Shown: in pieces, positions 1-64,000 of the stretch
Numbering within the stretch: the stretch's first letter is position 1
Layout: each line of letters begins with the position of its first letter
Source: Arthrobacter sp.
GTDB taxonomy: Bacteria > Actinomycetota > Actinomycetes > Actinomycetales > Micrococcaceae
Length of the DNA stretch: 64,000 bases
NCBI GenBank assembly: GCA_023264815.1
Contig: JAHFUZ010000002.1
Span: 124,001-188,000, forward strand
Direction of reading: 5' to 3'
Notes under the pieces: model-generated
Seen by the model: the letters and a program-made list of their open reading frames with translations, nothing else
Told to the model about the DNA's origin: nothing
Database searches by the model: none
Made by a program: the position numbers and the translations under genes

Positions 1-1028
1 GCGTCCACGTGCATGGCCGGGAACATGCCCTCCTTGTACCAGTCAAGGTGGCCGGAGACTTCGTACAAGTGGCCCTTGGTGATGTGCGGGGTGTACACGA
101 ATTCGTACCCGGCATCAACGTGGCGCTGCCGCGAGTAGTCCTCCATCTCCTTGCGGATGATGCCGCCCTTGGGGTGGAACACCGGCAGCCCGGAGCCCAG
201 TTCGTCGGGGAAGGAGAAGAGGTCAAGTTCGACGCCGAGCTTACGGTGGTCGCGCCGCTCAGCTTCAGCGATCCGCTCCTGGTAGGCCTTCAGTGCGTCC
301 TTGGTGGGCCAGGCGGTGCCATAGATGCGCTGCAGCTGCTGGTTTTTCTGGTTGCCCAGCCAGTACGCGGAGGACGAGCGGGTGAGGGCGAACGCGTTGG
401 AGATCAGCTTGGTGTTGGGCAGGTGCGGGCCGCGGCAGAGATCGCACCAGACGGTGGTCCCTTCCTTCCGCTCCACGTTGTCGTAGATGGTGATCTCGCC
501 GGCACCCACTTCGACGTTGACGCCTTCGCCTGCTTCAGCGGCCTCGTTCTTCTTGCCCAGCAGTTCAAGCTTGTAGGGCTCGTTCTTCATGGCTTCGCGG
601 GCTTCGTCCTCGCTGACCACACGTCGGACGAACTTCTGGTTCTGGTTGATGATCTTGAGCATCATCTTCTCGAGGGTCTTGAGGTCCTCGGGGGTGAACG
701 GCTCGGCGACGTCGAAGTCGAAGTAGAAGCCATCGGTGATGTAAGGGCCGATGCCAAGCTTGGCATCCGGGCGGAGCTGCTGCACGGCCTGGGCCATGAC
801 GTGGGCGGTGGAGTGGCGGAGCACGTTCAGGCCGTCCACGGAATCCATGGTGACGCCCTCGATCTCGGCGCCCTCCGGCAGCTCCTGGTCCAGGTCCTTC
901 AGCTCGCCGTTGACGCGGGCCACAACGACGTCACGGCGCTCAAAGAAGAGTTCCGCACCGGTTGTCCCGGTAGTCACCTTGGTCTCTTCGCCATCGACGA
1001 TGAGGGTGATCTGCTGGGCATCTGACAC
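1..1028 (-). CDS. thrS: Threonyl-tRNA synthetase, N-terminal part (runs off window start)
   Basis: Charges tRNA-Thr with threonine in the cytoplasm. About 342 residues are visible. They start with a TGS domain (roughly residues 1-65), then the second-additional/editing domain with the [10 protein letters not shown] zinc-site segment near residue 70 and the CRGPHLPNT segment, then the start of the class II catalytic core ([19 protein letters not shown]). The start is a GTG at 1026-1028, preceded on the minus strand by AGGAG with a 6-base spacer. The C-terminal catalytic and anticodon-binding domains lie outside the window. The 146 bp upstream, up to dnaE2, showed no recognisable leader. Identification is by family motifs and is very secure. 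Confidence 0.95.
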
Positions 1029-1174
1029 GGGTGTCTCCTATTCAAAGTTTTAGGCTTCATAGCTTGCGGCGTACGGGGACCACAGCCAGCCATCGTCAAT
1101 GCTATCGGTTTCACCAGAGGCCGACCAACGGGGCCCGCGGGCCCGGCGGACCGGTGCGCGAGCCACGATAAGGC

Positions 1175-4100
1175 CTAACCGCCCATTCCGGTGATGGCCA
1201 GGCTTCTGCTGATTCCGTCCAGGGGATGCGGCACGTCGGTTATTTCCACCCGGCTTTCCGGGAACGGCAGCGTTTCCACCCGGCTCAGGTCCCAGGCCAT
1301 GCTGGCACTGAGGCTGATCCCCCGCGGACCCGTCCGGCGCGTTGTGCCGCGGATGAGAAGAAGCCTGGTGCCGAACAGGAGCAGCCCGGCCTGCTCCTGG
1401 GCTTCATGGAAGAACACGGAGTCGATGCAGCCGGTGCCGTCGTCAATGCTGATGAACACCACACGGCGCCCTCCCCTCATGGGCGGGGTTTGGGTGGCGA
1501 TGCGGACTCCGGCCACCAGGACCTCGGTACCGTTGCGCAGACCCAACAGCTTGTCCGCCGTGATGACGCCCAGCCTGTCCAGCATGGGACGGTGGCTGTC
1601 CATCAGGTGCCCGCTGACATCAAGGGCCATCAGGTCAAGCTCCGCCCTGACGTTCTCCACCAGGGTGGGTGCAGGCAGGCCCGGTTTGACGTTCCGAAGT
1701 TCCACATCGCCCAGGGGCAGGGACAGCTGGCCTTCCATCACGTCAGCCGCTTTCCTCGTATTGCCAGTGGCCTGGAGCTTCTGCAGGTGCTGCACCAGGT
1801 CCGCCCGGTTGGCACCGCCGCCGGCTTCCCGGTGCAGGGAATCAAAGGCGCCGAGTTGGGCGAGCCGTTTGATGCTTGGCTTGGTCAGCCTGGACCGGGC
1901 CCGAAGATCGGCCAGGGAGTCGTAGGGCTGGCCGGCAACAATACGCTTGAGTTCGGCCCCGGAGAGCCCATAAATACCGTTGAGGCTCAGCCTGATGCCG
2001 AGCTTGCCGGTATCCGGACCGTCCGCTACCCGTTCCACACGGTATTCGGCCTGGCTGCGGTTGATATCCAGAGGCAGGATGGGGATGCCCAGCCTGCGGG
2101 CTTCGGCCACCAGCAGACGTTTGGGATACATGCCGGGATCGTGCTCCCACAGCCCGGCGAGGAACGCTTCGGGATGGTGTGCCTTCAGCCAGGCTGACTG
2201 GTAGGTGGGGACGGCGAATGCAGCCCCGTGGGCCTTGCAGAAACCAAAGCTGCCGAAGGCCTTCAGGGTCCCCCAGACCTTGTCCACTACGTCCGGGGAA
2301 TATCCCTTGAGCCGGGCCTCCCTGCGGAAGTATTCCTCTACCTTCAGCTCGAGGACCTCATTGCCCAGGGCCCGGCGGAACTCATCCGCGCGCGCCAGAC
2401 CGCATCCGGTCATGACGTGGAAGGTCTTGAGGATCTGTTCGTGGAAGACCGTGACGCCGTGGGTTTCCTGCAGCACGGGCTTCAGGTCCGGATGCGGATA
2501 GACTTCCGGCGCGAAACCATGCCGGTGCTCCAGGAAAGGACGCACCATGTCCGATTTCATGGGCCCCGGCCTGAACAGCGATATGTCGATGATGAGGTCA
2601 TTGAAGTCCCGCGGGGCCATCTTGCCGATCAGCTCGCGCTGGCCCGGTGATTCAATCTGGAAGCAGCCCAGGGTGTGGGTGCTGCGGATCAGGTCGAAAG
2701 TTGCTTCATCATCCAGGGGGACGGCATTGAGGTCGATGTGGCCGTTCCCGGCGATGTAGTGCGGTCCGGCGCCGTCCGGTCCGGACGTGTGGGAGCCGGC
2801 GGCCACCACCTCTTCCTTGGAGGGATGTATCCGGATGATTTCCCGGACGGCGAAGGCCATGGCGCTCTGCATCCTGACCCCCAGGACATCGAGTTTGAGC
2901 ATGCCCATGGGGTCCATGTCGTGTTTGTCGAACTGGCTCATGGGAAGCCCCAGGCCGCTGGGCTGGACGGGAGTCCGGTCCAGCAGGTTGGCATCGCCGA
3001 GGATCACCCCGCAGGGGTGCATGGAAATATGGCGCGGCAGCCGGTCCAACCGTTCCGTGAGGTCCACCAACAGATCCAGCTGCTGGTTTTCCGCGAACCC
3101 GCGCTGTTCCACCCGTCCGGCGAATTCCCTCAGCTCAGGTTTCTCCGCCAGGGCTTCACGGAATTTGCGGGCCGAAAAACGCCACAGCTGCTTGGCGATT
3201 TCGCCGACGTCGTCATCGTCCATCCCCAATGCCATGCCGGCGTCCCGGACTGCCCCGCGTGCCCGGTACCCGTTCTGCATGCTCATCAGGGTGACCCGCT
3301 CGGCGCCAAACCGGTCGAAGATCTTCCGGTACACGTTGTGCCGTTCGGCGCTTTCGACGTCGATGTCTATATCAGGCAGGGTGGCCCGGTCCTGGGACAG
3401 GAAGCGTTCGAAGATCAGGTCATGCTGCAGGGGGTCCACCTGGCTGATGTCGATCAGATAGTTGACCAGGCTTGACGCCCCGGACCCCCGGGCCGCGGCC
3501 CGCACCCCCATATCCAGGATCATGCGGGACACTTCCGCCACCGTCAGGAAGTAGGAGGAGAACCCGAGGGTCCTGATGATTCCGAGCTCGTGCTCCAGCC
3601 GCGAACGCATCACCAACCGGGCCTGGCCTGAAACACCCGGGTACCGCCTGCTGATCCCTGCTTCGCAGCGCTGCACCAGTTCTACGTGCGGGTCCTGGCT
3701 GATCCCGATGACCGAAGCTTCCGGGACTACGGGCTGCTTCCATCCCATATCGGATACCGGGTCGATACGGCAGAAATCGGCGAGCGCCTCGGTCTGTGCC
3801 ATCAGCTGTTTGAGATCTGCTGTGCCATATCCGGCGGCGTGGATGATTTCCCTGCCCAGCTGAAGCATATGGTCAGCTGATTTAAGCCAGGCCTGCCCGT
3901 TGGGTTGGAGCAGCGGTTCGGCAGCCAGTTCCGGCAGGGACTTCAGGGTACGGGCAGAGTCCAGGACGTCTGCCGTGGCGGCACCGTCCTCGGCGCAGTA
4001 GCGGACTGCGTTGGTGAGGACTGCGGGGACGTGGTGTTCCTCCGCGAGTTTGAGCATGCGCACGGCGTGGGCGGTGCTTCGTGGCGCGCCGGGGGCGGTG

Positions 4101-4663
4101 AGCTGGGAAACGACTTCGGCCACCAGGGTCCCGGCGGGCATGGCTTCCAGCCAGGCCTTGAAGAGGGTGCGCGGGCGGAGGTAGCGCCGGCCGCCCATGG
4201 CCCGTCCGACGTCCGAATCCGGGCCAATCAGAACGGTCAGGACCGGCTTGAGTGTTGTGGGGTCAAGCGTCCGGGAGGCAAGTTCGGCGCGGGTGACAGC
4301 CACGGGCACCGTTCCCCCCGCCTTGCCGGACGTGCGGGCATGGGCGTCAGACACCAGCCGGCACAGGGCTCGGTAGCCGGCCCCGTTGTTGTGTCCGCGG
4401 GCAAGCACCACCACGCGTCCGGCCAGCTGGGTGCGGTGGTCCCCGTCGTCGTCGAACACTGCGAGGTCCACTCCGACTATGGGGTCGATGCCGGCAGCCA
4501 TGCAGGCTTTGAGGTGTTTGATGGTGCCGTACAGGCCGTCCCGGTCCGTACAGGCGAGCGCCGTGGCGCCGTCTGCCGCGGCGACCTGGGCTAATTCGTC
4601 GGGCCAGGAGACACCGTAATGCGCGCTGAAGGCGGTGGAAACATGCAGGTGGGTGAAGGTCAT
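1175..4663 (-). CDS. dnaE2: Error-prone DNA polymerase III alpha subunit DnaE2
   Basis: Translesion polymerase of the SOS mutagenesis response. It is 1162 residues. It opens with a PHP domain (MTFTHLHVSTAFSAHYG) and carries the C-family polymerase core. The catalytic acidic cluster PDIDIDVE sits near residue 430, followed by the CFQIESPGQRELIGKM and FRPGPM segments and a C-terminal OB-fold region (EVLVAGVRIATQTPPMRGGRRVVFISIDDGTG). The length suits DnaE2. Its ATG overlaps the stop of the upstream DUF6504-like gene by 4 bases, so the two are probably co-translated from a LexA-boxed promoter at 5039-5054. The partner genes imuA/imuB are not adjacent here. Confidence 0.95.
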   Translation of the reverse strand: MTFTHLHVSTAFSAHYGVSWPDELAQVAAADGATALACTDRDGLYGTIKHLKACMAAGIDPIVGVDLAVFDDDGDHRTQLAGRVVVLARGHNNGAGYRALCRLVSDAHARTSGKAGGTVPVAVTRAELASRTLDPTTLKPVLTVLIGPDSDVGRAMGGRRYLRPRTLFKAWLEAMPAGTLVAEVVSQLTAPGAPRSTAHAVRMLKLAEEHHVPAVLTNAVRYCAEDGAATADVLDSARTLKSLPELAAEPLLQPNGQAWLKSADHMLQLGREIIHAAGYGTADLKQLMAQTEALADFCRIDPVSDMGWKQPVVPEASVIGISQDPHVELVQRCEAGISRRYPGVSGQARLVMRSRLEHELGIIRTLGFSSYFLTVAEVSRMILDMGVRAAARGSGASSLVNYLIDISQVDPLQHDLIFERFLSQDRATLPDIDIDVESAERHNVYRKIFDRFGAERVTLMSMQNGYRARGAVRDAGMALGMDDDDVGEIAKQLWRFSARKFREALAEKPELREFAGRVEQRGFAENQQLDLLVDLTERLDRLPRHISMHPCGVILGDANLLDRTPVQPSGLGLPMSQFDKHDMDPMGMLKLDVLGVRMQSAMAFAVREIIRIHPSKEEVVAAGSHTSGPDGAGPHYIAGNGHIDLNAVPLDDEATFDLIRSTHTLGCFQIESPGQRELIGKMAPRDFNDLIIDISLFRPGPMKSDMVRPFLEHRHGFAPEVYPHPDLKPVLQETHGVTVFHEQILKTFHVMTGCGLARADEFRRALGNEVLELKVEEYFRREARLKGYSPDVVDKVWGTLKAFGSFGFCKAHGAAFAVPTYQSAWLKAHHPEAFLAGLWEHDPGMYPKRLLVAEARRLGIPILPLDINRSQAEYRVERVADGPDTGKLGIRLSLNGIYGLSGAELKRIVAGQPYDSLADLRARSRLTKPSIKRLAQLGAFDSLHREAGGGANRADLVQHLQKLQATGNTRKAADVMEGQLSLPLGDVELRNVKPGLPAPTLVENVRAELDLMALDVSGHLMDSHRPMLDRLGVITADKLLGLRNGTEVLVAGVRIATQTPPMRGGRRVVFISIDDGTGCIDSVFFHEAQEQAGLLLFGTRLLLIRGTTRRTGPRGISLSASMAWDLSRVETLPFPESRVEITDVPHPLDGISRSLAITGMGG

Positions 4664-4980
4664 GCTGTTCTGGGCTGGAGGGCGTCGTGGATCCGCAGCA
4701 GCCTCCAGCGGCCGCTGCCGATATGCCGGGTGAGGTCCAGGGTGAGCGGTTCTGCGGAATCCTGGTGGCCGGGAAGGACCTGGACGCGCCAGATCTCGTG
4801 GTCCACGAGGCCCGGTCCGCTGCCGAGCGGCGCCCTGCGTTCTTCAGCCCACCAGTCCCGGCGTTCGTACCACCGCACAGGCTCCGCGCACACGGTATAA
4901 AGCCGCCCGGCCCAGTGGAGTTTCAGCGGCTGGCCGGAAGCGCTGCAGGTGACGTCAACTGACTCGCTGAACATACCCAT
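4660..4980 (-). CDS. DUF6504-like small protein upstream of dnaE2
   Basis: A protein of about 106 residues from ATG 4980, which has GGAGG five bases upstream. A longer reading frame to 5085 lacks a ribosome site and would run through the LexA box. It contains WAGRLYTV, a Trp-rich middle (VRWYERRDWWAEE) and IWRVQV, then SGRWRLLRIHD. This resembles the DUF6504 family that often accompanies Y-family polymerase/ImuB or DnaE2 genes in actinobacteria. No enzymatic motif is visible. The 4-base overlap with dnaE2 and the shared SOS promoter suggest a role in, or regulation with, translesion synthesis (inference). The family assignment is from memory of the pattern and is moderate. Confidence 0.7.
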   Translation of the reverse strand: MGMFSESVDVTCSASGQPLKLHWAGRLYTVCAEPVRWYERRDWWAEERRAPLGSGPGLVDHEIWRVQVLPGHQDSAEPLTLDLTRHIGSGRWRLLRIHDALQPRTA

Positions 4981-5038
4981 GGGCGCCTCCCGGGACTGGA
5001 TTGAGCTGGTGCGGGTTGCGAACGAACCTGCACATAAT

Positions 5039-5054
5039 TCGAACACATATTCGA
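5039..5054. promoter_or_regulatory. LexA (SOS) box
   Basis: The sequence TCGAACACATATTCGA differs at one base from the actinobacterial/mycobacterial LexA operator TCGAACACATGTTCGA. It lies 58 bp upstream of the DUF6504-dnaE2 start and 81 bp upstream of the divergent gene at 5136, so it may control one or both. Confidence 0.85.
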
Positions 5055-5135
5055 ATGATTCCAGTCTACGACGGCGTCCCGGCAAAACCTAGACAAGGGG
5101 TGGACGGACGGCCAGCAGGAGGGCAGGATTGTGCC

Positions 5136-5525
5136 ATGAGCTCCCAAAACGCACTCCTCAAGCACGTAAGCATCAAAGCCGAGGAAGAAACCCTCGTGGC
5201 AACCTTTGATATCGACGGCAACATACCGGGAGCGGGTGCGTACGTAGTTGGGCTCGTGGCGGCCAGCCCGGATTACTCGTCACAAAGACGGCTGGGCATT
5301 GAGTTCATGAACGGGGAGGCAATCGCCTTCTACTCGTTCAGCCATGACCAGAGCGCCGAGGAGAACTATGACCTCGGCGGTGTGACGCATTCCGGCAGCA
5401 CCATCACCGGGAATTTTCCGCTCGCCGCAGTCCATGGCCTGGGCAAGGGCCACGTGATGACAGCCTTCAGCGAGGCTGACGGCCGGGAATTCCAGTCCGG
5501 CGTCGCCGTGGAGGAAGCGCTCTAG
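5136..5525 (+). CDS. Hypothetical protein divergent from the dnaE2 unit
   Basis: A protein of 129 residues starting MSSQNALLKHVSIKAEEETLVATFDIDGN. AGGAGGG lies about 12 bases before the ATG, which is a long spacer; a longer frame from 5001 would cross the LexA box. No signal peptide, membrane segment or catalytic motif was recognised. It looks like a small soluble mostly-beta protein (alternating hydrophobic stretches such as YVVGLVAASPDYSSQRRLGIEF). It shares the intergenic LexA box with dnaE2, so DNA-damage induction is possible but not shown. The function is unknown. Its stop is 3 bases from the convergent chorismate mutase gene. Confidence 0.75.
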   Translation: MSSQNALLKHVSIKAEEETLVATFDIDGNIPGAGAYVVGLVAASPDYSSQRRLGIEFMNGEAIAFYSFSHDQSAEENYDLGGVTHSGSTITGNFPLAAVHGLGKGHVMTAFSEADGREFQSGVAVEEAL

Positions 5526-5527
5526 CT

Positions 5528-5848
5528 TCAGCTGTTTTCTTTGTGGACCTTCATCTCGAGTTCGATGAACCCCGAGATCATGGCCCGGTACGTGGACTCC
5601 ACGATGTCCGGGTCAATGTCTTTCTTTTCCGCGGCTTCCCGGACGTGCTCAATCACGCGTTCCACGCGGCCGGGCGCACGGACTTCAGCGTCATCCCCCT
5701 TGAGGGTTCCGGCGATCCGGATCAGGCGTTCACGCCGGGCAATGAGGGTGACGATCTGCTCATCAACTTCGTCGACCGCAATCCGAACGGCAGCGAGCTG
5801 TTCCTTGTCGGCCAATGCATCCCGATCGTTTCCTTGAATTGTTGCCAT
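5528..5848 (-). CDS. Chorismate mutase, AroQ type
   Basis: Converts chorismate to prephenate in Phe/Tyr synthesis. It is about 106 residues from ATG 5848; an upstream Met at 5890 would overlap the divergent VOC gene. The all-helical AroQ pattern is clear: VDEVDEQIVTLIARRERLI (helix 1 with paired Arg), LKGDDAEVRAPGRVERVIEHV (Lys and Arg of the active site), then a C-terminal helix ending GFIELEMKVH, where a Glu replaces the usual Gln as in some family members. It is a stand-alone domain without a prephenate dehydratase partner. The start-to-start distance to the VOC gene is only 19 bp, so promoters must overlap coding sequence or one start is wrong. Confidence 0.85.
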   Translation of the reverse strand: MATIQGNDRDALADKEQLAAVRIAVDEVDEQIVTLIARRERLIRIAGTLKGDDAEVRAPGRVERVIEHVREAAEKKDIDPDIVESTYRAMISGFIELEMKVHKENS

Positions 5849-5867
5849 CTTCTGACAGTATCGAAGC

Positions 5868-6290
5868 ATGCAGCCCAGAGTCGACTTCATCTCACTAGGC
5901 GTCCGCAGTGTTGATGCCTCCCGCAGATTCTATGCCGAGGGCCTCGGTTGGCCTGTGCACCGTGAGATGCCCGGCGAGGTGGTGTTTATCCAGGTCAACC
6001 ACGGGTTGATACTTTCTCTGTGGGACGCAGGCCAGATGCACACCGAAGCGGGCGTTGGCGCCCCCGGCCCGGTCCCCTGCATCACCCTGAGCCACAACGT
6101 GGCCGGCCCGGACGAAGTGGACCAGGTGATTGCCGAAGCCCGGGCCGCCGGCGCGGAGATTGTTGCCGAGCCCGTGACGCAGCCCTGGGGCGGGTACACC
6201 GGCTATTTCGCCGATCCGGACGGCTTCCGCTGGGAGGTTGCGTACAACCCCACCTGGGTAGTGGACGACGACGGCAAAGTCACCGTCTAG
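5868..6290 (+). CDS. VOC-family (glyoxalase/bleomycin-resistance-like) protein
   Basis: A 140-residue single-polypeptide vicinal-oxygen-chelate protein. It begins MQPRVDFISLGVRSVDASRRFYAEGLGWPV and ends GYFADPDGFRWEVAYNP, giving the paired beta-alpha-beta-beta-beta modules of the fold. The metal-ligand Glu in the last strand (WEV) is present. The substrate cannot be told from sequence; members include lyases, dioxygenases and resistance proteins. No Shine-Dalgarno is visible before ATG 5868, so translation may be leaderless. Confidence 0.85.
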   Translation: MQPRVDFISLGVRSVDASRRFYAEGLGWPVHREMPGEVVFIQVNHGLILSLWDAGQMHTEAGVGAPGPVPCITLSHNVAGPDEVDQVIAEARAAGAEIVAEPVTQPWGGYTGYFADPDGFRWEVAYNPTWVVDDDGKVTV

Positions 6291-6321
6291 GCCTCCGTCA
6301 CCTTCCCGGCAGACCAGGCGC

Positions 6322-7071
6322 CTAGAACAGCGCCTCCACGGGCCGGATCAGTTCAGGGGAATTGTTCCGCACGTTTCCCACCTCGTTGCCGACCGACTCC
6401 ACGTGCCAGTCGGCGGCGGCTTCCTTCACGTGGGCGCGGACCAGGTCCACGAGGAAGGCTGCGTCGTCGATCTGCGGGTCAAGCCATGACGCCATGGTGG
6501 CCCGGTCCATGGGCAGGGGCACCCGGTCATGCAGCTCGGTCAGCTTGCCAAAGACCGTGGACCCGGCCCCTGGCGGCGGGGTGTCCGCCGTCAGGATGGA
6601 CGTGGAGAGCAGCCACCGGCCAGGATCGCCTTCGGCTTTGGACGGGTCCTTCCACCATTCATACAGGCCGGCGAACACCATTCCGTGCTCAGACCCTGGA
6701 TGCACGTAATAGGGCTGTTTGGCCTTCCCGGCCCCCTTCTTCCATTCGTAGTAGCCGTCCGCCGGGACAGCGCAGCGGCGTGACTTCACGGCCTTGCGGA
6801 AGGCCGGCTTCTCCAGCACAGTCTCGCTCCGGGCGTTGATCAGCCTGGCGCCGTTGCCGGGGTCCTTGGCCCAGGACGGCACCAGGCCCCACCGGGCTAC
6901 GTGCAGCTGCCGGACCGTCTCATCCCCGATCAGCCGCTCCAGGACAATGGGCACATCGTCAGTGGGTGCCACATTCCAGGATGGCGGAAGCTGGACGTCC
7001 TCCTCGAGCCGGGCATCAAACTCGGCCAGCAGGTCACCCACGGCCCGGGCCATCACGTAGCGTCCACACAT
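6322..7071 (-). CDS. SOS response-associated peptidase (SRAP/YedK/HMCES family)
   Basis: Covalently shields abasic sites in single-stranded DNA through its N-terminal cysteine after Met removal. It is 249 residues starting MCGRYVMAR, so Cys2 is positioned as required. Family segments follow: PSWNVAPTDDVPIV, the WGLVPSWAKDP loop, INARSETVLEKPAFR, the RCAVPADGYYEWKK box, and the ELHDRVPLPM segment with the conserved His. The longer frame to 7119 would bury Cys2, which decides the start at 7071. A role in DNA-damage tolerance fits the nearby dnaE2 unit, but no LexA box was seen here. Confidence 0.92.
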   Translation of the reverse strand: MCGRYVMARAVGDLLAEFDARLEEDVQLPPSWNVAPTDDVPIVLERLIGDETVRQLHVARWGLVPSWAKDPGNGARLINARSETVLEKPAFRKAVKSRRCAVPADGYYEWKKGAGKAKQPYYVHPGSEHGMVFAGLYEWWKDPSKAEGDPGRWLLSTSILTADTPPPGAGSTVFGKLTELHDRVPLPMDRATMASWLDPQIDDAAFLVDLVRAHVKEAAADWHVESVGNEVGNVRNNSPELIRPVEALF

Positions 7072-7216
7072 GGCTCCAGCATGCCATCGCCGCCATGCCC
7101 TGTCAGCCGTTGCCGTCATTCGGTGCCGTCATCCGCAGGTGCAGTCTCAGGGAATAAGCCCGCCCCGGGTTACCGTTGACAAGAACGACCCCCCTCAACG
7201 AATTCAGGAGAAATCC

Positions 7217-7474
7217 GTGGACTTTACCCCCGAGAACGGCACCATCACCATGTTTTCCACCACCTGGTGCGGCTACTGCAACCGGCTGAAGAAGCAGCTC
7301 GACGCCCAGGGCATCGGCTACACGGAGATCAACATTGAAGAAGTGGAGGGAACAGCGCAGCTCGTGGAGCAGCTCAACGGCGGCAACCAGACTGTTCCCA
7401 CCGTGCTCTTTCCGGACGGCTCTGCAGCCACCAATCCCTCACTTGCCGAGGTAAAGAGCCGTCTCGCAGCCTAA
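7217..7474 (+). CDS. Mycoredoxin / glutaredoxin-like protein
   Basis: An 85-residue thioredoxin-fold oxidoreductase with the redox motif TTWCGYC (Cys18 and Cys21) and the cis-proline segment QTVPTVLFPDG. It matches mycoredoxin-1, which uses mycothiol to reduce mixed disulfides. The start is GTG 7217 with CAGGAG six bases upstream; the longer frame from 7070 overlaps the SRAP gene and has no ribosome site. A strong terminator follows at 7500. The next gene encodes the mycothiol-dependent formaldehyde enzyme, so two mycothiol-linked functions sit side by side. Confidence 0.9.
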   Translation: MDFTPENGTITMFSTTWCGYCNRLKKQLDAQGIGYTEINIEEVEGTAQLVEQLNGGNQTVPTVLFPDGSAATNPSLAEVKSRLAA

Positions 7475-7499
7475 GTCCGGCTGCGCATGTGGTAGACAG

Positions 7500-7533
7500 A
7501 ACGGGACCAACCTCAGGGTTGGTCCCGTTTTTG
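7500..7533 (+). terminator. Rho-independent terminator after mycoredoxin gene
   Basis: A perfect 12-bp stem ACGGGACCAACC / GGTTGGTCCCGT encloses a TCAG loop and is followed by TTTTT. It separates the mycoredoxin gene from the downstream dehydrogenase operon. Confidence 0.92.
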
Positions 7534-7558
7534 TCTATCTGCATTGAGGGAGCCTTCC

Positions 7559-8644
7559 GTGGTCCATAAAGTCAAAGGTGTCGTAGCCCGCTCCAAGGGC
7601 GCCCCGGTCACTCTGGAGACCATCCTGGTCCCGGAACCGGGTCCAGGCGAGGCCCTGGTTGACATCCTCACCAGCGGCGTCTGCCACACCGACCTGCACT
7701 ACAAACTGGGCGGCATCAGCGATGACTTCCCGTTCCTCCTCGGCCACGAGGCCACCGGCGTGGTCAGCGCCGTAGGACCGGACGTCACGAATGTGGTCCC
7801 GGGCGACCGCGTGGTCCTGAACTGGCGGGCCGTCTGCGGCAACTGCCGCGCCTGTAACCGCGGCGAGGCCCAGTACTGCTTCAACACGCACAACGCCACC
7901 CAGAAGATGACGCTTGAGGACGGCACCGAACTGTCCGCTGCCCTGGGCATCGGTGCGTTCGTTGAGAAGACCCTGGTGGCTGCCGGCCAGTGCACCAAGG
8001 TTGATCCCGACGCCGATGCTGCCGCCATTGGGCTGCTCGGCTGCGGTGTGATGGCAGGCCTGGGTGCGGCCATCAACACCGGCGGCGTCAAGCGCGGTGA
8101 TTCGGTGGCCGTCATCGGCTGCGGCGGTGTGGGCGTGGCTGCCATTGCCGGCGCCGCGCTTGCCGGCGCAACCACCGTCATCGCCGTCGACATCGACCCG
8201 AAGAAGCTGGACCGCGCCCTGGAGCTCGGCGCAACCCACGCCGTGGATTCCTCTGCGTCTGACCCCGTGGAGAAAATCCGGGAACTCACCGGCGGTTTCG
8301 GTGCTGACGTGGTGATTGACGCCGTCGGCCGCCCCGAAACGTACAAGCAGGCGTTCTACGCCCGCGACCTCGCCGGGACCGTGGTGCTGGTGGGTGTCCC
8401 GACGCCGGACATGACCCTGGAGCTGCCGCTGCTGGACGTCTTCGGCCGGGGCGGCTCCCTGAAGTCCTCCTGGTACGGGGACTGCCTGCCCTCCCGCGAC
8501 TTCCCCATGCTGATCAGCCTCTACAAGCAGGGCAAACTGGACCTGGATGCGTTCGTCACCGAACGCATCACCATCGACCAGGTGGAGGAAGCCTTTGACA
8601 AGATGCACGCCGGTGCCGTGCTGCGTTCGGTGGTGGAGCTGTGA
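7559..8644 (+). CDS. mscR: S-(hydroxymethyl)mycothiol dehydrogenase
   Basis: An NAD-dependent, zinc-containing medium-chain dehydrogenase. It oxidises the formaldehyde-mycothiol adduct (and can act as a nitrosomycothiol reductase). It is 361 residues from GTG 7559, with a GAGGGAG ribosome site 6-7 bases upstream. Catalytic zinc ligands are Cys42 (GVCHTDLH) and His63/Glu64 (LGHEATG). Structural zinc cysteines are at 93, 96, 99 and 107 ([15 protein letters not shown]). The Rossmann motif GCGGVGVAA is near residue 193. Its stop overlaps the GTG of the MBL-fold gene, and this gene pair is conserved in mycothiol-producing actinobacteria. Confidence 0.93.
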
Positions 8645-9333
8645 GCGCCGCCCACGGGCCGGCCCCGGCCAGCAGCCCGGCCGGTAGCGGCGGGCCCTTG
8701 CGGATCGACCGGCTGGTCACGTCAGGGACGTTTTCGCTCGACGGCGGAACCTGGGATGTGGACAACAACGTGTGGATCGTGGGCAACGACGCCGAATGCG
8801 TGGTGATTGATCCGGCGCATGATGCGAAAGCTGTTGCCGCGGCGGTGGGCAGCCGCAACCTCAAGGCGATCCTGCTGACGCACGGCCACGACGACCATAT
8901 CCGGTCCGTGGGCGAGTTCTGGGACCTCGTCCAGGCCCCCATCCACCTCCATGAAGCGGACTGGATGCTCTGGAAGAGTGTCTACCCGGAGGTGGAACCT
9001 GACGTCCGCACCAACCATGGTGACGTGATCGAAGTGGCCGGTTCCGGCCTGACCGCCCTGCATACTCCCGGGCACTCGCCGGGTTCGGTGTCCTTCCACC
9101 TGAACGGCGGGCCCGACGGCGAAGGCACCGTTTTCAGCGGTGACACTCTGTTCCAGGGCGGGCCGGGAGCTACGGGCAGGTCCTACAGCGATTTCCCCAC
9201 CATCATCGAGTCGATCCGCACGTGGCTGCTGCCGCTCCCGGCCGGCACAGTGGTCCGGACCGGGCACGGCGACACCACCACCATCGGAGCCGAGGCCCCG
9301 CATCTGGAGGAGTGGATCGCCAGGGGCCACTAG
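8641..9333 (+). CDS. MBL-fold metallo-hydrolase coupled to mycothiol formaldehyde pathway
   Basis: A 230-residue metallo-beta-lactamase-fold hydrolase. The metal motif THGHDDH gives His81, His83, Asp85 and His86. Further ligands are in [16 protein letters not shown] and GHGDTT. The GTG start overlaps the upstream stop (GTGA), implying translational coupling. In other mycothiol users the same neighbour occurs, and hydrolysis of the S-formyl-mycothiol product is a reasonable proposal, but the substrate is inferred from context only. The N-terminal 20 residues are Ala/Pro-rich and probably disordered. Confidence 0.88.
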
Positions 9334-9384
9334 GACCCCACTGGCCTGGGACCCTTCCGGCAGGGCCCCACTGGCCGGGGCGGG

Positions 9385-10143
9385 CTACGCTTCCGTTCCG
9401 TGCACGCTGCTGAAGCCGGCGTGCCGGAGGGTGGCGTGGCCCGCATACGCGGCCACCACCGCATCCTCGACAGCCTGCACCGTGAGTCCCGGCACCAGGT
9501 CGTTGGCGGCCCCGGCGGTGGCCGGGTCCCAGTCAAGGCCCAGGGCCGCGTAGCTGTCGGTCAGGACGCTGCGGATGGGGGCTGAATCTTCCACCACAAT
9601 CACGGAGCTGAACAGCCAGCCGCCACTCACCACACGCTGGGCGGTGCCGATGAGCTTGACGCGGCGGGCCGGGTGGGCCGGGTCCGTCCCGTGGACGCTA
9701 AACTCCCCGGGACAGTACTCGCCCGGGATCTCGCCGACGGCGGCCTGCACACCCACGTCCCGCAGGGCCTGTGCCAGCAGTCCGCCAAAAAAGCTGAACC
9801 GGCCTTTGGACCCGGCAATAGCGTCCGTGTCCGGCATCACATGGTCAACCACCAGCGTGCCCTCATGGTACGCGGCGGCGCGGCCGCCGGCCTTCCGCAC
9901 CAGGGGTTCGAAACCGCGGTCCCGGCAGGCCTGCGCCGCCGCTTCGAAGCCGGGCAGCCGCGTGTCCCGCTGGCCGAACGCCACAGTGGGCGCCGGCCGG
10001 TACAACCGCAGCGTGGGCCCGATCGTGCCGCTCTTCGCCATGGCCAGCAGCTCAAGGCCGAATTCAAGGTCACGCGCAGCCCCCAGCGTTTGATCCTGCC
10101 GCACCACGGTAAGCGTCCCGAGTCCAGCCTCGACGTCCTGCAT
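9385..10143 (-). CDS. Lipoate-protein ligase A family protein
   Basis: About 252 residues with the BPL/LPL catalytic fold. Key segments are LRLYRPAPTVAFGQRDTRLPGF, VRKAGGRAAAYHEGTLVVDHV (the RxxGGxAxxHxxG signature), GEYCPGEFSV and KLIGTAQRVV. Members transfer lipoate or octanoate to lysines of 2-oxoacid dehydrogenases; stand-alone actinobacterial paralogues are often of unproven specificity. ATG 10143 is used, with a GGGAG about ten bases upstream. The longer frame to 10224 overlaps the divergent membrane gene completely at its 5' end. The C-terminal residues (VEDAVVAAYAGHATLRHAGFSS) suit the family's accessory region. Confidence 0.82.
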   Translation of the reverse strand: MQDVEAGLGTLTVVRQDQTLGAARDLEFGLELLAMAKSGTIGPTLRLYRPAPTVAFGQRDTRLPGFEAAAQACRDRGFEPLVRKAGGRAAAYHEGTLVVDHVMPDTDAIAGSKGRFSFFGGLLAQALRDVGVQAAVGEIPGEYCPGEFSVHGTDPAHPARRVKLIGTAQRVVSGGWLFSSVIVVEDSAPIRSVLTDSYAALGLDWDPATAGAANDLVPGLTVQAVEDAVVAAYAGHATLRHAGFSSVHGTEA

Positions 10144-10159
10144 GTTGCTAAGCTCCCTT

Positions 10160-10549
10160 ATGGTCATATTGCAATTCCTCGTCGTCGCAGCGGCCTTCGC
10201 GGTCATCGATGCCATCTGGCTCAAGACAATGAATCCGTTCTACCGCAGCCACATCGGCGACCTGCTCGCTGACAAGCCACACTTAGGTTACGCCGTGGCC
10301 TTCTATGTCATGTATATCGCCGGGATCGTCTTCTTTGCCCTGCGTCCGGCGCTCGACGGCGGCAGCTGGCTGACCGCCGTCGGCTACGGTGCGGCGCTGG
10401 GCGCCTTTGCCTACGCGACCTATGACCTCACGAACGCTGCCACGCTCAAGACGTGGCCGCTGCAGCTTATTGTGGTGGACATCCTCTGGGGCGCCGCACT
10501 GACCGGCCTGTCCACGCTGGCCGGCTGGCTGGTGTTCCGTTCCACGTGA
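10160..10549 (+). CDS. DUF2177-family membrane protein
   Basis: About 129 residues and four hydrophobic segments: VILQFLVVAAAFAVIDAIWL, AVAFYVMYIAGIVFFAL, AVGYGAALGAFAYATYDL and LQLIVVDILWGAALTGL. The signature DAIWLK near the N terminus and the ATYDLTNAATLKTWPL loop are typical of DUF2177. The function is unknown. ATG 10160 was preferred over 10142, because the earlier one overlaps the start codon of the divergent ligase gene. No clear ribosome site is present, so translation may be leaderless. Confidence 0.82.
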   Translation: MVILQFLVVAAAFAVIDAIWLKTMNPFYRSHIGDLLADKPHLGYAVAFYVMYIAGIVFFALRPALDGGSWLTAVGYGAALGAFAYATYDLTNAATLKTWPLQLIVVDILWGAALTGLSTLAGWLVFRST

Positions 10550-10656
10550 CACGGCCACCTGTCACGAAGCGGACTGTTATGTGCGCTCCCCCGGCAGGTG
10601 GCTAAACTCAGGAACTGGGTCCACCCGATCACTCCACCAGGAGAGGCAATCCACTG

Positions 10657-11361
10657 ATACGAGTCATTAGCTACAACCTTCGCAAACACAAGGCCAGCGG
10701 GGAGCTGGTGGGCCTTGCCCAGGATTTTGGCGTGGATGCGCTCTGTCTGCAGGAGTGCGACACCACCGACCTGCCGGACACCCTAGGCCAGCTCCAACTG
10801 GCCGATTCCACCAAGGGCAACAGGCTGGGGCTGGCCATCTATTACCGGCCGGAGCGGTTCACCGCGCACGGCACCAGCACCTTCGCCCTCAAGAAGTCTT
10901 TGCACGACATGGTCCTGGCACCGGCCCATGAGCGCCTCATCGGCACCAGGGTCCGGGACAACGAGACCGATCACGAACTGGTGATAGCGTCCTTCCATGC
11001 TGCGCCGCTGACGGCCACGAACTCGCTGCGCCGCAACCAGATCAACGCGGCCCACAAGGAACTCCTGGGCATGGGGACGGGCTTGATGACACTGATGGCC
11101 GGTGACTTCAACTACCCGTTTTTCACAAAGAACCTGACCGAACACATGAAGAACTCCGGGTATGAACTTTCGCTCAGTGACCGCCGGACCTACACCCGGT
11201 ACAAGGTCTTCAAGGGGCATTTCGACTTTGCCACGTCACTTGGCCTGAACATCGAAAATGTGGAAACGCTCCCCCGCGGGGCTTCAGACCACCTGCCCAT
11301 CCTGGTAACGGCAGAATACGGCCAGGATTCCACCCCGGAGCAGGAGCCCCCGGCTACCTGA
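10657..11361 (+). CDS. Endonuclease/exonuclease/phosphatase-fold protein with non-AUG start
   Basis: About 234 residues of the EEP (DNase I-like) fold: CLQECDTTDLP near residue 30 holds the metal-binding Glu, LMAGDFNYPFF the catalytic Asp-x-Asn, and PRGASDHLPILVTAE the final Asp-His. The start is odd. A decayed paralogue at 14049 begins ATG-CGC-GTC at the position where this gene reads ATA-CGA-GTC, with CTG one codon earlier. AGGAGAGG lies at 10639-10646, correctly spaced for CTG 10654 or ATA 10657. The first conventional start, GTG 10708, would delete the first beta strand. Translation is therefore likely from ATA or CTG. The substrate is unknown. Confidence 0.82.
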   Translation: MRVISYNLRKHKASGELVGLAQDFGVDALCLQECDTTDLPDTLGQLQLADSTKGNRLGLAIYYRPERFTAHGTSTFALKKSLHDMVLAPAHERLIGTRVRDNETDHELVIASFHAAPLTATNSLRRNQINAAHKELLGMGTGLMTLMAGDFNYPFFTKNLTEHMKNSGYELSLSDRRTYTRYKVFKGHFDFATSLGLNIENVETLPRGASDHLPILVTAEYGQDSTPEQEPPAT

Positions 11362-11383
11362 CGCCACTTTTTGGGAGGCCCGC

Positions 11384-13078
11384 GTGCGGCACGACTGGAT
11401 CAGCAAGATGGTACCGGGCGTTCGCGTGGCGCGTGGCTACAAGAGGTCCTGGCTGAAGCCGGACCTAGTTGCCGGGGCAGCATTGAGCGCTGCCCTGGTG
11501 CCCGCGGGCATGGCCTATGCGGAGGCCAGCGGGCTACCGGCGGTGAACGGACTGTACGCCTCCGTGGTGCCCATGATTTTCTACGCGTTGTTCGGGCCGT
11601 CCCGGGTGGTCATCGTGGGGCCGGACTCGTCACTGGCGCCCATGATCGCCGCCGCCATCCTGCCCCTGGCCGGGCGGGACCCGGCGCAGGCCGTGCCCAT
11701 GGCAGGCGTTCTCGCCATCCTGATCGGTGTCCTCCTGGTTGCCGGCCGGCTCTTCAAGCTGGGATTCGTCACCGGCCTGCTGTCCAAACCCATCCGGGTG
11801 GGCTACCTGAACGGTATTGCCCTGGCCGTCACCGTGAGCCAGCTTCCCCGGCTGCTGGGCATCCACAGCTCCGGCGAGAGCCTCGTGGAGCGCCTGGCGT
11901 CCCTGTCCGAGGCCATCCTGGGCGGCGGGATCAACCCCGTGGCCCTGGCCATCGGAGTGGGGAGCCTCGCCGTGATAGTGGCCGGCCGGTTCCTCCCGTG
12001 GAAGGTGCCCAGCGTGATGTTTGCCGTGGCCGGAGCCATGGCGGTGGTGGCGGCACTTGACCTCGCAGGGCACCTGCCGGTGGTTGGCGCCCTCCCGCAG
12101 GGGCTGCCCGCACCCGCACTGGGCGGGATCGGCTGGAATGAGGTGGCTGCCCTCATTGGTCCAGCGGCAGGCATCGCGCTGATCGCCTTCGCCGACACGT
12201 CAACCCTGTCCAAGAGCCTCGCGGGGCGCCGCGGAGAACGGGCCAACGGCAACGAGGAGATGGGCGCGCTGGGGATCGCCAACATTGCCACCGGCCTGCT
12301 GAGCGGCTTCCCGGTGAGCGGCAGCTCCTCGCGCACCCCCATTGTGCTCGACGCCGGCGGAAAGTCGCCCCTGAGCGGAGTGGTTGCCGCCCTGCTGGTG
12401 GTGCTTTTTATGGTCCTCGTGCCGGGCGTCACCGCCTTCCTTCCGACGGCGACGCTGGCTGCGGTGGTGATCGTCGCGGCGGGGTCCCTGGTTGACGTCA
12501 GGACGCTCCTGCGGCTGGTCAGGATGAGCCGGATTGAAACCCTCCTGCTGGTGGTCACTTTCCTGGGGGTCGCCTTTGTGGGCGTCCTGGAGGGGATCGT
12601 GGTGGCCATCGGGCTGTCCCTGGTGGCTTTCGTCCGGCGCGCCTGGGATCCCTACCGCACCGAACTCGCCAGTGTGGACGGCATTCCCGGCTTCCACGAC
12701 CTGGACCGGCACCCTGAGGGCAAGCGGGTGGAGGGGCTGGTGATTGCACGCTTTGATGCTCCGCTGTTCTTTGCCAACGGCGAGGTGTTCGCGGACCACA
12801 TCCGCACCCTGGTGGACGGTGCCCCGTGGACCGTGGAGCGCGTCATTGTGGCGGCTGAGCCCATCACCGACCTCGACACCACCGCCCTGGAGGAACTGGC
12901 ACAGCTGGATGACGAATTGGCCAGGGCCGGCATCAGCCTGGTTTTCGCCGAAATGAAAGGCCCTGTCAAAGACCGGCTGGTCAGGTTTGGCGCCAGTGCC
13001 AGGTTCAGCGCCGACCATTTCTATCCGACGCTCCACAACGCGGTACGTGCCTACAAGGAGTCGACAGGCAGGGACTAA
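11384..13078 (+). CDS. SulP-family anion transporter with C-terminal STAS domain
   Basis: A 564-residue inner-membrane transporter. About 10-12 hydrophobic helices run from residue 25 to about 420 and include the SulP signature LVPAGMAYAEASGLPAVNGLYASVVP and the GPDSSLAPM segment. A STAS domain follows at roughly residues 440-560 (EGLVIARFDAPLFFANGEVFADHI, DLDTTALEELAQLDDEL). Family members carry sulfate, bicarbonate or carboxylates by proton or sodium symport or by exchange; the substrate is not decidable here. GTG 11384 is preceded by GGGAGG at good distance. Confidence 0.92.
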   Translation: MRHDWISKMVPGVRVARGYKRSWLKPDLVAGAALSAALVPAGMAYAEASGLPAVNGLYASVVPMIFYALFGPSRVVIVGPDSSLAPMIAAAILPLAGRDPAQAVPMAGVLAILIGVLLVAGRLFKLGFVTGLLSKPIRVGYLNGIALAVTVSQLPRLLGIHSSGESLVERLASLSEAILGGGINPVALAIGVGSLAVIVAGRFLPWKVPSVMFAVAGAMAVVAALDLAGHLPVVGALPQGLPAPALGGIGWNEVAALIGPAAGIALIAFADTSTLSKSLAGRRGERANGNEEMGALGIANIATGLLSGFPVSGSSSRTPIVLDAGGKSPLSGVVAALLVVLFMVLVPGVTAFLPTATLAAVVIVAAGSLVDVRTLLRLVRMSRIETLLLVVTFLGVAFVGVLEGIVVAIGLSLVAFVRRAWDPYRTELASVDGIPGFHDLDRHPEGKRVEGLVIARFDAPLFFANGEVFADHIRTLVDGAPWTVERVIVAAEPITDLDTTALEELAQLDDELARAGISLVFAEMKGPVKDRLVRFGASARFSADHFYPTLHNAVRAYKESTGRD

Positions 13079-13126
13079 CCGCCGGCGGGAATTCCGGGAT
13101 GACCCTCCGTTCCGGCGCTCAGGTCT

Positions 13127-13930
13127 TCAGGTCCGGCGCAGGGTCAGGATCTGTTCAGCCCGGCCGAAGGGTCCCTGGAGATCGTGGAGGACGGTGGAGG
13201 TAAGGCCAATGCCGTCGCTGCCGAACGAGACGGCATTGTCCAGCCCAAGCCACTCCCCTTCCGGCCGGCGGTACATGTGGATCTGGAGGTCCAGGTTGGG
13301 GAACGCATAGCTGTCTTTGCCCGGGGGGACCCTGGCCGCGATTCCGTTGGCGGTGTCGACGAGGCCCATCAGGCGGGCCAGGTCGCCGCTGTCGTCCGCA
13401 TCCGTCAGGGGGTGGGCGGTCCGGAGCCAGACGATGCCGGCACCCGGCCGATGGCCCTCGGCCACCCGCATCTCCAGGGAGCGGATGTAGCCGCCTGGCC
13501 AGATCGCGGAGCCGTCGAACGGTTTGCAGTCCTCCGGTGCCGGAATGGCCATGTCCTCGACAGCGGCAACAGCGGATGTGTCGCTGGTGATCATCCGCCA
13601 CGCGGTGGCACGGATGGCCACCCGGCTGTTGGCAATAAGTTCTGCCTGCAGGAGCTCAATGGTCCGGCCCGGGCGGAGTGTGGTTGTCTCAATGTGGAAT
13701 CCGCCACCTGGGATCAGGCCCAGGATCTCGTAGCTCAGCCGCGCCATCCGCATGTCAGAACGTGGCTGGTGCCGCTCCAGGCTGTCCGCCATCAGGCCGG
13801 AAGCCGGTGCCATGTGCTGCTCGTGCTCGTTCCAGGCGCCCTGGGCGTGGATGGTGGAGCGGAATCTGCCGCCACCAAGGGACTGGTAGTAAAAGTGGCC
13901 TTGGGCAAGTTCTGGCAATTCCTGGGTCAA
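13127..13930 (-). CDS. Acyl-CoA thioesterase-like protein (double hotdog)
   Basis: About 267 residues resembling the two-hotdog thioesterase family of actinobacteria: GHFYYQSLGGGRFRSTIHAQGAWNEHEQHMAPASGLMA at the N-terminal half, and LVDTANGIAARVPP followed by NLDLQIHMYRRPEGEWLGLDNAVSFGSDGIGLTST at the C-terminal half. It probably hydrolyses acyl-CoA esters; chain preference is unknown. The start is uncertain. TTG 13930 has GGAAGG with an 8-base spacer, while GTG 13939 has the purine run too close. The longer frame to 14059 would enter the neighbouring pseudogene and is unlikely. Confidence 0.8.
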   Translation of the reverse strand: MTQELPELAQGHFYYQSLGGGRFRSTIHAQGAWNEHEQHMAPASGLMADSLERHQPRSDMRMARLSYEILGLIPGGGFHIETTTLRPGRTIELLQAELIANSRVAIRATAWRMITSDTSAVAAVEDMAIPAPEDCKPFDGSAIWPGGYIRSLEMRVAEGHRPGAGIVWLRTAHPLTDADDSGDLARLMGLVDTANGIAARVPPGKDSYAFPNLDLQIHMYRRPEGEWLGLDNAVSFGSDGIGLTSTVLHDLQGPFGRAEQILTLRRT

Positions 13931-14048
13931 CGCTGGCACCTTCCGGACTTTGGGTGAATGCTGATTAACTCTAACGTGCACTCCGGGCCACGGGTAAAAA
14001 CTCGAAAAAGTGGTCCTGTCAGCGGCCCCCAATCGAGGTGTTCCACGA

Positions 14049-14240
14049 ATGCGCGTCATCAGTTACAACCTTCGAAAACACAAAGCGAGCGGTGAACTCC
14101 TCGCCCCGGCGCGGAATTTTACCGTCGACGCACCGTGTCTGCAGGAAGTGGACGCCGGCGACCTGCCCCCGCTACAAGGTCTTCAAAGGCCACTTCGACT
14201 TCGCCACCTCACTGCGCCGCAGAGTACGGCAAGGACTTCT
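14049..14240 (+). pseudogene. Remnant of a second endonuclease/exonuclease/phosphatase gene (two internal deletions)
   Basis: Three short blocks correspond in order to the intact gene at 10657-11361. Block 1, 14049-14160, encodes MRVISYNLRKHKASGEL onward through CLQEVDAGDLP. Block 2, about 14163-14213, encodes RYKVFKGHFDFATSL. Block 3, about 14218-14240, encodes AEYGKDF and a stop. Blocks 1 and 2 are in different frames, and the central roughly 400 bp plus a later piece are missing. This is a dead paralogue produced by deletions. It also shows where the intact gene's start codon should be. Confidence 0.85.
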
Positions 14241-14245
14241 GACGT

Positions 14246-14782
14246 TCAGGAGCTCCGGCCGGGGGCCAGGTCCAGGAGGCGCCGCCGCAGTTCGGGCCAT
14301 GATGTGGCGAACCCGGGGTGGAGTTCCTTGCTGTCCACTTCATCCACCGGAACCCACTGGAGTTCCAGGCTTTCCGGATCGCTGATGACAGGCTCAAACG
14401 GTGCCGTCACCGCCACCACAACGGTGGTGTAGCTCCAGTAGCCCACGTCCAGTACCGACGTGAACAACAGTTCGACGCCGTCCGCCGGCACCGCCGCCTC
14501 CTCGTTCGCCTCGCGGAGGGCGCCGCGGACGGAATCCTCGCCCTGGTGCAGGGCCCCGCCCGGCAGTCCCCACGTTCCGCCGTTGTGGCTCCACAGGGCA
14601 CGGTGCTGAAGCAGAACGCCTTTACGGGGGTCGTACGCCAGGACGCCGGCCGCACCGAACCGGCCCCAAAACCTGCCGCGGTCCCCCTCCACCCAGGCGT
14701 CTCCGGGATCCCGCGGCCCCGCCAAGGCAGGTGGAACCTGCGAACTCGCATGAGCGGCCGGGGCAGTCAGGGAATGGTCCAT
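14246..14782 (-). CDS. NUDIX hydrolase
   Basis: 178 residues. The Nudix box runs from Gly76: GGALHQGEDSVRGALREANEE fits G-x5-E-x7-RE-x2-EE, with Ala instead of the final Gly. It hydrolyses nucleoside-diphosphate-linked compounds; the substrate is not predictable. The Nudix fold occupies roughly residues 40-165, after a Pro/Ala-rich N-terminal tail. ATG 14782 is the only good start. Its stop is 5 bases from the neighbouring pseudogene remnant. Confidence 0.92.
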   Translation of the reverse strand: MDHSLTAPAAHASSQVPPALAGPRDPGDAWVEGDRGRFWGRFGAAGVLAYDPRKGVLLQHRALWSHNGGTWGLPGGALHQGEDSVRGALREANEEAAVPADGVELLFTSVLDVGYWSYTTVVVAVTAPFEPVISDPESLELQWVPVDEVDSKELHPGFATSWPELRRRLLDLAPGRSS

Positions 14783-14835
14783 GCCCCCAGTCTGACAGGT
14801 GCGCGTTCCGGTCCCGGCCCGCGCGACGCCATGTG

Positions 14836-15036
14836 TCAGCCCGCAGTGCCTGCGTGTCCGCGTTCGACGGCGAAATCACCGCCGGGGTACATGACAGTTT
14901 CGTGGCCGTCATCGAAGCGGACCAGGTAGGGCGGGTGGCCTTCCTGGCCCCGGACTTCCACGATGACCCCGTGTCTGTCTGATGAACCGACTGTCCTGCC
15001 CCGGACGATGATCCTGTCCCCTTGCGCTGCCTCCAT
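14836..15036 (-). CDS. DUF1918 family protein
   Basis: A 66-residue basic beta-barrel-like protein: MEAAQGDRIIVRGRTVGSSDRHGVIVEVRGQEGHPPYLVRF, then DDGHETVMYPGGDF. This is the compact SH3-like DUF1918 pattern common in actinobacteria, of unknown function. ATG 15036 has GGAGG about nine bases upstream; the longer frame to 15111 has none. Confidence 0.88.
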   Translation of the reverse strand: MEAAQGDRIIVRGRTVGSSDRHGVIVEVRGQEGHPPYLVRFDDGHETVMYPGGDFAVERGHAGTAG

Positions 15037-15128
15037 GGCAATCACCTCCAAGCCCCAGAGTACGACTGACGGGCACGCCGGAACAGGGGTGTCATGGAAG
15101 GGCGGGGCCATGGCTCGGGGCCGAAGGG

Positions 15129-15566
15129 TTAGTCCCGCCCCGCGGCGAGCAGGGCATCCGTTGCAGCGTCGGGTTCGCCGTCGAAAAACTGTGCCAGCAC
15201 CGTCTTAAAGACGCTCTCCCCGGGCGCAGCGCGCAGGAACAGCGTCATGGAGGAATGCAGCTTCCGAGCGTCGGTGCTGCCGAGGATGTCGACGGCGGAG
15301 CTTGCGGTGTGAGTGGCAACGGCCAGGCTGCACTCGAGCAGCCGCGGCCCGAGCACGCCGTGCAACAGGTACGCCTGCGCTTCCGCCAATGAATTAATGG
15401 CGTACCGCACGGCGGTGGGGATGCTGCCGAGGCCCGCGATCTGGGGAAAAATAAACCACATCCAGTGGCTTCTCTTGCGTCCGAGCTGCAGCTCGGACAA
15501 TGCCTGGCTGTACGTTCCGCCGGCCTGGGCTTCCACAAAGCGCTCCAGGTTAAAGGGGTCGGTCAT
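15129..15566 (-). CDS. DUF1810 family protein
   Basis: 145 residues with the DUF1810 hallmarks: LERFVEAQAGGTYSQALSEL, then RKRSHWMWFIFPQIAGLG, then YAINSLAEAQAYLLHGVLGPRLLEC. A small all-helical cytosolic protein of unknown biochemical role. Its start is 33 bp from the stop of the AlkD-like gene on the same strand, so they may be co-transcribed. Confidence 0.9.
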   Translation of the reverse strand: MTDPFNLERFVEAQAGGTYSQALSELQLGRKRSHWMWFIFPQIAGLGSIPTAVRYAINSLAEAQAYLLHGVLGPRLLECSLAVATHTASSAVDILGSTDARKLHSSMTLFLRAAPGESVFKTVLAQFFDGEPDAATDALLAAGRD

Positions 15567-15598
15567 GTGCGTCTCCTCGTCTCCGTCGGTAGGTGGCC

Positions 15599-16132
15599 TC
15601 AGGCCGTGCGGACCGTGATGTCTGCGGCCAGGGCGGCAGCGTGGCGGATCCAGGCGTCCGGGTCATGGTGCCAGCGCGCCATCACCACGGCGGCGCGCCG
15701 GGCGTCGGCGCCGTCCAGTGACGCCAGCAACGGGACCACAACGTCGGCGACCAGGTGGTCCACCAGGTCGGTTGCCTGCGCGGACCGGACAAAGCCTTCA
15801 AGCCTGGTCAGGTCTGAATGGCGCAGGAGCCCCACCCTGGACTGCAGCAGCACTATTGCCGCGAGCCGGCGCTCATAGACTGGCAGCCGGCCGGGGCCCG
15901 GCCGGCCCCAGAGCTGCGATGCCACGGCAGTCACGTCGTCATGTGTCATGCCCTTGAACTTGTTTCCGGCGTCGCGGACCGTGCCCCGGACGGCACCCAC
16001 GGAGGCACCGTAAGAGCCCAGCGTTCCTCCCAGGCGGGCCTGCACATCCTCAGCCCGGTACCAGGTGCCTTCGTTCTGCAGGGTGGCATCAATGAAACCG
16101 GCCACGTCCTGGACTGAGTGGTTCGCCGGCAT
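15599..16132 (-). CDS. DNA alkylation repair (AlkD-like) protein, short
   Basis: About 177 residues of HEAT-like helical repeats. They resemble AlkD-family DNA glycosylases: VGAVRGTVRDAGNKFKGMTHDDVTAVASQLWG, YERRLAAIVLLQSRVGLL, and an ending DPDAWIRHAAALAADITV. AlkD homologues usually run about 50 residues longer, so the C terminus may be truncated. The gene starts two bases from the stop of the DksA-like gene, implying an operon with it and possibly with DUF1810. The very long open frame to 16789 is not coding beyond 16132, because it overlaps the DksA-like gene in another frame. Confidence 0.75.
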   Translation of the reverse strand: MPANHSVQDVAGFIDATLQNEGTWYRAEDVQARLGGTLGSYGASVGAVRGTVRDAGNKFKGMTHDDVTAVASQLWGRPGPGRLPVYERRLAAIVLLQSRVGLLRHSDLTRLEGFVRSAQATDLVDHLVADVVVPLLASLDGADARRAAVVMARWHHDPDAWIRHAAALAADITVRTA

Positions 16133-16133
16133 G

Positions 16134-16502
16134 TCAGCCCCGGCTGCCTTGGCGCCCGGCTGCGGCGTGCTCGATGCAGTAGGGGGTCCATGGCCTGGCC
16201 TCCAGGCGGCCTGGGGCGATGGGCGTGCCACAGATGGCGCACACCCCGTAGGTGCCGTCAGCGAGTCTCTCCAGGGCGTCCTCAATCTGGACCAGCCCCG
16301 AACTGCTCTGCTGAAGGAGGGCCGAGGCCTGGGACAACTCAAACGCGATGGTGGCGCCCTCCGGGTCATGTTCGTCGTCCACGTTGGAGTCCAGCCGGGC
16401 GGCACTGGCAGACGAAATGTCCGCGCGAAGCGCAGGCAGCAGCGCCAGTTTCCGGTTCCGTTCTTCCTCCAGCATGATCCGGAAGCGCTCAAAATCAGCC
16501 AT
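16134..16502 (-). CDS. TraR/DksA-type zinc-finger protein
   Basis: A 122-residue protein with an N-terminal coiled-coil hairpin ([26 protein letters not shown] and further acidic helices) and a C-terminal zinc finger ([20 protein letters not shown] followed by YCIEH). The four metal ligands look like Cys-x2-Cys and Cys-x2-His. DksA relatives act in the secondary channel of RNA polymerase with ppGpp. Small actinobacterial members are mostly uncharacterised. It is first gene of a probable three-gene leftward unit. Confidence 0.88.
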
Positions 16503-16694
16503 GCGAAAAGCCTAACGCCAAGCCTGTCCACAAGGAGTTGGCAAGCTGTGTGGTCCAGCCGTCCGGCTGCGCAAAATTGGGTCTCGACAAGCACCGCACC
16601 GCGGGAGCATGCTGGCTTTCGTAAGCGCCGCAGATGCCGTCTGGCAGCCAGGGACAGACAGCCGGCAACCACCCACCGAGAAAGCCTGCAAGCC

Positions 16695-17081
16695 ATGCCT
16701 ACAAATATCGTTACCCAGCTGGCAGTAAAGTCCCATAACGCGCCCGACGAGAAGCGCCGGCCGGAGAAGACCGCGGTGGACGTGGTCAACCTTGGCGACT
16801 ACGCCGTTGGACGGCTGACCTTCGAGCCCGGTTGGAAGTGGTCAGACTGCATTAAGCCAGTAGTGGGGACTGACTCCTGCCAGAACAACCATGTGGGGTA
16901 CTGCGTTTCCGGCGCCCTGTCGGTGGAAACCACTGACGGCAACCGGATCGGCATCAGCGCCGGTGACTCCTACACCATTCCGCCCGGCCACGATGCCTGG
17001 GTGGACGGCGACCAGCCCTTCGTTGGCATCGAGTTCCTCAGCGCCGCGGAATTCGCCAAGGCGCCAGGGGGCGAGGCGTAG
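16695..17081 (+). CDS. Cupin-domain protein
   Basis: A 128-residue single-domain cupin. It has GRLTFEPGWKWSDCIKP, CQNNHVGYCVSGALSV (motif 1 region with a His) and GDSYTIPPGHDAWVDGDQPFVGIEF (motif 2 region with PPGHDAW). It probably binds a metal, but catalytic activity is unknown. ATG 16695 gives the best family-like start; the frame from 16065 overlaps genes on the other strand. The ribosome site is weak. The divergent 190 bp to the DksA-like gene carries both promoters. Confidence 0.85.
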   Translation: MPTNIVTQLAVKSHNAPDEKRRPEKTAVDVVNLGDYAVGRLTFEPGWKWSDCIKPVVGTDSCQNNHVGYCVSGALSVETTDGNRIGISAGDSYTIPPGHDAWVDGDQPFVGIEFLSAAEFAKAPGGEA

Positions 17082-17108
17082 CTCCCACCAGCCGGACGGG
17101 TGGCGGTT

Positions 17109-18407
17109 TCAGTACCAGTTCTTGAGGACGGAGTGGTCCCAGGCCCCGCACGGAGACCGGTAGCGGTCCAGGATGTAGCCAAGGCCCCAGTCCACCTGCG
17201 TCCGGTAGCTGGTGAGCCAGTCGCTGCCTGCGCTGGCGTATTTACCGGCCGGCAGTGCCTGCGCAATGCCGTACGCCCCGGAGTACGGGTTGGTGGCCGT
17301 GGTCAGCCAGTTGGATTCCTTCGTCCAGAGCTGCACCAGGCACTGGAACTGGTCCTGTCCCCAGCCGTAGGCGGACAGCCGCCCGGAAGCATAGTTCTTG
17401 GCACCGGCCGGGTCGTTGACCGCACCGCCGGGAACGGACGGTACAACGACGGGCGGCACCGGGGCCGGACTGGCAACCGGGGGTGCCGGCGCGGGAACCC
17501 CGGGGGCAGGGTCCTGCGGTGCCGGGTTCTGGGGAGCCGGGCTTGCCGGGGTTTGGGCAGCGGCTTTCGCTGCCGCTTCGGCCTGCCTGCGGGTCTGCTC
17601 TTCCGCCGCTGCGCGTTTGGCCGCCTGGGATACCTCGTAGGCGGCCAGCGCCGCCTGGCCCTGCCGGAATTCACCTTCAATGGCGGCGGTGGTCCCCTTG
17701 AGTGAGGCGAGCTGGGCGGTGAGTACCTGGCTGTGCTTCTCTTGCTGGGCCACCTGCTGCGACGCGGCCTGCCGGGCGGCCTGGGCAGAGGCCAGTTTGG
17801 CTTCAGCCTCGCCCGCCAGATGCTCACGCTCAGTCCGTGCGGCACGCTCCTGCTCGGCCAGCGCCGAATAGACCTTTTCCGCCTCGGCCGATCTGTGCAC
17901 CAGTGCGGCCGTCTTGTCACTGACGATCCGGACGATGTTCAGGCCGTGGATACTGTTGGTCTCCACGGCGTCGAGCGCCACGAAGAAGCCCATGTTCGTG
18001 CCGCCGGTCTTGTAGGACTGGGCGGCGAGAGCACCGATTTCCCGTTTGTGCCGGCCGGAATCCTCCCGGGCACCGGCCACCTGTGCGGCCAGGGCGTCCA
18101 CCCTGGCCATGGCGCCCTGAAGTGCGGACTCGGCCACGGCGTATTCCGCTGCTGAAGTCACTGCGGCCTTGCCCAGGGCTTCGGCCTGCGACTGCAGGTT
18201 CCCCAGCAGGTCCCCGATCCTTACCACTTCCGCGGCTGTACCGGCCTGACTTTGCCTCGCCCTCTCCACGTCCTGCCACGACGGGTAACCGGCCGGAGGA
18301 GCCTCCTCCGACGCCTGCGCGGGCAGCATCGAAAACGACGCCGCGAGGGCCACGGCAAGCGCCGCCGCGAGGCCGGGCAGGCGCTTTTTTTGAGCAAACG
18401 GGCACAT
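17109..18407 (-). CDS. Secreted coiled-coil peptidoglycan hydrolase with C-terminal transglycosylase-like domain
   Basis: 432 residues. A signal peptide (KKRLPGLAAALAVALAASFSMLPAQA) is followed by a long coiled coil, about residues 45-275, rich in Ala, Glu and Gln, then an Ala/Pro linker (about 280-335). The C-terminal domain has LWTKESNWLTTATNPYSGAYGIAQALP with a probable catalytic Glu near 364. The layout resembles RipA/CwlO-like cell-wall proteins, but with a lysozyme-type domain instead of NlpC/P60. It is divergent from the LysM/P60 gene. A DosR-like box lies 90 bp upstream of its start. Confidence 0.85.
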   Translation of the reverse strand: MCPFAQKKRLPGLAAALAVALAASFSMLPAQASEEAPPAGYPSWQDVERARQSQAGTAAEVVRIGDLLGNLQSQAEALGKAAVTSAAEYAVAESALQGAMARVDALAAQVAGAREDSGRHKREIGALAAQSYKTGGTNMGFFVALDAVETNSIHGLNIVRIVSDKTAALVHRSAEAEKVYSALAEQERAARTEREHLAGEAEAKLASAQAARQAASQQVAQQEKHSQVLTAQLASLKGTTAAIEGEFRQGQAALAAYEVSQAAKRAAAEEQTRRQAEAAAKAAAQTPASPAPQNPAPQDPAPGVPAPAPPVASPAPVPPVVVPSVPGGAVNDPAGAKNYASGRLSAYGWGQDQFQCLVQLWTKESNWLTTATNPYSGAYGIAQALPAGKYASAGSDWLTSYRTQVDWGLGYILDRYRSPCGAWDHSVLKNWY

Positions 18408-18497
18408 AGTTGGTGAGCTTACCGGGCATATACGGATTCCGGGGCCTGACCTGCAACATCGTTACCGGGGTCCTGGAAATCCGCTTAGCGCGTACCG

Positions 18498-18514
18498 GCG
18501 ACTTTTGGCCCTAC
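18498..18514. promoter_or_regulatory. DosR-like box outside the island
   Basis: GCGACTTTTGGCCCTAC differs at one base from the box at 25984. It lies 90 bp upstream of the leftward cell-wall hydrolase start and 283 bp upstream of the riboswitch-controlled LysM gene. The match is direct; binding is inferred. Confidence 0.55.
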
Positions 18515-18532
18515 ATTCCGTTACCGGAATGT
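18513..18532. repeat. Perfect inverted repeat between divergent cell-wall genes
   Basis: ACATTCCG-TTAC-CGGAATGT forms an 8-bp perfect stem that touches the DosR-like box. It could be an operator or an RNA hairpin. Confidence 0.5.
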
Positions 18533-18644
18533 GACATTGGGGAAAAGCGGAGGTTATGGTCGTTCAGTGGCCCGGTTCAAGCCGGACCATTCCCGTCAGT
18601 ATGCCGAGCCCTGCCGCTGACCCGGGACCCCAGCGCAATGCAAC

Positions 18645-18790
18645 TGGCAGGGACGGGGGAACCACGTTTCCACGGCTTCGCATGAGGCCTTGGGGTTAAG
18701 TCGCAAGCGTCCCGTCCTGCACGGCGTCGCTTTCGGCCGGGTATCTCCAGCCCGAACCCGACAGCTCACCCCGCAGGCATGGGAGAGGCG
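18645..18790 (+). ncRNA. ydaO/yuaA (c-di-AMP) riboswitch
   Basis: Hallmarks of the actinobacterial ydaO class appear in order: GACGGGGGAACCA near 18652, TTGGGGTTAAGTCGCAAG near 18690, a variable stem, then CCCGAACCCGACAGCTCACC followed by CCGCAGGC and GGGAGAGG immediately before the start codon. It controls the downstream secreted LysM/NlpC gene, a typical target class (rpf and wall hydrolases). The ribosome site GGGAGAGG is part of the terminal segment, so ligand could affect translation or termination. Boundaries are approximate. Confidence 0.88.
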
Positions 18791-18797
18791 ATCAACC

Positions 18798-19625
18798 ATG
18801 TCCAAGACTTTCACTGCTGCACGCCACCGTGCAGCCACCACCACGTCCCGCGCCCTGGCATTCGGGCGGCCCGCCCTCGTTGTCGCTGCCGCATCAGGCC
18901 TGTTTTTTGGCTTCAGCGCCCCGGCCCAGGCAGGCGTCCACATGCCTGACACCACAGGGACGGGCACCACCCAGGGGCAGGCCAGCGTACCGGCATCAGC
19001 TGCCGCCCCGGCTCCGGCCGGCGCCACGGCAGCAGCGGTGAACACCGTCCACACGGTGGTCTCCGGCGACACGCTCGGTGAGATCTCCAGCGCCTACGGC
19101 GTGGACCTGAACAACGTCCTGGCAGCCAACGGGCTGGCGCTGGCTTCGATCATCTACCCGGGTGACCAGCTCCGGATCCCCGGCGCCGGCCAGGCAGCAC
19201 CCATGGCACCCGCAGCGGCTCCGGCCCCGGCGGCCAAGACAGCCGCAGCCCCTGCTGATCCCGCCAACACCGGCATCAAGCTGGCATCAGCCCCGGCTCC
19301 GGCCCAGGCCCCGTCCGGCGCTGCCGGATCGGCCATCCTGGCCTCCGCCTACTCGCAGCTCGGCGTGCAGCAGGACTGCACAGCCATGGTGGAGAAGGCC
19401 CTGCGTTCGGTCGGCAAGAGTGTGGGCGACCTGGCCCCCGGCCAGTTCTTCCAGTACGGCAGCGTTGTTGGCACCCCAGCCCCGGGTGACCTGGTGATCA
19501 CCGCCGGACACGTCGGTGTCTTCGCCGGCAACGGCCAGGTGGTGAGCGGCGGCGTCAACGGGTTCAAGACCGAGGTCCACTCCCTGAGCTGGCTCCAGGG
19601 TGCTTCCTTCGTCCGCGTAGCGTGA
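18798..19625 (+). CDS. Secreted LysM and NlpC/P60-like cell-wall hydrolase
   Basis: 275 residues. A long signal peptide ends near APAQA (residues 41-45). A LysM domain spans about 82-128 (VHTVVSGDTLGEISSAYGV through IIYPGDQLRIP). An Ala/Pro linker precedes a C-terminal P60-like domain with candidate catalytic Cys194 (QQDCTAMVEKAL) and His238 (ITAGHVGVFAG). It probably cleaves peptidoglycan stem peptides. Expression is under the c-di-AMP riboswitch directly upstream; the GGGAGAGG ribosome site has a 9-base spacer to ATG 18798. It is divergent from another wall hydrolase. Confidence 0.88.
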   Translation: MSKTFTAARHRAATTTSRALAFGRPALVVAAASGLFFGFSAPAQAGVHMPDTTGTGTTQGQASVPASAAAPAPAGATAAAVNTVHTVVSGDTLGEISSAYGVDLNNVLAANGLALASIIYPGDQLRIPGAGQAAPMAPAAAPAPAAKTAAAPADPANTGIKLASAPAPAQAPSGAAGSAILASAYSQLGVQQDCTAMVEKALRSVGKSVGDLAPGQFFQYGSVVGTPAPGDLVITAGHVGVFAGNGQVVSGGVNGFKTEVHSLSWLQGASFVRVA

Positions 19626-19706
19626 CACCGGCCCATGGGATTCCAGCACACTGGACGGCGGCGCGCGGCACCCGGCCGCCCGCCGTCGTCCGCCGCTGCT
19701 GCGCCC

Positions 19707-20046
19707 TTAAACGTGCTGCCCGAACCAGGACAGCATGTCATTCCACGCGGCCGTCACCGGCGCCTGGTTATGGCGTTCCCCAGTGTCATTGTGCACGGCG
19801 TGGTCCACGCCCGGATGCACGGTGAGCTGATGCGTCACGCCAGCGGCGGCCAGGGCATCCCGGAGTGAGGGCATGGCCCCCGGGACCGGTCCGGCCGTGG
19901 CGGCGGTTGCCGTCGGTGAGGGTGCCGTGCGTCATGTCGCCGGCGCGGTAGTGGTCGAAGAATTCCTCGATCAGGTACCGTTCCAACTTTCCCGGCTGCA
20001 CCTGGAAACGGCGCCTAGAACTGTTCCGCCGGAATGGTGAAGCCAA
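19707..20046 (-). pseudogene. Dienelactone-hydrolase-family remnant (N- and C-terminal pieces only)
   Basis: On the minus strand an N-terminal-like piece (KLERYLIEEFFDHYRAGDMTHGTLT) is followed, after about position 19869 and in another frame, by a C-terminal piece. This has SLRDALAAAGVTHQL, then VHPGVDHAVHNDTGERHNQA, then AWNDMLSWFGQHV and a stop. The second matches the catalytic-His end of dienelactone hydrolases (HPGVDHAF-type). The nucleophile region is missing, so the gene is dead. It overlaps the end of the RibA-monooxygenase gene by about 30 bp. Confidence 0.75.
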
Positions 20047-21874
20047 GGTCCAGGAGTCCGCGGCCAGCCTGTTCCAGGATGGGGTCCATGGTCAGTGAGG
20101 CGTGGTTGAGGAGGACGTTGACATCGCGCTGGATCCGCTGGAGCGGGTGCGTCAGGCGGTGCACGCTGCCGCCTGATCCGGTCAGGATGAGCCGGACAGC
20201 CTCGGCTGAGGCCTGCCCGCTCAGGCCAAGGGAGAGCCGGTACTGTGCCCGCTCCCCATCAGTGAAGGCAACCGGCCGGCGCCCAAAGGACGCCGCCACC
20301 ACACGGACGGCTTCTTCCCAGTGCAGGCGCGCGGTGGCAACCTGGCCGTAGGCCTGGGTGAACCTTGCCTGGGCGAGCGGCGAGTCAGCCTGGCGCTTCT
20401 CCACGGTCTGCTTGACCTTGCGCACCATCAACAGCTTCCGGAACTCCTCCAGGGCGTATTCCGCGGCGCCCAATGCCGCTGCCGGGGCAACCATGTTCAG
20501 GAACGTGGCCATGGGGATGTGGATGCTGGGATCCGGGTGGATGAGGCTGCCGGGATTGTCGGCGGCAGCCAGGGCATCCCAGGCCAGGGCACGGTGCGCC
20601 GGGACGAAGAGGTTCTCGGCCCGGAGGTCATTGCTGCCGGTTCCACGCAAGCCGGCCGTATGCCAGACGTCCAGCAGCTCCAGCTCCGCCAGGGGTACCA
20701 GGCACTGAAGGCGGACACTGCCATGCTGAACGGCGAGCAGCGCCCAGTCCGAATGCATCACGCCGGAGGCGAAGCTCCAGCGGCCGGAGATGGCGAACCC
20801 GCCCGGGACCTGTTCCGCCGCACCCGGCGGAGCGCCCGTTGCGGCAGCCAGGGGGGCCGGGCCATCAGCGAAAACTTCGTCCTGGGCCTGCTGCGGCCAC
20901 CGGGCCAGCATCCACACGTGCTCCACGAGGTGTCCAACGCTCCAGGCGGTGGAGACACAGCCCTGGGCGAGGGTCCTGACCACCTGCACGTAGGTTTCGA
21001 GTCCCATCCCGAACCCGCCCACGGCCTTCGGCGCCAGCATCTGGAACACCCCGGCAGCCTTCAGTTCGGCCATGGTGGCGTCGGGAATGCGCCGGAGCTC
21101 TTCGGTCTCCCCTGCGCGCTCCCTCAGTCGGGGAACCAGGGCTTCCACCCGGGCCAGGATCTCGTCATGGCTCGGAACCGCGTCAGTAGTTGTTGGGCTG
21201 TCCACGGACGGGAGCTCGATGGTGTGGGCCGTGTGGGTTCGCTTGGCTGCAAGGTAGCGGAGGTTGGCCTCGGACAGATGTACGCCCGTGGGAACCTGCT
21301 CCGCCACATCCACGCCAAGGGCCGCCAACTGCCCCGCCTTGTCCGGGTTGTTGGTGAGGAGGCGGATCCGGCCGGCGCCGAGGGCGCCGAGCATCTGGGC
21401 CGCGGCCGTGTAGTCCCGCTCATCCTCGCCGCGCCCCAGCGCCACGTTGGCTTCATAGGTGTCCAGGCCGGTGTCCTGCAGGGCGTACGCATCAAGCTTG
21501 GAGTACAGTCCGATGCCGCGGCCCTCCTGGCGGAGGTACAGCAGGAAGCCCCCGACGGCGGCAATCTCCTCCACAGCCTCGCGCAGCTGGGGACCGCAGT
21601 CGCAGCGCTCGCTGCCAAACACGTCGCCGGTGAGGCATTCACTGTGCAGCCGGACGAGCGGTGCAGCCACCTCCGGGCCCTGGTCCAGGAGCGTCTGCTC
21701 CCACTGGCCCAGCCCAAGCAGGAGGTGCTCCTTGCCATCGGCCAGGCCGTGGAAGGTCATCACCTCGGCGGTGGCGCTGAAACCATCCGGGAACCGCAGC
21801 GGGACGGTAACCTGGCTGCGCACCGTGACAGGGTGTTCATATGGCCGCGCGACGGTCTCGGTCATAACGGTCAT
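20015..21874 (-). CDS. Fusion of GTP cyclohydrolase II (RibA) with acyl-CoA-dehydrogenase-type flavin monooxygenase
   Basis: A 619-residue protein of two enzymes. Residues 1 to about 215 are GTP cyclohydrolase II. The zinc cysteines are Cys80, Cys91 and Cys93 (HSECLTGDVFGSERCDCG) and the GTP loop is RQEGRGIGLYSK, all intact. After a linker (about 221-235), residues 236-619 have the acyl-CoA dehydrogenase/HpaB-HsaA-like fold of two-component flavin monooxygenases: AGVFQMLAPKAVGGFGMGLETYVQVVRTLAQGCVSTAW, the FAISGRWSFASGV strand and C-terminal helices. RibA makes the first riboflavin precursor, so the fusion links flavin supply to flavin use. GAGGAG sits five bases before ATG 21874. It is divergent from a MarR gene with shared operators. 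Confidence 0.88.
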   Translation of the reverse strand: MTVMTETVARPYEHPVTVRSQVTVPLRFPDGFSATAEVMTFHGLADGKEHLLLGLGQWEQTLLDQGPEVAAPLVRLHSECLTGDVFGSERCDCGPQLREAVEEIAAVGGFLLYLRQEGRGIGLYSKLDAYALQDTGLDTYEANVALGRGEDERDYTAAAQMLGALGAGRIRLLTNNPDKAGQLAALGVDVAEQVPTGVHLSEANLRYLAAKRTHTAHTIELPSVDSPTTTDAVPSHDEILARVEALVPRLRERAGETEELRRIPDATMAELKAAGVFQMLAPKAVGGFGMGLETYVQVVRTLAQGCVSTAWSVGHLVEHVWMLARWPQQAQDEVFADGPAPLAAATGAPPGAAEQVPGGFAISGRWSFASGVMHSDWALLAVQHGSVRLQCLVPLAELELLDVWHTAGLRGTGSNDLRAENLFVPAHRALAWDALAAADNPGSLIHPDPSIHIPMATFLNMVAPAAALGAAEYALEEFRKLLMVRKVKQTVEKRQADSPLAQARFTQAYGQVATARLHWEEAVRVVAASFGRRPVAFTDGERAQYRLSLGLSGQASAEAVRLILTGSGGSVHRLTHPLQRIQRDVNVLLNHASLTMDPILEQAGRGLLDLGFTIPAEQF

Positions 21875-21903
21875 CTGAGCTCCTCGGGAAGTCGGATCGA
21901 AAG

Positions 21904-21921
21904 TACTTGAATATTGAAGTA
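21904..21921. promoter_or_regulatory. Candidate MarR operator 1
   Basis: TACTTGAATATTGAAGTA is a near-perfect palindrome with one mismatched pair. It lies 30 bp upstream of the RibA-monooxygenase start, between it and the MarR gene. Confidence 0.65.
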
Positions 21922-21970
21922 AACAGTACCGGCATTTAGTTAACGATGCAAGTGAATTTGGAGGCGGGAA

Positions 21971-21986
21971 ACTTCACTCTTGAAGT
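21971..21986. promoter_or_regulatory. Candidate MarR operator 2
   Basis: ACTTCA-CTCT-TGAAGT is a perfect inverted repeat sharing the TGAAGT half-site with operator 1. It is 20 bp before the MarR start codon, so it fits autoregulation. Confidence 0.7.
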
Positions 21987-22006
21987 AAATGCCGTAGACT
22001 TCCCTT

Positions 22007-22498
22007 ATGGAACCTGCCTCTGAACCGCGCTGGCTGAGCGCCGATGAACGCGAGGTCTGGCTGACCCTGGTGGGCGTCATGATGAAGTTGCCCGGCGCCC
22101 TGGACGCCCAGCTGCAGCGGGACGCAGGGCTGAGCCATTTTGAATACATGGTCCTGGCAGGCCTGTCTGAAGCCCCTGAACGGACCCGGCGGATGAGTGA
22201 CCTGGCGGGCTTCACGGAGTCCGGCCTGCCGCGCCTGTCACAGGTGGTGAGCCGGCTGGAAAAACGCGGCTGGGTCCGGCGTTCCACCGACCCCACCGAC
22301 GGACGCATCACCCTCGCAACGCTCACTGAGGAAGGCTGGGCGAAAATCGTCGATATCGCACCGGGGCACGTGGAGGCCGTCCGCGCCCTGGTCTTCGATC
22401 CCCTGACGAAGGCCCAGTCGCGCCAGCTCGGCAGCATCGGCAAACGCATCCTCAGCGTCCTGGACCCCGACGACTACTGCCTGCGCAGCGACGGGTAG
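22007..22498 (+). CDS. MarR-family transcriptional regulator
   Basis: 163 residues with a central winged helix. LSHFEYMVLAGLSEAPERTRRMSDLAGFTESGLPRLSQVVSRLEKRGWV is the recognition region, and the wing is DPTDGRITLATLT. It is divergent from the RibA-monooxygenase fusion. The two TGAAGT palindromes between them make repression of both genes, relieved by an aromatic or flavin-like ligand, the simplest model (inference). The conserved wing Asp-x-Arg is present. Confidence 0.92.
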   Translation: MEPASEPRWLSADEREVWLTLVGVMMKLPGALDAQLQRDAGLSHFEYMVLAGLSEAPERTRRMSDLAGFTESGLPRLSQVVSRLEKRGWVRRSTDPTDGRITLATLTEEGWAKIVDIAPGHVEAVRALVFDPLTKAQSRQLGSIGKRILSVLDPDDYCLRSDG

Positions 22499-22540
22499 TC
22501 ACCCGGCGGGTCTGGATGTCAGTGGCGCTCCCTACGATGG

Positions 22541-22705
22541 CCCGGGCCGCTGAGCCACAGCTCCATCGTGGCCCGGGAGTACGGCATCCCGGCCGTGCTC
22601 GGCACCGGCGTCGCCACCCAGCGGCTGGCCAGCGGCCAGCTGGTCCGCGTGGACGGAGACGCCGGCACGGTCACCATCGAGACTCCCGGCGCTGCACCGG
22701 GCTGA
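22541..22705 (+). pseudogene. Remnant of a PEP-utilising enzyme mobile domain
   Basis: The frame ending TGA 22705 reads [20 protein letters not shown] followed by [25 protein letters not shown]. This is the swivelling phospho-His domain end of PEP synthase or rifampin-phosphotransferase-like enzymes, with the His in SHSSIVARE. Only about 54 codons survive, with no start, ATP-grasp or PEP-binding domain. It differs from the equivalent region of the intact ppsA at 43.6 kb, so it is not a recent copy of it. Confidence 0.8.
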
Positions 22706-22860
22706 CCGAACGTCCGGAAATACGGAGCCGGCTATTCGTCCCGGTCCGGCCGGGGATGCGGGACGTTCGCCCCTACCGCCGCCCCATGGCCTGACGGATA
22801 CTGGGCACACGTCCGGTGTCATTCCGGGTTGGAGGAACGAAGAGGAGGTCCAGGCGTCAC

Positions 22861-23331
22861 GTGAATTCGCCACAGCCTGCCCCGGGCAGGCCCGACCGCA
22901 TCCTCATCGCCATCCTCGCCGCGCTTGGCCTCCTGGTGGTCGTCTCGCTGGCGGTCGTCTTCACCCGCGGGGAGCCAGCAGCCTTGGACGCGTCCACACC
23001 GCAGGGCGTGGTCCAGCGGTACAGCACGGCGGTCATCGAGGGCGATACGTCCACCGCCAATTCCTACCTCACGGAAGCGGCCAGGTCCCAATGCCGCGGC
23101 TTTTACGAAAGCGGCCCGCCGCCCGCCCGGGTGGTCCTGATCTCCACCACCGAACGGGACAACTCCGCACTGGTGAGGGTCTCGATTGTCCGGTCGGGTT
23201 CGGGCGGCCCCTTCGGGCCGTCCGAGTATGAAATGGAGGACCGCTTCTCCCTCGTGAAGTCAGATTCCACGTGGCTGATCGACCAGGCGCCCTACCAACT
23301 CCTGTCCTGCACCGGATCGTCCAAGCTGTGA
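22861..23331 (+). CDS. Single-pass membrane-anchored hypothetical protein
   Basis: About 156 residues from GTG 22861. A short cytoplasmic Pro-rich tail is followed by one transmembrane helix (ILIAILAALGLLVVVSLAVVF) and an extracytoplasmic domain resembling NTF2/DUF4878-like folds (VVQRYSTAVIEGDTSTANSYLT, YEMEDRFSLVKSDSTWLIDQAPY). The nearest strong ribosome site, AGGAGG at 22843, is 12 bases away, so the start is uncertain (GTG 22816 is the alternative). Its stop overlaps the start of the next membrane gene. Confidence 0.75.
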   Translation: MNSPQPAPGRPDRILIAILAALGLLVVVSLAVVFTRGEPAALDASTPQGVVQRYSTAVIEGDTSTANSYLTEAARSQCRGFYESGPPPARVVLISTTERDNSALVRVSIVRSGSGGPFGPSEYEMEDRFSLVKSDSTWLIDQAPYQLLSCTGSSKL

Positions 23332-25013
23332 ACGCCGGGTCCTCCGCACCGGGTTCAAGGTCAGGCGCCGCCCAGTCTACCCTCCGCCGCCTGATCCTCT
23401 ACGTGCTGCTGTTTGCCCTGGTGGTGATCGCGGCTGCCGGGCTCACCGGGCTGCTCGAGCGCCTGTTCAGCACCGGCGCGGTGGTTGCCGCAACCGATGT
23501 GGCCGGCGTTGCCCGGTCGCTTGCCTTCACCCTGATCGGCGGACCGCTCGCGGCGCTGCTCTGGTGGTTCGCCTGGAAACGGCTCGACGACGCCGCGGAA
23601 CGCGCGTCAGTGTGGTGGGGCCTGTACGTTTCGGCCGCCTACGCCGTTTCCCTGGTCACGGGGACCGCCGCTTTCCTGGCGGTGGCAGCTTCCTTCATCG
23701 GCCCCCGGGAACCCCAGTGGTACCTGCCGCTGTCCGGCGGGCTGGTGTGGGCAGGCATCTGGATCTGGCACCGCTGGATGTGGCGCCACCCCGTCAAGCA
23801 GCCAGTCGCCCTGGAAGATGTCCCGTCAGTCATCGGCTGGGTCTTCGGCCTGATGGTTGCCGCGATCGCCGCCATTGCTGCCCTGGGCGGCCTGTTCGAC
23901 GTCGCCATCCGCGGGAACCTGAGCCTCGCCGCCGGCGTGGAAACGTGGTGGCAGCCCGTCCTGAGATCCCTGGTGTGGGCCGTGGGCGGAAGCCTCGTAT
24001 GGTGGTGGCACTGGCTCAAAGAAAACGGCCGACGCCGGGACACCGGCCTGGTGGACGTGGCACTGATCGGCGTGGGGATCCTGGCGGCGGGCATCACGGC
24101 GCTCGCCGGAGCCGGCGTGGCGGTCTTTGTGCTCCTGAGGACCGCGTTCGACCGTTCTGCCCCGCTGAGCGAGCTGCTGGCGCCGCTGGGCCCGGCGGTC
24201 GCCGCCGCGGTGATCGGTGCCCTGGTGTGGCGGTATCACCGCGTCAGCGGACGGCACCGCCGGGCAGGGACCAGGCGGGCGAGCCGGCTGGTGACATCCG
24301 GGGTTGCCCTGGCTGTGGCCGCGTCCGGTGCCGGAGTGATCATCAATGCCTCCCTTGCCATGTTGGTCTCACCCCTTGCCGGGAGTGGTGCACGGACCCT
24401 CCTGCTCGGCGGCATCAGCTCCCTCCTGGTGGGTGGGCCGGCCTGGTGGCGGGCGTGGAGGCCTGCGCGGCGGCCGCACACGGCGGATGCCATTCCGCCC
24501 GGAAGGCGTGTTTACCTCATCGTGTTCTTTGGCATCAGCGCCGTGGTGGCCCTGGTGGCACTCCTGGTGATCGGCTACCGGCTCTTCGAGTACGCCCTGG
24601 GAGACGTCACCGGTGGCAGCCTGCTGGAGCGCACCCGCGCGCAGCTGGGGCTGCTGGTGGCGGCCGGTGCAGTGGCGGCCTATCACTTTGCCCTCTGGCG
24701 GCGCGAGCACGTCCTGGTGGCTGCCGCATCCCAGGCCGCTGCCCATACACTTGACGAGGTCTACCTGGTGCCGGCTTCCGACCCCCAAACGCTGTCCAAG
24801 GCCATCACCGCCGCCACCGGTGCCAAAGTCAGGGTGTGGCGGAGGGCGGAAGGCGAAGGCCCGTTGCCGGCCGGAGGCGTCCGTTCGCCAGACCCTGAGC
24901 TGGCGGGACGGGTGGTTTCTGCGCTCGAAGGCATCAGCAGCAGACGCGTCCTGATCGTGATCTGGCCCGGGCGCGCTGAGGGTGCCCGCATCGAGGTCAT
25001 CGCCATGGAATAG
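23328..25013 (+). CDS. DUF5671-like multi-pass membrane protein
   Basis: A 561-residue protein with about eleven to twelve hydrophobic helices arranged as repeats. Each repeat has a bundle resembling DUF5671 (LRRLILYVLLFALVVIAAAGLTGLLERLF; LALLVIGYRLFEYALGD). A C-terminal soluble region of about 100 residues carries VYLVPASDPQTLSKAITAATGAKVRVWRR. The GTG overlaps the preceding stop (GTGA), so the two genes are translationally coupled. The function is unknown; the C-terminal soluble part looks like a sensor or partner domain but matches nothing I recognise. Confidence 0.78.
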   Translation: MNAGSSAPGSRSGAAQSTLRRLILYVLLFALVVIAAAGLTGLLERLFSTGAVVAATDVAGVARSLAFTLIGGPLAALLWWFAWKRLDDAAERASVWWGLYVSAAYAVSLVTGTAAFLAVAASFIGPREPQWYLPLSGGLVWAGIWIWHRWMWRHPVKQPVALEDVPSVIGWVFGLMVAAIAAIAALGGLFDVAIRGNLSLAAGVETWWQPVLRSLVWAVGGSLVWWWHWLKENGRRRDTGLVDVALIGVGILAAGITALAGAGVAVFVLLRTAFDRSAPLSELLAPLGPAVAAAVIGALVWRYHRVSGRHRRAGTRRASRLVTSGVALAVAASGAGVIINASLAMLVSPLAGSGARTLLLGGISSLLVGGPAWWRAWRPARRPHTADAIPPGRRVYLIVFFGISAVVALVALLVIGYRLFEYALGDVTGGSLLERTRAQLGLLVAAGAVAAYHFALWRREHVLVAAASQAAAHTLDEVYLVPASDPQTLSKAITAATGAKVRVWRRAEGEGPLPAGGVRSPDPELAGRVVSALEGISSRRVLIVIWPGRAEGARIEVIAME

Positions 25014-25065
25014 CCCGTGCCATTTGGCCCTGTCCAGGACACGGGCCCAAGAGCAGTGTTGCACT

Positions 25066-25536
25066 ATGAATGCCATGACCCCGGAACCCGTCCCGGTCCA
25101 CTGCAGCGAGCAGCCAACCGCCGTCGTGCGCGAACAAGTTGCTCTGGATGCCCTGACCGAATTTTTCGGCCGTGCCTTCGGAACGGTGGCCGCCGAAGCC
25201 CACGCCCAAAACGTCCAGCTTGCCGGGCCGCCGTTTGCCCTCTACCGCGGGATGCCGGCCCAAACCGTGGATGTCGAGGCCGGTTTTCCCGTCGCGGGCA
25301 CCCTGTCCGGGACACCGGCAGTGGCCGCCGGTACCCTCCCCGAAGCCGATGCGTTCGAGGCTGTGCATGTTGGCTCCTACGAGACGCTGACTGAGACATA
25401 CGCGGCGCTCCAGGACCGGATCAGGGAGGCAGGCAAAAACCCGTCCGCCACCATGTGGGAGTTCTACCTGAACGGACCGTCGACTGAACCCGATCCCTCG
25501 GAATGGCAGACGAGGGTAGTGTGGCCGGTGACCTGA
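25066..25536 (+). CDS. GyrI-like small-molecule-binding protein
   Basis: 156 residues resembling the AraC effector-binding/GyrI fold. It has a first half with VVREQVALDALTEFFGRAFGTV, then GPPFALYRGM, and a second half with VEAGFPVA, AFEAVHVGSYETLTETYAALQDRI and MWEFYLNGPSTEPDPSEWQTRVVWPV. The duplicated SHS2 module with the Glu-Tyr/Trp rich pocket is typical. No DNA-binding domain is attached. It probably binds a cationic or aromatic ligand. ATG 25066 or 25075 could start it; no clear ribosome site. Confidence 0.82.
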   Translation: MNAMTPEPVPVHCSEQPTAVVREQVALDALTEFFGRAFGTVAAEAHAQNVQLAGPPFALYRGMPAQTVDVEAGFPVAGTLSGTPAVAAGTLPEADAFEAVHVGSYETLTETYAALQDRIREAGKNPSATMWEFYLNGPSTEPDPSEWQTRVVWPVT

Positions 25537-25982
25537 TGCCCAGGATCTTCCGTCTGCTGCTGGTGTATGCGCTGCTGCTGGGAGGCGCCCCGCCGGCGGT
25601 CGCCGCCATCCCTGCCGGCGTCGTGATCGAGGACCGGGCGGGAGTGCTCGACCGGAACACGCTGGTCCCTGCCCTGTCCGCCGTCGAATTCCATGAGCCC
25701 ACCTCTGTAGCCGTTTACACCTACAACGGCAGCGCATCGGACAACCTCAACGAAGAGGTCCTCAGGTTCGCCCGCGCCGAGCACCCGGAATGGATCAGTC
25801 CCGATGGACAGAAGTGGGCAGACGGTCTCTTCATCTTCGCCCTCGATCCGGTAGGCCGGCATGTGGGCACCTACATGGGCGAGGACCGCAAGGTCTCCCT
25901 GCAACAGCGCGAAGACATCCAACGGGCAGGGCGAGTCTGCCACCGCTGCGGACGTACGAACCCCAGTTCCTCGAGTTTCTAG
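25536..25982 (+). pseudogene. Truncated DUF5129/TPM-like secreted protein at the island edge
   Basis: The frame starts with a signal peptide (MPRIFRLLLVYALLLGGAPPAVAAI) and a TPM-like N-terminal segment (PAGVVIEDRAGVLDRNTLVPAL, VAVYTYNGSASDNLNEEVLRFA, WADGLFIFALDPVGRHVGTYMGED). It ends abruptly after VSLQQREDIQ in an unrelated Cys/Arg/Ser-rich tail. Family proteins continue for 150-300 residues, so this is truncated or frameshifted. ATG 25536 shares a base with the previous stop (TGATG). The first DosR-like box begins 2 bases after the stop, so the truncation point coincides with the island boundary. Confidence 0.65.
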
Positions 25983-25983
25983 G

Positions 25984-26000
25984 GTGACTTTTGGCCCTAC
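25984..26000 (+). promoter_or_regulatory. DosR-like box upstream of USP operon
   Basis: GTGACTTTTGGCCCTAC, 60 bp upstream of the first universal stress protein start. It is one of the clearest members of the recurrent 17-bp element of this island. Confidence 0.75.
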
Positions 26001-26060
26001 ACGTCCGCTTCCACAGGCCGCAGGCTGAAGGGGCAGCAAGTGCGCAGTGAAGGGAAGGCC

Positions 26061-26507
26061 ATGGAGGACTCAGTGTCGGGCGGTGCCAGGTTCGTGGTGG
26101 GGGTGGACGGGTCGGAGGCATCGGTGGAAGCACTCCGGCAGGCGCAGCGGCTGGCGGCCCCTGCCGGCGCCATGGTGCTGGCAACCGCCTACTGGGACGA
26201 CCCGCAGGTCTACGCCGGCTACGTGGCCATGGGCATAGACCGCTTCGAGGAACGGGTCACAATGATCCTCAAGGAAGCCCTGGCACAGGCGTTCGGCGAC
26301 ACTATCCCACCGAACGTCGTCCCACGCGTCATCCGCGGCCACCCCCGTGATTCCCTGATCGACGCCAGCCGCCATGCGGACATGATCGTTGTTGGCAGGC
26401 GCGGCCACGGAGGATTCGGCGGCCTGCTCCTGGGCTCCGTCAGCTCAGCCTGCGTTGCCCATGCGCACTGCCCCGTATTGGTTGTCCACAGCCCCGACAA
26501 AAAGTAG
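26061..26507 (+). CDS. Universal stress protein, single domain
   Basis: A 148-residue UspA-fold protein: FVVGVDGSEASVEALRQAQRLA at the N terminus and the nucleotide-binding stretch VVGRRGHGGFGGLLLGSVS (G-x2-G-x9-G-S) near the C terminus, so an ATP-binding type. ATG 26061 is preceded by AAGGGAAGG; GTG 26040 is an alternative in frame. It is first gene of a USP-USP-PNPOx unit behind a DosR-like box. Related ATP-binding USPs are DosR-regulon members in mycobacteria. Confidence 0.92.
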   Translation: MEDSVSGGARFVVGVDGSEASVEALRQAQRLAAPAGAMVLATAYWDDPQVYAGYVAMGIDRFEERVTMILKEALAQAFGDTIPPNVVPRVIRGHPRDSLIDASRHADMIVVGRRGHGGFGGLLLGSVSSACVAHAHCPVLVVHSPDKK

Positions 26508-26522
26508 TAAGGAAGACCAGCC

Positions 26523-27377
26523 GTGAGAACGTCAAAACCGATCGCCGTTGCAACCAACGACTCGCCGCAAAGCCAGGCCGCCGTCCAGTGGGCTGCAGGC
26601 CGGGCTGCCGAGGCCGGCCTGCCGCTGATCCTCCTGTATGTCGTGGACGACCGCTGGGTGGCCGAACCGATCCCGTGGACCGGAGAGCTGCTCGAACGCG
26701 GTGAACAGCTGGTGGAGGCCGCTGCCGGACGGGTGCGGGGCACGGTTCCGGTGGAGGTCACCACCAAGGTCCTGGAGGGCGGAATTGCCGGCTCGCTGCG
26801 AAAGTATTCCTCCCAGGTCTCCATGCTTGTGGTGGGGTCCGGCGCTCCGCATCTGGGGGGTTCGTTGACCGACAGGGCCCTGCAGGTCGCCGCAGCCGCC
26901 AAATGCCCGGTGGCCGTTGTCGGTGTCCACGACACCGAGGGCCGGCAGGGCGTGGTGGTAGGCGTCGACGGCTCGGAAGAGGCAACGCAGGCCGTCGCTT
27001 TCGCAGCCGCGGAGGCGGACCGTGAAGGCCAGGAACTGACGGTGGTTTATGCCATCTGGGAACCGGACAAATGGGTGGACAGTGGAGCCCTCACCGGGAC
27101 ACTCGCCCAGAGAATTGAGGACGAGGAACGGATGGTACTTTCGGAAACTATCTCCGGTATCGCCGAGGACTACCCGGACCTGAAAGTGCACCGGATCCTG
27201 GACACCGAAATGGAACCGGCCGCTGCGCTGGTCAGGGCGGCCGCTGACGCCCAACTGCTGGTGGTGGGGAGCCGCGGACGGGGAGGCTTCAAACGGCTGC
27301 TGCTCGGTTCCACCGCCCACGCGGTCCTGACCCACCTGCCGTGCCCCACGGTGATCACCCCAATCCACCGCAAGTAG
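26523..27377 (+). CDS. Tandem universal stress protein
   Basis: 284 residues with two UspA domains (about 1-140 and 141-284). The first domain starts KPIAVATNDSPQSQAAVQWAA and has a degenerate nucleotide loop (VVGSGAPHLGGSLTDRALQ). The second starts GVVVGVDGSEEATQAVAFAA and keeps VVGSRGRGGFKRLLLGSTAH, so only the second probably binds ATP. GTG 26523 lies 16 bp after the upstream stop, with AAGGAAG before it. Same operon as its neighbours. Confidence 0.92.
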   Translation: MRTSKPIAVATNDSPQSQAAVQWAAGRAAEAGLPLILLYVVDDRWVAEPIPWTGELLERGEQLVEAAAGRVRGTVPVEVTTKVLEGGIAGSLRKYSSQVSMLVVGSGAPHLGGSLTDRALQVAAAAKCPVAVVGVHDTEGRQGVVVGVDGSEEATQAVAFAAAEADREGQELTVVYAIWEPDKWVDSGALTGTLAQRIEDEERMVLSETISGIAEDYPDLKVHRILDTEMEPAAALVRAAADAQLLVVGSRGRGGFKRLLLGSTAHAVLTHLPCPTVITPIHRK

Positions 27378-27401
27378 CAGCCGACGTAGTAGCCTGCGAG
27401 C

Positions 27402-27863
27402 ATGCAAAGCGACACTTCAGGATCCCCAACGGAAGTCCTCACTGTTCATGACTGCTGGAAGTACCTCCGATCGGCTTCGGTGGGCCGGGTGGCTGTCATC
27501 GCGGGTGGCAGGCCGGAAATCTTCCCCGTCAACTACGTGCCAGACAGCGGAACGGTGATTTTCCGCACAGGTCCGGGGACCAAACTCGATGCCCTGCTGG
27601 GGGGCGGTCCCCTTGCCCTCGAAGCTGACGGCCTGAACACCTACGGCACCATTGCCTGGAGCGTCATCGTCAAGGGCACCGCGTCCGTAGTGGACTCGCA
27701 GGAGGAGTTCCAGGAAGCCGCAGACGCCGGGCTCTCACCATGGGAAAGCGGAAGCAAGGACCACTTAGTGCGGATCACCCCCGCCGAGGTCAGCGGCCGG
27801 CGCTTCGTGATCAATCCGCCGTCGCACTGGTGGCCGCCGCTGGACGCCGGCGGGCGGCACTAA
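27402..27863 (+). CDS. Pyridoxamine 5'-phosphate oxidase-like flavin-binding protein (paralogue 1)
   Basis: 153 residues with a split-barrel PNPOx-like fold: CWKYLRSASVGRVAVIAGGRPEIFPVNYVPDSGTVIFRTGPGTKLDAL, then LEADGLNTYGTIAWSVIVKG, and a C-terminal WWPPLD. It probably binds FMN, F420 or heme; activity is unknown. Two close paralogues occur at 34284 and 41489. It is last gene of the USP operon, 24 bp after the tandem USP. Mycobacterial DosR regulons also include PNPOx-like genes (recollection). Confidence 0.88.
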   Translation: MQSDTSGSPTEVLTVHDCWKYLRSASVGRVAVIAGGRPEIFPVNYVPDSGTVIFRTGPGTKLDALLGGGPLALEADGLNTYGTIAWSVIVKGTASVVDSQEEFQEAADAGLSPWESGSKDHLVRITPAEVSGRRFVINPPSHWWPPLDAGGRH

Positions 27864-27869
27864 CAGCCC

Positions 27870-27939
27870 ACGACGGCGGTGTTCACCGTGCCCCGGCCAC
27901 GCTTGCCGGGCTGCCTTCCACCGCCGTCGTACTCTTTTT
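27870..27939 (+). terminator. Long-arm hairpin terminator after USP-PNPOx operon
   Basis: ACGACGGCGGTG (27870-27881) pairs perfectly with CACCGCCGTCGT (27919-27930), with a smaller CCGGC/GCCGG hairpin inside the loop, and is followed by ACTCTTTTT. It overlaps the 3' end of the convergent ATPase gene. Confidence 0.6.
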
Positions 27940-29784
27940 CCTGCCGCTGCGCAGGGCGCGCAGCGCGTTGAGGATCGTGGCAAGATCCACCAGCTCCTGA
28001 AGGAGCGCCCCCGCCACAGCGGGTATGTAACCGAAGACTGCCGCGATCATGAGTCCGACGCTGAGCAGGATACCCGTCCAGATGCTCGCCAGGGCGATCC
28101 GCATGGTGCGCTGGCCGATGTCGACGGCCAGCGCGGCCCTGGACAGGTCGTCCAGCAGGATCACGACGTCCGCAGATTCACTCGCCGCGGTTGAACCCTT
28201 GGCGCCCATGGCCACGCCCACCTCGGCGGCGGCCAGCACAGGGGCGTCGTTGACTCCATCACCTACCATCATGACCGGGCGTTTTGCCAGCCCTGCCACG
28301 GTGGAAACCTTGTCCCCGGGCAGGCAGCCTGCCTGGACCCGGGTGATCCCGGCCTGGCCTGCGATCTGTTCTGCCGTAGCCCGGGCGTCGCCCGTGAGGA
28401 GGTGGATTTCGCGGACTCCAAGCCGCCGAAGCCGGGCCAGGGTGCCCACCGCATTGCTACGCAGGGGGTCGCTCATGATGAGCGCCCCTCCGTAACGCCC
28501 GTCAACACCCACGTAGACCGCCAGCTGGCCGCCGGCAACGTCGGCCTCCTCAAAGCCGGTAGTGACGGAGCTGACGAACCCGGGTTTGCCTACCACTACC
28601 CGGTGGTTCGCGCAGGTGGCGGTGACACCCTGGGTGGCGTGTTCCGTCGCGTCGTTCCCGGGCAGGAGCTCGAGTCCGCGGTGCCTGGCGGCGGCGATTA
28701 CCGATGAGGCCAGCACATGGGAGGAATACTGTTCTGCCGAGGCGGCCAGCTGCAGCAGCCTGTCCTCGCTGACCGGCCCGGCGGTGGCCGCCGGAATCCT
28801 GATTTCGTGGAGCGTTGGCCGGCCGTGGGTGAGCGTGCCGGTCTTGTCGAACACAGCTGTCCGCACATGGGCAAGCTGCTCAAGGGTGCCGCCGTTTTTG
28901 ATGATGATGCCCGCGTGTGCGGCCCGGCTGGTGCCGGCCAGGAACGCTACGGGGGCTGCGATGAGCAGCGGGCAGGGGGTGGCCACCACCAGGACCTGGG
29001 CGAACCGTCCCGGGTCCTGGCTGAAGTACCAGCCTGCACCGGCCAGGACGAAGGCCAGGAGTGTAAACGGGACAGCATACCTGTCGGCAAGCCGGACCAC
29101 CGGCGGCCTGCTGGACGCCGCCTCCTGGACGAGGGCCACAATCTGGCTGTACTGCGAGTCCTTTGCCGTTGACGAGGCCTTCATAGTCACGGCGCTGTCA
29201 CCGTTGACCGAACCGCTGAGCAGCGTATCGCTGGCCCTGTGTTCCACCGGCAGGCTCTCCCCCGTCAGCATGGATTCATCGAAGCTGCCGGTTCCGTCCA
29301 GCAGCACCCCGTCCACCGGCACCACTTCCGATGGTTTGATCAGGAGGACGTCCCCGGGGAGGACAGCGTCGGCGGGGATGTCCTCGGGTGCACCGCCATT
29401 CTGTTGCCGGTGCGCCGTCTGCGGGGTGCGTTCAAGCAGGGACCTGAGCTCGCGGGTAGCCCTCCCCTGGGCGATGTCCTCAAGCGCTTCACCACCGGCA
29501 AGCATCAGCACGATGATCAGTGCCGCCACGTACTCGCCGACGGCCACCGTGGCGGCGATGGCCGTCACAGCCAGCAGGTCAATGCCCCACCGGCCGCCGA
29601 TCAGCGCCCTGATCATGGCCCCTGACCGGATGGCAGCGATCACCAGGGCGTAGGCGCTCGCCGTCCACTGCGCTGCCGGAGCCGCCCCCATGGCCAGCAG
29701 GAGGATGACGGCTGCCCCTGCCGCGAGGGTGGCGGCTACCAGGGGAAACTGACGGATCGCCGCCCGAACGGAAGTTGGCCTCAT
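27883..29784 (-). CDS. P1B-type metal-transporting P-type ATPase, no N-terminal HMA domain
   Basis: A 633-residue heavy-metal ATPase. The actuator loop is LTGESLPV, the membrane metal motif is TPCPLLIA, the phosphorylation site is FDKTGTLTHG (Asp near 312), the nucleotide-domain HP locus reads SSHVLA (Pro replaced by Val), and the hinge is MVGDGVNDAPVLA. TPC instead of CPC or SPC points to a less-studied metal group, so the metal is uncertain. It begins ATG 29784. No full DosR-like box was found upstream, only the half-like GATCTTAGGGCCC. It converges with the PNPOx gene. Confidence 0.9.
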   Translation of the reverse strand: MRPTSVRAAIRQFPLVAATLAAGAAVILLLAMGAAPAAQWTASAYALVIAAIRSGAMIRALIGGRWGIDLLAVTAIAATVAVGEYVAALIIVLMLAGGEALEDIAQGRATRELRSLLERTPQTAHRQQNGGAPEDIPADAVLPGDVLLIKPSEVVPVDGVLLDGTGSFDESMLTGESLPVEHRASDTLLSGSVNGDSAVTMKASSTAKDSQYSQIVALVQEAASSRPPVVRLADRYAVPFTLLAFVLAGAGWYFSQDPGRFAQVLVVATPCPLLIAAPVAFLAGTSRAAHAGIIIKNGGTLEQLAHVRTAVFDKTGTLTHGRPTLHEIRIPAATAGPVSEDRLLQLAASAEQYSSHVLASSVIAAARHRGLELLPGNDATEHATQGVTATCANHRVVVGKPGFVSSVTTGFEEADVAGGQLAVYVGVDGRYGGALIMSDPLRSNAVGTLARLRRLGVREIHLLTGDARATAEQIAGQAGITRVQAGCLPGDKVSTVAGLAKRPVMMVGDGVNDAPVLAAAEVGVAMGAKGSTAASESADVVILLDDLSRAALAVDIGQRTMRIALASIWTGILLSVGLMIAAVFGYIPAVAGALLQELVDLATILNALRALRSGRKKSTTAVEGSPASVAGAR

Positions 29785-29823
29785 GGGCTCGATCTTAGGG
29801 CCCCTCTGCGGGTAGCCAAACGC

Positions 29824-31464
29824 TTAGGCGCGTCCGGTTGGGCCCGACGGCGGCAGCTCACCCGGTGGCGGAGGGGAACCTTCCGGCGGGTAGGGGTTAA
29901 ACGGCGGGAGCGGAGCAGCCGCCGGGGCAGGGACCCGCAGCATGCCGCTGGCAGCGGAATCCGTTTGAGGATCCCCGGCCTCCCGCCCGCCGAGGTCGAG
30001 GCGGAACGGCGGGTATTCGTCGCGCATCAGGCTCACGTACGTGATGACCCGGTAGATCCAGCGATGGAAGCCCAGGATCAGGTCAAACAGCGGGCGCTGG
30101 TAGCGGCCGGTAAACAGCAGGATCACTGCCGCCACCAAGACCAGGAAGGTGAACAGGGAGAAGCCGGTCCCTGTCTCATACCTGACGCCCGGGTTCTGGG
30201 GGTCAGTCCAGCGGACGGTGCTGGCGCCGGTCAGTGCCGCGATGATGATCAGGTGCGGCAGTGCGAGAAGCCAGCTTTTAACGAGGACGAGTCCACGGGA
30301 CAGCCGCTCCGGATAGTCAACCTCGAAATCAGCCGGGTAGTCCGTGCTGGCCAGCGTGAATGGCGGGTACTGGTCGGTGCCCAAGACGCCGTAGGCGTAG
30401 AACGAGACCCGCCAACTCCAGCGCAGGACCCCTACGTTGAAGTTGAAAAGGGAGCGCGGATAACGTGCGGTGAACAGGATGGCGAACCAGGCGATGATGG
30501 TGACCACCACGAATGCGAACCACAAGAAGAACAGCACAATAAAGTGCGGGATGGCCAGGAACCATTTCACCAGCCACAGCCCTCTGGACAGCACGGGGTC
30601 GAGGTCGCCGCGAAGTCTTGCCGGATAGGGCGCCACTTCAGCAGCAGTTTGCGCAGCAACTGCCTGGTGGGGCTGACCCTGTGGGGCAGCCCCGGGCGGG
30701 AAAGCCGCCATGGGTGTGGTGGCGGGAGCCGCCAGCGGCACCGTCGCGCCGGCCTGCGGGGCGGCGGGGTGCGGAGTTGGCCGGTGAGCTTCGTGGCGCC
30801 CCAGCCCCTGTGCCCCGAAGATCAGCAGCGGCACGCCGAGGACCAGCAGGACTGCCCCTGCTGCCAGCAGGCCGGCAGCTATGGGACCGAACAGCTCTGA
30901 CCGGAAGCCTGTCTGCAGATCTGCCGATACACCGGGGCTGGCATCGGCGTTCATGACCACAACGGACCACTGCCCGCTTTCTATCTTCCAGTCCAGGTTC
31001 CGTTCACCGCTGCCCGCCGCCGAGCCTGCCCAGAAGCCCTGGGCCGCGGGTGCCGGCGGTTGGGCCGTCCCTTGAATCTCCCGGTACTCCGGGCGGAACG
31101 GCCGGTACTCAACATCGCGCAGTTCGGCGTAGTTGGCTCCGGACAAATAGCGGTCAACGTCCTGCCGGGGTGCGATGCCTACAAAGATGTCCTTCCCGGG
31201 GTTGGCGGACTCCGCCTTGATCCGGATGGTCCCCACATCGAAGGGCAGCGGGGCCGGAACCTGTTCACCACGGATCTGGTCCGCACCGGTGTACACGATG
31301 GCCGTGGAGCCCACCGCAAACCGTTCCCTCGGCGAGGTGAGGTATCCGCCGTCGTTCTGGAGCGCATTCACCCACGACGCGCCGATGCCCCCGAACAGCA
31401 GGCCCACACCCGCCATCGAGAACAGGATGCCGAACACAAGCATGGTGATGGAACGGGCTTTCAT
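29824..31464 (-). CDS. Membrane protein with two DUF4389 domains
   Basis: 546 residues. The first part has a transmembrane helix (SITMLVFGILFSMAGVGLLFGGIG), an extracytoplasmic beta-rich domain and a second membrane helix near residue 200. An Ala/Pro linker follows, then two DUF4389 units. Each has a membrane pair and a tail segment: YPARLRGDLDPVLSRGLWLVKWFLAIPHFIVLFFLW and YPERLSRGLVLVKSWLLALPHLIIIAAL, with WRVSFYAYGVLGTDQYPPFTL and YRVITYVSLMRDEYPPFRL. The end is Pro-rich. The function is unknown. A DosR-like box lies 90 bp upstream of its start. Confidence 0.88.
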   Translation of the reverse strand: MKARSITMLVFGILFSMAGVGLLFGGIGASWVNALQNDGGYLTSPRERFAVGSTAIVYTGADQIRGEQVPAPLPFDVGTIRIKAESANPGKDIFVGIAPRQDVDRYLSGANYAELRDVEYRPFRPEYREIQGTAQPPAPAAQGFWAGSAAGSGERNLDWKIESGQWSVVVMNADASPGVSADLQTGFRSELFGPIAAGLLAAGAVLLVLGVPLLIFGAQGLGRHEAHRPTPHPAAPQAGATVPLAAPATTPMAAFPPGAAPQGQPHQAVAAQTAAEVAPYPARLRGDLDPVLSRGLWLVKWFLAIPHFIVLFFLWFAFVVVTIIAWFAILFTARYPRSLFNFNVGVLRWSWRVSFYAYGVLGTDQYPPFTLASTDYPADFEVDYPERLSRGLVLVKSWLLALPHLIIIAALTGASTVRWTDPQNPGVRYETGTGFSLFTFLVLVAAVILLFTGRYQRPLFDLILGFHRWIYRVITYVSLMRDEYPPFRLDLGGREAGDPQTDSAASGMLRVPAPAAAPLPPFNPYPPEGSPPPPGELPPSGPTGRA

Positions 31465-31554
31465 GGGAGTCCTCCCGCTGTAGCAGCAACGTGGCTCCGC
31501 ACCCCCAGCAAGGCACTGAGTACCTCCAGAGTCATGCCCCCAGCGGCCTGCCGG

Positions 31555-31571
31555 CTAGGGCCAAAGGTCAT
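31555..31571 (-). promoter_or_regulatory. DosR-like box between DUF4389 gene and devR-like gene
   Basis: Minus-strand ATGACCTTTGGCCCTAG, 90 bp upstream of the leftward DUF4389 gene and 120 bp upstream of the rightward response regulator. It could serve both, including regulator autoactivation. Confidence 0.7.
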
Positions 31572-31691
31572 GGCCGGTTCCGGCGTCGGGTCATTGGACC
31601 CTTGTGGGGTTCCCCCCGTTCCTAAAGAATGATTCTGGCGCAGCCCGTCACGGCGCCGCGGGTTCGTACGGGGTGCGCGGAAAGGATCAGG

Positions 31692-32378
31692 ATGAACGCT
31701 TCAGCAGCTCCGGAACATGCCACTGCGCTGTCCCACGACGGGATCCGCGTGTTCATTCTCGACGACCACGAGCTGGTGCGGCGTGGCCTCCAGGACCTTC
31801 TGGAAAGCGAGGGTTTCGTGGTGGTGGGCATGTCCGGTTCCGCCGCTGAAGCTGCCCGCAGGATTCCGGCACTGCGTCCTGACGTGGCAGTTCTTGATGC
31901 AAGGCTGCCTGACGGGACCGGGATTGAGGTCTGCCGCGACGTGCATTCAGTTGATGCAACGATTAACTGCCTGATCCTCACCAGCTACGACGACGAGCAG
32001 GCGCTCCGCGGTGCCGTCCTCGCGGGGGCCTCAGGCTACGTCCTCAAAGAAATCGGCGGTTCGGACCTGATCGGGGCGCTGCGCCGCGCAGCCAAAGGCG
32101 AGTCCCTTTTTGATGCCGACCTGAAGGCCAGGATCGTCCAGGGGCTCGCCGAACCGGAGCGGGTGGATCCGCGGATTGCCGGGCTGACGCGTCAGGAGCG
32201 CAGGGTGCTGGAGTTCATTGGCGAGGGCCTGACAAACCGGCAGATCGGCGAGCACATGCTGCTTGCGGAGAAAACGGTCAAAAATTACGTCTCGTCGCTC
32301 CTGGCGAAGTTGGGTTTTGAACGCCGGACGCAGGCTGCGGTCCACATGGCGCAGCACCGTGACCAGCAGGGCCCTTGA
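31692..32378 (+). CDS. DevR/DosR-like NarL-family response regulator
   Basis: 228 residues. The receiver domain (about 17-135) has acidic pocket Asp24/Asp25, phospho-acceptor Asp69 (VAVLDARLPDGTG), Ser98 and Lys119. The LuxR-type HTH (about 163-222) reads LTRQERRVLEFIGEGLTNRQ and then AEKTVKNYVSSLLAKLGFERRTQAAV, very close in pattern to mycobacterial DosR, including the KTVKNYV recognition helix. It should bind the 17-bp boxes of this region (inference). ATG 31692 follows AAAGGATC; a longer frame to 31629 lacks a ribosome site. Its gene is convergent with the DevS-like kinase rather than in an operon with it. Confidence 0.92.
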   Translation: MNASAAPEHATALSHDGIRVFILDDHELVRRGLQDLLESEGFVVVGMSGSAAEAARRIPALRPDVAVLDARLPDGTGIEVCRDVHSVDATINCLILTSYDDEQALRGAVLAGASGYVLKEIGGSDLIGALRRAAKGESLFDADLKARIVQGLAEPERVDPRIAGLTRQERRVLEFIGEGLTNRQIGEHMLLAEKTVKNYVSSLLAKLGFERRTQAAVHMAQHRDQQGP

Positions 32379-32403
32379 CCGGACGGGCAACCACAGGGAG
32401 TAG

Positions 32404-34116
32404 CTAGAAGACAGGTGCCGTCCACGTCAGGGCTGTTCCGTTATCCGGGGAACTGGAGACTTCGAACGTGCCGCCAAGCTTGTCGGCCCTGTGCTGCATG
32501 TTGGTCAGTCCGTTGCCCGGCACTGTTTCGTTGAATCCTGTGCCATTGTCCTGGACCGCAACGTACACAAATCCATCGTCCACGGCGACGGATACCCGGA
32601 TGGAATCCGCGCCCGAATGCCGGACGGCGTTGCTGAGCCCTTCGGTGACCACGGCCAGGATGTTTGATGCGGTCTCTTCATCCCTGATCGCGTCGATGGG
32701 CCCCGTCAGGGTCAGGCGGGGGACGAACCGAAGCGACTGCGCGGCGCTGCGGACTGCCTGCAGTACCCGGCTGCTCAGGAGTTCCTTCTCCAGGGAGGAG
32801 TCGCTCAGGGAGTAGATGGTGTTGCGAAGTTCCCGGATGGTTTCGTCGAGCTCGGCAGTCACGTTCTTCAGCGTGGTGGCCGCGGCGTCGCTGGTAATGA
32901 GCCGGCGGAGGCTTTGGATGCTGAGCCCTGCTGCGAACAGTCGCTGTATGACCAGGTCATGGAGGTCGCGGGCGATCCGGTCCCGGTCAGTGAACACCGC
33001 AAGCTGCTCCCGCATCCGGTGGGCCCTGCCGAGTTCGAGCGCGAGTGCTACATGGGAGCCGAACACCGAGCCCATCTCCACATCGGTCTGGCTGAACGTC
33101 CCGGCGGAACGTTCGCGCACCAGGAGCAGCAGCCCGTAGTGGGTGCCGCGGGCACTGAGGTCAATCACCAGCAGCCGCCCGTCTGCAGGGACCAGGCCGT
33201 CGCCGAGGGCAGACAAAGCGTCTTCAACCACGGTGGCCTGGCCTGTGGCGAGAACGTTGCCAACTTCGGCTGAGTCGAAGGACGACAGGCGTCCAGCCCA
33301 CTCCGGGGCGGCCTGTCCCGCTGCCCCTGCAACACGGAACAGGCTGGAGGTGCCTTCCGGCACAAGGATGAGGGCCAGTGCGGAGCCGGACTCCTGGAGC
33401 GCCCTGGCCGCAATCATATCCAGGCCCCCGTCGTGGCCATCCGGGACCTCGTCGCCCATCATCCTGCCAGTCACGTCCATGCACGCCTGAAGCCACGCCG
33501 CCCTGCGCCGTGCGTCATCGTAGAGCCGGGCGTTTTCAATGGCGACGCCGGCGGCAGCGGCCAGTGCCTCTGCGAGCTCCTCGTCCTCGTCGGTAAAGTC
33601 CCCGCCACCCCTCTTTTGGGTCAGGTAGAGATTGCCGAACACCACGTCCCGCACCCGGATGGGAACGCCGAGGAAGGATTTCATCGGCGGATGGTGCTGC
33701 GGGAAACCGTAGGCATCAGGATGTTGGCCAAGGTCGTGGAGCCGCAGCGGTTTCGGGTCGCGGATCAGCAGGCCCAGGACGCCGTGGCCGGTGGGCAGCG
33801 GGCCAATCTTCCGGGCAAGATCTTCCTCGATCCCCACGGTGATGAAATGGCTCAGGCCGCGGTCACTCCCGATCACTCCGAGCGCTCCGTACTCTGCGTC
33901 AACAAGGCGGCATGCCGAATTGACCACACGGTACAGGACGGCTTCAAGGCTCAGGTCTTCGGCCAGCGCCACAACGGCATTCAAGAGCCCCTGCATCCGT
34001 TGCTGGGCGCTTCTCAGCTCGCCGGCCCGGTCAACGAAGTCGGTCAGGAGTTCGTCCATCCGAGAGCCTGCAACGGGGTGCGGGATCTCAGCGGAATGCC
34101 GGACTGGTTCGCTCAC
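32404..34116 (-). CDS. DevS/DosS-like GAF-GAF sensor histidine kinase
   Basis: A 570-residue cytoplasmic kinase without membrane segments. GAF-A spans about 55-200 and holds GFPQHHPPMKSFLGVPIRVRD (His141-His142), aligning with the region around the heme-ligating His149 of DosS, so heme-based gas or redox sensing is likely. GAF-B spans about 225-365. The HisKA_3 dimerisation helix has phospho-acceptor His386 (RIARDLHDLVIQRLFAAGL). The HATPase_c domain follows with EGLSNAVRHSGA and DNGTGF, then GNGLTNMQHRADKLGG. The partner is presumably the convergent DevR-like regulator, with stops 26 bp apart. Confidence 0.92.
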   Translation of the reverse strand: MSEPVRHSAEIPHPVAGSRMDELLTDFVDRAGELRSAQQRMQGLLNAVVALAEDLSLEAVLYRVVNSACRLVDAEYGALGVIGSDRGLSHFITVGIEEDLARKIGPLPTGHGVLGLLIRDPKPLRLHDLGQHPDAYGFPQHHPPMKSFLGVPIRVRDVVFGNLYLTQKRGGGDFTDEDEELAEALAAAAGVAIENARLYDDARRRAAWLQACMDVTGRMMGDEVPDGHDGGLDMIAARALQESGSALALILVPEGTSSLFRVAGAAGQAAPEWAGRLSSFDSAEVGNVLATGQATVVEDALSALGDGLVPADGRLLVIDLSARGTHYGLLLLVRERSAGTFSQTDVEMGSVFGSHVALALELGRAHRMREQLAVFTDRDRIARDLHDLVIQRLFAAGLSIQSLRRLITSDAAATTLKNVTAELDETIRELRNTIYSLSDSSLEKELLSSRVLQAVRSAAQSLRFVPRLTLTGPIDAIRDEETASNILAVVTEGLSNAVRHSGADSIRVSVAVDDGFVYVAVQDNGTGFNETVPGNGLTNMQHRADKLGGTFEVSSSPDNGTALTWTAPVF

Positions 34117-34232
34117 GGGAATAACCTTCCGCGGTCCTGTGACCGCACACGCAATAGACCGACCGGCTGCAGCAGTTGCTCACAGAATACGCCCCGCCAC
34201 CGAATTCCTCCATGCATCCGGGCTGGAATGAC

Positions 34233-34249
34233 GGGTCTTTGTGCCCTAC
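34233..34249 (+). promoter_or_regulatory. DosR-like box upstream of PNPOx paralogue 2
   Basis: GGGTCTTTGTGCCCTAC, 34 bp upstream of ATG 34284. A possible -10 element TATGCT at 34271 lies 21 bp downstream, placing the box over the -35 position. Confidence 0.65.
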
Positions 34250-34283
34250 AGCCGGGCCAAGACGCGCCCCTATGCTCGTGGGC

Positions 34284-34751
34284 ATGACCACAGATGCTTC
34301 GATACCGGAGACCGCCAACCTGCCAACGGAAGAGTGCTGGAAACTGCTGCGGGACGCTTCCGTGGGCCGCCTCGCCGTCTGGGTGCATGACCACCCCGAG
34401 ATCTTTCCCATCAATTACAAGGTAGACCATGAAACGCTGGTCTTCCGCACCGGCGCCAGCACCAAGCTGGCCGCCGCAGTGGGCCGGATGGTGGCGCTCG
34501 AAGCCGACACCGCAGACGCGGACGCCGGCATCGCCTGGAGTGTTGTCGTGAAGGGACAAGCCACCGCGCAGGCCCGGACCCCGGAGTTCCTGGCCTCGGT
34601 GGGGAACATGCTCTTTCCCTGGGAGACGGGCACCAAGGACCACTTCCTTCGCATTGTGCCGGAGGAAATCAGTGGACGGCGCTTCCGGATTGCCGCCCCG
34701 CTGACCTGGGGCAGCCGCCTGGATGAGGCCACCCGCGCCGGACTGGAATGA
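34284..34751 (+). CDS. Pyridoxamine 5'-phosphate oxidase-like flavin-binding protein (paralogue 2)
   Basis: 155 residues, split-barrel PNPOx-like: CWKLLRDASVGRLAVWVHDHPEIFPINYKVDHETLVFRTGASTKLAAA, then IAWSVVVKG and HFLRIVPEEISGRRFRI. It is close to the proteins at 27402 and 41489 but without their WWPP ending. ATG 34284 or the in-frame ATG 34272 could start it; the transcript may be near-leaderless. The alcohol dehydrogenase gene begins 6 bp after its stop, so they form an operon behind a DosR-like box. Confidence 0.87.
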   Translation: MTTDASIPETANLPTEECWKLLRDASVGRLAVWVHDHPEIFPINYKVDHETLVFRTGASTKLAAAVGRMVALEADTADADAGIAWSVVVKGQATAQARTPEFLASVGNMLFPWETGTKDHFLRIVPEEISGRRFRIAAPLTWGSRLDEATRAGLE

Positions 34752-34757
34752 CCCTTC

Positions 34758-35762
34758 ATGAAGGCATGGTGGGTGGAGGAACCGGGTCCCATCCCGTCCG
34801 GACCGTTGCGGCTGGGCGAACGGCCTGATCCGTCACCGGGACCGGGTGAGGTCCTCCTCTCCGTGCGCGCCTGCGGTGTCTGCCGCACGGACCTTCATCT
34901 TGCCGAAGGAGACCTCCGCCCGCGCGCCGCCCGCAGGATCCCCGGCCACGAAGTGGTGGCCCAGGTGGTGGGGCTCGGATCCGGCAGTACCCGTTTCCGC
35001 CTGGGCGAGCGGGTGGGAGCGGCCTGGCTGGCCCGCACCTGCGGTATCTGCCGTTTCTGCCGGCGGGGGTCGGAGAACCTCTGCCTCAGCCCCACATTCA
35101 CCGGCTGGGATACCGACGGCGGTTACGCGGAACTGATGACCGCGCACCAGGACTACCTCTACCCCTTGCCCGACGTGTTCTCCGACGAGAAAGCCGCACC
35201 CCTGCTGTGTGCCGGCATCATCGGATACCGGGCACTCAGGTGCTCCGGGCTGCCGCCCGGGGGCAAACTCGGAATCTATGGGTTTGGCGGATCTGCCCAC
35301 CTCACAGCGCAGATGGCCATCTTCGAAGGTGCAAGTGTCTACGTCATGACGCGATCGGCGGCGGCGCAGCAGCTGGCCCTCGACCTGGGGGCCAGGTTCG
35401 CCGGACCCGCCGACGCCATCCCGCCGGAACTGCTGGACGCGGCCATCCTGTTCGCCCCCGTGGGCGCGTTGGTTCCCGTTGCGCTGAGGGCCCTGGACCG
35501 CGGCGGCACCCTCGCTGTCGCCGGAATCCACCTGAGTGATATCCCGGCCCTGGACTACCAAAAGGACCTATTCCAGGAGCGCCACCTTCAAAGCGTTACG
35601 GCCAACACCCGGACCGACGGGCAGGAATTCCTGGACCTCGCAGAGAGGATTCCCCTCCGCCCCACCACTGTGGCCTACCCGTGGACCACAGCGGACCAGG
35701 CGTTGCTGGATCTGTCCCGGGACCGGTTCACGGGAGCTGCCGTGCTGATCCGCACAGCCTAA
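34758..35762 (+). CDS. Zinc-dependent alcohol dehydrogenase (AdhP/AdhA-like)
   Basis: 334 residues, medium-chain dehydrogenase. The catalytic zinc site is GVCRTDLH and IPGHEVV; the structural zinc cysteines are in CGICRFCRRGSENLC. The cofactor domain has LGIYGFGGSAHLTAQMA, with Ser-Ala-His in place of the usual Gly-Val-Gly/Leu-Gly after the glycines, as in the AdhA-like subgroup. It probably interconverts alcohols and aldehydes with NAD(H), giving a fermentative redox outlet under hypoxia (inference from the neighbouring DosR-like genes). Co-transcribed with the PNPOx gene just upstream. Confidence 0.9.
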   Translation: MKAWWVEEPGPIPSGPLRLGERPDPSPGPGEVLLSVRACGVCRTDLHLAEGDLRPRAARRIPGHEVVAQVVGLGSGSTRFRLGERVGAAWLARTCGICRFCRRGSENLCLSPTFTGWDTDGGYAELMTAHQDYLYPLPDVFSDEKAAPLLCAGIIGYRALRCSGLPPGGKLGIYGFGGSAHLTAQMAIFEGASVYVMTRSAAAQQLALDLGARFAGPADAIPPELLDAAILFAPVGALVPVALRALDRGGTLAVAGIHLSDIPALDYQKDLFQERHLQSVTANTRTDGQEFLDLAERIPLRPTTVAYPWTTADQALLDLSRDRFTGAAVLIRTA

Positions 35763-35804
35763 GGCACGGGCTTCCCGTACGCGGGGCGCACCCACGCGCC
35801 GTCG

Positions 35805-35821
35805 GTGACCTTCGGCCCTAG
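35805..35821 (+). promoter_or_regulatory. DosR-like box upstream of USP triplet
   Basis: GTGACCTTCGGCCCTAG, 33 bp upstream of ATG 35855. A strong member of the element family. Confidence 0.75.
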
Positions 35822-35854
35822 GCGCGGGGCCTGATCCTGGAGGAAGGTACTGCC

Positions 35855-36325
35855 ATGACTGATAGCAAACCCATCCTGGTGGGAATCGACGGTTCGGAAT
35901 ACTCCCCCGCGGCGCTGCGCCTCGCCGGCCGGTTGTCCTCCGCCCTCGCCGCCCCGCTGCAGGTGGTCACGTGCCTGGGCATGTCCGATTTCTACCTTCC
36001 GGAACATCTGCCCCCGGGAGGGGACCTCGACACCGAAGCGGAGCTTGAGGCGGTAGCGCGCCGCAACATGGAGCAGGCCCTCGACAGGGCCTTCGGGCAG
36101 GAACGCCCCGAACACCTCTCCGCGGTGGTCAGGGTGGGGTCACCGGCCAAGGTCCTGGTGGAGGAAAGCCGGAACGCACAAATGCTGGTGCTGGGCCGGC
36201 GGGGCCGCGGCGGCCTGCTGGGCCAGCTTATGGGCTCGGTGAGCGCAGCATGTTCGGCACACGCACATTGCCCTGTGCTGGTGGTTGGCCAGGACGCCGG
36301 GGAAGACCATGGAAGCACCCCGTGA
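35855..36325 (+). CDS. Universal stress protein, single domain
   Basis: A 156-residue UspA-fold protein: PILVGIDGSEYSPAALRLAGRLSSAL and VLGRRGRGGLLGQLMGSVSAACSAHAHCPVLVV (ATP-binding loop intact). GGAGGAAGG lies before ATG 35855. It is first of three consecutive overlapping USP genes behind a DosR-like box. The middle part (MSDFYLPEHLPPGGDLD) is the variable segment that differs among the window's USPs. Confidence 0.92.
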   Translation: MTDSKPILVGIDGSEYSPAALRLAGRLSSALAAPLQVVTCLGMSDFYLPEHLPPGGDLDTEAELEAVARRNMEQALDRAFGQERPEHLSAVVRVGSPAKVLVEESRNAQMLVLGRRGRGGLLGQLMGSVSAACSAHAHCPVLVVGQDAGEDHGSTP

Positions 36326-36824
36326 ACTGCCTGCCATAGTGGTGGGCGTGGACGGCAGCGGTCCGTCCATCACCGCCCTTCGCTGGGCCGGTGCCCTGGC
36401 CCCACTGTTTCAAGCCCACATCCGTGCCGTCACCTGCTGGCAGTTCCAGATCGCCGTGGGCACCTTCACCCCGCTCCTGTGGGACCCTGAAGCGGAAGCG
36501 CGGAAAGTCTGTGCAGCCGCCGTGGCCAAAGCGTTCGACGGCGCCCCTCCCGCAGGCCTGGAAAAGGTCACCGCCGAAGGTGCGGCAGGCAAAGTGCTGG
36601 TTGACGAAAGCCGGACTGCGCAGCTCGTGGTGGTGGGCAGCCGCGGCCGCGGCGGATTTGAAGGCCTCCTGCTGGGAGGGGTAAGCACCACCGTTGCCGA
36701 GCACGCGCACTGCCCGGTCCTGGTGGCACACGGCACCGACCTGCCGGCACCGCTGTCCCGCTTTCCCGGGCAGCCCACCGCGGACGGGGGCGGCCAGTCC
36801 GGGTCCGGTCATGCCGGCACCTGA
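36309..36824 (+). CDS. Universal stress protein, single domain
   Basis: 171 residues: AIVVGVDGSGPSITALRWAGALAPLF at the N terminus and VVGSRGRGGFEGLLLGGVSTTVAEHAHCPVLV at the nucleotide loop (Gly-Val-Ser instead of Gly-Ser-Val-Ser). A Gly/Pro-rich C-terminal tail of about 25 residues is unusual for the family. ATG 36309 follows GGGGAAG and overlaps the end of the preceding gene by 17 bp, so translation is coupled. Confidence 0.9.
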   Translation: MEAPRELPAIVVGVDGSGPSITALRWAGALAPLFQAHIRAVTCWQFQIAVGTFTPLLWDPEAEARKVCAAAVAKAFDGAPPAGLEKVTAEGAAGKVLVDESRTAQLVVVGSRGRGGFEGLLLGGVSTTVAEHAHCPVLVAHGTDLPAPLSRFPGQPTADGGGQSGSGHAGT

Positions 36825-37650
36825 GCGAATCGTCGTGGGCTACGACGGTTCGCCTGAGGCAGCCCTTGCCGTGCGTTGGGCGGCCCGGCACGCAGTCCTC
36901 CTGGACAGCGAACTGCAGGTGGTCCACTGCTCCCTGTGGCCGCTGCTGACCCACGACCTGGGACCGGTCAGGGGCGTTGCCGGCAGCGGGCTCCAACACC
37001 AGGCGCAGGCCACCCTTGAGGAAGGCAAGGCCGCGGCGCTCGCAGCGGAACCGGGGGCCACCGTCCAGGGCAGCCTCCTCTACGGGTTGCCTGCCCCCCA
37101 TCTCCGGCGGATGGCGGAAGATGCCCGCATGCTGGTGCTGGGCAGCAGGGGAATTGGCGGATTCCTGGGACTCCTGGTGGGTTCGGTAAGCCTTGAACTC
37201 GCCGCCACAGCACCCTGCCCTGTTGCGGTCATCCGCTTCGACAAGAATCCCCAGGGAACAGTGGTGGTTGGCATCGATCCGTCCGGCTCCACCGAGGCGG
37301 TGCGCCTGGCCTGTGAACTGGCCGCAGCCACAGGGACGGCCCTGCTGATGATCCACGTCATCCACCCCCAGGCCAGTGCGGCCCATGGGGCGGGCGGCAG
37401 CCTGGAGGCCGCCCGCCGCCTCCTGCAGGCAGCAGCCGATTACGCCCAGGGCCTGGACCCCAACGTCAGCGTCAGCCAGAAGCTGTCCCAGGATGCCTCC
37501 ATCGCCAGGGCACTCCTCAACGCCTCCCGCGGCGCCAGCATCATAGTGGTCGGCAGCAAGGGCCAGGGGCTCCTCAGGGGAACGATCGGGTCCAATGCCC
37601 ACGCGGTCCTTCACCACTCCACCGGGCCGGTGCTGATCTCCCGCACCTAA
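36811..37650 (+). CDS. Tandem universal stress protein
   Basis: 279 residues with two UspA domains. The first (RIVVGYDGSPEAALAVRWAARHA; VLGSRGIGGFLGLLVGSVSLEL) and second (TVVVGIDPSGSTEAVRLACELA; VVGSKGQGLLRGTIGSNAHAVLH) both keep glycine-rich nucleotide loops. ATG 36811 overlaps the preceding gene by 14 bp, making the three USPs a tightly coupled unit. Confidence 0.9.
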   Translation: MPAPERIVVGYDGSPEAALAVRWAARHAVLLDSELQVVHCSLWPLLTHDLGPVRGVAGSGLQHQAQATLEEGKAAALAAEPGATVQGSLLYGLPAPHLRRMAEDARMLVLGSRGIGGFLGLLVGSVSLELAATAPCPVAVIRFDKNPQGTVVVGIDPSGSTEAVRLACELAAATGTALLMIHVIHPQASAAHGAGGSLEAARRLLQAAADYAQGLDPNVSVSQKLSQDASIARALLNASRGASIIVVGSKGQGLLRGTIGSNAHAVLHHSTGPVLISRT

Positions 37651-37703
37651 AGCCCTGCGGAACCCTGGCAGGCTTCCCAGCCGTGCGCCGCCGTCGGACA
37701 TCA

Positions 37704-37720
37704 GGGACTTTTGTCCCTTA
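37704..37720 (+). promoter_or_regulatory. DosR-like box upstream of alcohol dehydrogenase, best palindrome
   Basis: GGGACTTTTGTCCCTTA contains the perfect palindromic core GGGAC-TTTT-GTCCC, the closest copy to the mycobacterial DosR box (TTSGGGACTWWAGTCCCSAA). It is 93 bp before ATG 37814. Confidence 0.82.
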
Positions 37721-37813
37721 CCCCGGTGGCCAGGCGGCGTCATCGTTGAGGGGGAAACAGCATCCCGGCCCACCCCCGTGGACCCCCATGGACAACAACA
37801 GCGAGGAACGGTC

Positions 37814-38869
37814 ATGAAAGCTTTGGTTTACGGCGGCCCGGGACAAAAGACTTGGACGGACGTCCCCGATCCCGGAATCCGCAATCCGGCCGACGCCATC
37901 GTCAAGGTCGACACCACCACCATCTGCGGTACGGATCTGCACATCCTCAAAGGCGATGTTCCGGCGGTGGCCGAAGGGAGGATCCTTGGCCACGAAGGCG
38001 TGGGCACCATCACCGAGGTGGGTTCGTCGGTGACCAGCCTGAAACCGGGCGACCGCGTCATCATCTCCTGCATCAAGTCCTGCGGCCACTGCGCCAACTG
38101 CAAGGTGGGACTTTACTCCCACTGCATGGGGTCCGAGGGGGCCCCCGGCATCGGCTGGGTCTTCGACCACCTGATCGACGGCACCCAGGCCGAATACGTA
38201 CGGGTCCCCTACGCTGAAAACTCCCTGCACCTGCTGCCTGCAGGGGTAAGCGACGAGCAGGCGGTGATGCTCTCTGACATTCTGCCCACAGGCTTCGAAA
38301 TCGGTGTGCAATACGGCCGGGTCAAGCCGGGCGACACCGTGGCCGTGGTCGGTGCGGGTCCGGTGGGGCTGGCCGCAATCGCCACCGCCGGACTCTACGG
38401 AGCGGCAACCATCATCGCAGTGGACCTGGACAGCAACCGCCTGGAGAAGTCCCGCGAATTCGGCGCCACCCATGTTGTCCGCTCGGACGAGGCAAACTGG
38501 AAGGACCAGGTTTTGGCACTCACCGACGGCCAGGGTGTGGACGTGGCCATCGAAGCCGTGGGCATTCCTGCCACCTTCACCATGTGCACGGACATTGTCC
38601 GCCCGGGCGGGAACGTGGCCAACGTCGGAGTGCACGGCAAATCCGTCGAACTGCATGTGGAAAGCCTCTGGATCCAGAACATCAACATCAGCATGGGACT
38701 GGTGAACGCCAACACCACTCCGATGCTGCTGAAACTCGTGGCCCAAAACAAGCTGCCGGCGGAAAAGTTCGCGACGCACCGGTTCCGCTTCGAGCAGTTC
38801 ATGGAGGCCTACGACACGTTCGCACGGGCGGCGGAAACCAACGCACTGAAAGTGGTGATCACGGCATGA
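37814..38869 (+). CDS. Zinc-dependent alcohol dehydrogenase
   Basis: 351 residues, medium-chain dehydrogenase: MKALVYGGPGQKTW, catalytic zinc segment TICGTDLHILKGDVP and ILGHEGVGTI, Cys-rich lobe SCGHCANCKVGLYSHC, Rossmann motif VVGAGPVGLAAIATA. It is close to the threonine-dehydrogenase-like/AdhC group of actinobacterial ADHs. The native substrate is unknown; an NAD(H) recycling role during oxygen limitation fits its DosR-like box. GAGGAAC precedes ATG 37814. Its stop overlaps a flavodoxin remnant that separates it from the next ATPase. Confidence 0.9.
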   Translation: MKALVYGGPGQKTWTDVPDPGIRNPADAIVKVDTTTICGTDLHILKGDVPAVAEGRILGHEGVGTITEVGSSVTSLKPGDRVIISCIKSCGHCANCKVGLYSHCMGSEGAPGIGWVFDHLIDGTQAEYVRVPYAENSLHLLPAGVSDEQAVMLSDILPTGFEIGVQYGRVKPGDTVAVVGAGPVGLAAIATAGLYGAATIIAVDLDSNRLEKSREFGATHVVRSDEANWKDQVLALTDGQGVDVAIEAVGIPATFTMCTDIVRPGGNVANVGVHGKSVELHVESLWIQNINISMGLVNANTTPMLLKLVAQNKLPAEKFATHRFRFEQFMEAYDTFARAAETNALKVVITA

Positions 38870-39012
38870 AGGGCTTTGTGGTCTACGACTCCGCCTACGG
38901 CAACACCAAGGCGGCAGCAATATCATCGCCGCCCCCGCACCGTTCTACGTCCGAGGCACGGAGAGACCGCTCAGCACCGCGGATCAGTCCAGGGCCCCCA
39001 AGGTAGGCGCGT
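38866..39012 (+). pseudogene. Flavodoxin-domain remnant (ends only)
   Basis: ATG 38866 overlaps the ADH stop (ATGA) and reads MKGFVVYDSAYGNTK, the FMN-phosphate loop start of a flavodoxin. After about 38915 the frame shifts, and the +1 frame reads NIIAAPAPFYVRGTERPLST to a stop at the GTG of the ATPase, which fits a flavodoxin C terminus. The middle of the gene is deleted. Confidence 0.72.
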
Positions 39013-41533
39013 GAGCACGCCAGCATCGGGGGCGGACGCGCCAGCAGGTTCCGGACTCACCGCCGCGGACGTTCGGGAGCGCGTTCTGGCAGGCCTTGCC
39101 AACGGGGCACCGGAGGAATCCAGCCGAAGCCTCTGGCAGATCTTCCGGTCCAACGTGCTGACGCTGTTCAACGGCATCGTGGGCGGTTGCTTCCTCCTGC
39201 TCCTCCTGCTGGGCCAATGGAAGGACGCGCTCTTCGGTTTTGCCGCACTCAGCAATGCCGTGATCGGAGTGGTCCAGGAATACCGCGCCAAGAGGCTGCT
39301 GGACCAGCTGGCGGTGCTGGACGCCCCACGGGCCCGGGTGCTCCGTGACGGACACGTTGCGGACATTGCGGTTGCGGAGGTGGTAATGGACGATGTGCTG
39401 GTTCTGCAGGCCGGTGACCAGGTGGTGGCAGATGCCGTCATTATCGATGGGGACGGCCTGGAGGTTGACGAATCCCTCCTCACCGGCGAGTCCGAGCCCG
39501 TTGCCAAGTCCGGCGGTTCCACCGCCTTGTCCGGTTCCTCCGTAACGGCCGGGCAGGGACAGGCACGCGTGGTGGCTGTGGGCGCCGGATCGTATGCCAG
39601 CCGGCTCACCGCAGAGGCCAAACGCTTTTCACTGGTGAACTCGGAGATCCGGAACGGAATTGGCCGCGTGCTCCGCTGGATCAGCTGGGCGTTCCTTCCC
39701 GTTGTGGCGGTCATCGCCAACGGCCAGATGCAGGCGGAGGGCGGCTGGGACGCCGCCCTCCGCACCGGAGCCTGGGAGGGAGCGCTCGTCCGCGCGGTGG
39801 GTGCAGCGATCGCCATGATCCCGCTGGGACTTGTGCTCATGACCAGCGTGGCATTCGCCGTGGGTGGTGCCCGGCTGGCCCGCCTCAAGGTGCTGGTGCA
39901 GGAACTCGCCGCTGTGGAAGGCCTGGCCCGCGTGGATGTCTTCTGCATCGATAAGACCGGAACGTTGACAGAGGGCCGGGTGGTCTTCGATAAGGTGCAC
40001 GCAGCGGGCACTCACGGCCATGGACAGGAGCTTCCCCGCGGCTGGCGGGACGCCCTGGGCTGGTTCGGGGCGGACCCCCACGCCAACGCCACGGCCCGCT
40101 GCCTGGCACCTGCCTTTGCGTTCGACGGCGGCACGCCACCGGCCGCCGTCGTTCCTTTCAGCTCCGAACGGAAGTGGAGCGCCGCACGCTTTGCGCCGCC
40201 GCATGCTGCCGCGGGTACCTGGGTTCTTGGCGCCCCCGAGATGGTGCTCGCCGGCCCTGGCGCAACGGGGAACGGAGCCACAGAGGAACTCCTCAGCCGG
40301 TCCCGGCGCCTTGCGACCCGGGGGCTGCGCACCCTGGTGCTGGCACACACGGCGGAGCCGATTCCAGACTCGGAAACGGACGCTCCGCAACTGCCGCCCG
40401 GACTGGCGGCCGCCACCCTCCTGACGTTCCGGGAAAAAGTACGCCCGGACGCAGCAAAAACCCTGTCCTACTTCCGGGAGCAGGGCGTTGACATCAAGAT
40501 CCTCTCAGGCGACGACCACAGAACAGTGACGGCAGTGGCACGTGAGGTGGGGCTCGACGCCGGCGACGGCTACGACACCCGGAACCTCCCATCAGGGCAG
40601 CACGAACTCGAGGAGACGCTGGGCACCTTTTCCGTGTTTGGCCGCGTCACCCCCGCCCAGAAGAAGGAAATGGTTCTGGCGTTGCAGCGAATGGGGCACA
40701 CCGTCGCCATGACGGGCGATGGTGTCAACGACGCCCTGGCGCTGAAGGAAGCGGACATCGGCATCGCCATGGATACGGCGGCGCCCGCCACCAAGGCGGT
40801 GGCCCGCTTGGTGCTGTTGGACGGGCGGTTCGACAGGCTGCCTGCCGTGCTTGCGGAAGGCCGCCAGGTCATCGCCAACATTGAGCGGGTCTCGGTGCTG
40901 TTCCTCAGCAAAACAACCTACGCAGTCTGCCTCTCGGTGGTGTTCGGGGCGCTGATGTGGACTTATCCGTTCCTGCCCCGGCAGCTCTCCGCCACCGACG
41001 GCCTCACCATCGGCATCCCCGCGTTTTTCCTGGCCCTCATGAGCAACCCCCGCCGCTACCGGCCGGGATTCCTGCGGCGGTCACTGGCCATGGCAGTCCC
41101 CGCCGGGGTGATAGTGACGACGGCGGTGCTCGCCGTCCAGGCGTACTCCCGCGTGGCGGGGGGCTACAGCGAGAGCGCCAGCCGCACGGCCGCCGTGCTG
41201 ACCCTGTCCCTGGTGGCTTTGAGCATCCTGGCCGCGGTCAGCCGGCCCCTCACGGGTCTCCGGCTGGCCATCATCGGCGGCATGGGCGCGGGCGTGGTCC
41301 TGCTGATGACCGTCCCCTTCCTCACGGATTTCTTGATGCTCCAGTGGCCTCCGCCCGGACTCGCCACTGCGTCCCTGGTGGCGGCCGCCGCAGCCATCCT
41401 GGCCGTCCTGGTCCTGAGCTGGCTGCATGCGCGGCGCTACCCGCCTGACGCGTCCCGTGGCCCGGGCCGCCAGGTTCAGGCCGGGCTGTCAGGTCCAGTC
41501 GGCCGAAAGGTCCTGCGGCGGCCACCAGCGTGA
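39011..41533 (+). CDS. Cation-transporting P-type ATPase, CtpE-like
   Basis: 840 residues from GTG 39011 with AAGGTAGG before it. The N terminus (GLTAADVRERVLAGLANGAPEESSRSLWQIFRSNVLTLFN) matches the CtpE group. Motifs: actuator DESLLTGESEPV, membrane segment AMIPLGLVLMTSVAF, phosphorylation site CIDKTGTLTEG (Asp near 314), hinge MTGDGVNDALALKEADIG. Ten membrane helices are likely. Mycobacterial CtpE takes up calcium; the ion here is not proven. It is in line with the ADH gene and its DosR-like box, separated only by a flavodoxin remnant. Its 3' end overlaps the convergent PNPOx gene by 45 bp. Confidence 0.9.
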   Translation: MSTPASGADAPAGSGLTAADVRERVLAGLANGAPEESSRSLWQIFRSNVLTLFNGIVGGCFLLLLLLGQWKDALFGFAALSNAVIGVVQEYRAKRLLDQLAVLDAPRARVLRDGHVADIAVAEVVMDDVLVLQAGDQVVADAVIIDGDGLEVDESLLTGESEPVAKSGGSTALSGSSVTAGQGQARVVAVGAGSYASRLTAEAKRFSLVNSEIRNGIGRVLRWISWAFLPVVAVIANGQMQAEGGWDAALRTGAWEGALVRAVGAAIAMIPLGLVLMTSVAFAVGGARLARLKVLVQELAAVEGLARVDVFCIDKTGTLTEGRVVFDKVHAAGTHGHGQELPRGWRDALGWFGADPHANATARCLAPAFAFDGGTPPAAVVPFSSERKWSAARFAPPHAAAGTWVLGAPEMVLAGPGATGNGATEELLSRSRRLATRGLRTLVLAHTAEPIPDSETDAPQLPPGLAAATLLTFREKVRPDAAKTLSYFREQGVDIKILSGDDHRTVTAVAREVGLDAGDGYDTRNLPSGQHELEETLGTFSVFGRVTPAQKKEMVLALQRMGHTVAMTGDGVNDALALKEADIGIAMDTAAPATKAVARLVLLDGRFDRLPAVLAEGRQVIANIERVSVLFLSKTTYAVCLSVVFGALMWTYPFLPRQLSATDGLTIGIPAFFLALMSNPRRYRPGFLRRSLAMAVPAGVIVTTAVLAVQAYSRVAGGYSESASRTAAVLTLSLVALSILAAVSRPLTGLRLAIIGGMGAGVVLLMTVPFLTDFLMLQWPPPGLATASLVAAAAAILAVLVLSWLHARRYPPDASRGPGRQVQAGLSGPVGRKVLRRPPA

Positions 41534-41953
41534 GCGAAGCGGCACGGCGAACCGGCGTCCCGAGACCTCCACCGGACTGATCTGCACCAGATGTTCCTTG
41601 AGGCCGGCCTGCCAGGGTTCGCGGTCCGGACCGGCCTCATGCAGGCTCCCGGGGCTGCCTTCGAACGGCCCCGGCTGCCCCTTCACCACCACACTCCAGA
41701 CCTCGGTGGAGTAGGCATTCAGCCCATCGGCTTCGAAGGCAACGGCCGCGCCGGCAAGCAGGGCGCGAAGCTTCGTGCCGGGAGCCGTGCGGAAGACGAT
41801 CGTTTCACCCACCACCATGAAGTTGACGGGAAAGATCTCGGGGGCGGCGCCGTTGATCACGGCCAGCCGCCCGATGTAAGAGGCCTGCAGATACTTCCAG
41901 CAGTCCTCGGCGGAAAGGATTTCCGTTGGAGACTCTGAGGGGGAACTGCTCAT
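41489..41953 (-). CDS. Pyridoxamine 5'-phosphate oxidase-like flavin-binding protein (paralogue 3)
   Basis: 154 residues, split-barrel: CWKYLQASYIGRLAVINGAAPEIFPVNFMVVGETIVFRTAPGTKLRAL, EVWSVVVKGQPGPF, HLVQISPVEVSGRRFAV and terminal RWWPPQDL. It is closest to the 27402 paralogue (shared WWPP ending). ATG 41953 is used; the longer frame to 42037 would run through the DosR-like box. It is divergent from hsp20 with a shared box at 42027. Confidence 0.87.
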   Translation of the reverse strand: MSSSPSESPTEILSAEDCWKYLQASYIGRLAVINGAAPEIFPVNFMVVGETIVFRTAPGTKLRALLAGAAVAFEADGLNAYSTEVWSVVVKGQPGPFEGSPGSLHEAGPDREPWQAGLKEHLVQISPVEVSGRRFAVPLRSRWWPPQDLSADWT

Positions 41954-42026
41954 GCACCTGATCCTAGCCCTATACCGGGGCTCCCGGGTCGGGCGTCCCG
42001 GGCGGGAAACGGCACTCATGACCCGG

Positions 42027-42043
42027 CAGGGGACCAAAGCCTC
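42027..42043 (-). promoter_or_regulatory. DosR-like box between PNPOx paralogue 3 and hsp20
   Basis: Minus-strand GAGGCTTTGGTCCCCTG, nearly identical to the boxes at 46036 and 52613. It is 73 bp upstream of the leftward PNPOx gene and 84 bp upstream of hsp20, so it may be bidirectional. Confidence 0.68.
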
Positions 42044-42127
42044 TGGGTCGGTCCGGCGCGAGGCGGGAGGCTTAAGTGGTCGGGCCCAATCCGCACCCCG
42101 ACGGTCATTATTGCAAGGAGGCAGGCA

Positions 42128-42550
42128 ATGGCTGATTTGATGAAATGGTTTGACACCCGGCGTTCCCCCGTCGAGATGATTGAAAGGCTTTTCGAAGGGG
42201 ACACGGCGGCCTCAGGGATCCGGGTCGAGGAGGCAGTTGAAGGCAATACCCTGGTGGTCCGGGCCGAACTGCCTGGCATTGATCCGGAGAAGGACGTCAG
42301 CGTCACTATCGTGGACGGTGCCCTGGAGATCAAAGCCGAGCGCCGCGAACAGTCGGAGCAGAAGGGAAAGGACAGCTACCGGTCGGAGTTCCGGTACGGA
42401 TCGTTCGTCCGGAGGGTGGCATTGCCGGACGGCGTCAAACAGGACGACATCACTGCCTCCTACAAGGACGGGGTGCTGGAGGTCCGGAGCCCTGTCCCGG
42501 AGAAGGGCCAGCAACCGCCTGCCCGGAAGATCGAGATTACCCGCGGCTGA
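42128..42550 (+). CDS. Hsp20/alpha-crystallin small heat-shock protein
   Basis: A 140-residue chaperone. The alpha-crystallin domain (about 28-125) has NTLVVRAELPGIDPEKDVSVTIVDGALEIKAERRE, YGSFVRRVALPDGV and the GVLEV strand. AAGGAGG sits 6 bases before ATG 42128. The mycobacterial counterpart in function would be HspX/Acr, the best known DosR-regulated dormancy protein, and a DosR-like box is present upstream here too. Confidence 0.93.
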   Translation: MADLMKWFDTRRSPVEMIERLFEGDTAASGIRVEEAVEGNTLVVRAELPGIDPEKDVSVTIVDGALEIKAERREQSEQKGKDSYRSEFRYGSFVRRVALPDGVKQDDITASYKDGVLEVRSPVPEKGQQPPARKIEITRG

Positions 42551-42575
42551 TGCAAGCTTCGGGGCGAACCGGCGC

Positions 42576-43601
42576 TCAACCGAAGAGGACCGCTGCCTCC
42601 CGGTAGCGGTCCTCCGGCACGGTCTTGAGCCGGCCCAGTGCAGCCTGGAATCCGACGTTGACCAGGCTGGTCCCGCGCAGGGCCACCATGGTTCCCCATC
42701 GGCCGGCCGCGGCAGAGTCAACGGCGGCCATGCCCATCCTGGTTGCCAGCACCCTGTCGAAGGCGGTGGGGGCGCCGCCCCGTTGGATGTGTCCCAGGAC
42801 AGTGGCTCTGGTTTCGATTCCGGTCAGTTCCTTCAGTTCCTGTTCAAGCAGCAGGCTGATCCCGCCCAGCCGTGGCCTGCCGAAGGTGTCCAGGCCCCGC
42901 GGTGAGTACGGCGCCTGCTGCCCTTCCGGGACGAAGGCTTCGGCCACGACCACCAGGGGCGCCCGCCCGCGGTGGTGTGCAGACTCCACCCACCGCGCCA
43001 CCTGCAGTGTCGGAACCCGGTGCTCCGGAATGAGGATGGCATGGGCGCCTGAAGCCATCCCGGAATGGAGCGCGATCCAGCCGGCGTTCCGGCCCATGAC
43101 TTCGGCGATCATGCAGCGGTGATGGGATTCGCCTGTGGTCCGGAGCCTGTCGATCGCCTCGGTGGCCGTCTGGACGGCCGTGTCGAATCCGAAGGTGACA
43201 TCGGTGGCATCAAGGTCGTTGTCGATGGTTTTTGGAATACCCAGCACCTTGATTCCTGCATCTGAGAGTTCTTGTGCCGCGGCCAGGGTGCCCTCTCCCC
43301 CGATGGCGAGGAGCGCGTCCACGCCCAAGGATGAAAGGCTTCCGCGCACGGCCTCAATTCCGCCGTCCATCAACGGGTTCGTCCGGGAGGTCCCCAGGAT
43401 GGTGCCGCCCAGGCGGGAGAGCCCGCGTACGGCGGTCCGGGGCAGCGGGACCAGGTCCCGGTCAAGAACTCCACGCCAGCCGTCCCGGAATCCGGCGAAC
43501 TCGTAGCCGTAGGCGATGGTTCCCTTCAGGACCGCGCCGCGGATGACGGCATTGATGCCCGGGCAATCTCCCCCGCTGGTCAGGAGGCCCAGGCGTGTCA
43601 C
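42576..43601 (-). CDS. pfkA: 6-phosphofructokinase
   Basis: 341 residues, PfkA type. LTSGGDCPGINAVIRG is the phosphate-binding start. IGGEGTL near residue 100 carries Gly rather than the Asp of PPi-dependent enzymes, which suggests ATP use. PKTIDNDLDATDVTFGFDTA and EVMGRNAGWIAL follow. It phosphorylates fructose 6-phosphate in glycolysis. GTG 43601 overlaps the ppsA stop (GTGA), so PEP synthase and phosphofructokinase are translationally coupled, an odd pairing of opposite carbon fluxes. Mycobacterial DosR regulons include a different phosphofructokinase (PfkB). Confidence 0.93.
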   Translation of the reverse strand: MTRLGLLTSGGDCPGINAVIRGAVLKGTIAYGYEFAGFRDGWRGVLDRDLVPLPRTAVRGLSRLGGTILGTSRTNPLMDGGIEAVRGSLSSLGVDALLAIGGEGTLAAAQELSDAGIKVLGIPKTIDNDLDATDVTFGFDTAVQTATEAIDRLRTTGESHHRCMIAEVMGRNAGWIALHSGMASGAHAILIPEHRVPTLQVARWVESAHHRGRAPLVVVAEAFVPEGQQAPYSPRGLDTFGRPRLGGISLLLEQELKELTGIETRATVLGHIQRGGAPTAFDRVLATRMGMAAVDSAAAGRWGTMVALRGTSLVNVGFQAALGRLKTVPEDRYREAAVLFG

Positions 43602-46000
43602 GGCCCGGACGCCTCGGCGGCGGCGATGACCGGGACGGTCTTGAGGTAGGTATCGGGATTGAGGGAGATGGAATCAATGCCCTGGCGGACCAGGAACTGT
43701 GCAAAGTCCGCATGGTTGCTGGGTCCCTGGCCGCAGATGCCGATCTTGAGTCCGGCCGCGTGGGCTTTCCCGATGACCTGGGCGATCATCGTGGTGACAG
43801 CCTCGTCGCGTTCGTCGAACAGGCCGGCCAGCACCTCGGAGTCGCGGTCAACGCCCAGGACCAGTTGGGTGAGGTCGTTGGAGCCGATGGAGAAGCCGTC
43901 AAAACGCCGGGCGAATTCCGTGGCGAGGATGACGTTCGAGGGAATCTCGCACATCATGTACAGCTGGAGCCCCTCAGCTCCGCGGACCAGCCCGTTCTGG
44001 GCCATCACGCTGATCACCAGGTCTGCCTCCCGGGGCGTCCGGCAGAAGGGAACCATCACGATCACGTTGTCGAAGCCACGCACTTCACGCACCCGCTTCA
44101 GGGCCCGGCACTCCAGCGCGAATCCTTCCCGGTACCGGCCGTCGTAGTAGCGGGAGGCACCACGGAAGCCCAGCATGGGGTTCTCTTCGGGAGTTTCGAA
44201 CGGGCCGCCCCCGATCAGGTGGGCGTATTCGTTGCTTTTGAAGTCGCTGAGCCTGACGATCACGGGGTTCGGGTGGTAGGGCGCGGCAATCTTGGCGATG
44301 CCGGTGGCGAGCACGTCCACGAAGTATTCCTGGAGGTCTGCATAGCCGTGGGTGAGTTCCCGGATGTGCCCGGCCTCGCCGGGATCGGTCACGCGTTCGG
44401 GGTGCACCAGTGCCATCGGATGGATCCGGATGAGGTTGCTGATAATGAATTCCATCCTGGCCAGGCCCACGCCGGCCGCCGGCAGGCGCCACCAATGGAA
44501 GGCCGCCGACGGGCTCGCGATGTTGACCATCACGGCGGTTCGCGTCGCGGGCAGCGCCCCGAGGTCAACCTCTTCGACGTCAAACGCCAGGGTTCCAGCG
44601 TAGACTTCCCCGTCCTCGCCCCCCGCGCAGGAAAGCGTCAGGGGTTCACCGTGGCCCAGAACGGTGGTGGCGTTGCCGGTGCCGACGACGGCGGGCACGC
44701 CCAGTTCCCGGCTGACGATTGCGGCGTGGCTGGTGGGTCCCCCGTGGTCGGTCACGATGCCGGCGGCGCGCTGCATGATGGGGACCCAGTCGGGATCGGT
44801 CATCCTCGTGACGAGGATCGCCCCGTCCTGGAAGTCGTCGATGTCCCTGGCGTCCCTGACGACGCAGGCCACACCGTGGGCGATCGATTCGCCAACGGCG
44901 GCCCCGCTGGCGAGCAGCGGGCCGGCTTCGCGCAGGTGGTAGACGCTGAAGACGGATCCGCTGCGCCGCGCCTGGACCGTCTCCGGCCGGGCCTGCACCA
45001 TAAAGAGGGCCCCGGTGGACCCGTCCTTGGCCCACTCCATGTCCATTGGCCGCTGGTAGTGTTCCTCTACCGCCGCCGCCCAGCGGGCCAGCGTCACGAT
45101 TTCCGCATCGGTGAGCACAAAGGAACGGCGTTCCTGGTCTGACGTGTCCACGGTCCGCGTGCGGGCGTGGCCGCCACGGCTGTAGATCATCTTCCGCTCC
45201 TTGGCGCCCAGGGTCTTTTCGATGATGGGCACCAGTGCGGGGTTGGCCAGGAACGGCTTGAACACCTGGTATTTGTCCGGGTTGATGCTGCCCTGGACCA
45301 CGGTTTCGCCCAGGCCCCAGGCGGCGCTGATCAGGACGCTCCGGGGGAAGCCGGACTCTGTGTCGATGGAGAACATCACTCCGGAGGCACCCAGATCGGA
45401 CCGCACCATGGCCTGTACACCGATCGACAGGGCCACCTGGAGGTGGTCGAAGGCCTTGATTTCGCGGTAGCTGATGGCGCGGTCGGTAAAAAGGGAGGCG
45501 TAGCACCGCCGGCAGGCGTCCATGAGCTCGCGTTCGCCGGCAATGTTCAGGAAGGTTTCCTGCTGGCCGGCAAAGCTCGCGTCCGGGAGGTCCTCGGCGG
45601 TGGCGCTGCTGCGCACGGCCACCGAGGCCCTGGCGTGTCCTGTGCGCCTGGACAGCTCGCGGTAGTGCTCCTTGATGACGGCGGCGATACCCTCCGGGAA
45701 CTGTCCCTCCAGGATGAGTTCCCGGATGGCTTCCCCGGTCTGGCGCAGTGACGCCCGGCCGCCCCGGTATTCGCTGATCAGGGCACGAATGCCCGGCTCA
45801 ATGCCGTTGGCTTCAATGAAGGCCCGGTAGGCGGCGGCGGTGGTGGCAAAGCCCTCCGGGACGCGGACGCCCGCATTGCGCAGGGAACGGGTCAGCTCCC
45901 CGAGCGAGGCGTTCTTGCCGCCCACGTCCGGGACATCGTCCATCCCCACGTCCTCGAACCACACCACGTGCCCGCCGGTAACCGCTGTCCGTGATTTCAT
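43598..46000 (-). CDS. ppsA: Phosphoenolpyruvate synthase (own start inside the ATPase frame)
   Basis: 800 residues from ATG 46000, the normal length for PEP synthase. An N-terminal ATP-grasp domain (VGGKNASLGEL; RSSATAEDLPDASFAGQQETFLN) is followed by the phospho-His domain (TDHGGPTSHAAIVSREL, His near 425) and the PEP/pyruvate barrel (ICGQGPSNHADFAQFLV, Cys near 756). It converts pyruvate plus ATP to PEP, AMP and phosphate. GGAAGG stands 8 bases before the ATG, and a DosR-like box lies 35 bp upstream, so it can be expressed alone. The same frame is also open back through the upstream ATPase (see the fusion entry). Confidence 0.9.
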   Translation of the reverse strand: MKSRTAVTGGHVVWFEDVGMDDVPDVGGKNASLGELTRSLRNAGVRVPEGFATTAAAYRAFIEANGIEPGIRALISEYRGGRASLRQTGEAIRELILEGQFPEGIAAVIKEHYRELSRRTGHARASVAVRSSATAEDLPDASFAGQQETFLNIAGERELMDACRRCYASLFTDRAISYREIKAFDHLQVALSIGVQAMVRSDLGASGVMFSIDTESGFPRSVLISAAWGLGETVVQGSINPDKYQVFKPFLANPALVPIIEKTLGAKERKMIYSRGGHARTRTVDTSDQERRSFVLTDAEIVTLARWAAAVEEHYQRPMDMEWAKDGSTGALFMVQARPETVQARRSGSVFSVYHLREAGPLLASGAAVGESIAHGVACVVRDARDIDDFQDGAILVTRMTDPDWVPIMQRAAGIVTDHGGPTSHAAIVSRELGVPAVVGTGNATTVLGHGEPLTLSCAGGEDGEVYAGTLAFDVEEVDLGALPATRTAVMVNIASPSAAFHWWRLPAAGVGLARMEFIISNLIRIHPMALVHPERVTDPGEAGHIRELTHGYADLQEYFVDVLATGIAKIAAPYHPNPVIVRLSDFKSNEYAHLIGGGPFETPEENPMLGFRGASRYYDGRYREGFALECRALKRVREVRGFDNVIVMVPFCRTPREADLVISVMAQNGLVRGAEGLQLYMMCEIPSNVILATEFARRFDGFSIGSNDLTQLVLGVDRDSEVLAGLFDERDEAVTTMIAQVIGKAHAAGLKIGICGQGPSNHADFAQFLVRQGIDSISLNPDTYLKTVPVIAAAEASGP

Positions 46001-48664
46001 GGCTCGATCCTTCCGGGCAGGCCCCTCCAGCAGCAGAGGCTTTGGTCCTTTCAGACGGCTGGCATGGCGGCCCTGGACGGGCGCGAGCCGTGGGTGCACC
46101 AGCTTCTTGTAGGCCCAATCCGCGGCCAGCACGGCGGGGACAGCCAGGGCCGCGACGGCAAATCCCCACGCCGGTGGCGGCAGCTGTCCCAGCACGGCAG
46201 AGACCGGGGAGACAAAAAGGAATATTGCCAGGGCGCCGAGCTCTGCCAGGACGGCCCAAAACAGCAGCCGGTTGCTGAACCAGCCCAGCTGCCACGGTGT
46301 CCTCGAGGCGCTGCGGCAGGCGAAGGCGTTGGCCGCCTGCCCCAGGACCACCGCGGTGAACGCGGCTCCGGAGGCCCCCATCAGCAGACCGGCATTGTGC
46401 GGCTCTCCACGCGACCAGCCGCCGTCGAACAACACCACGGAAAATGCCGTCATGGATACGAGGGCTTCCACGGGACCCAGGATGAGGAACGCCCGGAACA
46501 TCAGCGCACGGTCCATCAGGTGCCGCCGTTCCGGCGGCCGCCGCAGTACTCCCTTGCTGGGTGTTTCACCGCCCAGGGCGAGGGCCGGAAGCAGGTCGGT
46601 GCCAATGTCCAGCGCCAGGATCTGAAGCACGCCGAGGGCGAGGGGAAACTGGCCGCCGGACAGTGCCCAGATGACGAAGGGCGTCAGCTCGGCAACGTTG
46701 TCGGTCAGGTGGTAGGTCAGGAACCGGCGGATATTCGAATAGGTGGCCCGGCCCTGTTCGATGGCGCCGACTATCGTGGCGAAGTGGTCGTCCAGGAGGA
46801 CCAGGTCGGCTGCTTCGCGGGCCACGTCGGTTCCGCTGAGCCCCATGGCCACCCCGATGTCAGCTTCCTGCAGTGCGGGCCCGTCATTAACGCCGTCGCC
46901 CGTCATGGCCACAATGTGGCCGCGGCCCTGGAGGGCCCTGGCCACACGCAGTTTCTGTTCCGGGGATACCCTGCTCACCACCACACCGTCCCGGTCGAGC
47001 AGTGCGCCAAGGATTTGTTCATCGTCCGGAAGCTCTGCCCCTTCCAGGACCATTTCGGGGGAACCCATCAGCCCAATTTCCCGCGCAATTGCTGCAGCCG
47101 TTCCCGGATGGTCCCCGGTGATCATGCCGATCCTGATCCCCGCGGCGCGGGCGGTCCGGATCACCTCGCCGACGTCCGGCCGGGGCGGGTCATGAAGCGC
47201 AATGAGCCCCAGCAAGGTGAGCGCCGACTCGACGTCCGCCGGCGCGCGCTCCTGCCAGTCCTGCACGGGACCGGGCAGCTCCCGGGCGGCGACGGCCATG
47301 ACCCGCAGTCCCCGTGAGGCCATGGCGGCCACTTCGGCTGCCACATCATCGAGGGGTCCGCCGCAGAGCGGCAGGACGGATTCGGGGGCTCCCTTGACTA
47401 AAAGAGTGGAGCCCACCATCACCGATTCGCGGCGCCGCCTGGGATCGAAAGCGAACCTTCGCCCAGGCTCGGCGTCCGCCACGTCCGTGCCCGCGAGGCG
47501 GCGGGCCAGGACATCAATTGCCGCCTCCATCGGGTCTCCCTCAGCCTTCCACTCATCGCCGTGGAGCACAGCCCTGCCCTGGGACGCTGCCCGGGCCGCG
47601 AGCGCCACCCTGGTGGCCGCGGGCACCCCGGTTCCGTCGACGACGGCCCCTGGCTGGTACCCCTCGCCCGTGATCCTGACGCGGCCCTCGGGTGAGTAGA
47701 CTTCGACGGCGTTCATCCGGTTTTGGGTCAGGGTCCCGGTCTTGTCCGTGCAAATGAAAGTGGTGGACCCCAAGGTTTCCACGGCTTCCAGGTTCCGGAC
47801 CAGGGCGTTCCGTCCCGCCATCCGCTGCGCCCCCATGGCAAGCGACAGTGTGACAGTGGGCAGGAGGCCCTCCGGGATGAGGGCCACTGCGACGCCGATC
47901 GCGAACAGGAAGGCGTCCCGCCAGGAAATGCCCACCAGGAGGGACACGAGGAAGAAGACCCCCGCGACGGCCAGGGCCACCGCGGCGATGAGCCGGACGA
48001 TCCGGCGAAGCTCCCGCGCCAACGGAGTGGGCGGCGATACGGTGCCGCTGGTCAGTGCGGCAATCCCGGCCAGCCTGGTGTTTCCCCCCGTACTGGACAC
48101 CACGGCGTCTGCCTCGCCGTTGATGAGGAACGTCCCGCCCCAGGCGCTGTCCCCTGCCGCCTTGGCCACCGGTTCACTTTCGCCGGTCAGCATGGACTCG
48201 TCCACGGCACAGCCGGAGGCAATGGCAAGAACGACGTCGGCGGGCACGCGGTCGCCCGCTGCCAGCACTACCGCGTCCCCGGGTACCAGTTCACCGGTGT
48301 GCACCCGCTGCAGGCGTCCGTCGCGGCGGACGGAGACGTCCGCGGGCAGGAGGGCTCGAAGCTTCGCTGCCGCGTGCTGGGCACGCTCCTGTTGGATGTG
48401 GGCGAAAACAGCGTTGACCACCACCACCACGATGATGGCGACACCCAGTTCCGGCATCCCGGCCACAAACGCCAACGCGGCGGCGCACCAGAGCATCAGG
48501 GCAAAGAAGTGGGTTAGCTCGGCCAGCAGCTTGCGCCACTGCGGCACCGGCTTCGGTGCCGGAAGGACGTTTGGCCCGGCCTCCCTGAGCAGTACCGCCA
48601 CGCGTGCGGAACTCAAGCCTGTCGTGTCCAGCCCGAATCGGGGCGGACCGTCGCGCTGCGCCAC
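43598..48664 (-). CDS. Continuous frame: P-type ATPase (residues 1-888) read through into PEP synthase
   Basis: A single 1688-codon frame. Residues 1 to about 860 are a P2-type cation ATPase: VDESMLTGESEPV actuator loop, LIPEGLLPTVTLSLAMGA, phosphorylation site CTDKTGTLTQNR (Asp near 306), MTGDGVNDGPALQEADIG hinge, ten helices. It resembles CtpF/calcium-pump-like enzymes. After the last helix (FAVAALAVPAVLAADWAYKKLVHP) about 30 basic residues lead straight into Met1 of PpsA with no stop. GTG 48664 has GTGGAG five bases upstream and a DosR-like box 62 bp upstream. Either a real fusion or a lost stop codon; ppsA also has its own ribosome site. Confidence 0.8.
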   Translation of the reverse strand: MAQRDGPPRFGLDTTGLSSARVAVLLREAGPNVLPAPKPVPQWRKLLAELTHFFALMLWCAAALAFVAGMPELGVAIIVVVVVNAVFAHIQQERAQHAAAKLRALLPADVSVRRDGRLQRVHTGELVPGDAVVLAAGDRVPADVVLAIASGCAVDESMLTGESEPVAKAAGDSAWGGTFLINGEADAVVSSTGGNTRLAGIAALTSGTVSPPTPLARELRRIVRLIAAVALAVAGVFFLVSLLVGISWRDAFLFAIGVAVALIPEGLLPTVTLSLAMGAQRMAGRNALVRNLEAVETLGSTTFICTDKTGTLTQNRMNAVEVYSPEGRVRITGEGYQPGAVVDGTGVPAATRVALAARAASQGRAVLHGDEWKAEGDPMEAAIDVLARRLAGTDVADAEPGRRFAFDPRRRRESVMVGSTLLVKGAPESVLPLCGGPLDDVAAEVAAMASRGLRVMAVAARELPGPVQDWQERAPADVESALTLLGLIALHDPPRPDVGEVIRTARAAGIRIGMITGDHPGTAAAIAREIGLMGSPEMVLEGAELPDDEQILGALLDRDGVVVSRVSPEQKLRVARALQGRGHIVAMTGDGVNDGPALQEADIGVAMGLSGTDVAREAADLVLLDDHFATIVGAIEQGRATYSNIRRFLTYHLTDNVAELTPFVIWALSGGQFPLALGVLQILALDIGTDLLPALALGGETPSKGVLRRPPERRHLMDRALMFRAFLILGPVEALVSMTAFSVVLFDGGWSRGEPHNAGLLMGASGAAFTAVVLGQAANAFACRSASRTPWQLGWFSNRLLFWAVLAELGALAIFLFVSPVSAVLGQLPPPAWGFAVAALAVPAVLAADWAYKKLVHPRLAPVQGRHASRLKGPKPLLLEGPARKDRAMKSRTAVTGGHVVWFEDVGMDDVPDVGGKNASLGELTRSLRNAGVRVPEGFATTAAAYRAFIEANGIEPGIRALISEYRGGRASLRQTGEAIRELILEGQFPEGIAAVIKEHYRELSRRTGHARASVAVRSSATAEDLPDASFAGQQETFLNIAGERELMDACRRCYASLFTDRAISYREIKAFDHLQVALSIGVQAMVRSDLGASGVMFSIDTESGFPRSVLISAAWGLGETVVQGSINPDKYQVFKPFLANPALVPIIEKTLGAKERKMIYSRGGHARTRTVDTSDQERRSFVLTDAEIVTLARWAAAVEEHYQRPMDMEWAKDGSTGALFMVQARPETVQARRSGSVFSVYHLREAGPLLASGAAVGESIAHGVACVVRDARDIDDFQDGAILVTRMTDPDWVPIMQRAAGIVTDHGGPTSHAAIVSRELGVPAVVGTGNATTVLGHGEPLTLSCAGGEDGEVYAGTLAFDVEEVDLGALPATRTAVMVNIASPSAAFHWWRLPAAGVGLARMEFIISNLIRIHPMALVHPERVTDPGEAGHIRELTHGYADLQEYFVDVLATGIAKIAAPYHPNPVIVRLSDFKSNEYAHLIGGGPFETPEENPMLGFRGASRYYDGRYREGFALECRALKRVREVRGFDNVIVMVPFCRTPREADLVISVMAQNGLVRGAEGLQLYMMCEIPSNVILATEFARRFDGFSIGSNDLTQLVLGVDRDSEVLAGLFDERDEAVTTMIAQVIGKAHAAGLKIGICGQGPSNHADFAQFLVRQGIDSISLNPDTYLKTVPVIAAAEASGP
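46036..46052 (+). promoter_or_regulatory. DosR-like box within ATPase 3' end, upstream of ppsA
   Basis: GAGGCTTTGGTCCTTTC on the plus strand, 35 bp upstream of the ppsA ATG and inside the ATPase-ppsA linker codons. Orientation relative to the gene matches the hsp20/PNPOx copy read from the other side. Confidence 0.6.
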
Positions 48665-48726
48665 AGTGACTCCACAATCGCCGGTGCCTGGGTCGTTGAC
48701 AGGCTCCTCCCGGTGGGCTGCGGCGT

Positions 48727-48743
48727 CTAGGGCCTAAGGTCAC
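48727..48743 (-). promoter_or_regulatory. DosR-like box upstream of the ATPase-ppsA-pfkA unit
   Basis: Minus-strand GTGACCTTAGGCCCTAG, 62 bp upstream of GTG 48664. Confidence 0.75.
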
Positions 48744-48774
48744 GCCGGTTAACGTGTGTTGCTTGCTGGGTCCG

Positions 48775-48791
48775 GTGACCTTCGACCCTGT
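48775..48791 (+). promoter_or_regulatory. DosR-like box upstream of USP at 48850
   Basis: GTGACCTTCGACCCTGT, 58 bp upstream of ATG 48850. With the box at 48727 it forms a back-to-back pair in a 185-bp divergent promoter region. Confidence 0.7.
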
Positions 48792-48849
48792 TGGTGCCCA
48801 ACCTCCGGGCACATGCTGTGAGGAAGCACGCGCAGGCAAGGAGACAGTC

Positions 48850-49308
48850 ATGACCAGGGCCGCCGAAGAGAAGATCATTGTTGGCGTGGACGGTTCCGAC
48901 GCATCAGTCGAGGCCCTCCGGCTGGGGAACCGCCTGGCGGAGGGCCTCGGGGTCCGTCTGGAGGCCTGGGGGTGCTGGGAGTACCCGGCCGGCTACGAAG
49001 GCTACCTGGCGATGGGAGCTGAAGGTTTCGCCCGCGACGCCGAAGAGAACCTCGAGCGTGCGCTGACGGAAGCTTTCGGGCCGGAACGTCCCCGCCATGT
49101 CGCTGCCCGGCTGGTCCACGGCTCGCCACGGACCTCTCTGGTTGAGGGCAGCCGCCGCGCCGTCATGCTGGTGGTGGGAAGCCGCGGACATGGCGGTTTC
49201 GCCGGACTGCTGCTCGGATCAGTCAGTGCCGCCTGCGTGCACCACGCCCACTGCCCCGTCCTGGTGGTCCATGCGCCCGGTTCCCGCGGTGCGCGCGGGG
49301 AATCCTGA
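48850..49308 (+). CDS. Universal stress protein, single domain
   Basis: 152 residues: KIIVGVDGSDASVEALRLGNRLAEGLG, variable AWGCWEYPAGYEGYLAMGAEGF, and VVGSRGHGGFAGLLLGSVSAACVHHAHCPVLVVHAP with an intact ATP loop. Very similar in layout to the USP at 26061 (shared GY-x-AMG segment), suggesting duplication within the island. It is divergent from the ATPase-ppsA frame, each with its own DosR-like box. Confidence 0.92.
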   Translation: MTRAAEEKIIVGVDGSDASVEALRLGNRLAEGLGVRLEAWGCWEYPAGYEGYLAMGAEGFARDAEENLERALTEAFGPERPRHVAARLVHGSPRTSLVEGSRRAVMLVVGSRGHGGFAGLLLGSVSAACVHHAHCPVLVVHAPGSRGARGES

Positions 49309-49323
49309 GCCGTCCGGGCAACG

Positions 49324-52300
49324 TCAGCCCGACCCAAGCGCGAATTTCCGTGTTTCGCCGGCGCTCAGGAGCACCCGGGAAGAGCCCACCTGCAGGCTTA
49401 CCGGGGCAGCGTCGCCAGGGGCGGCCGCCACTGTCAGCATGCCGTGTTCGAGCCTGACGGCCAGCAGCTGGTCCCGGTAGCGGACCTGGAATGCCACCGT
49501 CCTGATCCCGCGGGGCATCTTCGGAGCGAAGAGGAGCGCGTCCCGGGTAAGGCGGAGGCCGGCAAAGCTCCGTTGCACCACGTCGATGGTGCCTGCCATG
49601 GCGCCGAGGTGGATTCCGGTCCTGGTGGTCCCGCCCTGGGTGTCGTCCAGGTCGGCACTGAGGGCCTCGCGGAAGGTGCTCCAGGCCCGCTCCGGATCCC
49701 TGGCCGCCAGGACTGATGCGTGGGCCACCCGGCTGAGCGTGGAGCCATGCGCTGTGCGGGCCAGGTAGTAGTCCACCGTTTCCTGGAGCTGCCGGCCGGA
49801 CACGTCATAGCCGAGTCCCGCCAGGAAACCCACCAGTTCCGTCTCGCCCAGGACGTAGAGGAGCATGAGGACGTCCGCTTGCTTGGCGAGCCGGTACCGG
49901 TTGGTGCTGTCTCCCTCGGCCTCGAGGATCAGGTCCAGGCGTTCGATGTTGGTGTAAGTGTTCCGGTAATGCTCCCAGTCCAGCTCGCGCAGCCCGCCGT
50001 AACCGGCGAACTGGCTGATGATGCCCGCATGGAAAGGTACGTACATGCGCCTGCTGACGCGCCGCCACGCGGCGAATTCCGACGGATCGACGGCCAGGCG
50101 TGCCTGAAGCTCCTCGAGGTCGTGGCCGTGGAGGAGTGTGGGGATCGCGCAGGCCTGGGCACAGACCCACGCTGCCATCACATTCGTATACGCGTTGTCG
50201 TCCAGCCCTGGTTCCGGGGCGTCCGGGTAGCCGGTGTGGTATTCATCCGGCCCCATGATTCCCCGCAGATGGAACCGGTCCGTGTCCCCGTCATACTCGG
50301 CCATCGAAGCTACGAGCCGTGCCACCTCCAGGATCAGTTCGGCGCCGCGGTGCAGGAGCCATTCCCTGTCCTGCGTGGCGAGGAAATACTGCCAGGCGTT
50401 GTACGCGACAGCCAGGCCTGCGTGCCGCTGAAGGTGCGAATAGTCCTGTACCCACCGGCCCGAGCGCCGGTTAAAGAGCCAGCGGGGCGTCTCCTCGCGT
50501 CCGTCGCTCCCGCTCTGCCACGGAAAGAGTGCTCCCCGGAATCCTGCAGCGGCCGCTGCTTCGCGGGCGGCCGGGAGCCTGCGCCACCGGTAGTTGATCA
50601 GCGAGCGCGCCACTGCAGGCATCCTGGACGTGAGGAGCGGCAGGACAAAGAGTTCGTCCCAGAAGATGTGGCCGCGGTAGCCCTCCCCGTGCAGTCCGCG
50701 TGCCGGGACCCCGGCGTCGAGTTCGGCGGTGTGCGGGCTGAGCGTCTGCAGCAGGTGGAACACATGGAGGTTCAGGATGAGTTGAACCTGCGGACTGCCG
50801 TCCACTTCAACGGCGAACCGTCCCAGCAGCCTGCCCCATGCTTTCTCATGCTCAGCGAGGAGGGCATCAAAGCCTGGAGTGGCAGTCCTGAGCGCGGACA
50901 GGGCAGCCACGGCGGGCGAGGAAACAGCCCGGTCACGGGAGGTGGCCACCGCCGCGGTCTTGGTGACGGCCACGGGCACGGTGTCGGAAAGCTCAAGGTT
51001 CCAGGACCGGTAAGAGACGGCGTCTTCCTCTCCTGGCTCGCCAGGGCCATCCTGCCCGGAGACGTGAGTACGCACTGCCGTGGCGATCCTGATGTGGCTC
51101 TGGCTTGTTTCGACTTCGATGACGGGAGTCCCGCCGTCGGGGCCTGCACCTCCCAACCGGACCAGGTGATGATGGGCCAGCAGGGCGTCTTCCGGCTGGT
51201 TCTCGTTGGTGACGCCTGTGTCCACTCCGCTGCGGATCTCGGCAGGCCCCGTCCATCCGAGGGCCGCGATATCCGTGCTGAGTGCCAGCAGGTGGGGTTG
51301 CCACATGGACGCGAACCGGCGCTGGCGCACCGCCAGCCGCCGCCCGTCAGGCGCTTCCAGGACTGCCTCCCGCTCAAGCGTCGCCCGGTGCATGTCCAGG
51401 ACGCGCCGTTCCCGGACAATCCTGAGTCCGCCCCGGGACCACCATTCCGCTCCATCGAGGCGGATGTCCAGCACCAGGGGGTTCGGCGCGTTGACCATGT
51501 GCTCGTCTTCAACGTCCTGGCCCTGCACTCTGCTGACCAGCCGGTTGTAGACCCCGGCCAGGTACGTACCGGGATAGTGGATGTGGTTGATCCGGCTCTC
51601 CGGGGCGGCGCCGCGGACGGCCAGGTACCCGTTGCCGAGGGTGGTCAGGGCCTCCCGGTGTCCCTCGTGGGCGGGATCGTAGCCCTCGTAGATGAGGCGC
51701 CACGGGTCGGTGAGGACGCGGCCCAGGTCCAGTTGGTCCGCATCGGTGAGAACGACGTCGGCGCCCGCCGCTTCAAGCCCGGCCCGCCTGTCCGCCCGGT
51801 CAATGCCCACTACAAGGCCGAAGCCGCCGCGCCGGGCCGCCTCCACACCGGCGGTGGCGTCTTCAATCACCACCGCCCGGGCGGGGGGAACCCCCAGTCG
51901 GTGCACCGTTTCCAGGAGCACCGCGGGGTCCGGCTTGCCGGGCAGTCCCAGCTCGCCGGCCGTGACTCCCTCCATCACCAGGTCGAACGTTCCCGAGAGC
52001 CCCGCGGCTGCGAGAACGGCAGCCGCGTTGCGGCTCGAGGTTGCCACGGCCACCGGGATCCGGGACGCACGCAGCCTGTCGATCAGTTCGAGGGTACCCG
52101 GAAAGGTCCGGACCCCATCGTGTGCCAGCCGATCCCTGAACAGCCGGTCCTTGCGCCTCGCCAGACCCTGCACAGTCCAGTCCCCGGCGGTGTCTGTCCC
52201 GGTGCCCTCGGGTACGGTGACGCCCCTGGACGCGAGGAAGGACCTCACACCGTCGTCACGCGGCCTCCCGTCCACGTAGGTGAGGTAATCGTCGGTGGTG

Positions 52301-52473
52301 AAAGAACCCCGGACGGCGGTGGCCGGAATTCGCGGGTCTGCCAAGACGTCGTCGAATAGTTCCTTCCAGGCGGCCTCATGCACCAATGCTGTATCCGTCA
52401 CCACGCCGTCGAGGTCGAAAATGACGGCATCGAAGGGTGAGAGGGCGGCGTTGGCGGTTGGCGAGTCAGCCAT
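49324..52473 (-). CDS. HAD phosphatase/phosphoglucomutase - GH65 phosphorylase fusion
   Basis: 1049 residues. Residues about 14-250 are a beta-phosphoglucomutase-like HAD domain (FDLDGVVTDT nucleophile loop, ATSSRN, LPGKPDPAVLL, VIEDATAGVEAA). Residues about 258-1045 are glycoside hydrolase family 65: TLGNGYLAVRGAAPE, GEGYRGHIFWDELFVLPLL, and the catalytic acid in MGPDEYHTGYPD near residue 743, then the AHGSTLS and GGTTRTGIHLGAMAGTIDVVQR segments. It probably phosphorolyses trehalose or maltose and converts the glucose phosphate released. Mycobacterial OtsB1 in the DosR regulon has a similar HAD-GH65 composition (recollection). The stop is 15 bp from the convergent USP. Confidence 0.9.
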   Translation of the reverse strand: MADSPTANAALSPFDAVIFDLDGVVTDTALVHEAAWKELFDDVLADPRIPATAVRGSFTTDDYLTYVDGRPRDDGVRSFLASRGVTVPEGTGTDTAGDWTVQGLARRKDRLFRDRLAHDGVRTFPGTLELIDRLRASRIPVAVATSSRNAAAVLAAAGLSGTFDLVMEGVTAGELGLPGKPDPAVLLETVHRLGVPPARAVVIEDATAGVEAARRGGFGLVVGIDRADRRAGLEAAGADVVLTDADQLDLGRVLTDPWRLIYEGYDPAHEGHREALTTLGNGYLAVRGAAPESRINHIHYPGTYLAGVYNRLVSRVQGQDVEDEHMVNAPNPLVLDIRLDGAEWWSRGGLRIVRERRVLDMHRATLEREAVLEAPDGRRLAVRQRRFASMWQPHLLALSTDIAALGWTGPAEIRSGVDTGVTNENQPEDALLAHHHLVRLGGAGPDGGTPVIEVETSQSHIRIATAVRTHVSGQDGPGEPGEEDAVSYRSWNLELSDTVPVAVTKTAAVATSRDRAVSSPAVAALSALRTATPGFDALLAEHEKAWGRLLGRFAVEVDGSPQVQLILNLHVFHLLQTLSPHTAELDAGVPARGLHGEGYRGHIFWDELFVLPLLTSRMPAVARSLINYRWRRLPAAREAAAAAGFRGALFPWQSGSDGREETPRWLFNRRSGRWVQDYSHLQRHAGLAVAYNAWQYFLATQDREWLLHRGAELILEVARLVASMAEYDGDTDRFHLRGIMGPDEYHTGYPDAPEPGLDDNAYTNVMAAWVCAQACAIPTLLHGHDLEELQARLAVDPSEFAAWRRVSRRMYVPFHAGIISQFAGYGGLRELDWEHYRNTYTNIERLDLILEAEGDSTNRYRLAKQADVLMLLYVLGETELVGFLAGLGYDVSGRQLQETVDYYLARTAHGSTLSRVAHASVLAARDPERAWSTFREALSADLDDTQGGTTRTGIHLGAMAGTIDVVQRSFAGLRLTRDALLFAPKMPRGIRTVAFQVRYRDQLLAVRLEHGMLTVAAAPGDAAPVSLQVGSSRVLLSAGETRKFALGSG

Positions 52474-52612
52474 GGTGATGCCGAAGATTCACTTTAGGGG
52501 ACCTTCCCGAAGGTGGGGTGGGCGTTGCGTCCCTGGCTCCGCCTCTCCGTGGTGAGCACACAGGCCGCCCTCACCCAGTGCCAACTTAAGCACCCGGGAC
52601 CCGGCTGGGTCA

Positions 52613-52629
52613 GAGGCTTTGGTCCCTGG
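52613..52629 (+). promoter_or_regulatory. DosR-like box 1 upstream of aminotransferase
   Basis: GAGGCTTTGGTCCCTGG, 166 bp upstream of ATG 52796, within the 322-bp divergent region between the GH65 fusion and the aminotransferase. Confidence 0.68.
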
Positions 52630-52658
52630 CCGCTGCCAAGGCGCCGTGCCAAGGGTGA

Positions 52659-52675
52659 GGGACTCTTGTCCCGGG
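52659..52675 (+). promoter_or_regulatory. DosR-like box 2 upstream of aminotransferase
   Basis: GGGACTCTTGTCCCGGG with palindromic GGGAC/GTCCC arms, 120 bp upstream of ATG 52796 and 46 bp after box 1 (about four helical turns). Confidence 0.72.
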
Positions 52676-52795
52676 TCCTTTACTTCCTGCCGCCGCCGAG
52701 TCGACAATGGCTGTTACGACAGCCACCGCTGGCCCGGCAGCGCACTGCCCGTCCGCCTGCCGCCCCACGCGGCCGCCCTACCCAGGAGCGCTGAC

Positions 52796-54022
52796 ATGAA
52801 CGAGCAGCCAGCCACATCCAACCTCCCCGGAGCCGTTTCCGGCAGGGCCGCCAGGTTGGCGTCCATCCCGTCGTTCCAACGGGTCAACAGCTACCTCCGG
52901 GACGCCGGCACACGCCGTAAAAGTCGGTCCGGCGGCAGTGATTTCACGTTTGGCAATCCCCACCAGATGCCGGCGGACCGCTATGTCCAGACGCTGCGGG
53001 ATGCCCTCACCCCGCAGAATGATCAGTGGTTCGCCTACCAGACCAACGGGGACGCCGCCCGCGAGGCTGCAGCCCAATCCCTGCAGCTGCTGCTCGATGT
53101 GCCGTTCCGTCCGGAGGACATCTACCTCACCACCGGAGGCTTTGCGGCCATCGCCCTGGCACTGAAGACCGTGGGCGATCCCGGCGACGAGATCATCTAT
53201 AGCCTGCCGCCCTGGTTCCTCTACGAACCGCTGATCCTCGAAGCCGGGCTTGTGCCGGTGAAGGTAAGGGTCCAGAAGGAAACATTCGACCTGGACCTGG
53301 ACGCGATCGCTGCGGCCATGACGGAGCGAACCAGGGCGGTGATCGTGAATTCGCCCAACAATCCCACGGGGCGGGTCTATCCACCCGACCTGCTGCGTCG
53401 ACTGGCGGAATTGGTGGAGACGGCCTCGTCGAAGCTTGGCCGGAGGATTTACCTCATCTCGGACGAGGCGTACAACCGGATCGTGTTCGATGGACTTCGG
53501 TTCCACAGCCCCGTGGAGTTCTATCCGCACACGCTGCTGGCGTATTCGTACGGCAAGACCCATCTCTCCCCGGGCCAGCGAGTGGGTTATCTGGCCCTCC
53601 CGCCCACCATGCCGGACCGGGACATGATGGAGCCTGCCATCACGGGGCTGCAGGTGGCCATGGGCTGGGTGTATCCGAACGCACTGCTGCAGTACGCGCT
53701 TCCCGAGCTGGAGAAATTCTCCATCGACGTCGGCCAGCTGCAGCGGCGGCGGGACCGACTGACCGATGAGCTCGGCAGCATGGGGTACCGGGTCCGGCGT
53801 CCGGAAGGGTCCTTCTACATGTATGTTCCGTCCCCGGTTCCTGACGATGTGGCGTTCACCGAGTCACTGGCCCGGCGGGATGTCTACGTGCTTCCGGGCG
53901 TGCTCTTCGAGACGCCGGGTTTCTTCCGGATCTCCCTGACCGCCAACGAGGACATGATCGAACGCAGCCTCCCGGCGTTCGAAGCAGCGATCGAGGAAAG
54001 CCGGCACGGACTGGCCACGTAG
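52796..54022 (+). CDS. PLP-dependent class I/II aminotransferase
   Basis: 408 residues, fold-type I. NSPNNPTGRVYP and ISDEAYNRIVFDG hold the cofactor ligands Asn and Asp/Tyr. The Schiff-base Lys is near 254 (AYSYGKTHLSPGQRVGYLAL). A C-terminal Arg segment reads GFFRISLTA. It probably uses aspartate, alanine or an aromatic amino acid; specificity cannot be fixed. AGGAG is 7 bases before ATG 52796. Two DosR-like boxes upstream suggest hypoxic induction, where transamination to alanine would be a sensible carbon sink (inference). Confidence 0.9.
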   Translation: MNEQPATSNLPGAVSGRAARLASIPSFQRVNSYLRDAGTRRKSRSGGSDFTFGNPHQMPADRYVQTLRDALTPQNDQWFAYQTNGDAAREAAAQSLQLLLDVPFRPEDIYLTTGGFAAIALALKTVGDPGDEIIYSLPPWFLYEPLILEAGLVPVKVRVQKETFDLDLDAIAAAMTERTRAVIVNSPNNPTGRVYPPDLLRRLAELVETASSKLGRRIYLISDEAYNRIVFDGLRFHSPVEFYPHTLLAYSYGKTHLSPGQRVGYLALPPTMPDRDMMEPAITGLQVAMGWVYPNALLQYALPELEKFSIDVGQLQRRRDRLTDELGSMGYRVRRPEGSFYMYVPSPVPDDVAFTESLARRDVYVLPGVLFETPGFFRISLTANEDMIERSLPAFEAAIEESRHGLAT

Positions 54023-54069
54023 GCACGCCGGGCGGAGACGTACGACCGCGGTGATGGGGATTGTCCGGA

Positions 54070-54483
54070 TCATCGTGTGGGTTTGCGTACCAGTCCCCCG
54101 ACGAGTCCCGCCAGTGCGGCGGGCAGGGCGATCATGCCGGCAACCAGCGGGGTCAGCGACGGGACAGTCATGATCATCGTCGCCAGGCCTACCAGCACTG
54201 CCGGCGAGGCGACGCAGACCGTTACCCACAGCGGGTTGCCGCGCACCTGGGACCAGATGGCAGCCGCCAGCGACAGGGCAGAGCCTGCGAGCATGATCAG
54301 CCTGGCGATACGCAACCGCTCGATGAACTCCGGGTCCCCGGCACGGGTAAAGAACGCTGTCCGCTCCAGGGCGATGCCCGTCACCACAATGGCGACCATG
54401 ACCAAGGCCGCCCACGGCAGGGATCGTTCCCGCCACCAGGGCCGCACCAGATAGCGTTCTCCGCCGTTCTGCGAACTCGTCAC
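54070..54483 (-). CDS. Small membrane protein of unknown function
   Basis: 137 residues with four predicted transmembrane helices: LPWAALVMVAIVVTGIALE, IARLIMLAGSALSLAAAIW, PLWVTVCVASPAVLVGLATMIM and PLVAGMIALPAALAGLVGGLV. A short basic N terminus (RPWWRER) suggests a cytoplasmic start. No family recognised. The longer frame from 54436 is in another phase and not coding. It lies just outside the last boxed gene of the island. Confidence 0.7.
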   Translation of the reverse strand: MTSSQNGGERYLVRPWWRERSLPWAALVMVAIVVTGIALERTAFFTRAGDPEFIERLRIARLIMLAGSALSLAAAIWSQVRGNPLWVTVCVASPAVLVGLATMIMTVPSLTPLVAGMIALPAALAGLVGGLVRKPTR

Positions 54484-54616
54484 AAGGTGAGCCTAGCGGC
54501 GCCCCGGCACCCTGTCTCGAGTGACCTTCTGTTGAGGCGCCCCACCCGGGCGGCCATGCAGCAAACGATCAGCGAAAGTTCATTCCACTGTCATCTTCGG
54601 CTGCTAGTGTCCGGCC

Positions 54617-55516
54617 ATGGATGAACTGTTGCTGGAGCCGGGTTCTGTTGCTGCACGTGATTTGTCGGGCCGGGCCGGGTTCGACCTCAACTTCCTTGGG
54701 CTGTCCGTTGCTGTGCCTGCTTTGGCCGGTGTGGAGACGGTCCAGTTGCCCTATACGCACTTTTCGGTCCTGATGCGGCTGGACAAGCGGCTGGCCGCCG
54801 TGACCGCCCTCGGAATCAACGGCGAGAAGCTGATGGACCTGGACCGGGCCGGCATCCAGTGGAAGCTGGATCCCAGGCTGGCGGAGGACCAGCAGACCGG
54901 TGAGCGGCTCTACTCCCGCAATGACATCGACCGCGGTCACCTGGTGCGGCGTGCCTCGGCCGTCTGGGGCGACACCCGGGCGGAGGCGGCACAGGCCAAC
55001 GAGGACACGTTCCACTACACAAACGCGGCACCTCAGGCGGCGAAGTTCAACCAGGGCCTGGATCTGTGGCTTGGCCTGGAGTCGTACCTGCTGGAGCATG
55101 CCGCAGATTACGCCCGCCGGCTGGTGGTCTTCACCGGGCCTGTCTTCGGGGAGACCGATCCGGTCTACCGGGGCGTGGACATCCCGCTGCTGTTCTTCAA
55201 AGTCGCCGTGTTCCTCCAGGATGGTGAGCTCGCAGCAACCGGCTACGTGGTGGACCAGACACCCCAGTTGGCCGAACTGCCTGACGTGCCCCGGCCTGGC
55301 GTGGCCGATGAGGCTCCCCCGCTGGGCCCGTTCCGTACCTTCCAGGTACCCATCCGGGACATCGGGGCTTTGACCGGGCTGGACCTGGATCAGCTCGTCG
55401 CCGTGGACCGGATGCCCATCGCTGCAGAGCTGCCCACGGCCCGGGTGACCTCCACCTGGCGGCGGCTCCTCTCGCCCGAGGACCTGGACCTGGACTTCGA
55501 CCTGAACGGCGACTAG
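54617..55516 (+). CDS. DNA/RNA non-specific endonuclease (NUC1/beta-beta-alpha-metal)
   Basis: 299 residues. The catalytic motif DRGHLVRRASAVWGD has the general-base His near residue 107; metal binding is by Asn in FHYTNAAPQAAKFNQGLDLWLGLE. No signal peptide is visible, so it may be cytoplasmic or exported by another route. The gene starts ATG 54617 after a TAGTGT-like -10. Its stop overlaps the convergent HAD gene stop. Confidence 0.88.
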   Translation: MDELLLEPGSVAARDLSGRAGFDLNFLGLSVAVPALAGVETVQLPYTHFSVLMRLDKRLAAVTALGINGEKLMDLDRAGIQWKLDPRLAEDQQTGERLYSRNDIDRGHLVRRASAVWGDTRAEAAQANEDTFHYTNAAPQAAKFNQGLDLWLGLESYLLEHAADYARRLVVFTGPVFGETDPVYRGVDIPLLFFKVAVFLQDGELAATGYVVDQTPQLAELPDVPRPGVADEAPPLGPFRTFQVPIRDIGALTGLDLDQLVAVDRMPIAAELPTARVTSTWRRLLSPEDLDLDFDLNGD

Positions 55517-56199
55517 GAACCTTCCAGTGCGTCCACCAGTTCGGGGAGGTCTTTCACTCCGGCCAGGATGCGAAGGTGCGGGTGCCGCGCCAGTTCGTCA
55601 GAGCCCAGCTTTCCGGTGAGGACACCCACCCCGGCGACGCCCGCGTTGGCGGCCGCCTGGAGGTCATTGACCGTATCCCCCGCGGCAATGACGGCGGCAA
55701 CATTCAGGACCCCGGTGCGCTCCATGGCGCGGTGGATCATGTGGGGGGCCGGCCGCCCGCGCCGCACTTCGTCGGACGTGACCACCGCGTCCAGCAGTTC
55801 GCCGTCGCCCACGCGCCAGCCCAGGGTGGCGAGGAGGGGGTCAGCCACGTCCCGCGAGAAGCCAGTAGTCAGTGCCACCTTGATGCCCATGGCCTTCAAC
55901 GTCCGCAGCGCCTCCTCCACACCATCGAGGGGAACGGGTGCATTGGCGGCGTACAGGGCCGCAAGGATCTCCTGGAACCGGACAAACGTCCGCGCCACGA
56001 GTCCGGGCTCTGCGGGAATGCCGCCACGTTCCAGGAGCGCGGCGATGGCCTCTTGCTTGTCCGCCCCCATCCAGGCCTGGAGGCTCGTGGGCGTCACGTC
56101 CGCGCCTGCCTCGCGGACGGATTCCTCGAGGGCACGGTAGACATCCCCGTGTTCGTCAATGGTGGTGCCGGCCATGTCGAGGGCTACAAGTTCAATCAT
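55513..56199 (-). CDS. Phosphonatase-like HAD hydrolase
   Basis: 228 residues. The HAD nucleophile loop LDMAGTTID has Asp8 and Ala10 (Asp-x-Ala-Gly-Thr, as in phosphonoacetaldehyde hydrolase). The cap helix segment MGADKQEAIAALL places Lys48 where phosphonatase has its Schiff-base lysine. Later motifs are TTGFSRDVADPLL and AAGDTVNDLQAAANAG. It probably cleaves the C-P bond of phosphonoacetaldehyde or a related aldehyde. Co-directional with the GntR gene 14 bp upstream and divergent from the phosphonate-type transporter and FAD enzyme. Confidence 0.87.
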   Translation of the reverse strand: MIELVALDMAGTTIDEHGDVYRALEESVREAGADVTPTSLQAWMGADKQEAIAALLERGGIPAEPGLVARTFVRFQEILAALYAANAPVPLDGVEEALRTLKAMGIKVALTTGFSRDVADPLLATLGWRVGDGELLDAVVTSDEVRRGRPAPHMIHRAMERTGVLNVAAVIAAGDTVNDLQAAANAGVAGVGVLTGKLGSDELARHPHLRILAGVKDLPELVDALEGS

Positions 56200-56213
56200 T
56201 GCGGTGCTGTTCC

Positions 56214-56969
56214 TTAGGCTGTTGGCACACGGACCAGGTTGGCGCGGTGCTCGCTGGTGTTTTCGATGGTGAAGTTGGTCAGGCCCGGGATATACCTGTC
56301 ATCCGAGTACTCAATGGGCTCCCCGGCCGCGGATGATGTCAGGCGCCGTTCACGGAGCAGGGGGGCGCCGGGCTCCACTCCGAGCAATTCCACGTCATGC
56401 CCCTCAGCTGCTACGGCGTCGATGGTGTGCCGGCCCCGGCTCAGGTCGACGCCATGGCTTTTGAGGAAGCTGAAGATTGAGCCGCTGTCCGTATCGAAGT
56501 CGAACAGCAACCTGCCCACGTGAAGGACAAAGCTGGTCCGCTCCACCATGGCCGGGGCATTTTCGAGAAGGCGCAGGCGGAGGACCTCCACAACGGGCTC
56601 GCCGGCTTTGATGCCCAGCTGGGCTGCCACCTCGGGCGACGCCGGGCGGCGGGCGATTTCCCGGGTCTGCTGCCCCGGAGTCTTGCCAATGGATCCCGCC
56701 CATTCCGTGAAGGACATGAACGTGGTGAACGGCTGGGACAGCGCGGCCCGCCCGGCTACCGGCTGCTTGCCTTGCCCGCCTACGATGAGCCCCTCCGTAC
56801 GCAGTGTTGACAGGGCCTGCCGAACGGTTCCGCGGGAGGCCTCAAATTCCCTGCAAAGCTCTGCTTCGCTGGGAATCCGGAAACCCTCGGACCACAAGCC
56901 AGACGTGATGCGGGTACGAAGTTCGTCGGTCAGCCGCTGGTGGAGAGGCTGGGGCTGCGATGTAGACAT
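56214..56969 (-). CDS. GntR-family (HutC subfamily) regulator of the phosphonate cluster
   Basis: About 251 residues from ATG 56969. An N-terminal winged helix (LHQRLTDELRTRITSGLWSEGFRIPSEAELCREFEASRGTVRQALSTLRTEGLIV) is followed by a UTRA ligand-binding domain (about 85-245). The frame extends to ATG 56984, but that start would lie inside the operator-like palindrome. Two ACTTG...CAAGT palindromes flank the gene's promoter. The UTRA ligand may be a phosphonate, an amine or an intermediate (inference). Confidence 0.9.
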   Translation of the reverse strand: MSTSQPQPLHQRLTDELRTRITSGLWSEGFRIPSEAELCREFEASRGTVRQALSTLRTEGLIVGGQGKQPVAGRAALSQPFTTFMSFTEWAGSIGKTPGQQTREIARRPASPEVAAQLGIKAGEPVVEVLRLRLLENAPAMVERTSFVLHVGRLLFDFDTDSGSIFSFLKSHGVDLSRGRHTIDAVAAEGHDVELLGVEPGAPLLRERRLTSSAAGEPIEYSDDRYIPGLTNFTIENTSEHRANLVRVPTA

Positions 56970-56970
56970 G

Positions 56971-56986
56971 ACTTGATCATACAAGT
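56971..56986. promoter_or_regulatory. Candidate GntR operator 1
   Basis: ACTTGATCATACAAGT, an imperfect palindrome with ACTTG/CAAGT ends, adjoining the GntR start codon; fits autoregulation. Confidence 0.7.
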
Positions 56987-57069
56987 TGAAATAGTGGATT
57001 ACCCGCTGTTTTCAGGTTCCCAGATGAACAAAGCCTTAATTCCACAAGGCTCCAGTGAACAGTCCGTTA

Positions 57070-57085
57070 ACTTGTACATACAAGT
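57070..57085. promoter_or_regulatory. Candidate GntR operator 2
   Basis: ACTTGTA-CA-TACAAGT, perfect 7-bp arms with a 2-bp spacer, 49 bp upstream of the FAD oxidoreductase start. It shares the ACTTG/CAAGT arms of operator 1. Confidence 0.8.
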
Positions 57086-57133
57086 GCCGTTTGGGCTTGA
57101 TTGCGGGTGCGCCCGGCGGCCACGATCAATCCT

Positions 57134-58348
57134 GTGAATACCGAAATCCTTCAAACCCAAAGCGCCAGCGCCCTCCCCTCCTCCGTGGACGTGGTCGTGG
57201 TCGGGGCCGGCATCGTCGGGCTGGCCCACGCCGCCCTGGCCGCCGATCGCGGGCTCTCAGTGCTGGTCCTTGATCGTGACCACCGCGCAGTGGGCGCGTC
57301 CATCCGGAACTTCGGACACTGCTGCATCACCGCGCAGACCGGCGACTTGTATGAACTGGCCATCACCGGGCGCAAGCACTGGCTGGACTTCTCGGAGCGC
57401 GCCGGCTTCTGGGCCACTGAGTCCGGAGCCGTGGTGGTGGCGCGCACCGCAACGGAACTGCGTGTCCTTCAGGAACTGGCCGAACGCCGCGAACCCGGCC
57501 AGGTTGTTCTGCTGACTGCTGCGGAAACATCAGCCCGGCTCGGGCGGGCAACTGCACCGGCGGGACCGGGCACAACAGAACGTTCGCCCGTTACGGCACG
57601 TCCCGTCGTCGGCGGCGCGTGGCTGCGTGATGACCTCCGCGTCGATCCCAGGACAACGGTGGCGAGCCTCGCCGCCTGGCTGGATTCGTGTCCCGGCACA
57701 GCCGTCCGGTGGAACACCCCCGCGTTGGGCTTCGGCACGGGGACCGAACGGACCGCACTGGTCCGTACAAGCCGCGGCGATGTCCAGGCGGACCACGTGT
57801 TTGTGTGCGTGGGACACGATGTGGACCTGCTCTTCCCGGACCTCGCCGAGGGACACAAAATCGAGCGCTGTTCGCTCCAGATGGCCGCCGCGGCAGCTCC
57901 GGAGCGGTTGGATCTTCAGCCAGCCGTTCTGACCGCCACCTCCATGCTGCGCTACGGCGCTTTTGTGGAGATGCCGTCCGCGCCGGCTCTCCACGCCGAA
58001 GTCCAGGCACAGGACCCTGACCTCCTGACCATCGGGGCCAACGTGATGTTCACCCAGCGCCCTGACGGCACCCTGCTTCTCGGCGACTCCCACGCCTACC
58101 AAAAGACGGCAGACCCCTTCCTCGCCGAGACCACCACAGCACTCCTTCTGGAGCGGATCCAGGACGTCCTGGGTGTTGACAGCCTGGACATTACGGAACG
58201 CTGGCAAGGCATTTACGCCTCGTCCGAAGTGGGTCCGCTGTTGGTTGCCGGTGTCGCTCCCGGCGTCACGGCCGTGTCAGTCACCGCGGGAATCGGCATG
58301 ACCGTGTCATTTGGACTGGCAGCACGCAACGTCTCCGCCCTCCCATAA
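57134..58348 (+). CDS. FAD-dependent oxidoreductase of phosphonate clusters (TIGR03364-like)
   Basis: 404 residues from GTG 57134; the frame is open to 57101. A DAO-type FAD fold: VDVVVVGAGIVGLAHAALAADRG with the dinucleotide motif near the N terminus, RNFGHCCITAQTGDLYELA, and a C-terminal GIYASSEVGPLLVAGVAPGVTAVSVTAGIGMTVSFGLA. This resembles the oxidoreductase clade found beside phosphonatase-like hydrolases and phosphonate transporters. It probably oxidises a (possibly N-methylated) aminophosphonate to an aldehyde that the HAD enzyme cleaves. First gene of the rightward operon. Confidence 0.88.
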   Translation: MNTEILQTQSASALPSSVDVVVVGAGIVGLAHAALAADRGLSVLVLDRDHRAVGASIRNFGHCCITAQTGDLYELAITGRKHWLDFSERAGFWATESGAVVVARTATELRVLQELAERREPGQVVLLTAAETSARLGRATAPAGPGTTERSPVTARPVVGGAWLRDDLRVDPRTTVASLAAWLDSCPGTAVRWNTPALGFGTGTERTALVRTSRGDVQADHVFVCVGHDVDLLFPDLAEGHKIERCSLQMAAAAAPERLDLQPAVLTATSMLRYGAFVEMPSAPALHAEVQAQDPDLLTIGANVMFTQRPDGTLLLGDSHAYQKTADPFLAETTTALLLERIQDVLGVDSLDITERWQGIYASSEVGPLLVAGVAPGVTAVSVTAGIGMTVSFGLAARNVSALP

Positions 58349-58405
58349 CACTTCCTCCCGCTCATCAAAGCTTCTCCTCCGTTCACTACACCTCAAGGAC
58401 TCCCC

Positions 58406-59323
58406 ATGAAAACCCGTCACCTGGCCCTCATTCCGGCTGCCCTGCTGGCCGCCGTCGGACTCGCGTCCTGCTCCTCGCCTGAGGCACAGACCGCTTCCGC
58501 GAACACGCCCTCCCATTGCGCAGAAGGCCCCATCAAATTCGGCATTGAACCGTTCGAAGACCCCACCAAGCTCGAGCCTGCCTACCGTGTCCTGGCGGAC
58601 GCCATGGAGGAACGGCTCGGATGCGAGGTGGAGGTCCAGGTGGTGGAGGACTACTCCGCAGAGGTGCTCGCCATGGCCAATAACCGCCTGGACATCGGGC
58701 AGTTCGGACCCATGGGCTATGTCTTCGCCAGCACCAAGGCGGGAGCCGAGCCCATTGCCTCGTTTGGAACCGCCGAGGGCAAACTCAGCACCTACACCGC
58801 AGGCATCTGGGTGGCCAAGGACTCCGCCATCCGGTCCATCACCGACCTTAAGGGCAAGGACGTGGCACTGGGCAGCATCGGCTCCACGTCCGGCGATGTC
58901 CTCCCCCGCTACGGCCTTAAGAAGGCAGGCATCAGCGAATCGGACCTGGACATCAGCTACTCGGGCGGGCACCCCGAAGCACTCCTGGCCCTGGCCAACG
59001 GGACGGTGGACGCCGCACAGATCAACTCCCAGACCCTCGCCTCGGCCACCGCCGCCGGCACGTTCAAGGCTGAAGACTTCCGGCAGATCTGGACCTCGGA
59101 AGCCATCCCCAACGATCCCATCACCATCCGTGGCAATGCCGATCCAGCCCTCAAGGAAGCCGTCCGCGACGCACTCGTGAACCTCCCCGCAGGGGCCATC
59201 GAAAAGGTGGGCGCCTTCCTGGATGTCACGCCGCCGGGCCCGCTGCTGCCCGTCACCAAGGAGACCTACCAGCCGTTGTTCGACCTCGCCGCCACCATGG
59301 GACTCACCGAGGAAGACCTGTGA
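58406..59323 (+). CDS. phnD: Phosphonate/phosphite ABC transporter substrate-binding lipoprotein
   Basis: 305 residues. A lipoprotein signal has Cys22 (VGLASCSS). The mature PhnD-like fold has IKFGIEPFEDPTKLEPAYRVLADAMEERLGCEVEVQVVEDYSAEVLAM, the LDIGQFGPMGYVFASTKAG anion loop, and DLKGKDVALGSIGSTSGDVLPRYGLKKAG. It captures a phosphonate, phosphite or related ligand outside the membrane. The next gene's GTG overlaps its stop, as part of a phnDCE unit. Confidence 0.92.
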   Translation: MKTRHLALIPAALLAAVGLASCSSPEAQTASANTPSHCAEGPIKFGIEPFEDPTKLEPAYRVLADAMEERLGCEVEVQVVEDYSAEVLAMANNRLDIGQFGPMGYVFASTKAGAEPIASFGTAEGKLSTYTAGIWVAKDSAIRSITDLKGKDVALGSIGSTSGDVLPRYGLKKAGISESDLDISYSGGHPEALLALANGTVDAAQINSQTLASATAAGTFKAEDFRQIWTSEAIPNDPITIRGNADPALKEAVRDALVNLPAGAIEKVGAFLDVTPPGPLLPVTKETYQPLFDLAATMGLTEEDL

Positions 59324-60075
59324 CCGCGGTCGAAGTTGTGGGTCTGACCAAGGCCTACGCCGGAACCACGGTGCTGGACGGCGTCGATTTCACCGTCCGC
59401 GCCGGTGAACTCCTTGCCTTCCTGGGCGCCAACGGCTCGGGCAAGTCCACCACCCTCAAGTGCGTCATCGGGCTGGCCCGCCCGGACGCCGGAACCATCC
59501 GGATTCAGGGCAAGGACCTGGGGGCACTCCAGGGCCGGGCACTGATCCATGCCCGCAGCCAGGCTGCCATGGTCTTCCAGAAGATCCATCTGGTCCCGCG
59601 CCGGACAGCCCTGGACAATGTCTGCTCCGGCGGAATCCTCCGGGTCCACGGCCTCGCCTCGGTCAGCCCGGCGTTTTTTGCCAAAGAACTGAAACAGGAA
59701 GCCATGGCGTGCCTGGACCGCGTAGGACTGGCCCATGTTGCACTGGAACGGACCGGGAGACTCTCCGGTGGCCAGCAGCAGCGCGTTGCAATCGCCCGTG
59801 CCCTCTGCCAGCGGGCACCCGTAGTGCTGGCAGACGAACCGGTCTCCGCACTTGACCCGCACGCCGCCGAGCAGGTCATGGCACTGCTGGCTGAACTTGC
59901 CCACACGGAGAACCTCGCCGTCGCGGCAGTGCTGCACCAGCCCGACCTGGCGATTCGCCACGCGGATCGCGCCATTGGCCTCCTCAAGGGACAAATTGCG
60001 TTCGACGGCGGCATGGCCGCTCTCACGGACGACGTCCTGGACACGCTGTACGCACCGGACAGGGTTGCAGCGTGA
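59320..60075 (+). CDS. phnC: Phosphonate-type ABC transporter ATP-binding protein
   Basis: 251 residues. Walker A is GANGSGKST, Q-loop VFQKIHLVPRR, signature LSGGQQQRVAIARAL, Walker B VVLADEPVSALD, and switch His in VLHQPDLA. This is the PhnC pattern. It powers import through PhnE. GTG start in a GTGA overlap with phnD; its own stop overlaps the phnE start the same way. Confidence 0.92.
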   Translation: MTAVEVVGLTKAYAGTTVLDGVDFTVRAGELLAFLGANGSGKSTTLKCVIGLARPDAGTIRIQGKDLGALQGRALIHARSQAAMVFQKIHLVPRRTALDNVCSGGILRVHGLASVSPAFFAKELKQEAMACLDRVGLAHVALERTGRLSGGQQQRVAIARALCQRAPVVLADEPVSALDPHAAEQVMALLAELAHTENLAVAAVLHQPDLAIRHADRAIGLLKGQIAFDGGMAALTDDVLDTLYAPDRVAA

Positions 60076-60875
60076 GCTCCCCGGCACTCCCCCGTGCCCC
60101 GCGACAGTGGACCCGCCGGGGAACCATCGCCGCCGCCGTCGTCATCTGTGTTGTCCTGCACGTGATTGCGTTCGAAAGTACCGAGTTCAAACCGGCGCTG
60201 CTGGTTGACGGCGCACAGGGCATGGGGCGGTTCCTTGCGGAGGCTTTCCCGCCGGATCTGAACTGGGAGAAGGTCCTCAAGCCCAGCCTCGAGGCGACCC
60301 TCGTGACGCTTTGGATTGGCCTGCTGGGAACCACGCTCTCCATACCCACGGCGCTCCTGCTCGCCGCACTGGCCTCTGAAACCACGTCACCACACCCGGT
60401 GGTGTACCAGGCAGCACGGGCCGTCCTGTCCTTCTTCCGGGCTGTTCCGGACGTGGTTTTTGCCCTGATTTTTGTCACTGCCGTGGGTCTTGGCCCGTTC
60501 GCCGGCGTTCTGGCCCTGATCTGCCACAACACCGGAGTTATGGGAAAACTCTGGGCCGAAGCCATGGAAGAGAGTGACCAGGGCCCTGTCCAGGCACTTG
60601 CCTCAGCCGGAGCCAGCAAACTGCAGCAGACGTTCCACGCAAGCATCCCACTGGTGGTACCCCAATTTGTGGGGCTGCTGCTCTACCGGTTCGACGTGAA
60701 TGTGCGTTCCTCCCTGGTGCTGGGCCTGGTGGGCGCCGGCGGCGTGGGCCTGCTCATCAACCAGGCCATCAAGTCATTCCAGTTTGATCAGATGCTGACT
60801 CACATCATCGTTGTGCTGGTGCTGATTGTGGTGGTTGACCAGGCATCGGCCCTCATCCGGCGCAGGCTCGCCTGA
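60072..60875 (+). CDS. phnE: Phosphonate-type ABC transporter permease
   Basis: 267 residues with about six membrane helices. The EAA-like loop MEESDQGPVQALASAGASKLQQTFHASIPLVVPQF contacts the ATPase. LEATLVTLWIGLLGTTLSIPTALLLAALAS and FFRAVPDVVFALIFVTAVGLGPFAGVLAL are typical of PhnE. It ends the phnDCE unit, followed by a strong hairpin. Confidence 0.92.
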   Translation: MSSPALPRAPRQWTRRGTIAAAVVICVVLHVIAFESTEFKPALLVDGAQGMGRFLAEAFPPDLNWEKVLKPSLEATLVTLWIGLLGTTLSIPTALLLAALASETTSPHPVVYQAARAVLSFFRAVPDVVFALIFVTAVGLGPFAGVLALICHNTGVMGKLWAEAMEESDQGPVQALASAGASKLQQTFHASIPLVVPQFVGLLLYRFDVNVRSSLVLGLVGAGGVGLLINQAIKSFQFDQMLTHIIVVLVLIVVVDQASALIRRRLA

Positions 60876-60890
60876 CAGTCGCTCCGGACA

Positions 60891-60924
60891 GGTGGACGAC
60901 GGCGGGTTTCCGCCGTCGTCCACC
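60891..60924 (+). terminator. Strong hairpin after phnE
   Basis: A perfect 15-bp stem GGTGGACGACGGCGG / CCGCCGTCGTCCACC with a GTTT loop, 16 bp after the phnE stop. No T-run follows, so it may terminate inefficiently or protect mRNA ends. Confidence 0.6.
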
Positions 60925-61018
60925 CCAGACGCCGAGGCAGCGGCGATGTCCGCCCCGGTCCCGGTTGCCCCTACCTAATTTCCTTGACGCCACGATCGGC
61001 CGGCTTGACACTGGGCTA

Positions 61019-61237
61019 GTGGATAACGAATCTGAACAAAATCTCGTTGAACGCGTCGTGGAGCGGCTTGCAGCCCGTTATCCCGAGGCGCCCCGTCTGC
61101 TCATCAGCGAAATTGTGGGCGAGGAATACCACGGTCTCGACGGCGGACGCATTCGGGCCTATGTACCCACCCTGGTCGAAAACGGGGCGCGCACCAGGCT
61201 GCACCAGGCACTCAAGGACAGCGGACCCGCCGGATAA
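61019..61237 (+). CDS. Three-helix-bundle dimerisation domain protein
   Basis: About 72 residues from GTG 61019: ESEQNLVERVVERLAARYPEAPRLLISEIVGEEYHGLDGGRIRAYVPTLVENGARTRL. This is the small actinobacterial three-helix-bundle pattern (V-x-RL-x2-RYP, IR-x-YVP-x-LVE). The upstream-extended frame starts TTG 60965. A TTGACA at 61004 could be a -35 element. The function is unknown; such proteins are often placed near regulators or toxin-like genes. Confidence 0.72.
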   Translation: MDNESEQNLVERVVERLAARYPEAPRLLISEIVGEEYHGLDGGRIRAYVPTLVENGARTRLHQALKDSGPAG

Positions 61238-61274
61238 CACCTCCCGGGCACTGATGCCTTAGGGCGCGGACCGC

Positions 61275-61784
61275 TTAGGGCGCGGACCGGAAGGCTTCAA
61301 TAAACAACTGCGCCCGATCTTCGATGTACTGCTCCACCGGGATAAAGCGCGGTTGGGCATTGAGTCCGTGGTGCCCGCGGACTGCTGCGATGTAGAGCCG
61401 GGAACTGTCAGCATCGAGAACCAGGCGAGGTGGCGGAAATTCCTCCGTCGGATTCTCTTCCGGGCCAGTGTCCTCCAGTTCCTTTTCCCGCGTGAGCTGC
61501 ACGTACCTCATGATGGCGTCCGCAATCGGAACTCCGGAGCCAGGCCCGAACTGCAGTTCCCCTGCTCGGGTGAGGGTGAAGTAAACCGGGCCGTGCGCGT
61601 GAAAGGTCAATCCTCCGGCCGTGCGGTGAAACCGTGCATCCGCCACAGGGAAGGACAGGTCCGGCAGCGCAGCGAGGACTCCGGCCGCCACATACGTCTC
61701 AAGCGTGCGGCGCCCAACCGCCCCAAGGAATGGAACGAGCAACTCCAGCCGCCGCCTCAACTCTGCATCATCCGGGTCCTGCAT
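61275..61784 (-). CDS. Hypothetical protein
   Basis: 169 residues, no family recognised. An N-terminal helical part (DDAELRRRLELLVPFLGAVGRRTLETYVAAGVLAALP) is followed by a beta-rich middle (VADARFHRTAGGLTFHAHGPVYFTLTRAGELQFG), an acidic stretch (EKELEDTGPEENPTEEFPPP) and a C-terminal mixed segment. No signal peptide or membrane helix. ATG 61784 is the natural start. Confidence 0.7.
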   Translation of the reverse strand: MQDPDDAELRRRLELLVPFLGAVGRRTLETYVAAGVLAALPDLSFPVADARFHRTAGGLTFHAHGPVYFTLTRAGELQFGPGSGVPIADAIMRYVQLTREKELEDTGPEENPTEEFPPPRLVLDADSSRLYIAAVRGHHGLNAQPRFIPVEQYIEDRAQLFIEAFRSAP

Positions 61785-61894
61785 GACCCCGATATTACGC
61801 CCGATGCGCTGAGTGGGGGCCGCCAGCGGCTAACTGCAGTGATCAAGATCACTCAATGTGCGGCGTGGCGTGAGAGGTCTGTACTGTTCTTCAG

Positions 61895-62695
61895 GTGCTA
61901 AAGGACAAAAAACATATCTCTGCCGCCGTACTCGCCCTGTTACTGGCCGGCGGACTGCTGACCGCAGCGTCCACTCCCGCGGGCGCCGTGCCCTGGCCTG
62001 TCGGCTGGTGGAGCTGGATCACGGCCAGCGCCCAGTCCCCGGCAGCTGCCGAGACTTCGGCACCAATTACGACGGCGGCGCCCTCACCGGCTGCGGCAAC
62101 GTCCGCTCCTGCCGCCGCCCCGGAGCCGTCGCCCGCTGCGGTGCCGGCGCCCCCGGAAACTCCGGTTCCCGCCGCGCCGGCTCCAGTCCAGGTGCCGGCA
62201 CCCGCGCCCCCGGTCCGGGTTCCGGCTCCCCCGGCACCGGCTCCGGCTCCGGCTCCGGCCCCGGTCCCTGCACCTCCGGCCGCCGGCAGCGCACCGTCCA
62301 ACGCTGTTGCGCTGCGGTCCTTCCAGCTCATCAATCAGTACCGGGTGGCCAACGGCCTCGCCGCGCTGCGTTACAACGCCGGGCTCGAGAACGTGGCGCA
62401 GAACTGGTCAAACATCATGATGCGGGACATCAACGCCACGGGTAGCGCCGGATTCCGCCATAACCCCGATGCCTCCGCCCAGATCCCGTCCGGGTGGACA
62501 AGCTCCGCGGAGAACATCGCTGTGAATGCCAGTGCCGATGCCCTTTTCGCGGCGTGGAAGGCCTCTCCGGGACACAACGCCAACATGCTGAACGCCGGCC
62601 TGACTGACTTTGGCTTTGGCTCGGCCCAGCTCGCCGCAGGCTCCACGTACGGGGCGCAGTTGGTAGCCACGCAGAACTTCGCCACCTACAGGTAG
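61895..62695 (+). CDS. Secreted CAP-domain (SCP/PR-1) protein
   Basis: 266 residues from GTG 61895. A signal peptide (ISAAVLALLLAGGLLTAASTPAGA) is followed by a long Ala/Pro linker (about 55-135) of near-repeat APAP units, then a CAP domain (about 137-266): FQLINQYRVANGLAALRYNAGLENVAQNWSNIM, FRHNP, SSAENIAVNASADALFAAWKASPGHNANMLN and VATQNFAT. The CAP His (FRHNP, SPGHNANML) and Glu (AENIA) are present. Probably a cell-surface or secreted protein; activity unknown. Confidence 0.9.
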   Translation: MLKDKKHISAAVLALLLAGGLLTAASTPAGAVPWPVGWWSWITASAQSPAAAETSAPITTAAPSPAAATSAPAAAPEPSPAAVPAPPETPVPAAPAPVQVPAPAPPVRVPAPPAPAPAPAPAPVPAPPAAGSAPSNAVALRSFQLINQYRVANGLAALRYNAGLENVAQNWSNIMMRDINATGSAGFRHNPDASAQIPSGWTSSAENIAVNASADALFAAWKASPGHNANMLNAGLTDFGFGSAQLAAGSTYGAQLVATQNFATYR

Positions 62696-62758
62696 TACAT
62701 GCCCGCGAGGGGTTCCGGCGGCCTCCGAACATGCCCCTCGATTGGTTAGGCTAAGTGG

Positions 62759-63451
62759 ATGGCGACAGTTCTTCTCGTGCGGCACGGCCGCACCACAGCC
62801 AATGCCACTGGGCTGCTTGCCGGCCGGGCACCCGGCGTCAGCCTGGACCAGATCGGGCGCGAGCAGGCGGCTTTGACCGGAGAGCGGCTCGCGGCCGTGC
62901 CCTTAGTGGGAGTGGTGTCGAGCCCTCTTGAGCGCTGTCAGCAAACCGCGCAGTTTATCCTTGATCGCCAGGCCGGCACCCCGTACGCACCACTGGAATC
63001 TGACCTTACCGAGTGCGATTACGGCCAGTGGCAGGGCCGCACGCTCAGTGATCTCGCAACCGAGGATCTGTGGTCAACGGTGCAATCGCAGCCGTCCGCC
63101 GTCATCTTTCCCGGCGGTGAATCCATGGCCGCGATGCAGTCGCGGGCGGTAGCAGCAGTTCGGCACCACGATGCAGCCTTCGAAGCCGAGCACGGACCTG
63201 GAGCCGTTTGGGTGGCGGTGAGTCATGGTGACGTCATCAAGTCAATTGTCGCCGACGCACTCGGCATGCACCTCGACCTGTTCCAACGCATTAACGTGGG
63301 CCCGGCCTCCGTATCGATCGTGCACTACGGCGCCGGCCGGCCGAGCATCTACGCGACGAACACCGACGCCGGGGATCTGTCGTGGCTGTCGAACGGCATC
63401 CACTCCGGCGACGCGCCCGTAGGCGGCGGCGCAGGGCAAGGCGCGCCATGA
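62759..63451 (+). CDS. Histidine phosphatase-family protein (MSMEG_4193-like)
   Basis: 230 residues, phosphoglycerate-mutase-like. The phospho-His motif is LLVRHGRTTANATGLLAGR (His9). SPLERCQQTAQFI and the second His in VAVSHGDVIKSIVADALGMHLDLFQ complete the active site. It matches the MSMEG_4193 subfamily, which in actinobacteria is followed by DUF3090, exactly as here. The substrate is unknown. Confidence 0.92.
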   Translation: MATVLLVRHGRTTANATGLLAGRAPGVSLDQIGREQAALTGERLAAVPLVGVVSSPLERCQQTAQFILDRQAGTPYAPLESDLTECDYGQWQGRTLSDLATEDLWSTVQSQPSAVIFPGGESMAAMQSRAVAAVRHHDAAFEAEHGPGAVWVAVSHGDVIKSIVADALGMHLDLFQRINVGPASVSIVHYGAGRPSIYATNTDAGDLSWLSNGIHSGDAPVGGGAGQGAP

Positions 63452-63475
63452 AGCTCAAACGCCTAAAATGCTCAT

Positions 63476-64000
63476 ATGCCTACACGCGTTCATGAGTTTG
63501 CCTGGCCTGATCGGGTTGTCGTTGGCACTATCGGCCTTCCGGGGGCACGCACGTTCTACCTGCAGGTGCGGGCAGGGACGCAGCTCGTCAGTGTCGCCAT
63601 GGAGAAGCAGCAGTCTGCCTTGCTCGCCGACAAGATCGACGAAATTCTCGACCAGCTTCGCACTGTCGAGGGCAACCCGCACAGCGTTCCCACCACTACC
63701 CCCCTTGAGTTGATTGACAATGACCAGCTCGAGCCCGTTCAGGAGCAGTTTCGGACCGGCGCCATGAGCTTGGGCTGGGATCCCACCACGGCGCAGATAC
63801 TGATTGAGGCCTACCCGATCATCGATGCCGACGCTGAGGGCAACGACGAGTCGCTTAATGAGGATGACGTTGACGTGCCCGAAATGTTGCTGGTGCGGAT
63901 GCCGGTTGGCACCGCCCGCGCATTCGCCAAGCGCACGCGTGAGGTGGTGGGCGCCGGGCGTCCCGCGTGCCCGCTCTGCGGTTATCCCGTAGACGCCGAC
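63476..64000 (+). CDS. DUF3090 family protein, N-terminal part (runs off window end)
   Basis: About 175 residues are visible: MPTRVHEFAWPDRVVVGTIGLPGARTFYLQVRAGTQLVSVAMEKQQSALLADKIDEIL through VRMPVGTARAFAKRTREVVGAGRPACPLCGYPVD, including the Cys-Pro-Leu-Cys knuckle near the C terminus. DUF3090 is a conserved actinobacterial family of unknown function, coupled to the upstream phosphatase. ATG 63476 starts it. Confidence 0.93.
   Translation, partial: MPTRVHEFAWPDRVVVGTIGLPGARTFYLQVRAGTQLVSVAMEKQQSALLADKIDEILDQLRTVEGNPHSVPTTTPLELIDNDQLEPVQEQFRTGAMSLGWDPTTAQILIEAYPIIDADAEGNDESLNEDDVDVPEMLLVRMPVGTARAFAKRTREVVGAGRPACPLCGYPVDAD

Follow-up and report, generated by a model that had tools for sequence, protein, structure and literature searches.

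The window, the whole stretch of 64,000 nucleotides analyzed here, carries at 20015..21874 on the minus strand one ORF without interruption, which runs from an ATG start to a TAG stop and encodes a protein of 619 aa. Its Pfam matches are GTP_cyclohydro2 at aa 34-195 (179 bits), Acyl-CoA_dh_N at aa 237-333, and Acyl-CoA_dh_2 at aa 464-594, and the Pfam, NCBIfam, and PDB matches together confirm a complete RibA (GTP cyclohydrolase II) followed by an acyl-CoA-dehydrogenase-fold monooxygenase closest to HsaA, the same N- and C-terminal domains that an earlier note had called from the sequence alone. On the minus strand, the RibA half (aa 16-222; PF00925, NF001591, and alignments with E. coli 2bz0 and with 4i14) occupies 21209..21829, a linker whose length differs among relatives (aa 223-235) occupies 21170..21208, and the predicted group-D flavin monooxygenase half (aa 236-612) occupies 20039..21169. 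The fusion is a new combination of known parts, and no described example of a RibA-oxygenase fusion turned up in searches of open-licence PMC papers. A divergent gene for a MarR-family regulator of 163 aa lies at 22007..22498 on the plus strand and scores above the curated cut-offs of both of its models (PF12802, 36.0 over 27; PF01047, 33.1 over 24.6). Between this gene and the fusion are two unstranded 16-bp palindromes of the TGAAGT type, both putative operators: the one at 21905..21920 begins 46 bp before the fusion start and deviates from perfect 6-bp arms by a single mismatch, and the one at 21971..21986, 66 bp (2 x 33) from the first, is perfect. The facing MarR gene and both palindromes had been pointed out before, and they are real. 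The pattern of the two palindromes has no other occurrence in the 4.18-Mb genome and none in a reversed control, a uniqueness that is partly by construction because the two window sites themselves supplied the pattern; the reversed control and shuffles served as safeguards. Operator-like sites (at most two mismatches) were found in 34 of 38 related loci compared with a shuffled mean of 0.06, being present in 13 of 13 loci with an adjacent MarR gene and in 21 of 25 without one. A further palindrome pair in the window, at 56971/57070, has a different core, lies beside a GntR-like gene, and was set aside.

The RibA half scores 179.2 bits on PF00925 (cut-off 23.3) and 248.2 bits on the NCBIfam RibA model NF001591, above the cut-off of 148; the score of 174.3 on TIGR00505 (ribA) is under the cut-off of 205.85 and counts against the assignment. 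By alignment, Y130, D151, and R153 take the positions of Tyr105, Asp126, and Arg128 of E. coli RibA, the first two of which we take to be positions with a functional role. All 57 of the 57 aligned RibA sequences have these residues and the three zinc cysteines, whose presence the earlier note had claimed; the alignment and the tree exclude RibA rows that contain stops or fall short of about 190 aa. The zinc motif of GTP cyclohydrolase II, CX2GX7CXC, is represented by C80, G83, C91, and C93 (21596..21637, minus strand), and its definition, like the functional role of Arg128, is taken from an excerpt of PMC10366380. The fusion does not show the marks of a housekeeping riboflavin operon, an FMN riboswitch and linkage to other rib genes: such a riboswitch (97.5 bits) precedes the full ribD-E-B-A-H operon of the same genome, whereas neither the 64-kb window nor any of 20 fused loci, searched with flanks of 1.5 kb, gave a hit. 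The riboflavin formamidase of PMC9478397, as described in the excerpt, has no bearing on the fusion.

The oxygenase half is matched in sequence by PDB entries 2rfq, 3afe, 5lvu, and 2jbr, and a Foldseek comparison of its predicted model with HsaA-type chains gave a probability of 1.00 and target TM-scores of 0.74-0.79; the AlphaFold model, built from 16 sequences with a mediocre mean pLDDT of 67.8, served the fold search only. This predicted fold and the homology place the half among the group-D flavin monooxygenases. Its scores of 232.3 bits on the NCBIfam HsaA model NF045629 (equivalog cut-off 450) and 180.9 bits on the HPAH oxygenase model NF045920 (cut-off 650) rule out an identity as HsaA or HPAH and, because the HsaA match is under its cut-off, indicate an enzyme of the same kind, yet not HsaA itself. 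H319, S370, and H591 lie at positions 120, 171, and 396 of Acinetobacter baumannii HPAH C2, and the two histidines (His120 and His396) are invariant in 16 of 16 sequences. Ala replaces Ser146 of HPAH, and Ala or Gly stands at the place of Arg263, used here as the mark of a carboxylate contact. This mark is absent, and both changes count against the reading favored below. No flavin reductase gene was found in the 64-kb window, and the three Flavin_Reduct (PF01613) genes found in the genome lie on contigs other than that of the window. A flavin reductase lies within 1.3 kb of the fusion in 3 of 38 fetched loci, with other predicted genes between in all three, which makes it a weak candidate for a neighbor partner that we rejected; one also occurs near the fusion in some named-assembly loci. 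Because the reductase can act in trans, the half may work as a group-D monooxygenase despite the lack of such a neighbor.

A search of relatives for this domain pair, as the earlier note had proposed, recovered an intact fusion from 24 of the 101 genomes sampled in the genus, where it is the commonest state; among 46 loci of named assemblies with at least 58% identity, our own gene caller found it intact in 35. The two sets overlap, the named-genome scan relied on two peptide patterns, and gene calls outside the window came from a codon-usage caller of our own that missed some genes (e.g. the MarR gene in L022). The carriers are soil bacteria related to Arthrobacter. The halves are adjacent separate genes in 4 of the 101 genomes, and since the RibA tree nests these loci inside the fused clade, they look like later fissions (a one-clade test, framed after the FastTree tree had been seen, gave a p-AU of 0.03). 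In one such split pair (L048), a downstream Cof-type HAD phosphatase was considered as a riboflavin phosphatase and rejected, its score of 84.9 on the YcsE-related model being under the cut-off of 220. Single halves also persist: G087 and G082 keep the oxygenase but no intact RibA, G086 and G099 keep RibA but no oxygenase, and the pairing is therefore dispensable. In 19 close pairs from four groups, RibA had a dN/dS of 0.02-0.18 and the oxygenase one of 0.07-0.20, sequence-based values that show purifying selection on both halves, and across the 28 loci with both halves their distances correlate (r 0.74; 0 of 2000 permutations as high). The fusion has survived divergence that leaves the oxygenase halves about 61% identical, and it occurs in several unrelated neighborhoods, no partner gene recurring next to it in most of the 38 fetched loci. 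A class-wide search, scoring at most four candidates per genome, found the oxygenase clade in this genus only; the RibA clade is wider than the genus, and several of its members outside the genus stand alone next to a related MarR gene.

Operator-like sites of this family also occur before dioxygenase-type and flavin-oxygenase genes. MarR paralogs with 63-73% identity occur at seven places, where the palindromes are 33-34 bp apart in 7 of 7, a DoxX-like gene adjoins in 6 of 7, and a LigB-type dioxygenase is next in 4 of 7; at least one MarR relative, mostly at about 50% identity, is present in 99 of the 101 genomes. The same operator type accompanies several of the paralogs, any of which may bind a given site, a point against the favored reading. 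In the genome of the window, operator-like sites lie upstream of a VOC gene (glyoxalase-dioxygenase superfamily), a luciferase-like monooxygenase gene, and a nitroreductase-family gene, and a pair of such sites 33 bp apart lies upstream of an F420_oxidored-family gene; all 5 relatives in which this last-named kind of check was made at the VOC gene have the site there as well. The weaker members of this candidate regulon rest on relaxed sites (one or two mismatches), which number 26 in the genome and 8 in the reversed control; two of the 26 are at the fusion and 18 had their surroundings read, 6 of these 18 being inside genes. Intergenic sites in L190, L192, L196, and L198 are beside off-theme or unscanned genes and are not claimed as regulon, and in the relatives 3 of 16 fetched sites (L210, L212, and L214) adjoin none of the tested genes. 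Five fusion loci adjacent to LigB have one common neighborhood and therefore count as one event, so LigB was discarded as a repeated fusion partner; the independent link runs via the MarR paralogs.

Our analyses favor, at about an even chance, the reading that the fusion is a MarR-induced bifunctional enzyme that combines a riboswitch-free GTP entry into flavin synthesis with an aromatic hydroxylase. MarR, as the fusion's own repressor, would switch the gene on when an inducer, probably aromatic or quinone-like, lifted it off the paired palindromes. The N-terminal half would then open the route from GTP to DARPP, the first flavin precursor, which would join the housekeeping RibD/E/H route, and the C-terminal half would hydroxylate an aromatic, probably phenolic, compound with reduced flavin that a separate reductase supplies. 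With a single gene for both activities, entry into flavin synthesis and the flavin-using oxygenase would be made one to one, and the FMN riboswitch found at the normal rib operon would be bypassed. Of the two readings offered in the earlier note, a local or inducible flavin supply is thus favored over a specialized pathway starting from GTP, because an FMN riboswitch was detected at the rib operon but not at the fusion, because operator-like sites of the same family also precede dioxygenase-type and flavin-oxygenase genes, and because several outside RibA relatives stand alone beside a related MarR. If flavin supply explains the fusion, a cofactor-making and a cofactor-using enzyme would be joined in one chain and a compound-sensing repressor would replace the FMN riboswitch; on-demand flavin synthesis for one oxygenase would become testable, and biocatalysis with flavin-hungry hydroxylases would gain a ready-made component. 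That several actinomycete groups have RibA paralogs next to MarR genes bears on a link between flavin supply and chemical stress.

Other explanations have to be weighed against the inducible flavin supply. The two halves may lack any functional link, having begun as separately useful genes that shared a MarR promoter, were joined, and stayed so through co-expression. The adjacent separate genes, the persistence of single halves, and the variable linker agree with such a history, which nevertheless appears unlikely given that fusion is the commonest state, has outlasted the divergence of the oxygenase, shows low dN/dS in close pairs, and recurs in several unrelated neighborhoods. Also unlikely is a specialized pathway from GTP, in which the RibA half makes DARPP and the oxygenase half converts it, or a compound closely derived from it, to an oxidized pyrimidine or pterin-like product; its stricter form, in which the halves are consecutive steps of an undescribed MarR-induced pathway from GTP and DARPP is oxygenated before leaving, seems quite improbable. 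We retain the idea because other RibA relatives lie in RibD-like or PTPS/glycosyltransferase gene groups: in one group, scanned in L158, RibA lies with MarR and a RibD-like protein (deaminase with RibD_C), in another, scanned in L157 and in part in L159, with RibD_C, a methyltransferase, a glycosyltransferase, and PTPS, and the RibD-like reductases of the two groups are 52-56% identical mutually and 28-29% identical to the housekeeping RibD. Within the genus, 7 of the 38 fetched loci have a RibD_C protein next to the fusion, but these neighbors show no similarity (1e-3) to the two outside groups, and the partnership looks weak because they are of two types just 32-39% alike and because operator-like sites lie between the RibD_C gene and the fusion in 4 of 5 upstream cases. 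The nearest outside relatives beside MarR (L149 and L151) likewise lack such partners, no gene recurs at most loci, and the oxygenase keeps the phenol-hydroxylase histidines.

Two independent defences against the same stress, with RibA clearing oxidized GTP and the oxygenase detoxifying an aromatic, would fit an operator family that points to redox or aromatic stress, as well as the reports, in the excerpt of PMC6092379, that E. coli GTP cyclohydrolase II hydrolyzes 8-oxo-dGTP and that ribA is induced by superoxide generators. The residues checked here, however, are the standard GTP cyclohydrolase II set, with nothing specific to oxidized nucleotides seen among them, and we hold this account very improbable. 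That the frame is an assembly artifact or the RibA half dead is next to inconceivable: frameshift, decay, or truncation affects a few loci (G095, G029, G084, G080, and G082), but the single intact frame in so many relatives, the invariant RibA residues, and dN/dS well below 1 rule it out on sequence grounds. Neither of the outcomes that the earlier note had named as fatal to its proposal was encountered, since the relatives with separate genes nest inside the fused clade and the key residues of the RibA half are intact.

Among known systems, the oxygenase half has its fold and sequence family in common with HsaA (3-HSA hydroxylase; 2rfq, 3afe), XiaF (5lvu), and Acinetobacter HPAH C2 (2jbr). 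It keeps His120, Ser171, and His396 of HPAH C2 as His, Ser, and His, with the Ser146 and Arg263 positions altered, and it is 28-30% identical to HsaA in structure alignment, far under the HsaA and HPAH equivalog cut-offs. The RibA half resembles E. coli RibA (2bz0) and RibBA (4i14) over the whole domain, in the zinc motif, and at the Arg128, Asp126, and Tyr105 positions, but differs in being fused to an oxygenase, in its MarR-type palindromes, in that an FMN riboswitch was not found at the locus, and in being a second copy beside a complete ribDEBAH operon, whereas E. coli has a single RibA. The MhqR/YodB/CatR quinone regulons of Bacillus, which are under MarR-type or related repressors, are alike in that a repressor stands over DoxX-like, dioxygenase-like, and nitroreductase genes; the proteins and the organism are different, and no RibA-oxygenase is known in these regulons, nor a MarR in the lux-rib arrangement of Photobacterium. 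In the latter, a precedent for the favored reading, rib genes including ribA sit with lux, so that riboflavin genes are likewise placed with a flavin-consuming monooxygenase, although there the genes are separate, several rib genes are involved, and the monooxygenase is luciferase (excerpt of PMC10049116). E. coli ribA, the other precedent, belongs to the SoxRS regulon and is thus also a RibA gene in a redox-stress regulon, under another regulator and with no fusion described in the excerpted part of PMC6092379. M. tuberculosis Rv1940 is, like the fusion, a second annotated ribA in an actinomycete; it is reported as non-functional in the excerpt of PMC12855090, whereas the RibA half of the fusion keeps its key residues intact.

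The fused RibA-monooxygenase gene proposed in the earlier note is real, and its C-terminal half is indeed of the HpaB/HsaA kind. The fusion is a single 619-aa ORF (window 20015-21874, minus strand) with Pfam matches to GTP_cyclohydro2 (residues 34-195, 179 bits) and to the N- and C-terminal acyl-CoA dehydrogenase families (residues 237-333 and 464-594, respectively), and both halves were also matched in NCBIfam and the PDB. It scored 248 bits for RibA (NF001591) against a cut-off of 148, and below the cut-offs for TIGR00505 (ribA; 174.3 against 205.85) and HsaA (NF045629; 232 against 450 bits). The closest PDB sequences are RibBA/RibA (4i14, 2bz0) for the RibA half and HsaA-type hydroxylases (2rfq, 3afe), XiaF, and HPAH C2 for the oxygenase half; a modest AlphaFold model (mean pLDDT 67.8) recovered the same monooxygenase folds. 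The zinc cysteines ascribed to the RibA half are present (C80, C91, and C93) and, with G83, complete the CX2GX7CXC motif. By alignment, Y130, D151, and R153 correspond to Tyr105, Asp126, and Arg128 of E. coli RibA (2bz0), the first two of which we take to be functional positions. These three residues and the three zinc cysteines are invariant in 57 of 57 RibA sequences, housekeeping copy included, and each of three further positions inspected deviates in one sequence. The accessible text of PMC10366380 describes the motif and the role of Arg128 in GTP cyclohydrolase II. The oxygenase half keeps His120, Ser171, and His396 of HPAH C2 (H319, S370, and H591), has Ala in place of Ser146, and has Ala or Gly at the position of Arg263. 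PMC10696468 and PMC10537072 report that His120 stabilizes the phenolate and that the S146A substitution slows the enzyme; they assign Arg263 to binding the 4-hydroxyphenylacetate carboxylate and His396 to a possible role in protonating the flavin intermediate. These kept and changed positions suggest that the oxygenase half may be a phenol-type hydroxylase with a substrate other than 4-hydroxyphenylacetate.

The genus was sampled with 101 genomes drawn evenly from a larger group. The complete fusion is an uninterrupted reading frame in 24 of them, including G014, where the gene codes for 644 aa. The halves are adjacent separate genes in four (G081, G068, G063, G039), and the locus is frame-broken or decayed in four (G095, G029, G084, G080); other genomes hold a shortened RibA (G082), the oxygenase half alone (G087), RibA alone (G086, G099), partial loci (G013, G021), or a sister-clade RibA (G090). 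A scan of named genomes returned 61 loci. Of these, 46 share ≥58% identity, and all 46 have titles naming Arthrobacter, Pseudarthrobacter, Paenarthrobacter, or Micrococcaceae; the remaining 15, from other bacteria, share ≤39%. A codon-usage gene caller found the fusion intact in 35 of the 46. In a family draw (149 genomes), four matched at 1e-60, all from the same genus, and in a class draw (394 genomes) the top match outside the genus was 39% identical. The RibA half is more widespread: at a threshold of 1e-60 it is matched in 29 of 296 class genomes, and 26 of these lie beyond the genus, with identities of 60-76%. The fusion itself sits in several unrelated gene neighborhoods. In a maximum-likelihood RibA tree of 56 rows, the fusion group forms one clade of 34 sequences (support 100/99) that takes in fused, split, broken, and lone RibA, among them the lone Paenarthrobacter plasmid copy; four stand-alone RibA (L149, L150, L151, L055) are its sister. 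A tree uniting fused and broken RibA without split and lone ones, framed after an initial tree was seen, was weakly rejected (p-AU 0.03). The simplest history is a single fusion, then fissions and losses. Distances of the two halves correlate over 28 loci (r 0.74, a value reached in 0 of 2000 permutations). In 19 close pairs, the RibA half has a dN/dS of 0.02-0.18 and the oxygenase half one of 0.07-0.20. The split genes in L047-L049, L088, L092, and L103 come after an IclR regulator and are followed by a gene of ~273 aa, a Cof-type HAD phosphatase in L048. On Paenarthrobacter ureafaciens plasmid pCZY (L060), typed conjugative and from a nicotine environment, a RibA belonging to the fused clade (76% identical) stands alone next to a LysR regulator.

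The source genome of the window has a ribD-ribE-ribB-ribA-ribH operon preceded by an FMN riboswitch (97.5 bits); searches of the window and of 20 fused loci, each taken with 1.5-kb flanks, found none. The MarR gene said to face the fusion across two palindromes (window 22007-22498, plus strand) does so, with both 16-bp palindromes, 66 bp apart, in the 132-bp gap. Their pattern occurs twice in the source genome, only in this gap (reversed control, 0). Operator-like sites recur in relatives in a 33-bp register, and with up to two mismatches one lies ≤200 bp from the start in 34 of 38 loci (shuffled mean 0.06, maximum 1). The 34 comprise all 13 loci that adjoin a MarR gene and 21 of the 25 that do not, the latter including degenerate sites in L047-L049 and L051. 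At the split loci L047-L049, MarR-type palindromes are absent or degenerate. By the same distance and mismatch limits L038, L054, L055, and L057 have no site; L055 belongs to the sister clade, and L057 has a misplaced start because the locus is partial. Elsewhere in the window, a c-di-AMP riboswitch (18622-18794, plus strand; RF00379, 48.9 bits) stands at the start of a LysM protein gene (weak NlpC/P60 match) ending at 19625.

MarR paralogs with 63-73% identity occur at seven places in the same 101 genomes, all seven with palindromes 33-34 bp apart; a DoxX-like gene adjoins six, and a LigB-type dioxygenase is next at four (assigned by Pfam in L175, by similarity elsewhere). With two mismatches allowed, the source genome has 26 sites versus 8 in the reversed control, two of them at the fusion; surroundings were read for 18 of the remaining 24. 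Six of these 18 lie inside genes. Sites precede a VOC/glyoxalase-dioxygenase-superfamily gene and a luciferase-like monooxygenase gene (one mismatch each), a nitroreductase-family gene (two mismatches), an F420_oxidored-family gene (a pair 33 bp apart, two mismatches each), and the genome's copy of a 50% MarR paralog. Two sites, 99 bp apart, lie by a GntR-like gene (window 56971-56986 and 57070-57085), and four (L190, L192, L196, L198) are near genes off-theme or outside the domain scan. By eye, the neighbors of the 56971/57070 sites are the GntR-like gene (56214-56984, minus strand), an FAD-dependent oxidoreductase-like gene (57101-58348, plus strand), and a phosphonate-binding-like lipoprotein gene (58406-59323, plus strand). 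The VOC site recurs in five of five relatives with the locus read, and its 16 bases are found unchanged in two further relatives; the luciferase-like site recurs in two of seven, and three other fetched relative sites have none of the tested genes nearby. In L176, DoxX-LigB is followed by a gene whose product is 43% identical to the F420_oxidored protein. The operator-like sites are predicted targets common to several MarR paralogs, and the family resembles an aromatic- or quinone-responsive system, comparable to the MhqR/YodB regulons of Bacillus.

Outside the genus, 20 stand-alone RibA loci were fetched. RibA and MarR are adjacent on one strand in L149 and L151 (MarR 45% and 37% identical to the window MarR), and L158 and L160-L164 have a MarR (44-50%) close to RibA. 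These six loci also have an adjoining gene of 375-383 aa; the one scanned, in L158, is RibD_C plus deaminase. Similar RibA also occur on named Streptomyces plasmids. Same-core palindromes precede RibA in L158, L160-L162, L164, and L165 (43-45 bp apart, three mismatches to the pattern), one does so in L163, one each in L149 and L150 (two mismatches), and none before RibA in L151. The RibD-like protein of L158 (7404-8531, plus strand), beside MarR and a RibA related to that of the fusion, has a reversed domain order, reductase before deaminase. The reductase shares 52-56% identity with its L157/L159 counterparts and 29% with housekeeping RibD. L152-L157, L159, and L168 were grouped by gene sizes, with a domain scan on L157 and partly on L159. 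In L157, RibA is preceded by genes for RibD_C, a methyltransferase, a glycosyltransferase, PTPS, and a weak dehydrogenase match, and RibD_C and PTPS were confirmed in L159. The make-up of this gene group suggests a route leading from GTP to a glycosylated pterin or pyrimidine, for which we know of no characterized match. For the fusion itself, a specialized pathway starting from GTP seems quite unlikely.

On the best reading, held with middling confidence, MarR control would induce the oxygenase half as an aromatic hydroxylase, and with it the RibA half, which would feed GTP into flavin synthesis and bypass the riboswitch; because DARPP, the first flavin precursor, is not itself a flavin, the benefit would probably be co-expression or proximity instead of direct hand-over. 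Against this reading count the lack of a flavin reductase gene in the window, the survival of halves alone in some genomes, and operators common to several MarR paralogs. A fusion without any functional link between its halves is rather unlikely in our judgment, and removal of oxidized GTP by the RibA half is less likely still. Each part of the locus is of a known kind and their combination appears to be new; open-licence PMC text yielded no description of a RibA-oxygenase fusion or of RibA under MarR-type control without a riboswitch. Precedents for the best reading come from E. coli, in which ribA is under SoxRS control according to the accessible text of PMC6092379, and from Photobacterium, in which the available part of PMC10049116 places rib genes, ribA included, together with lux.
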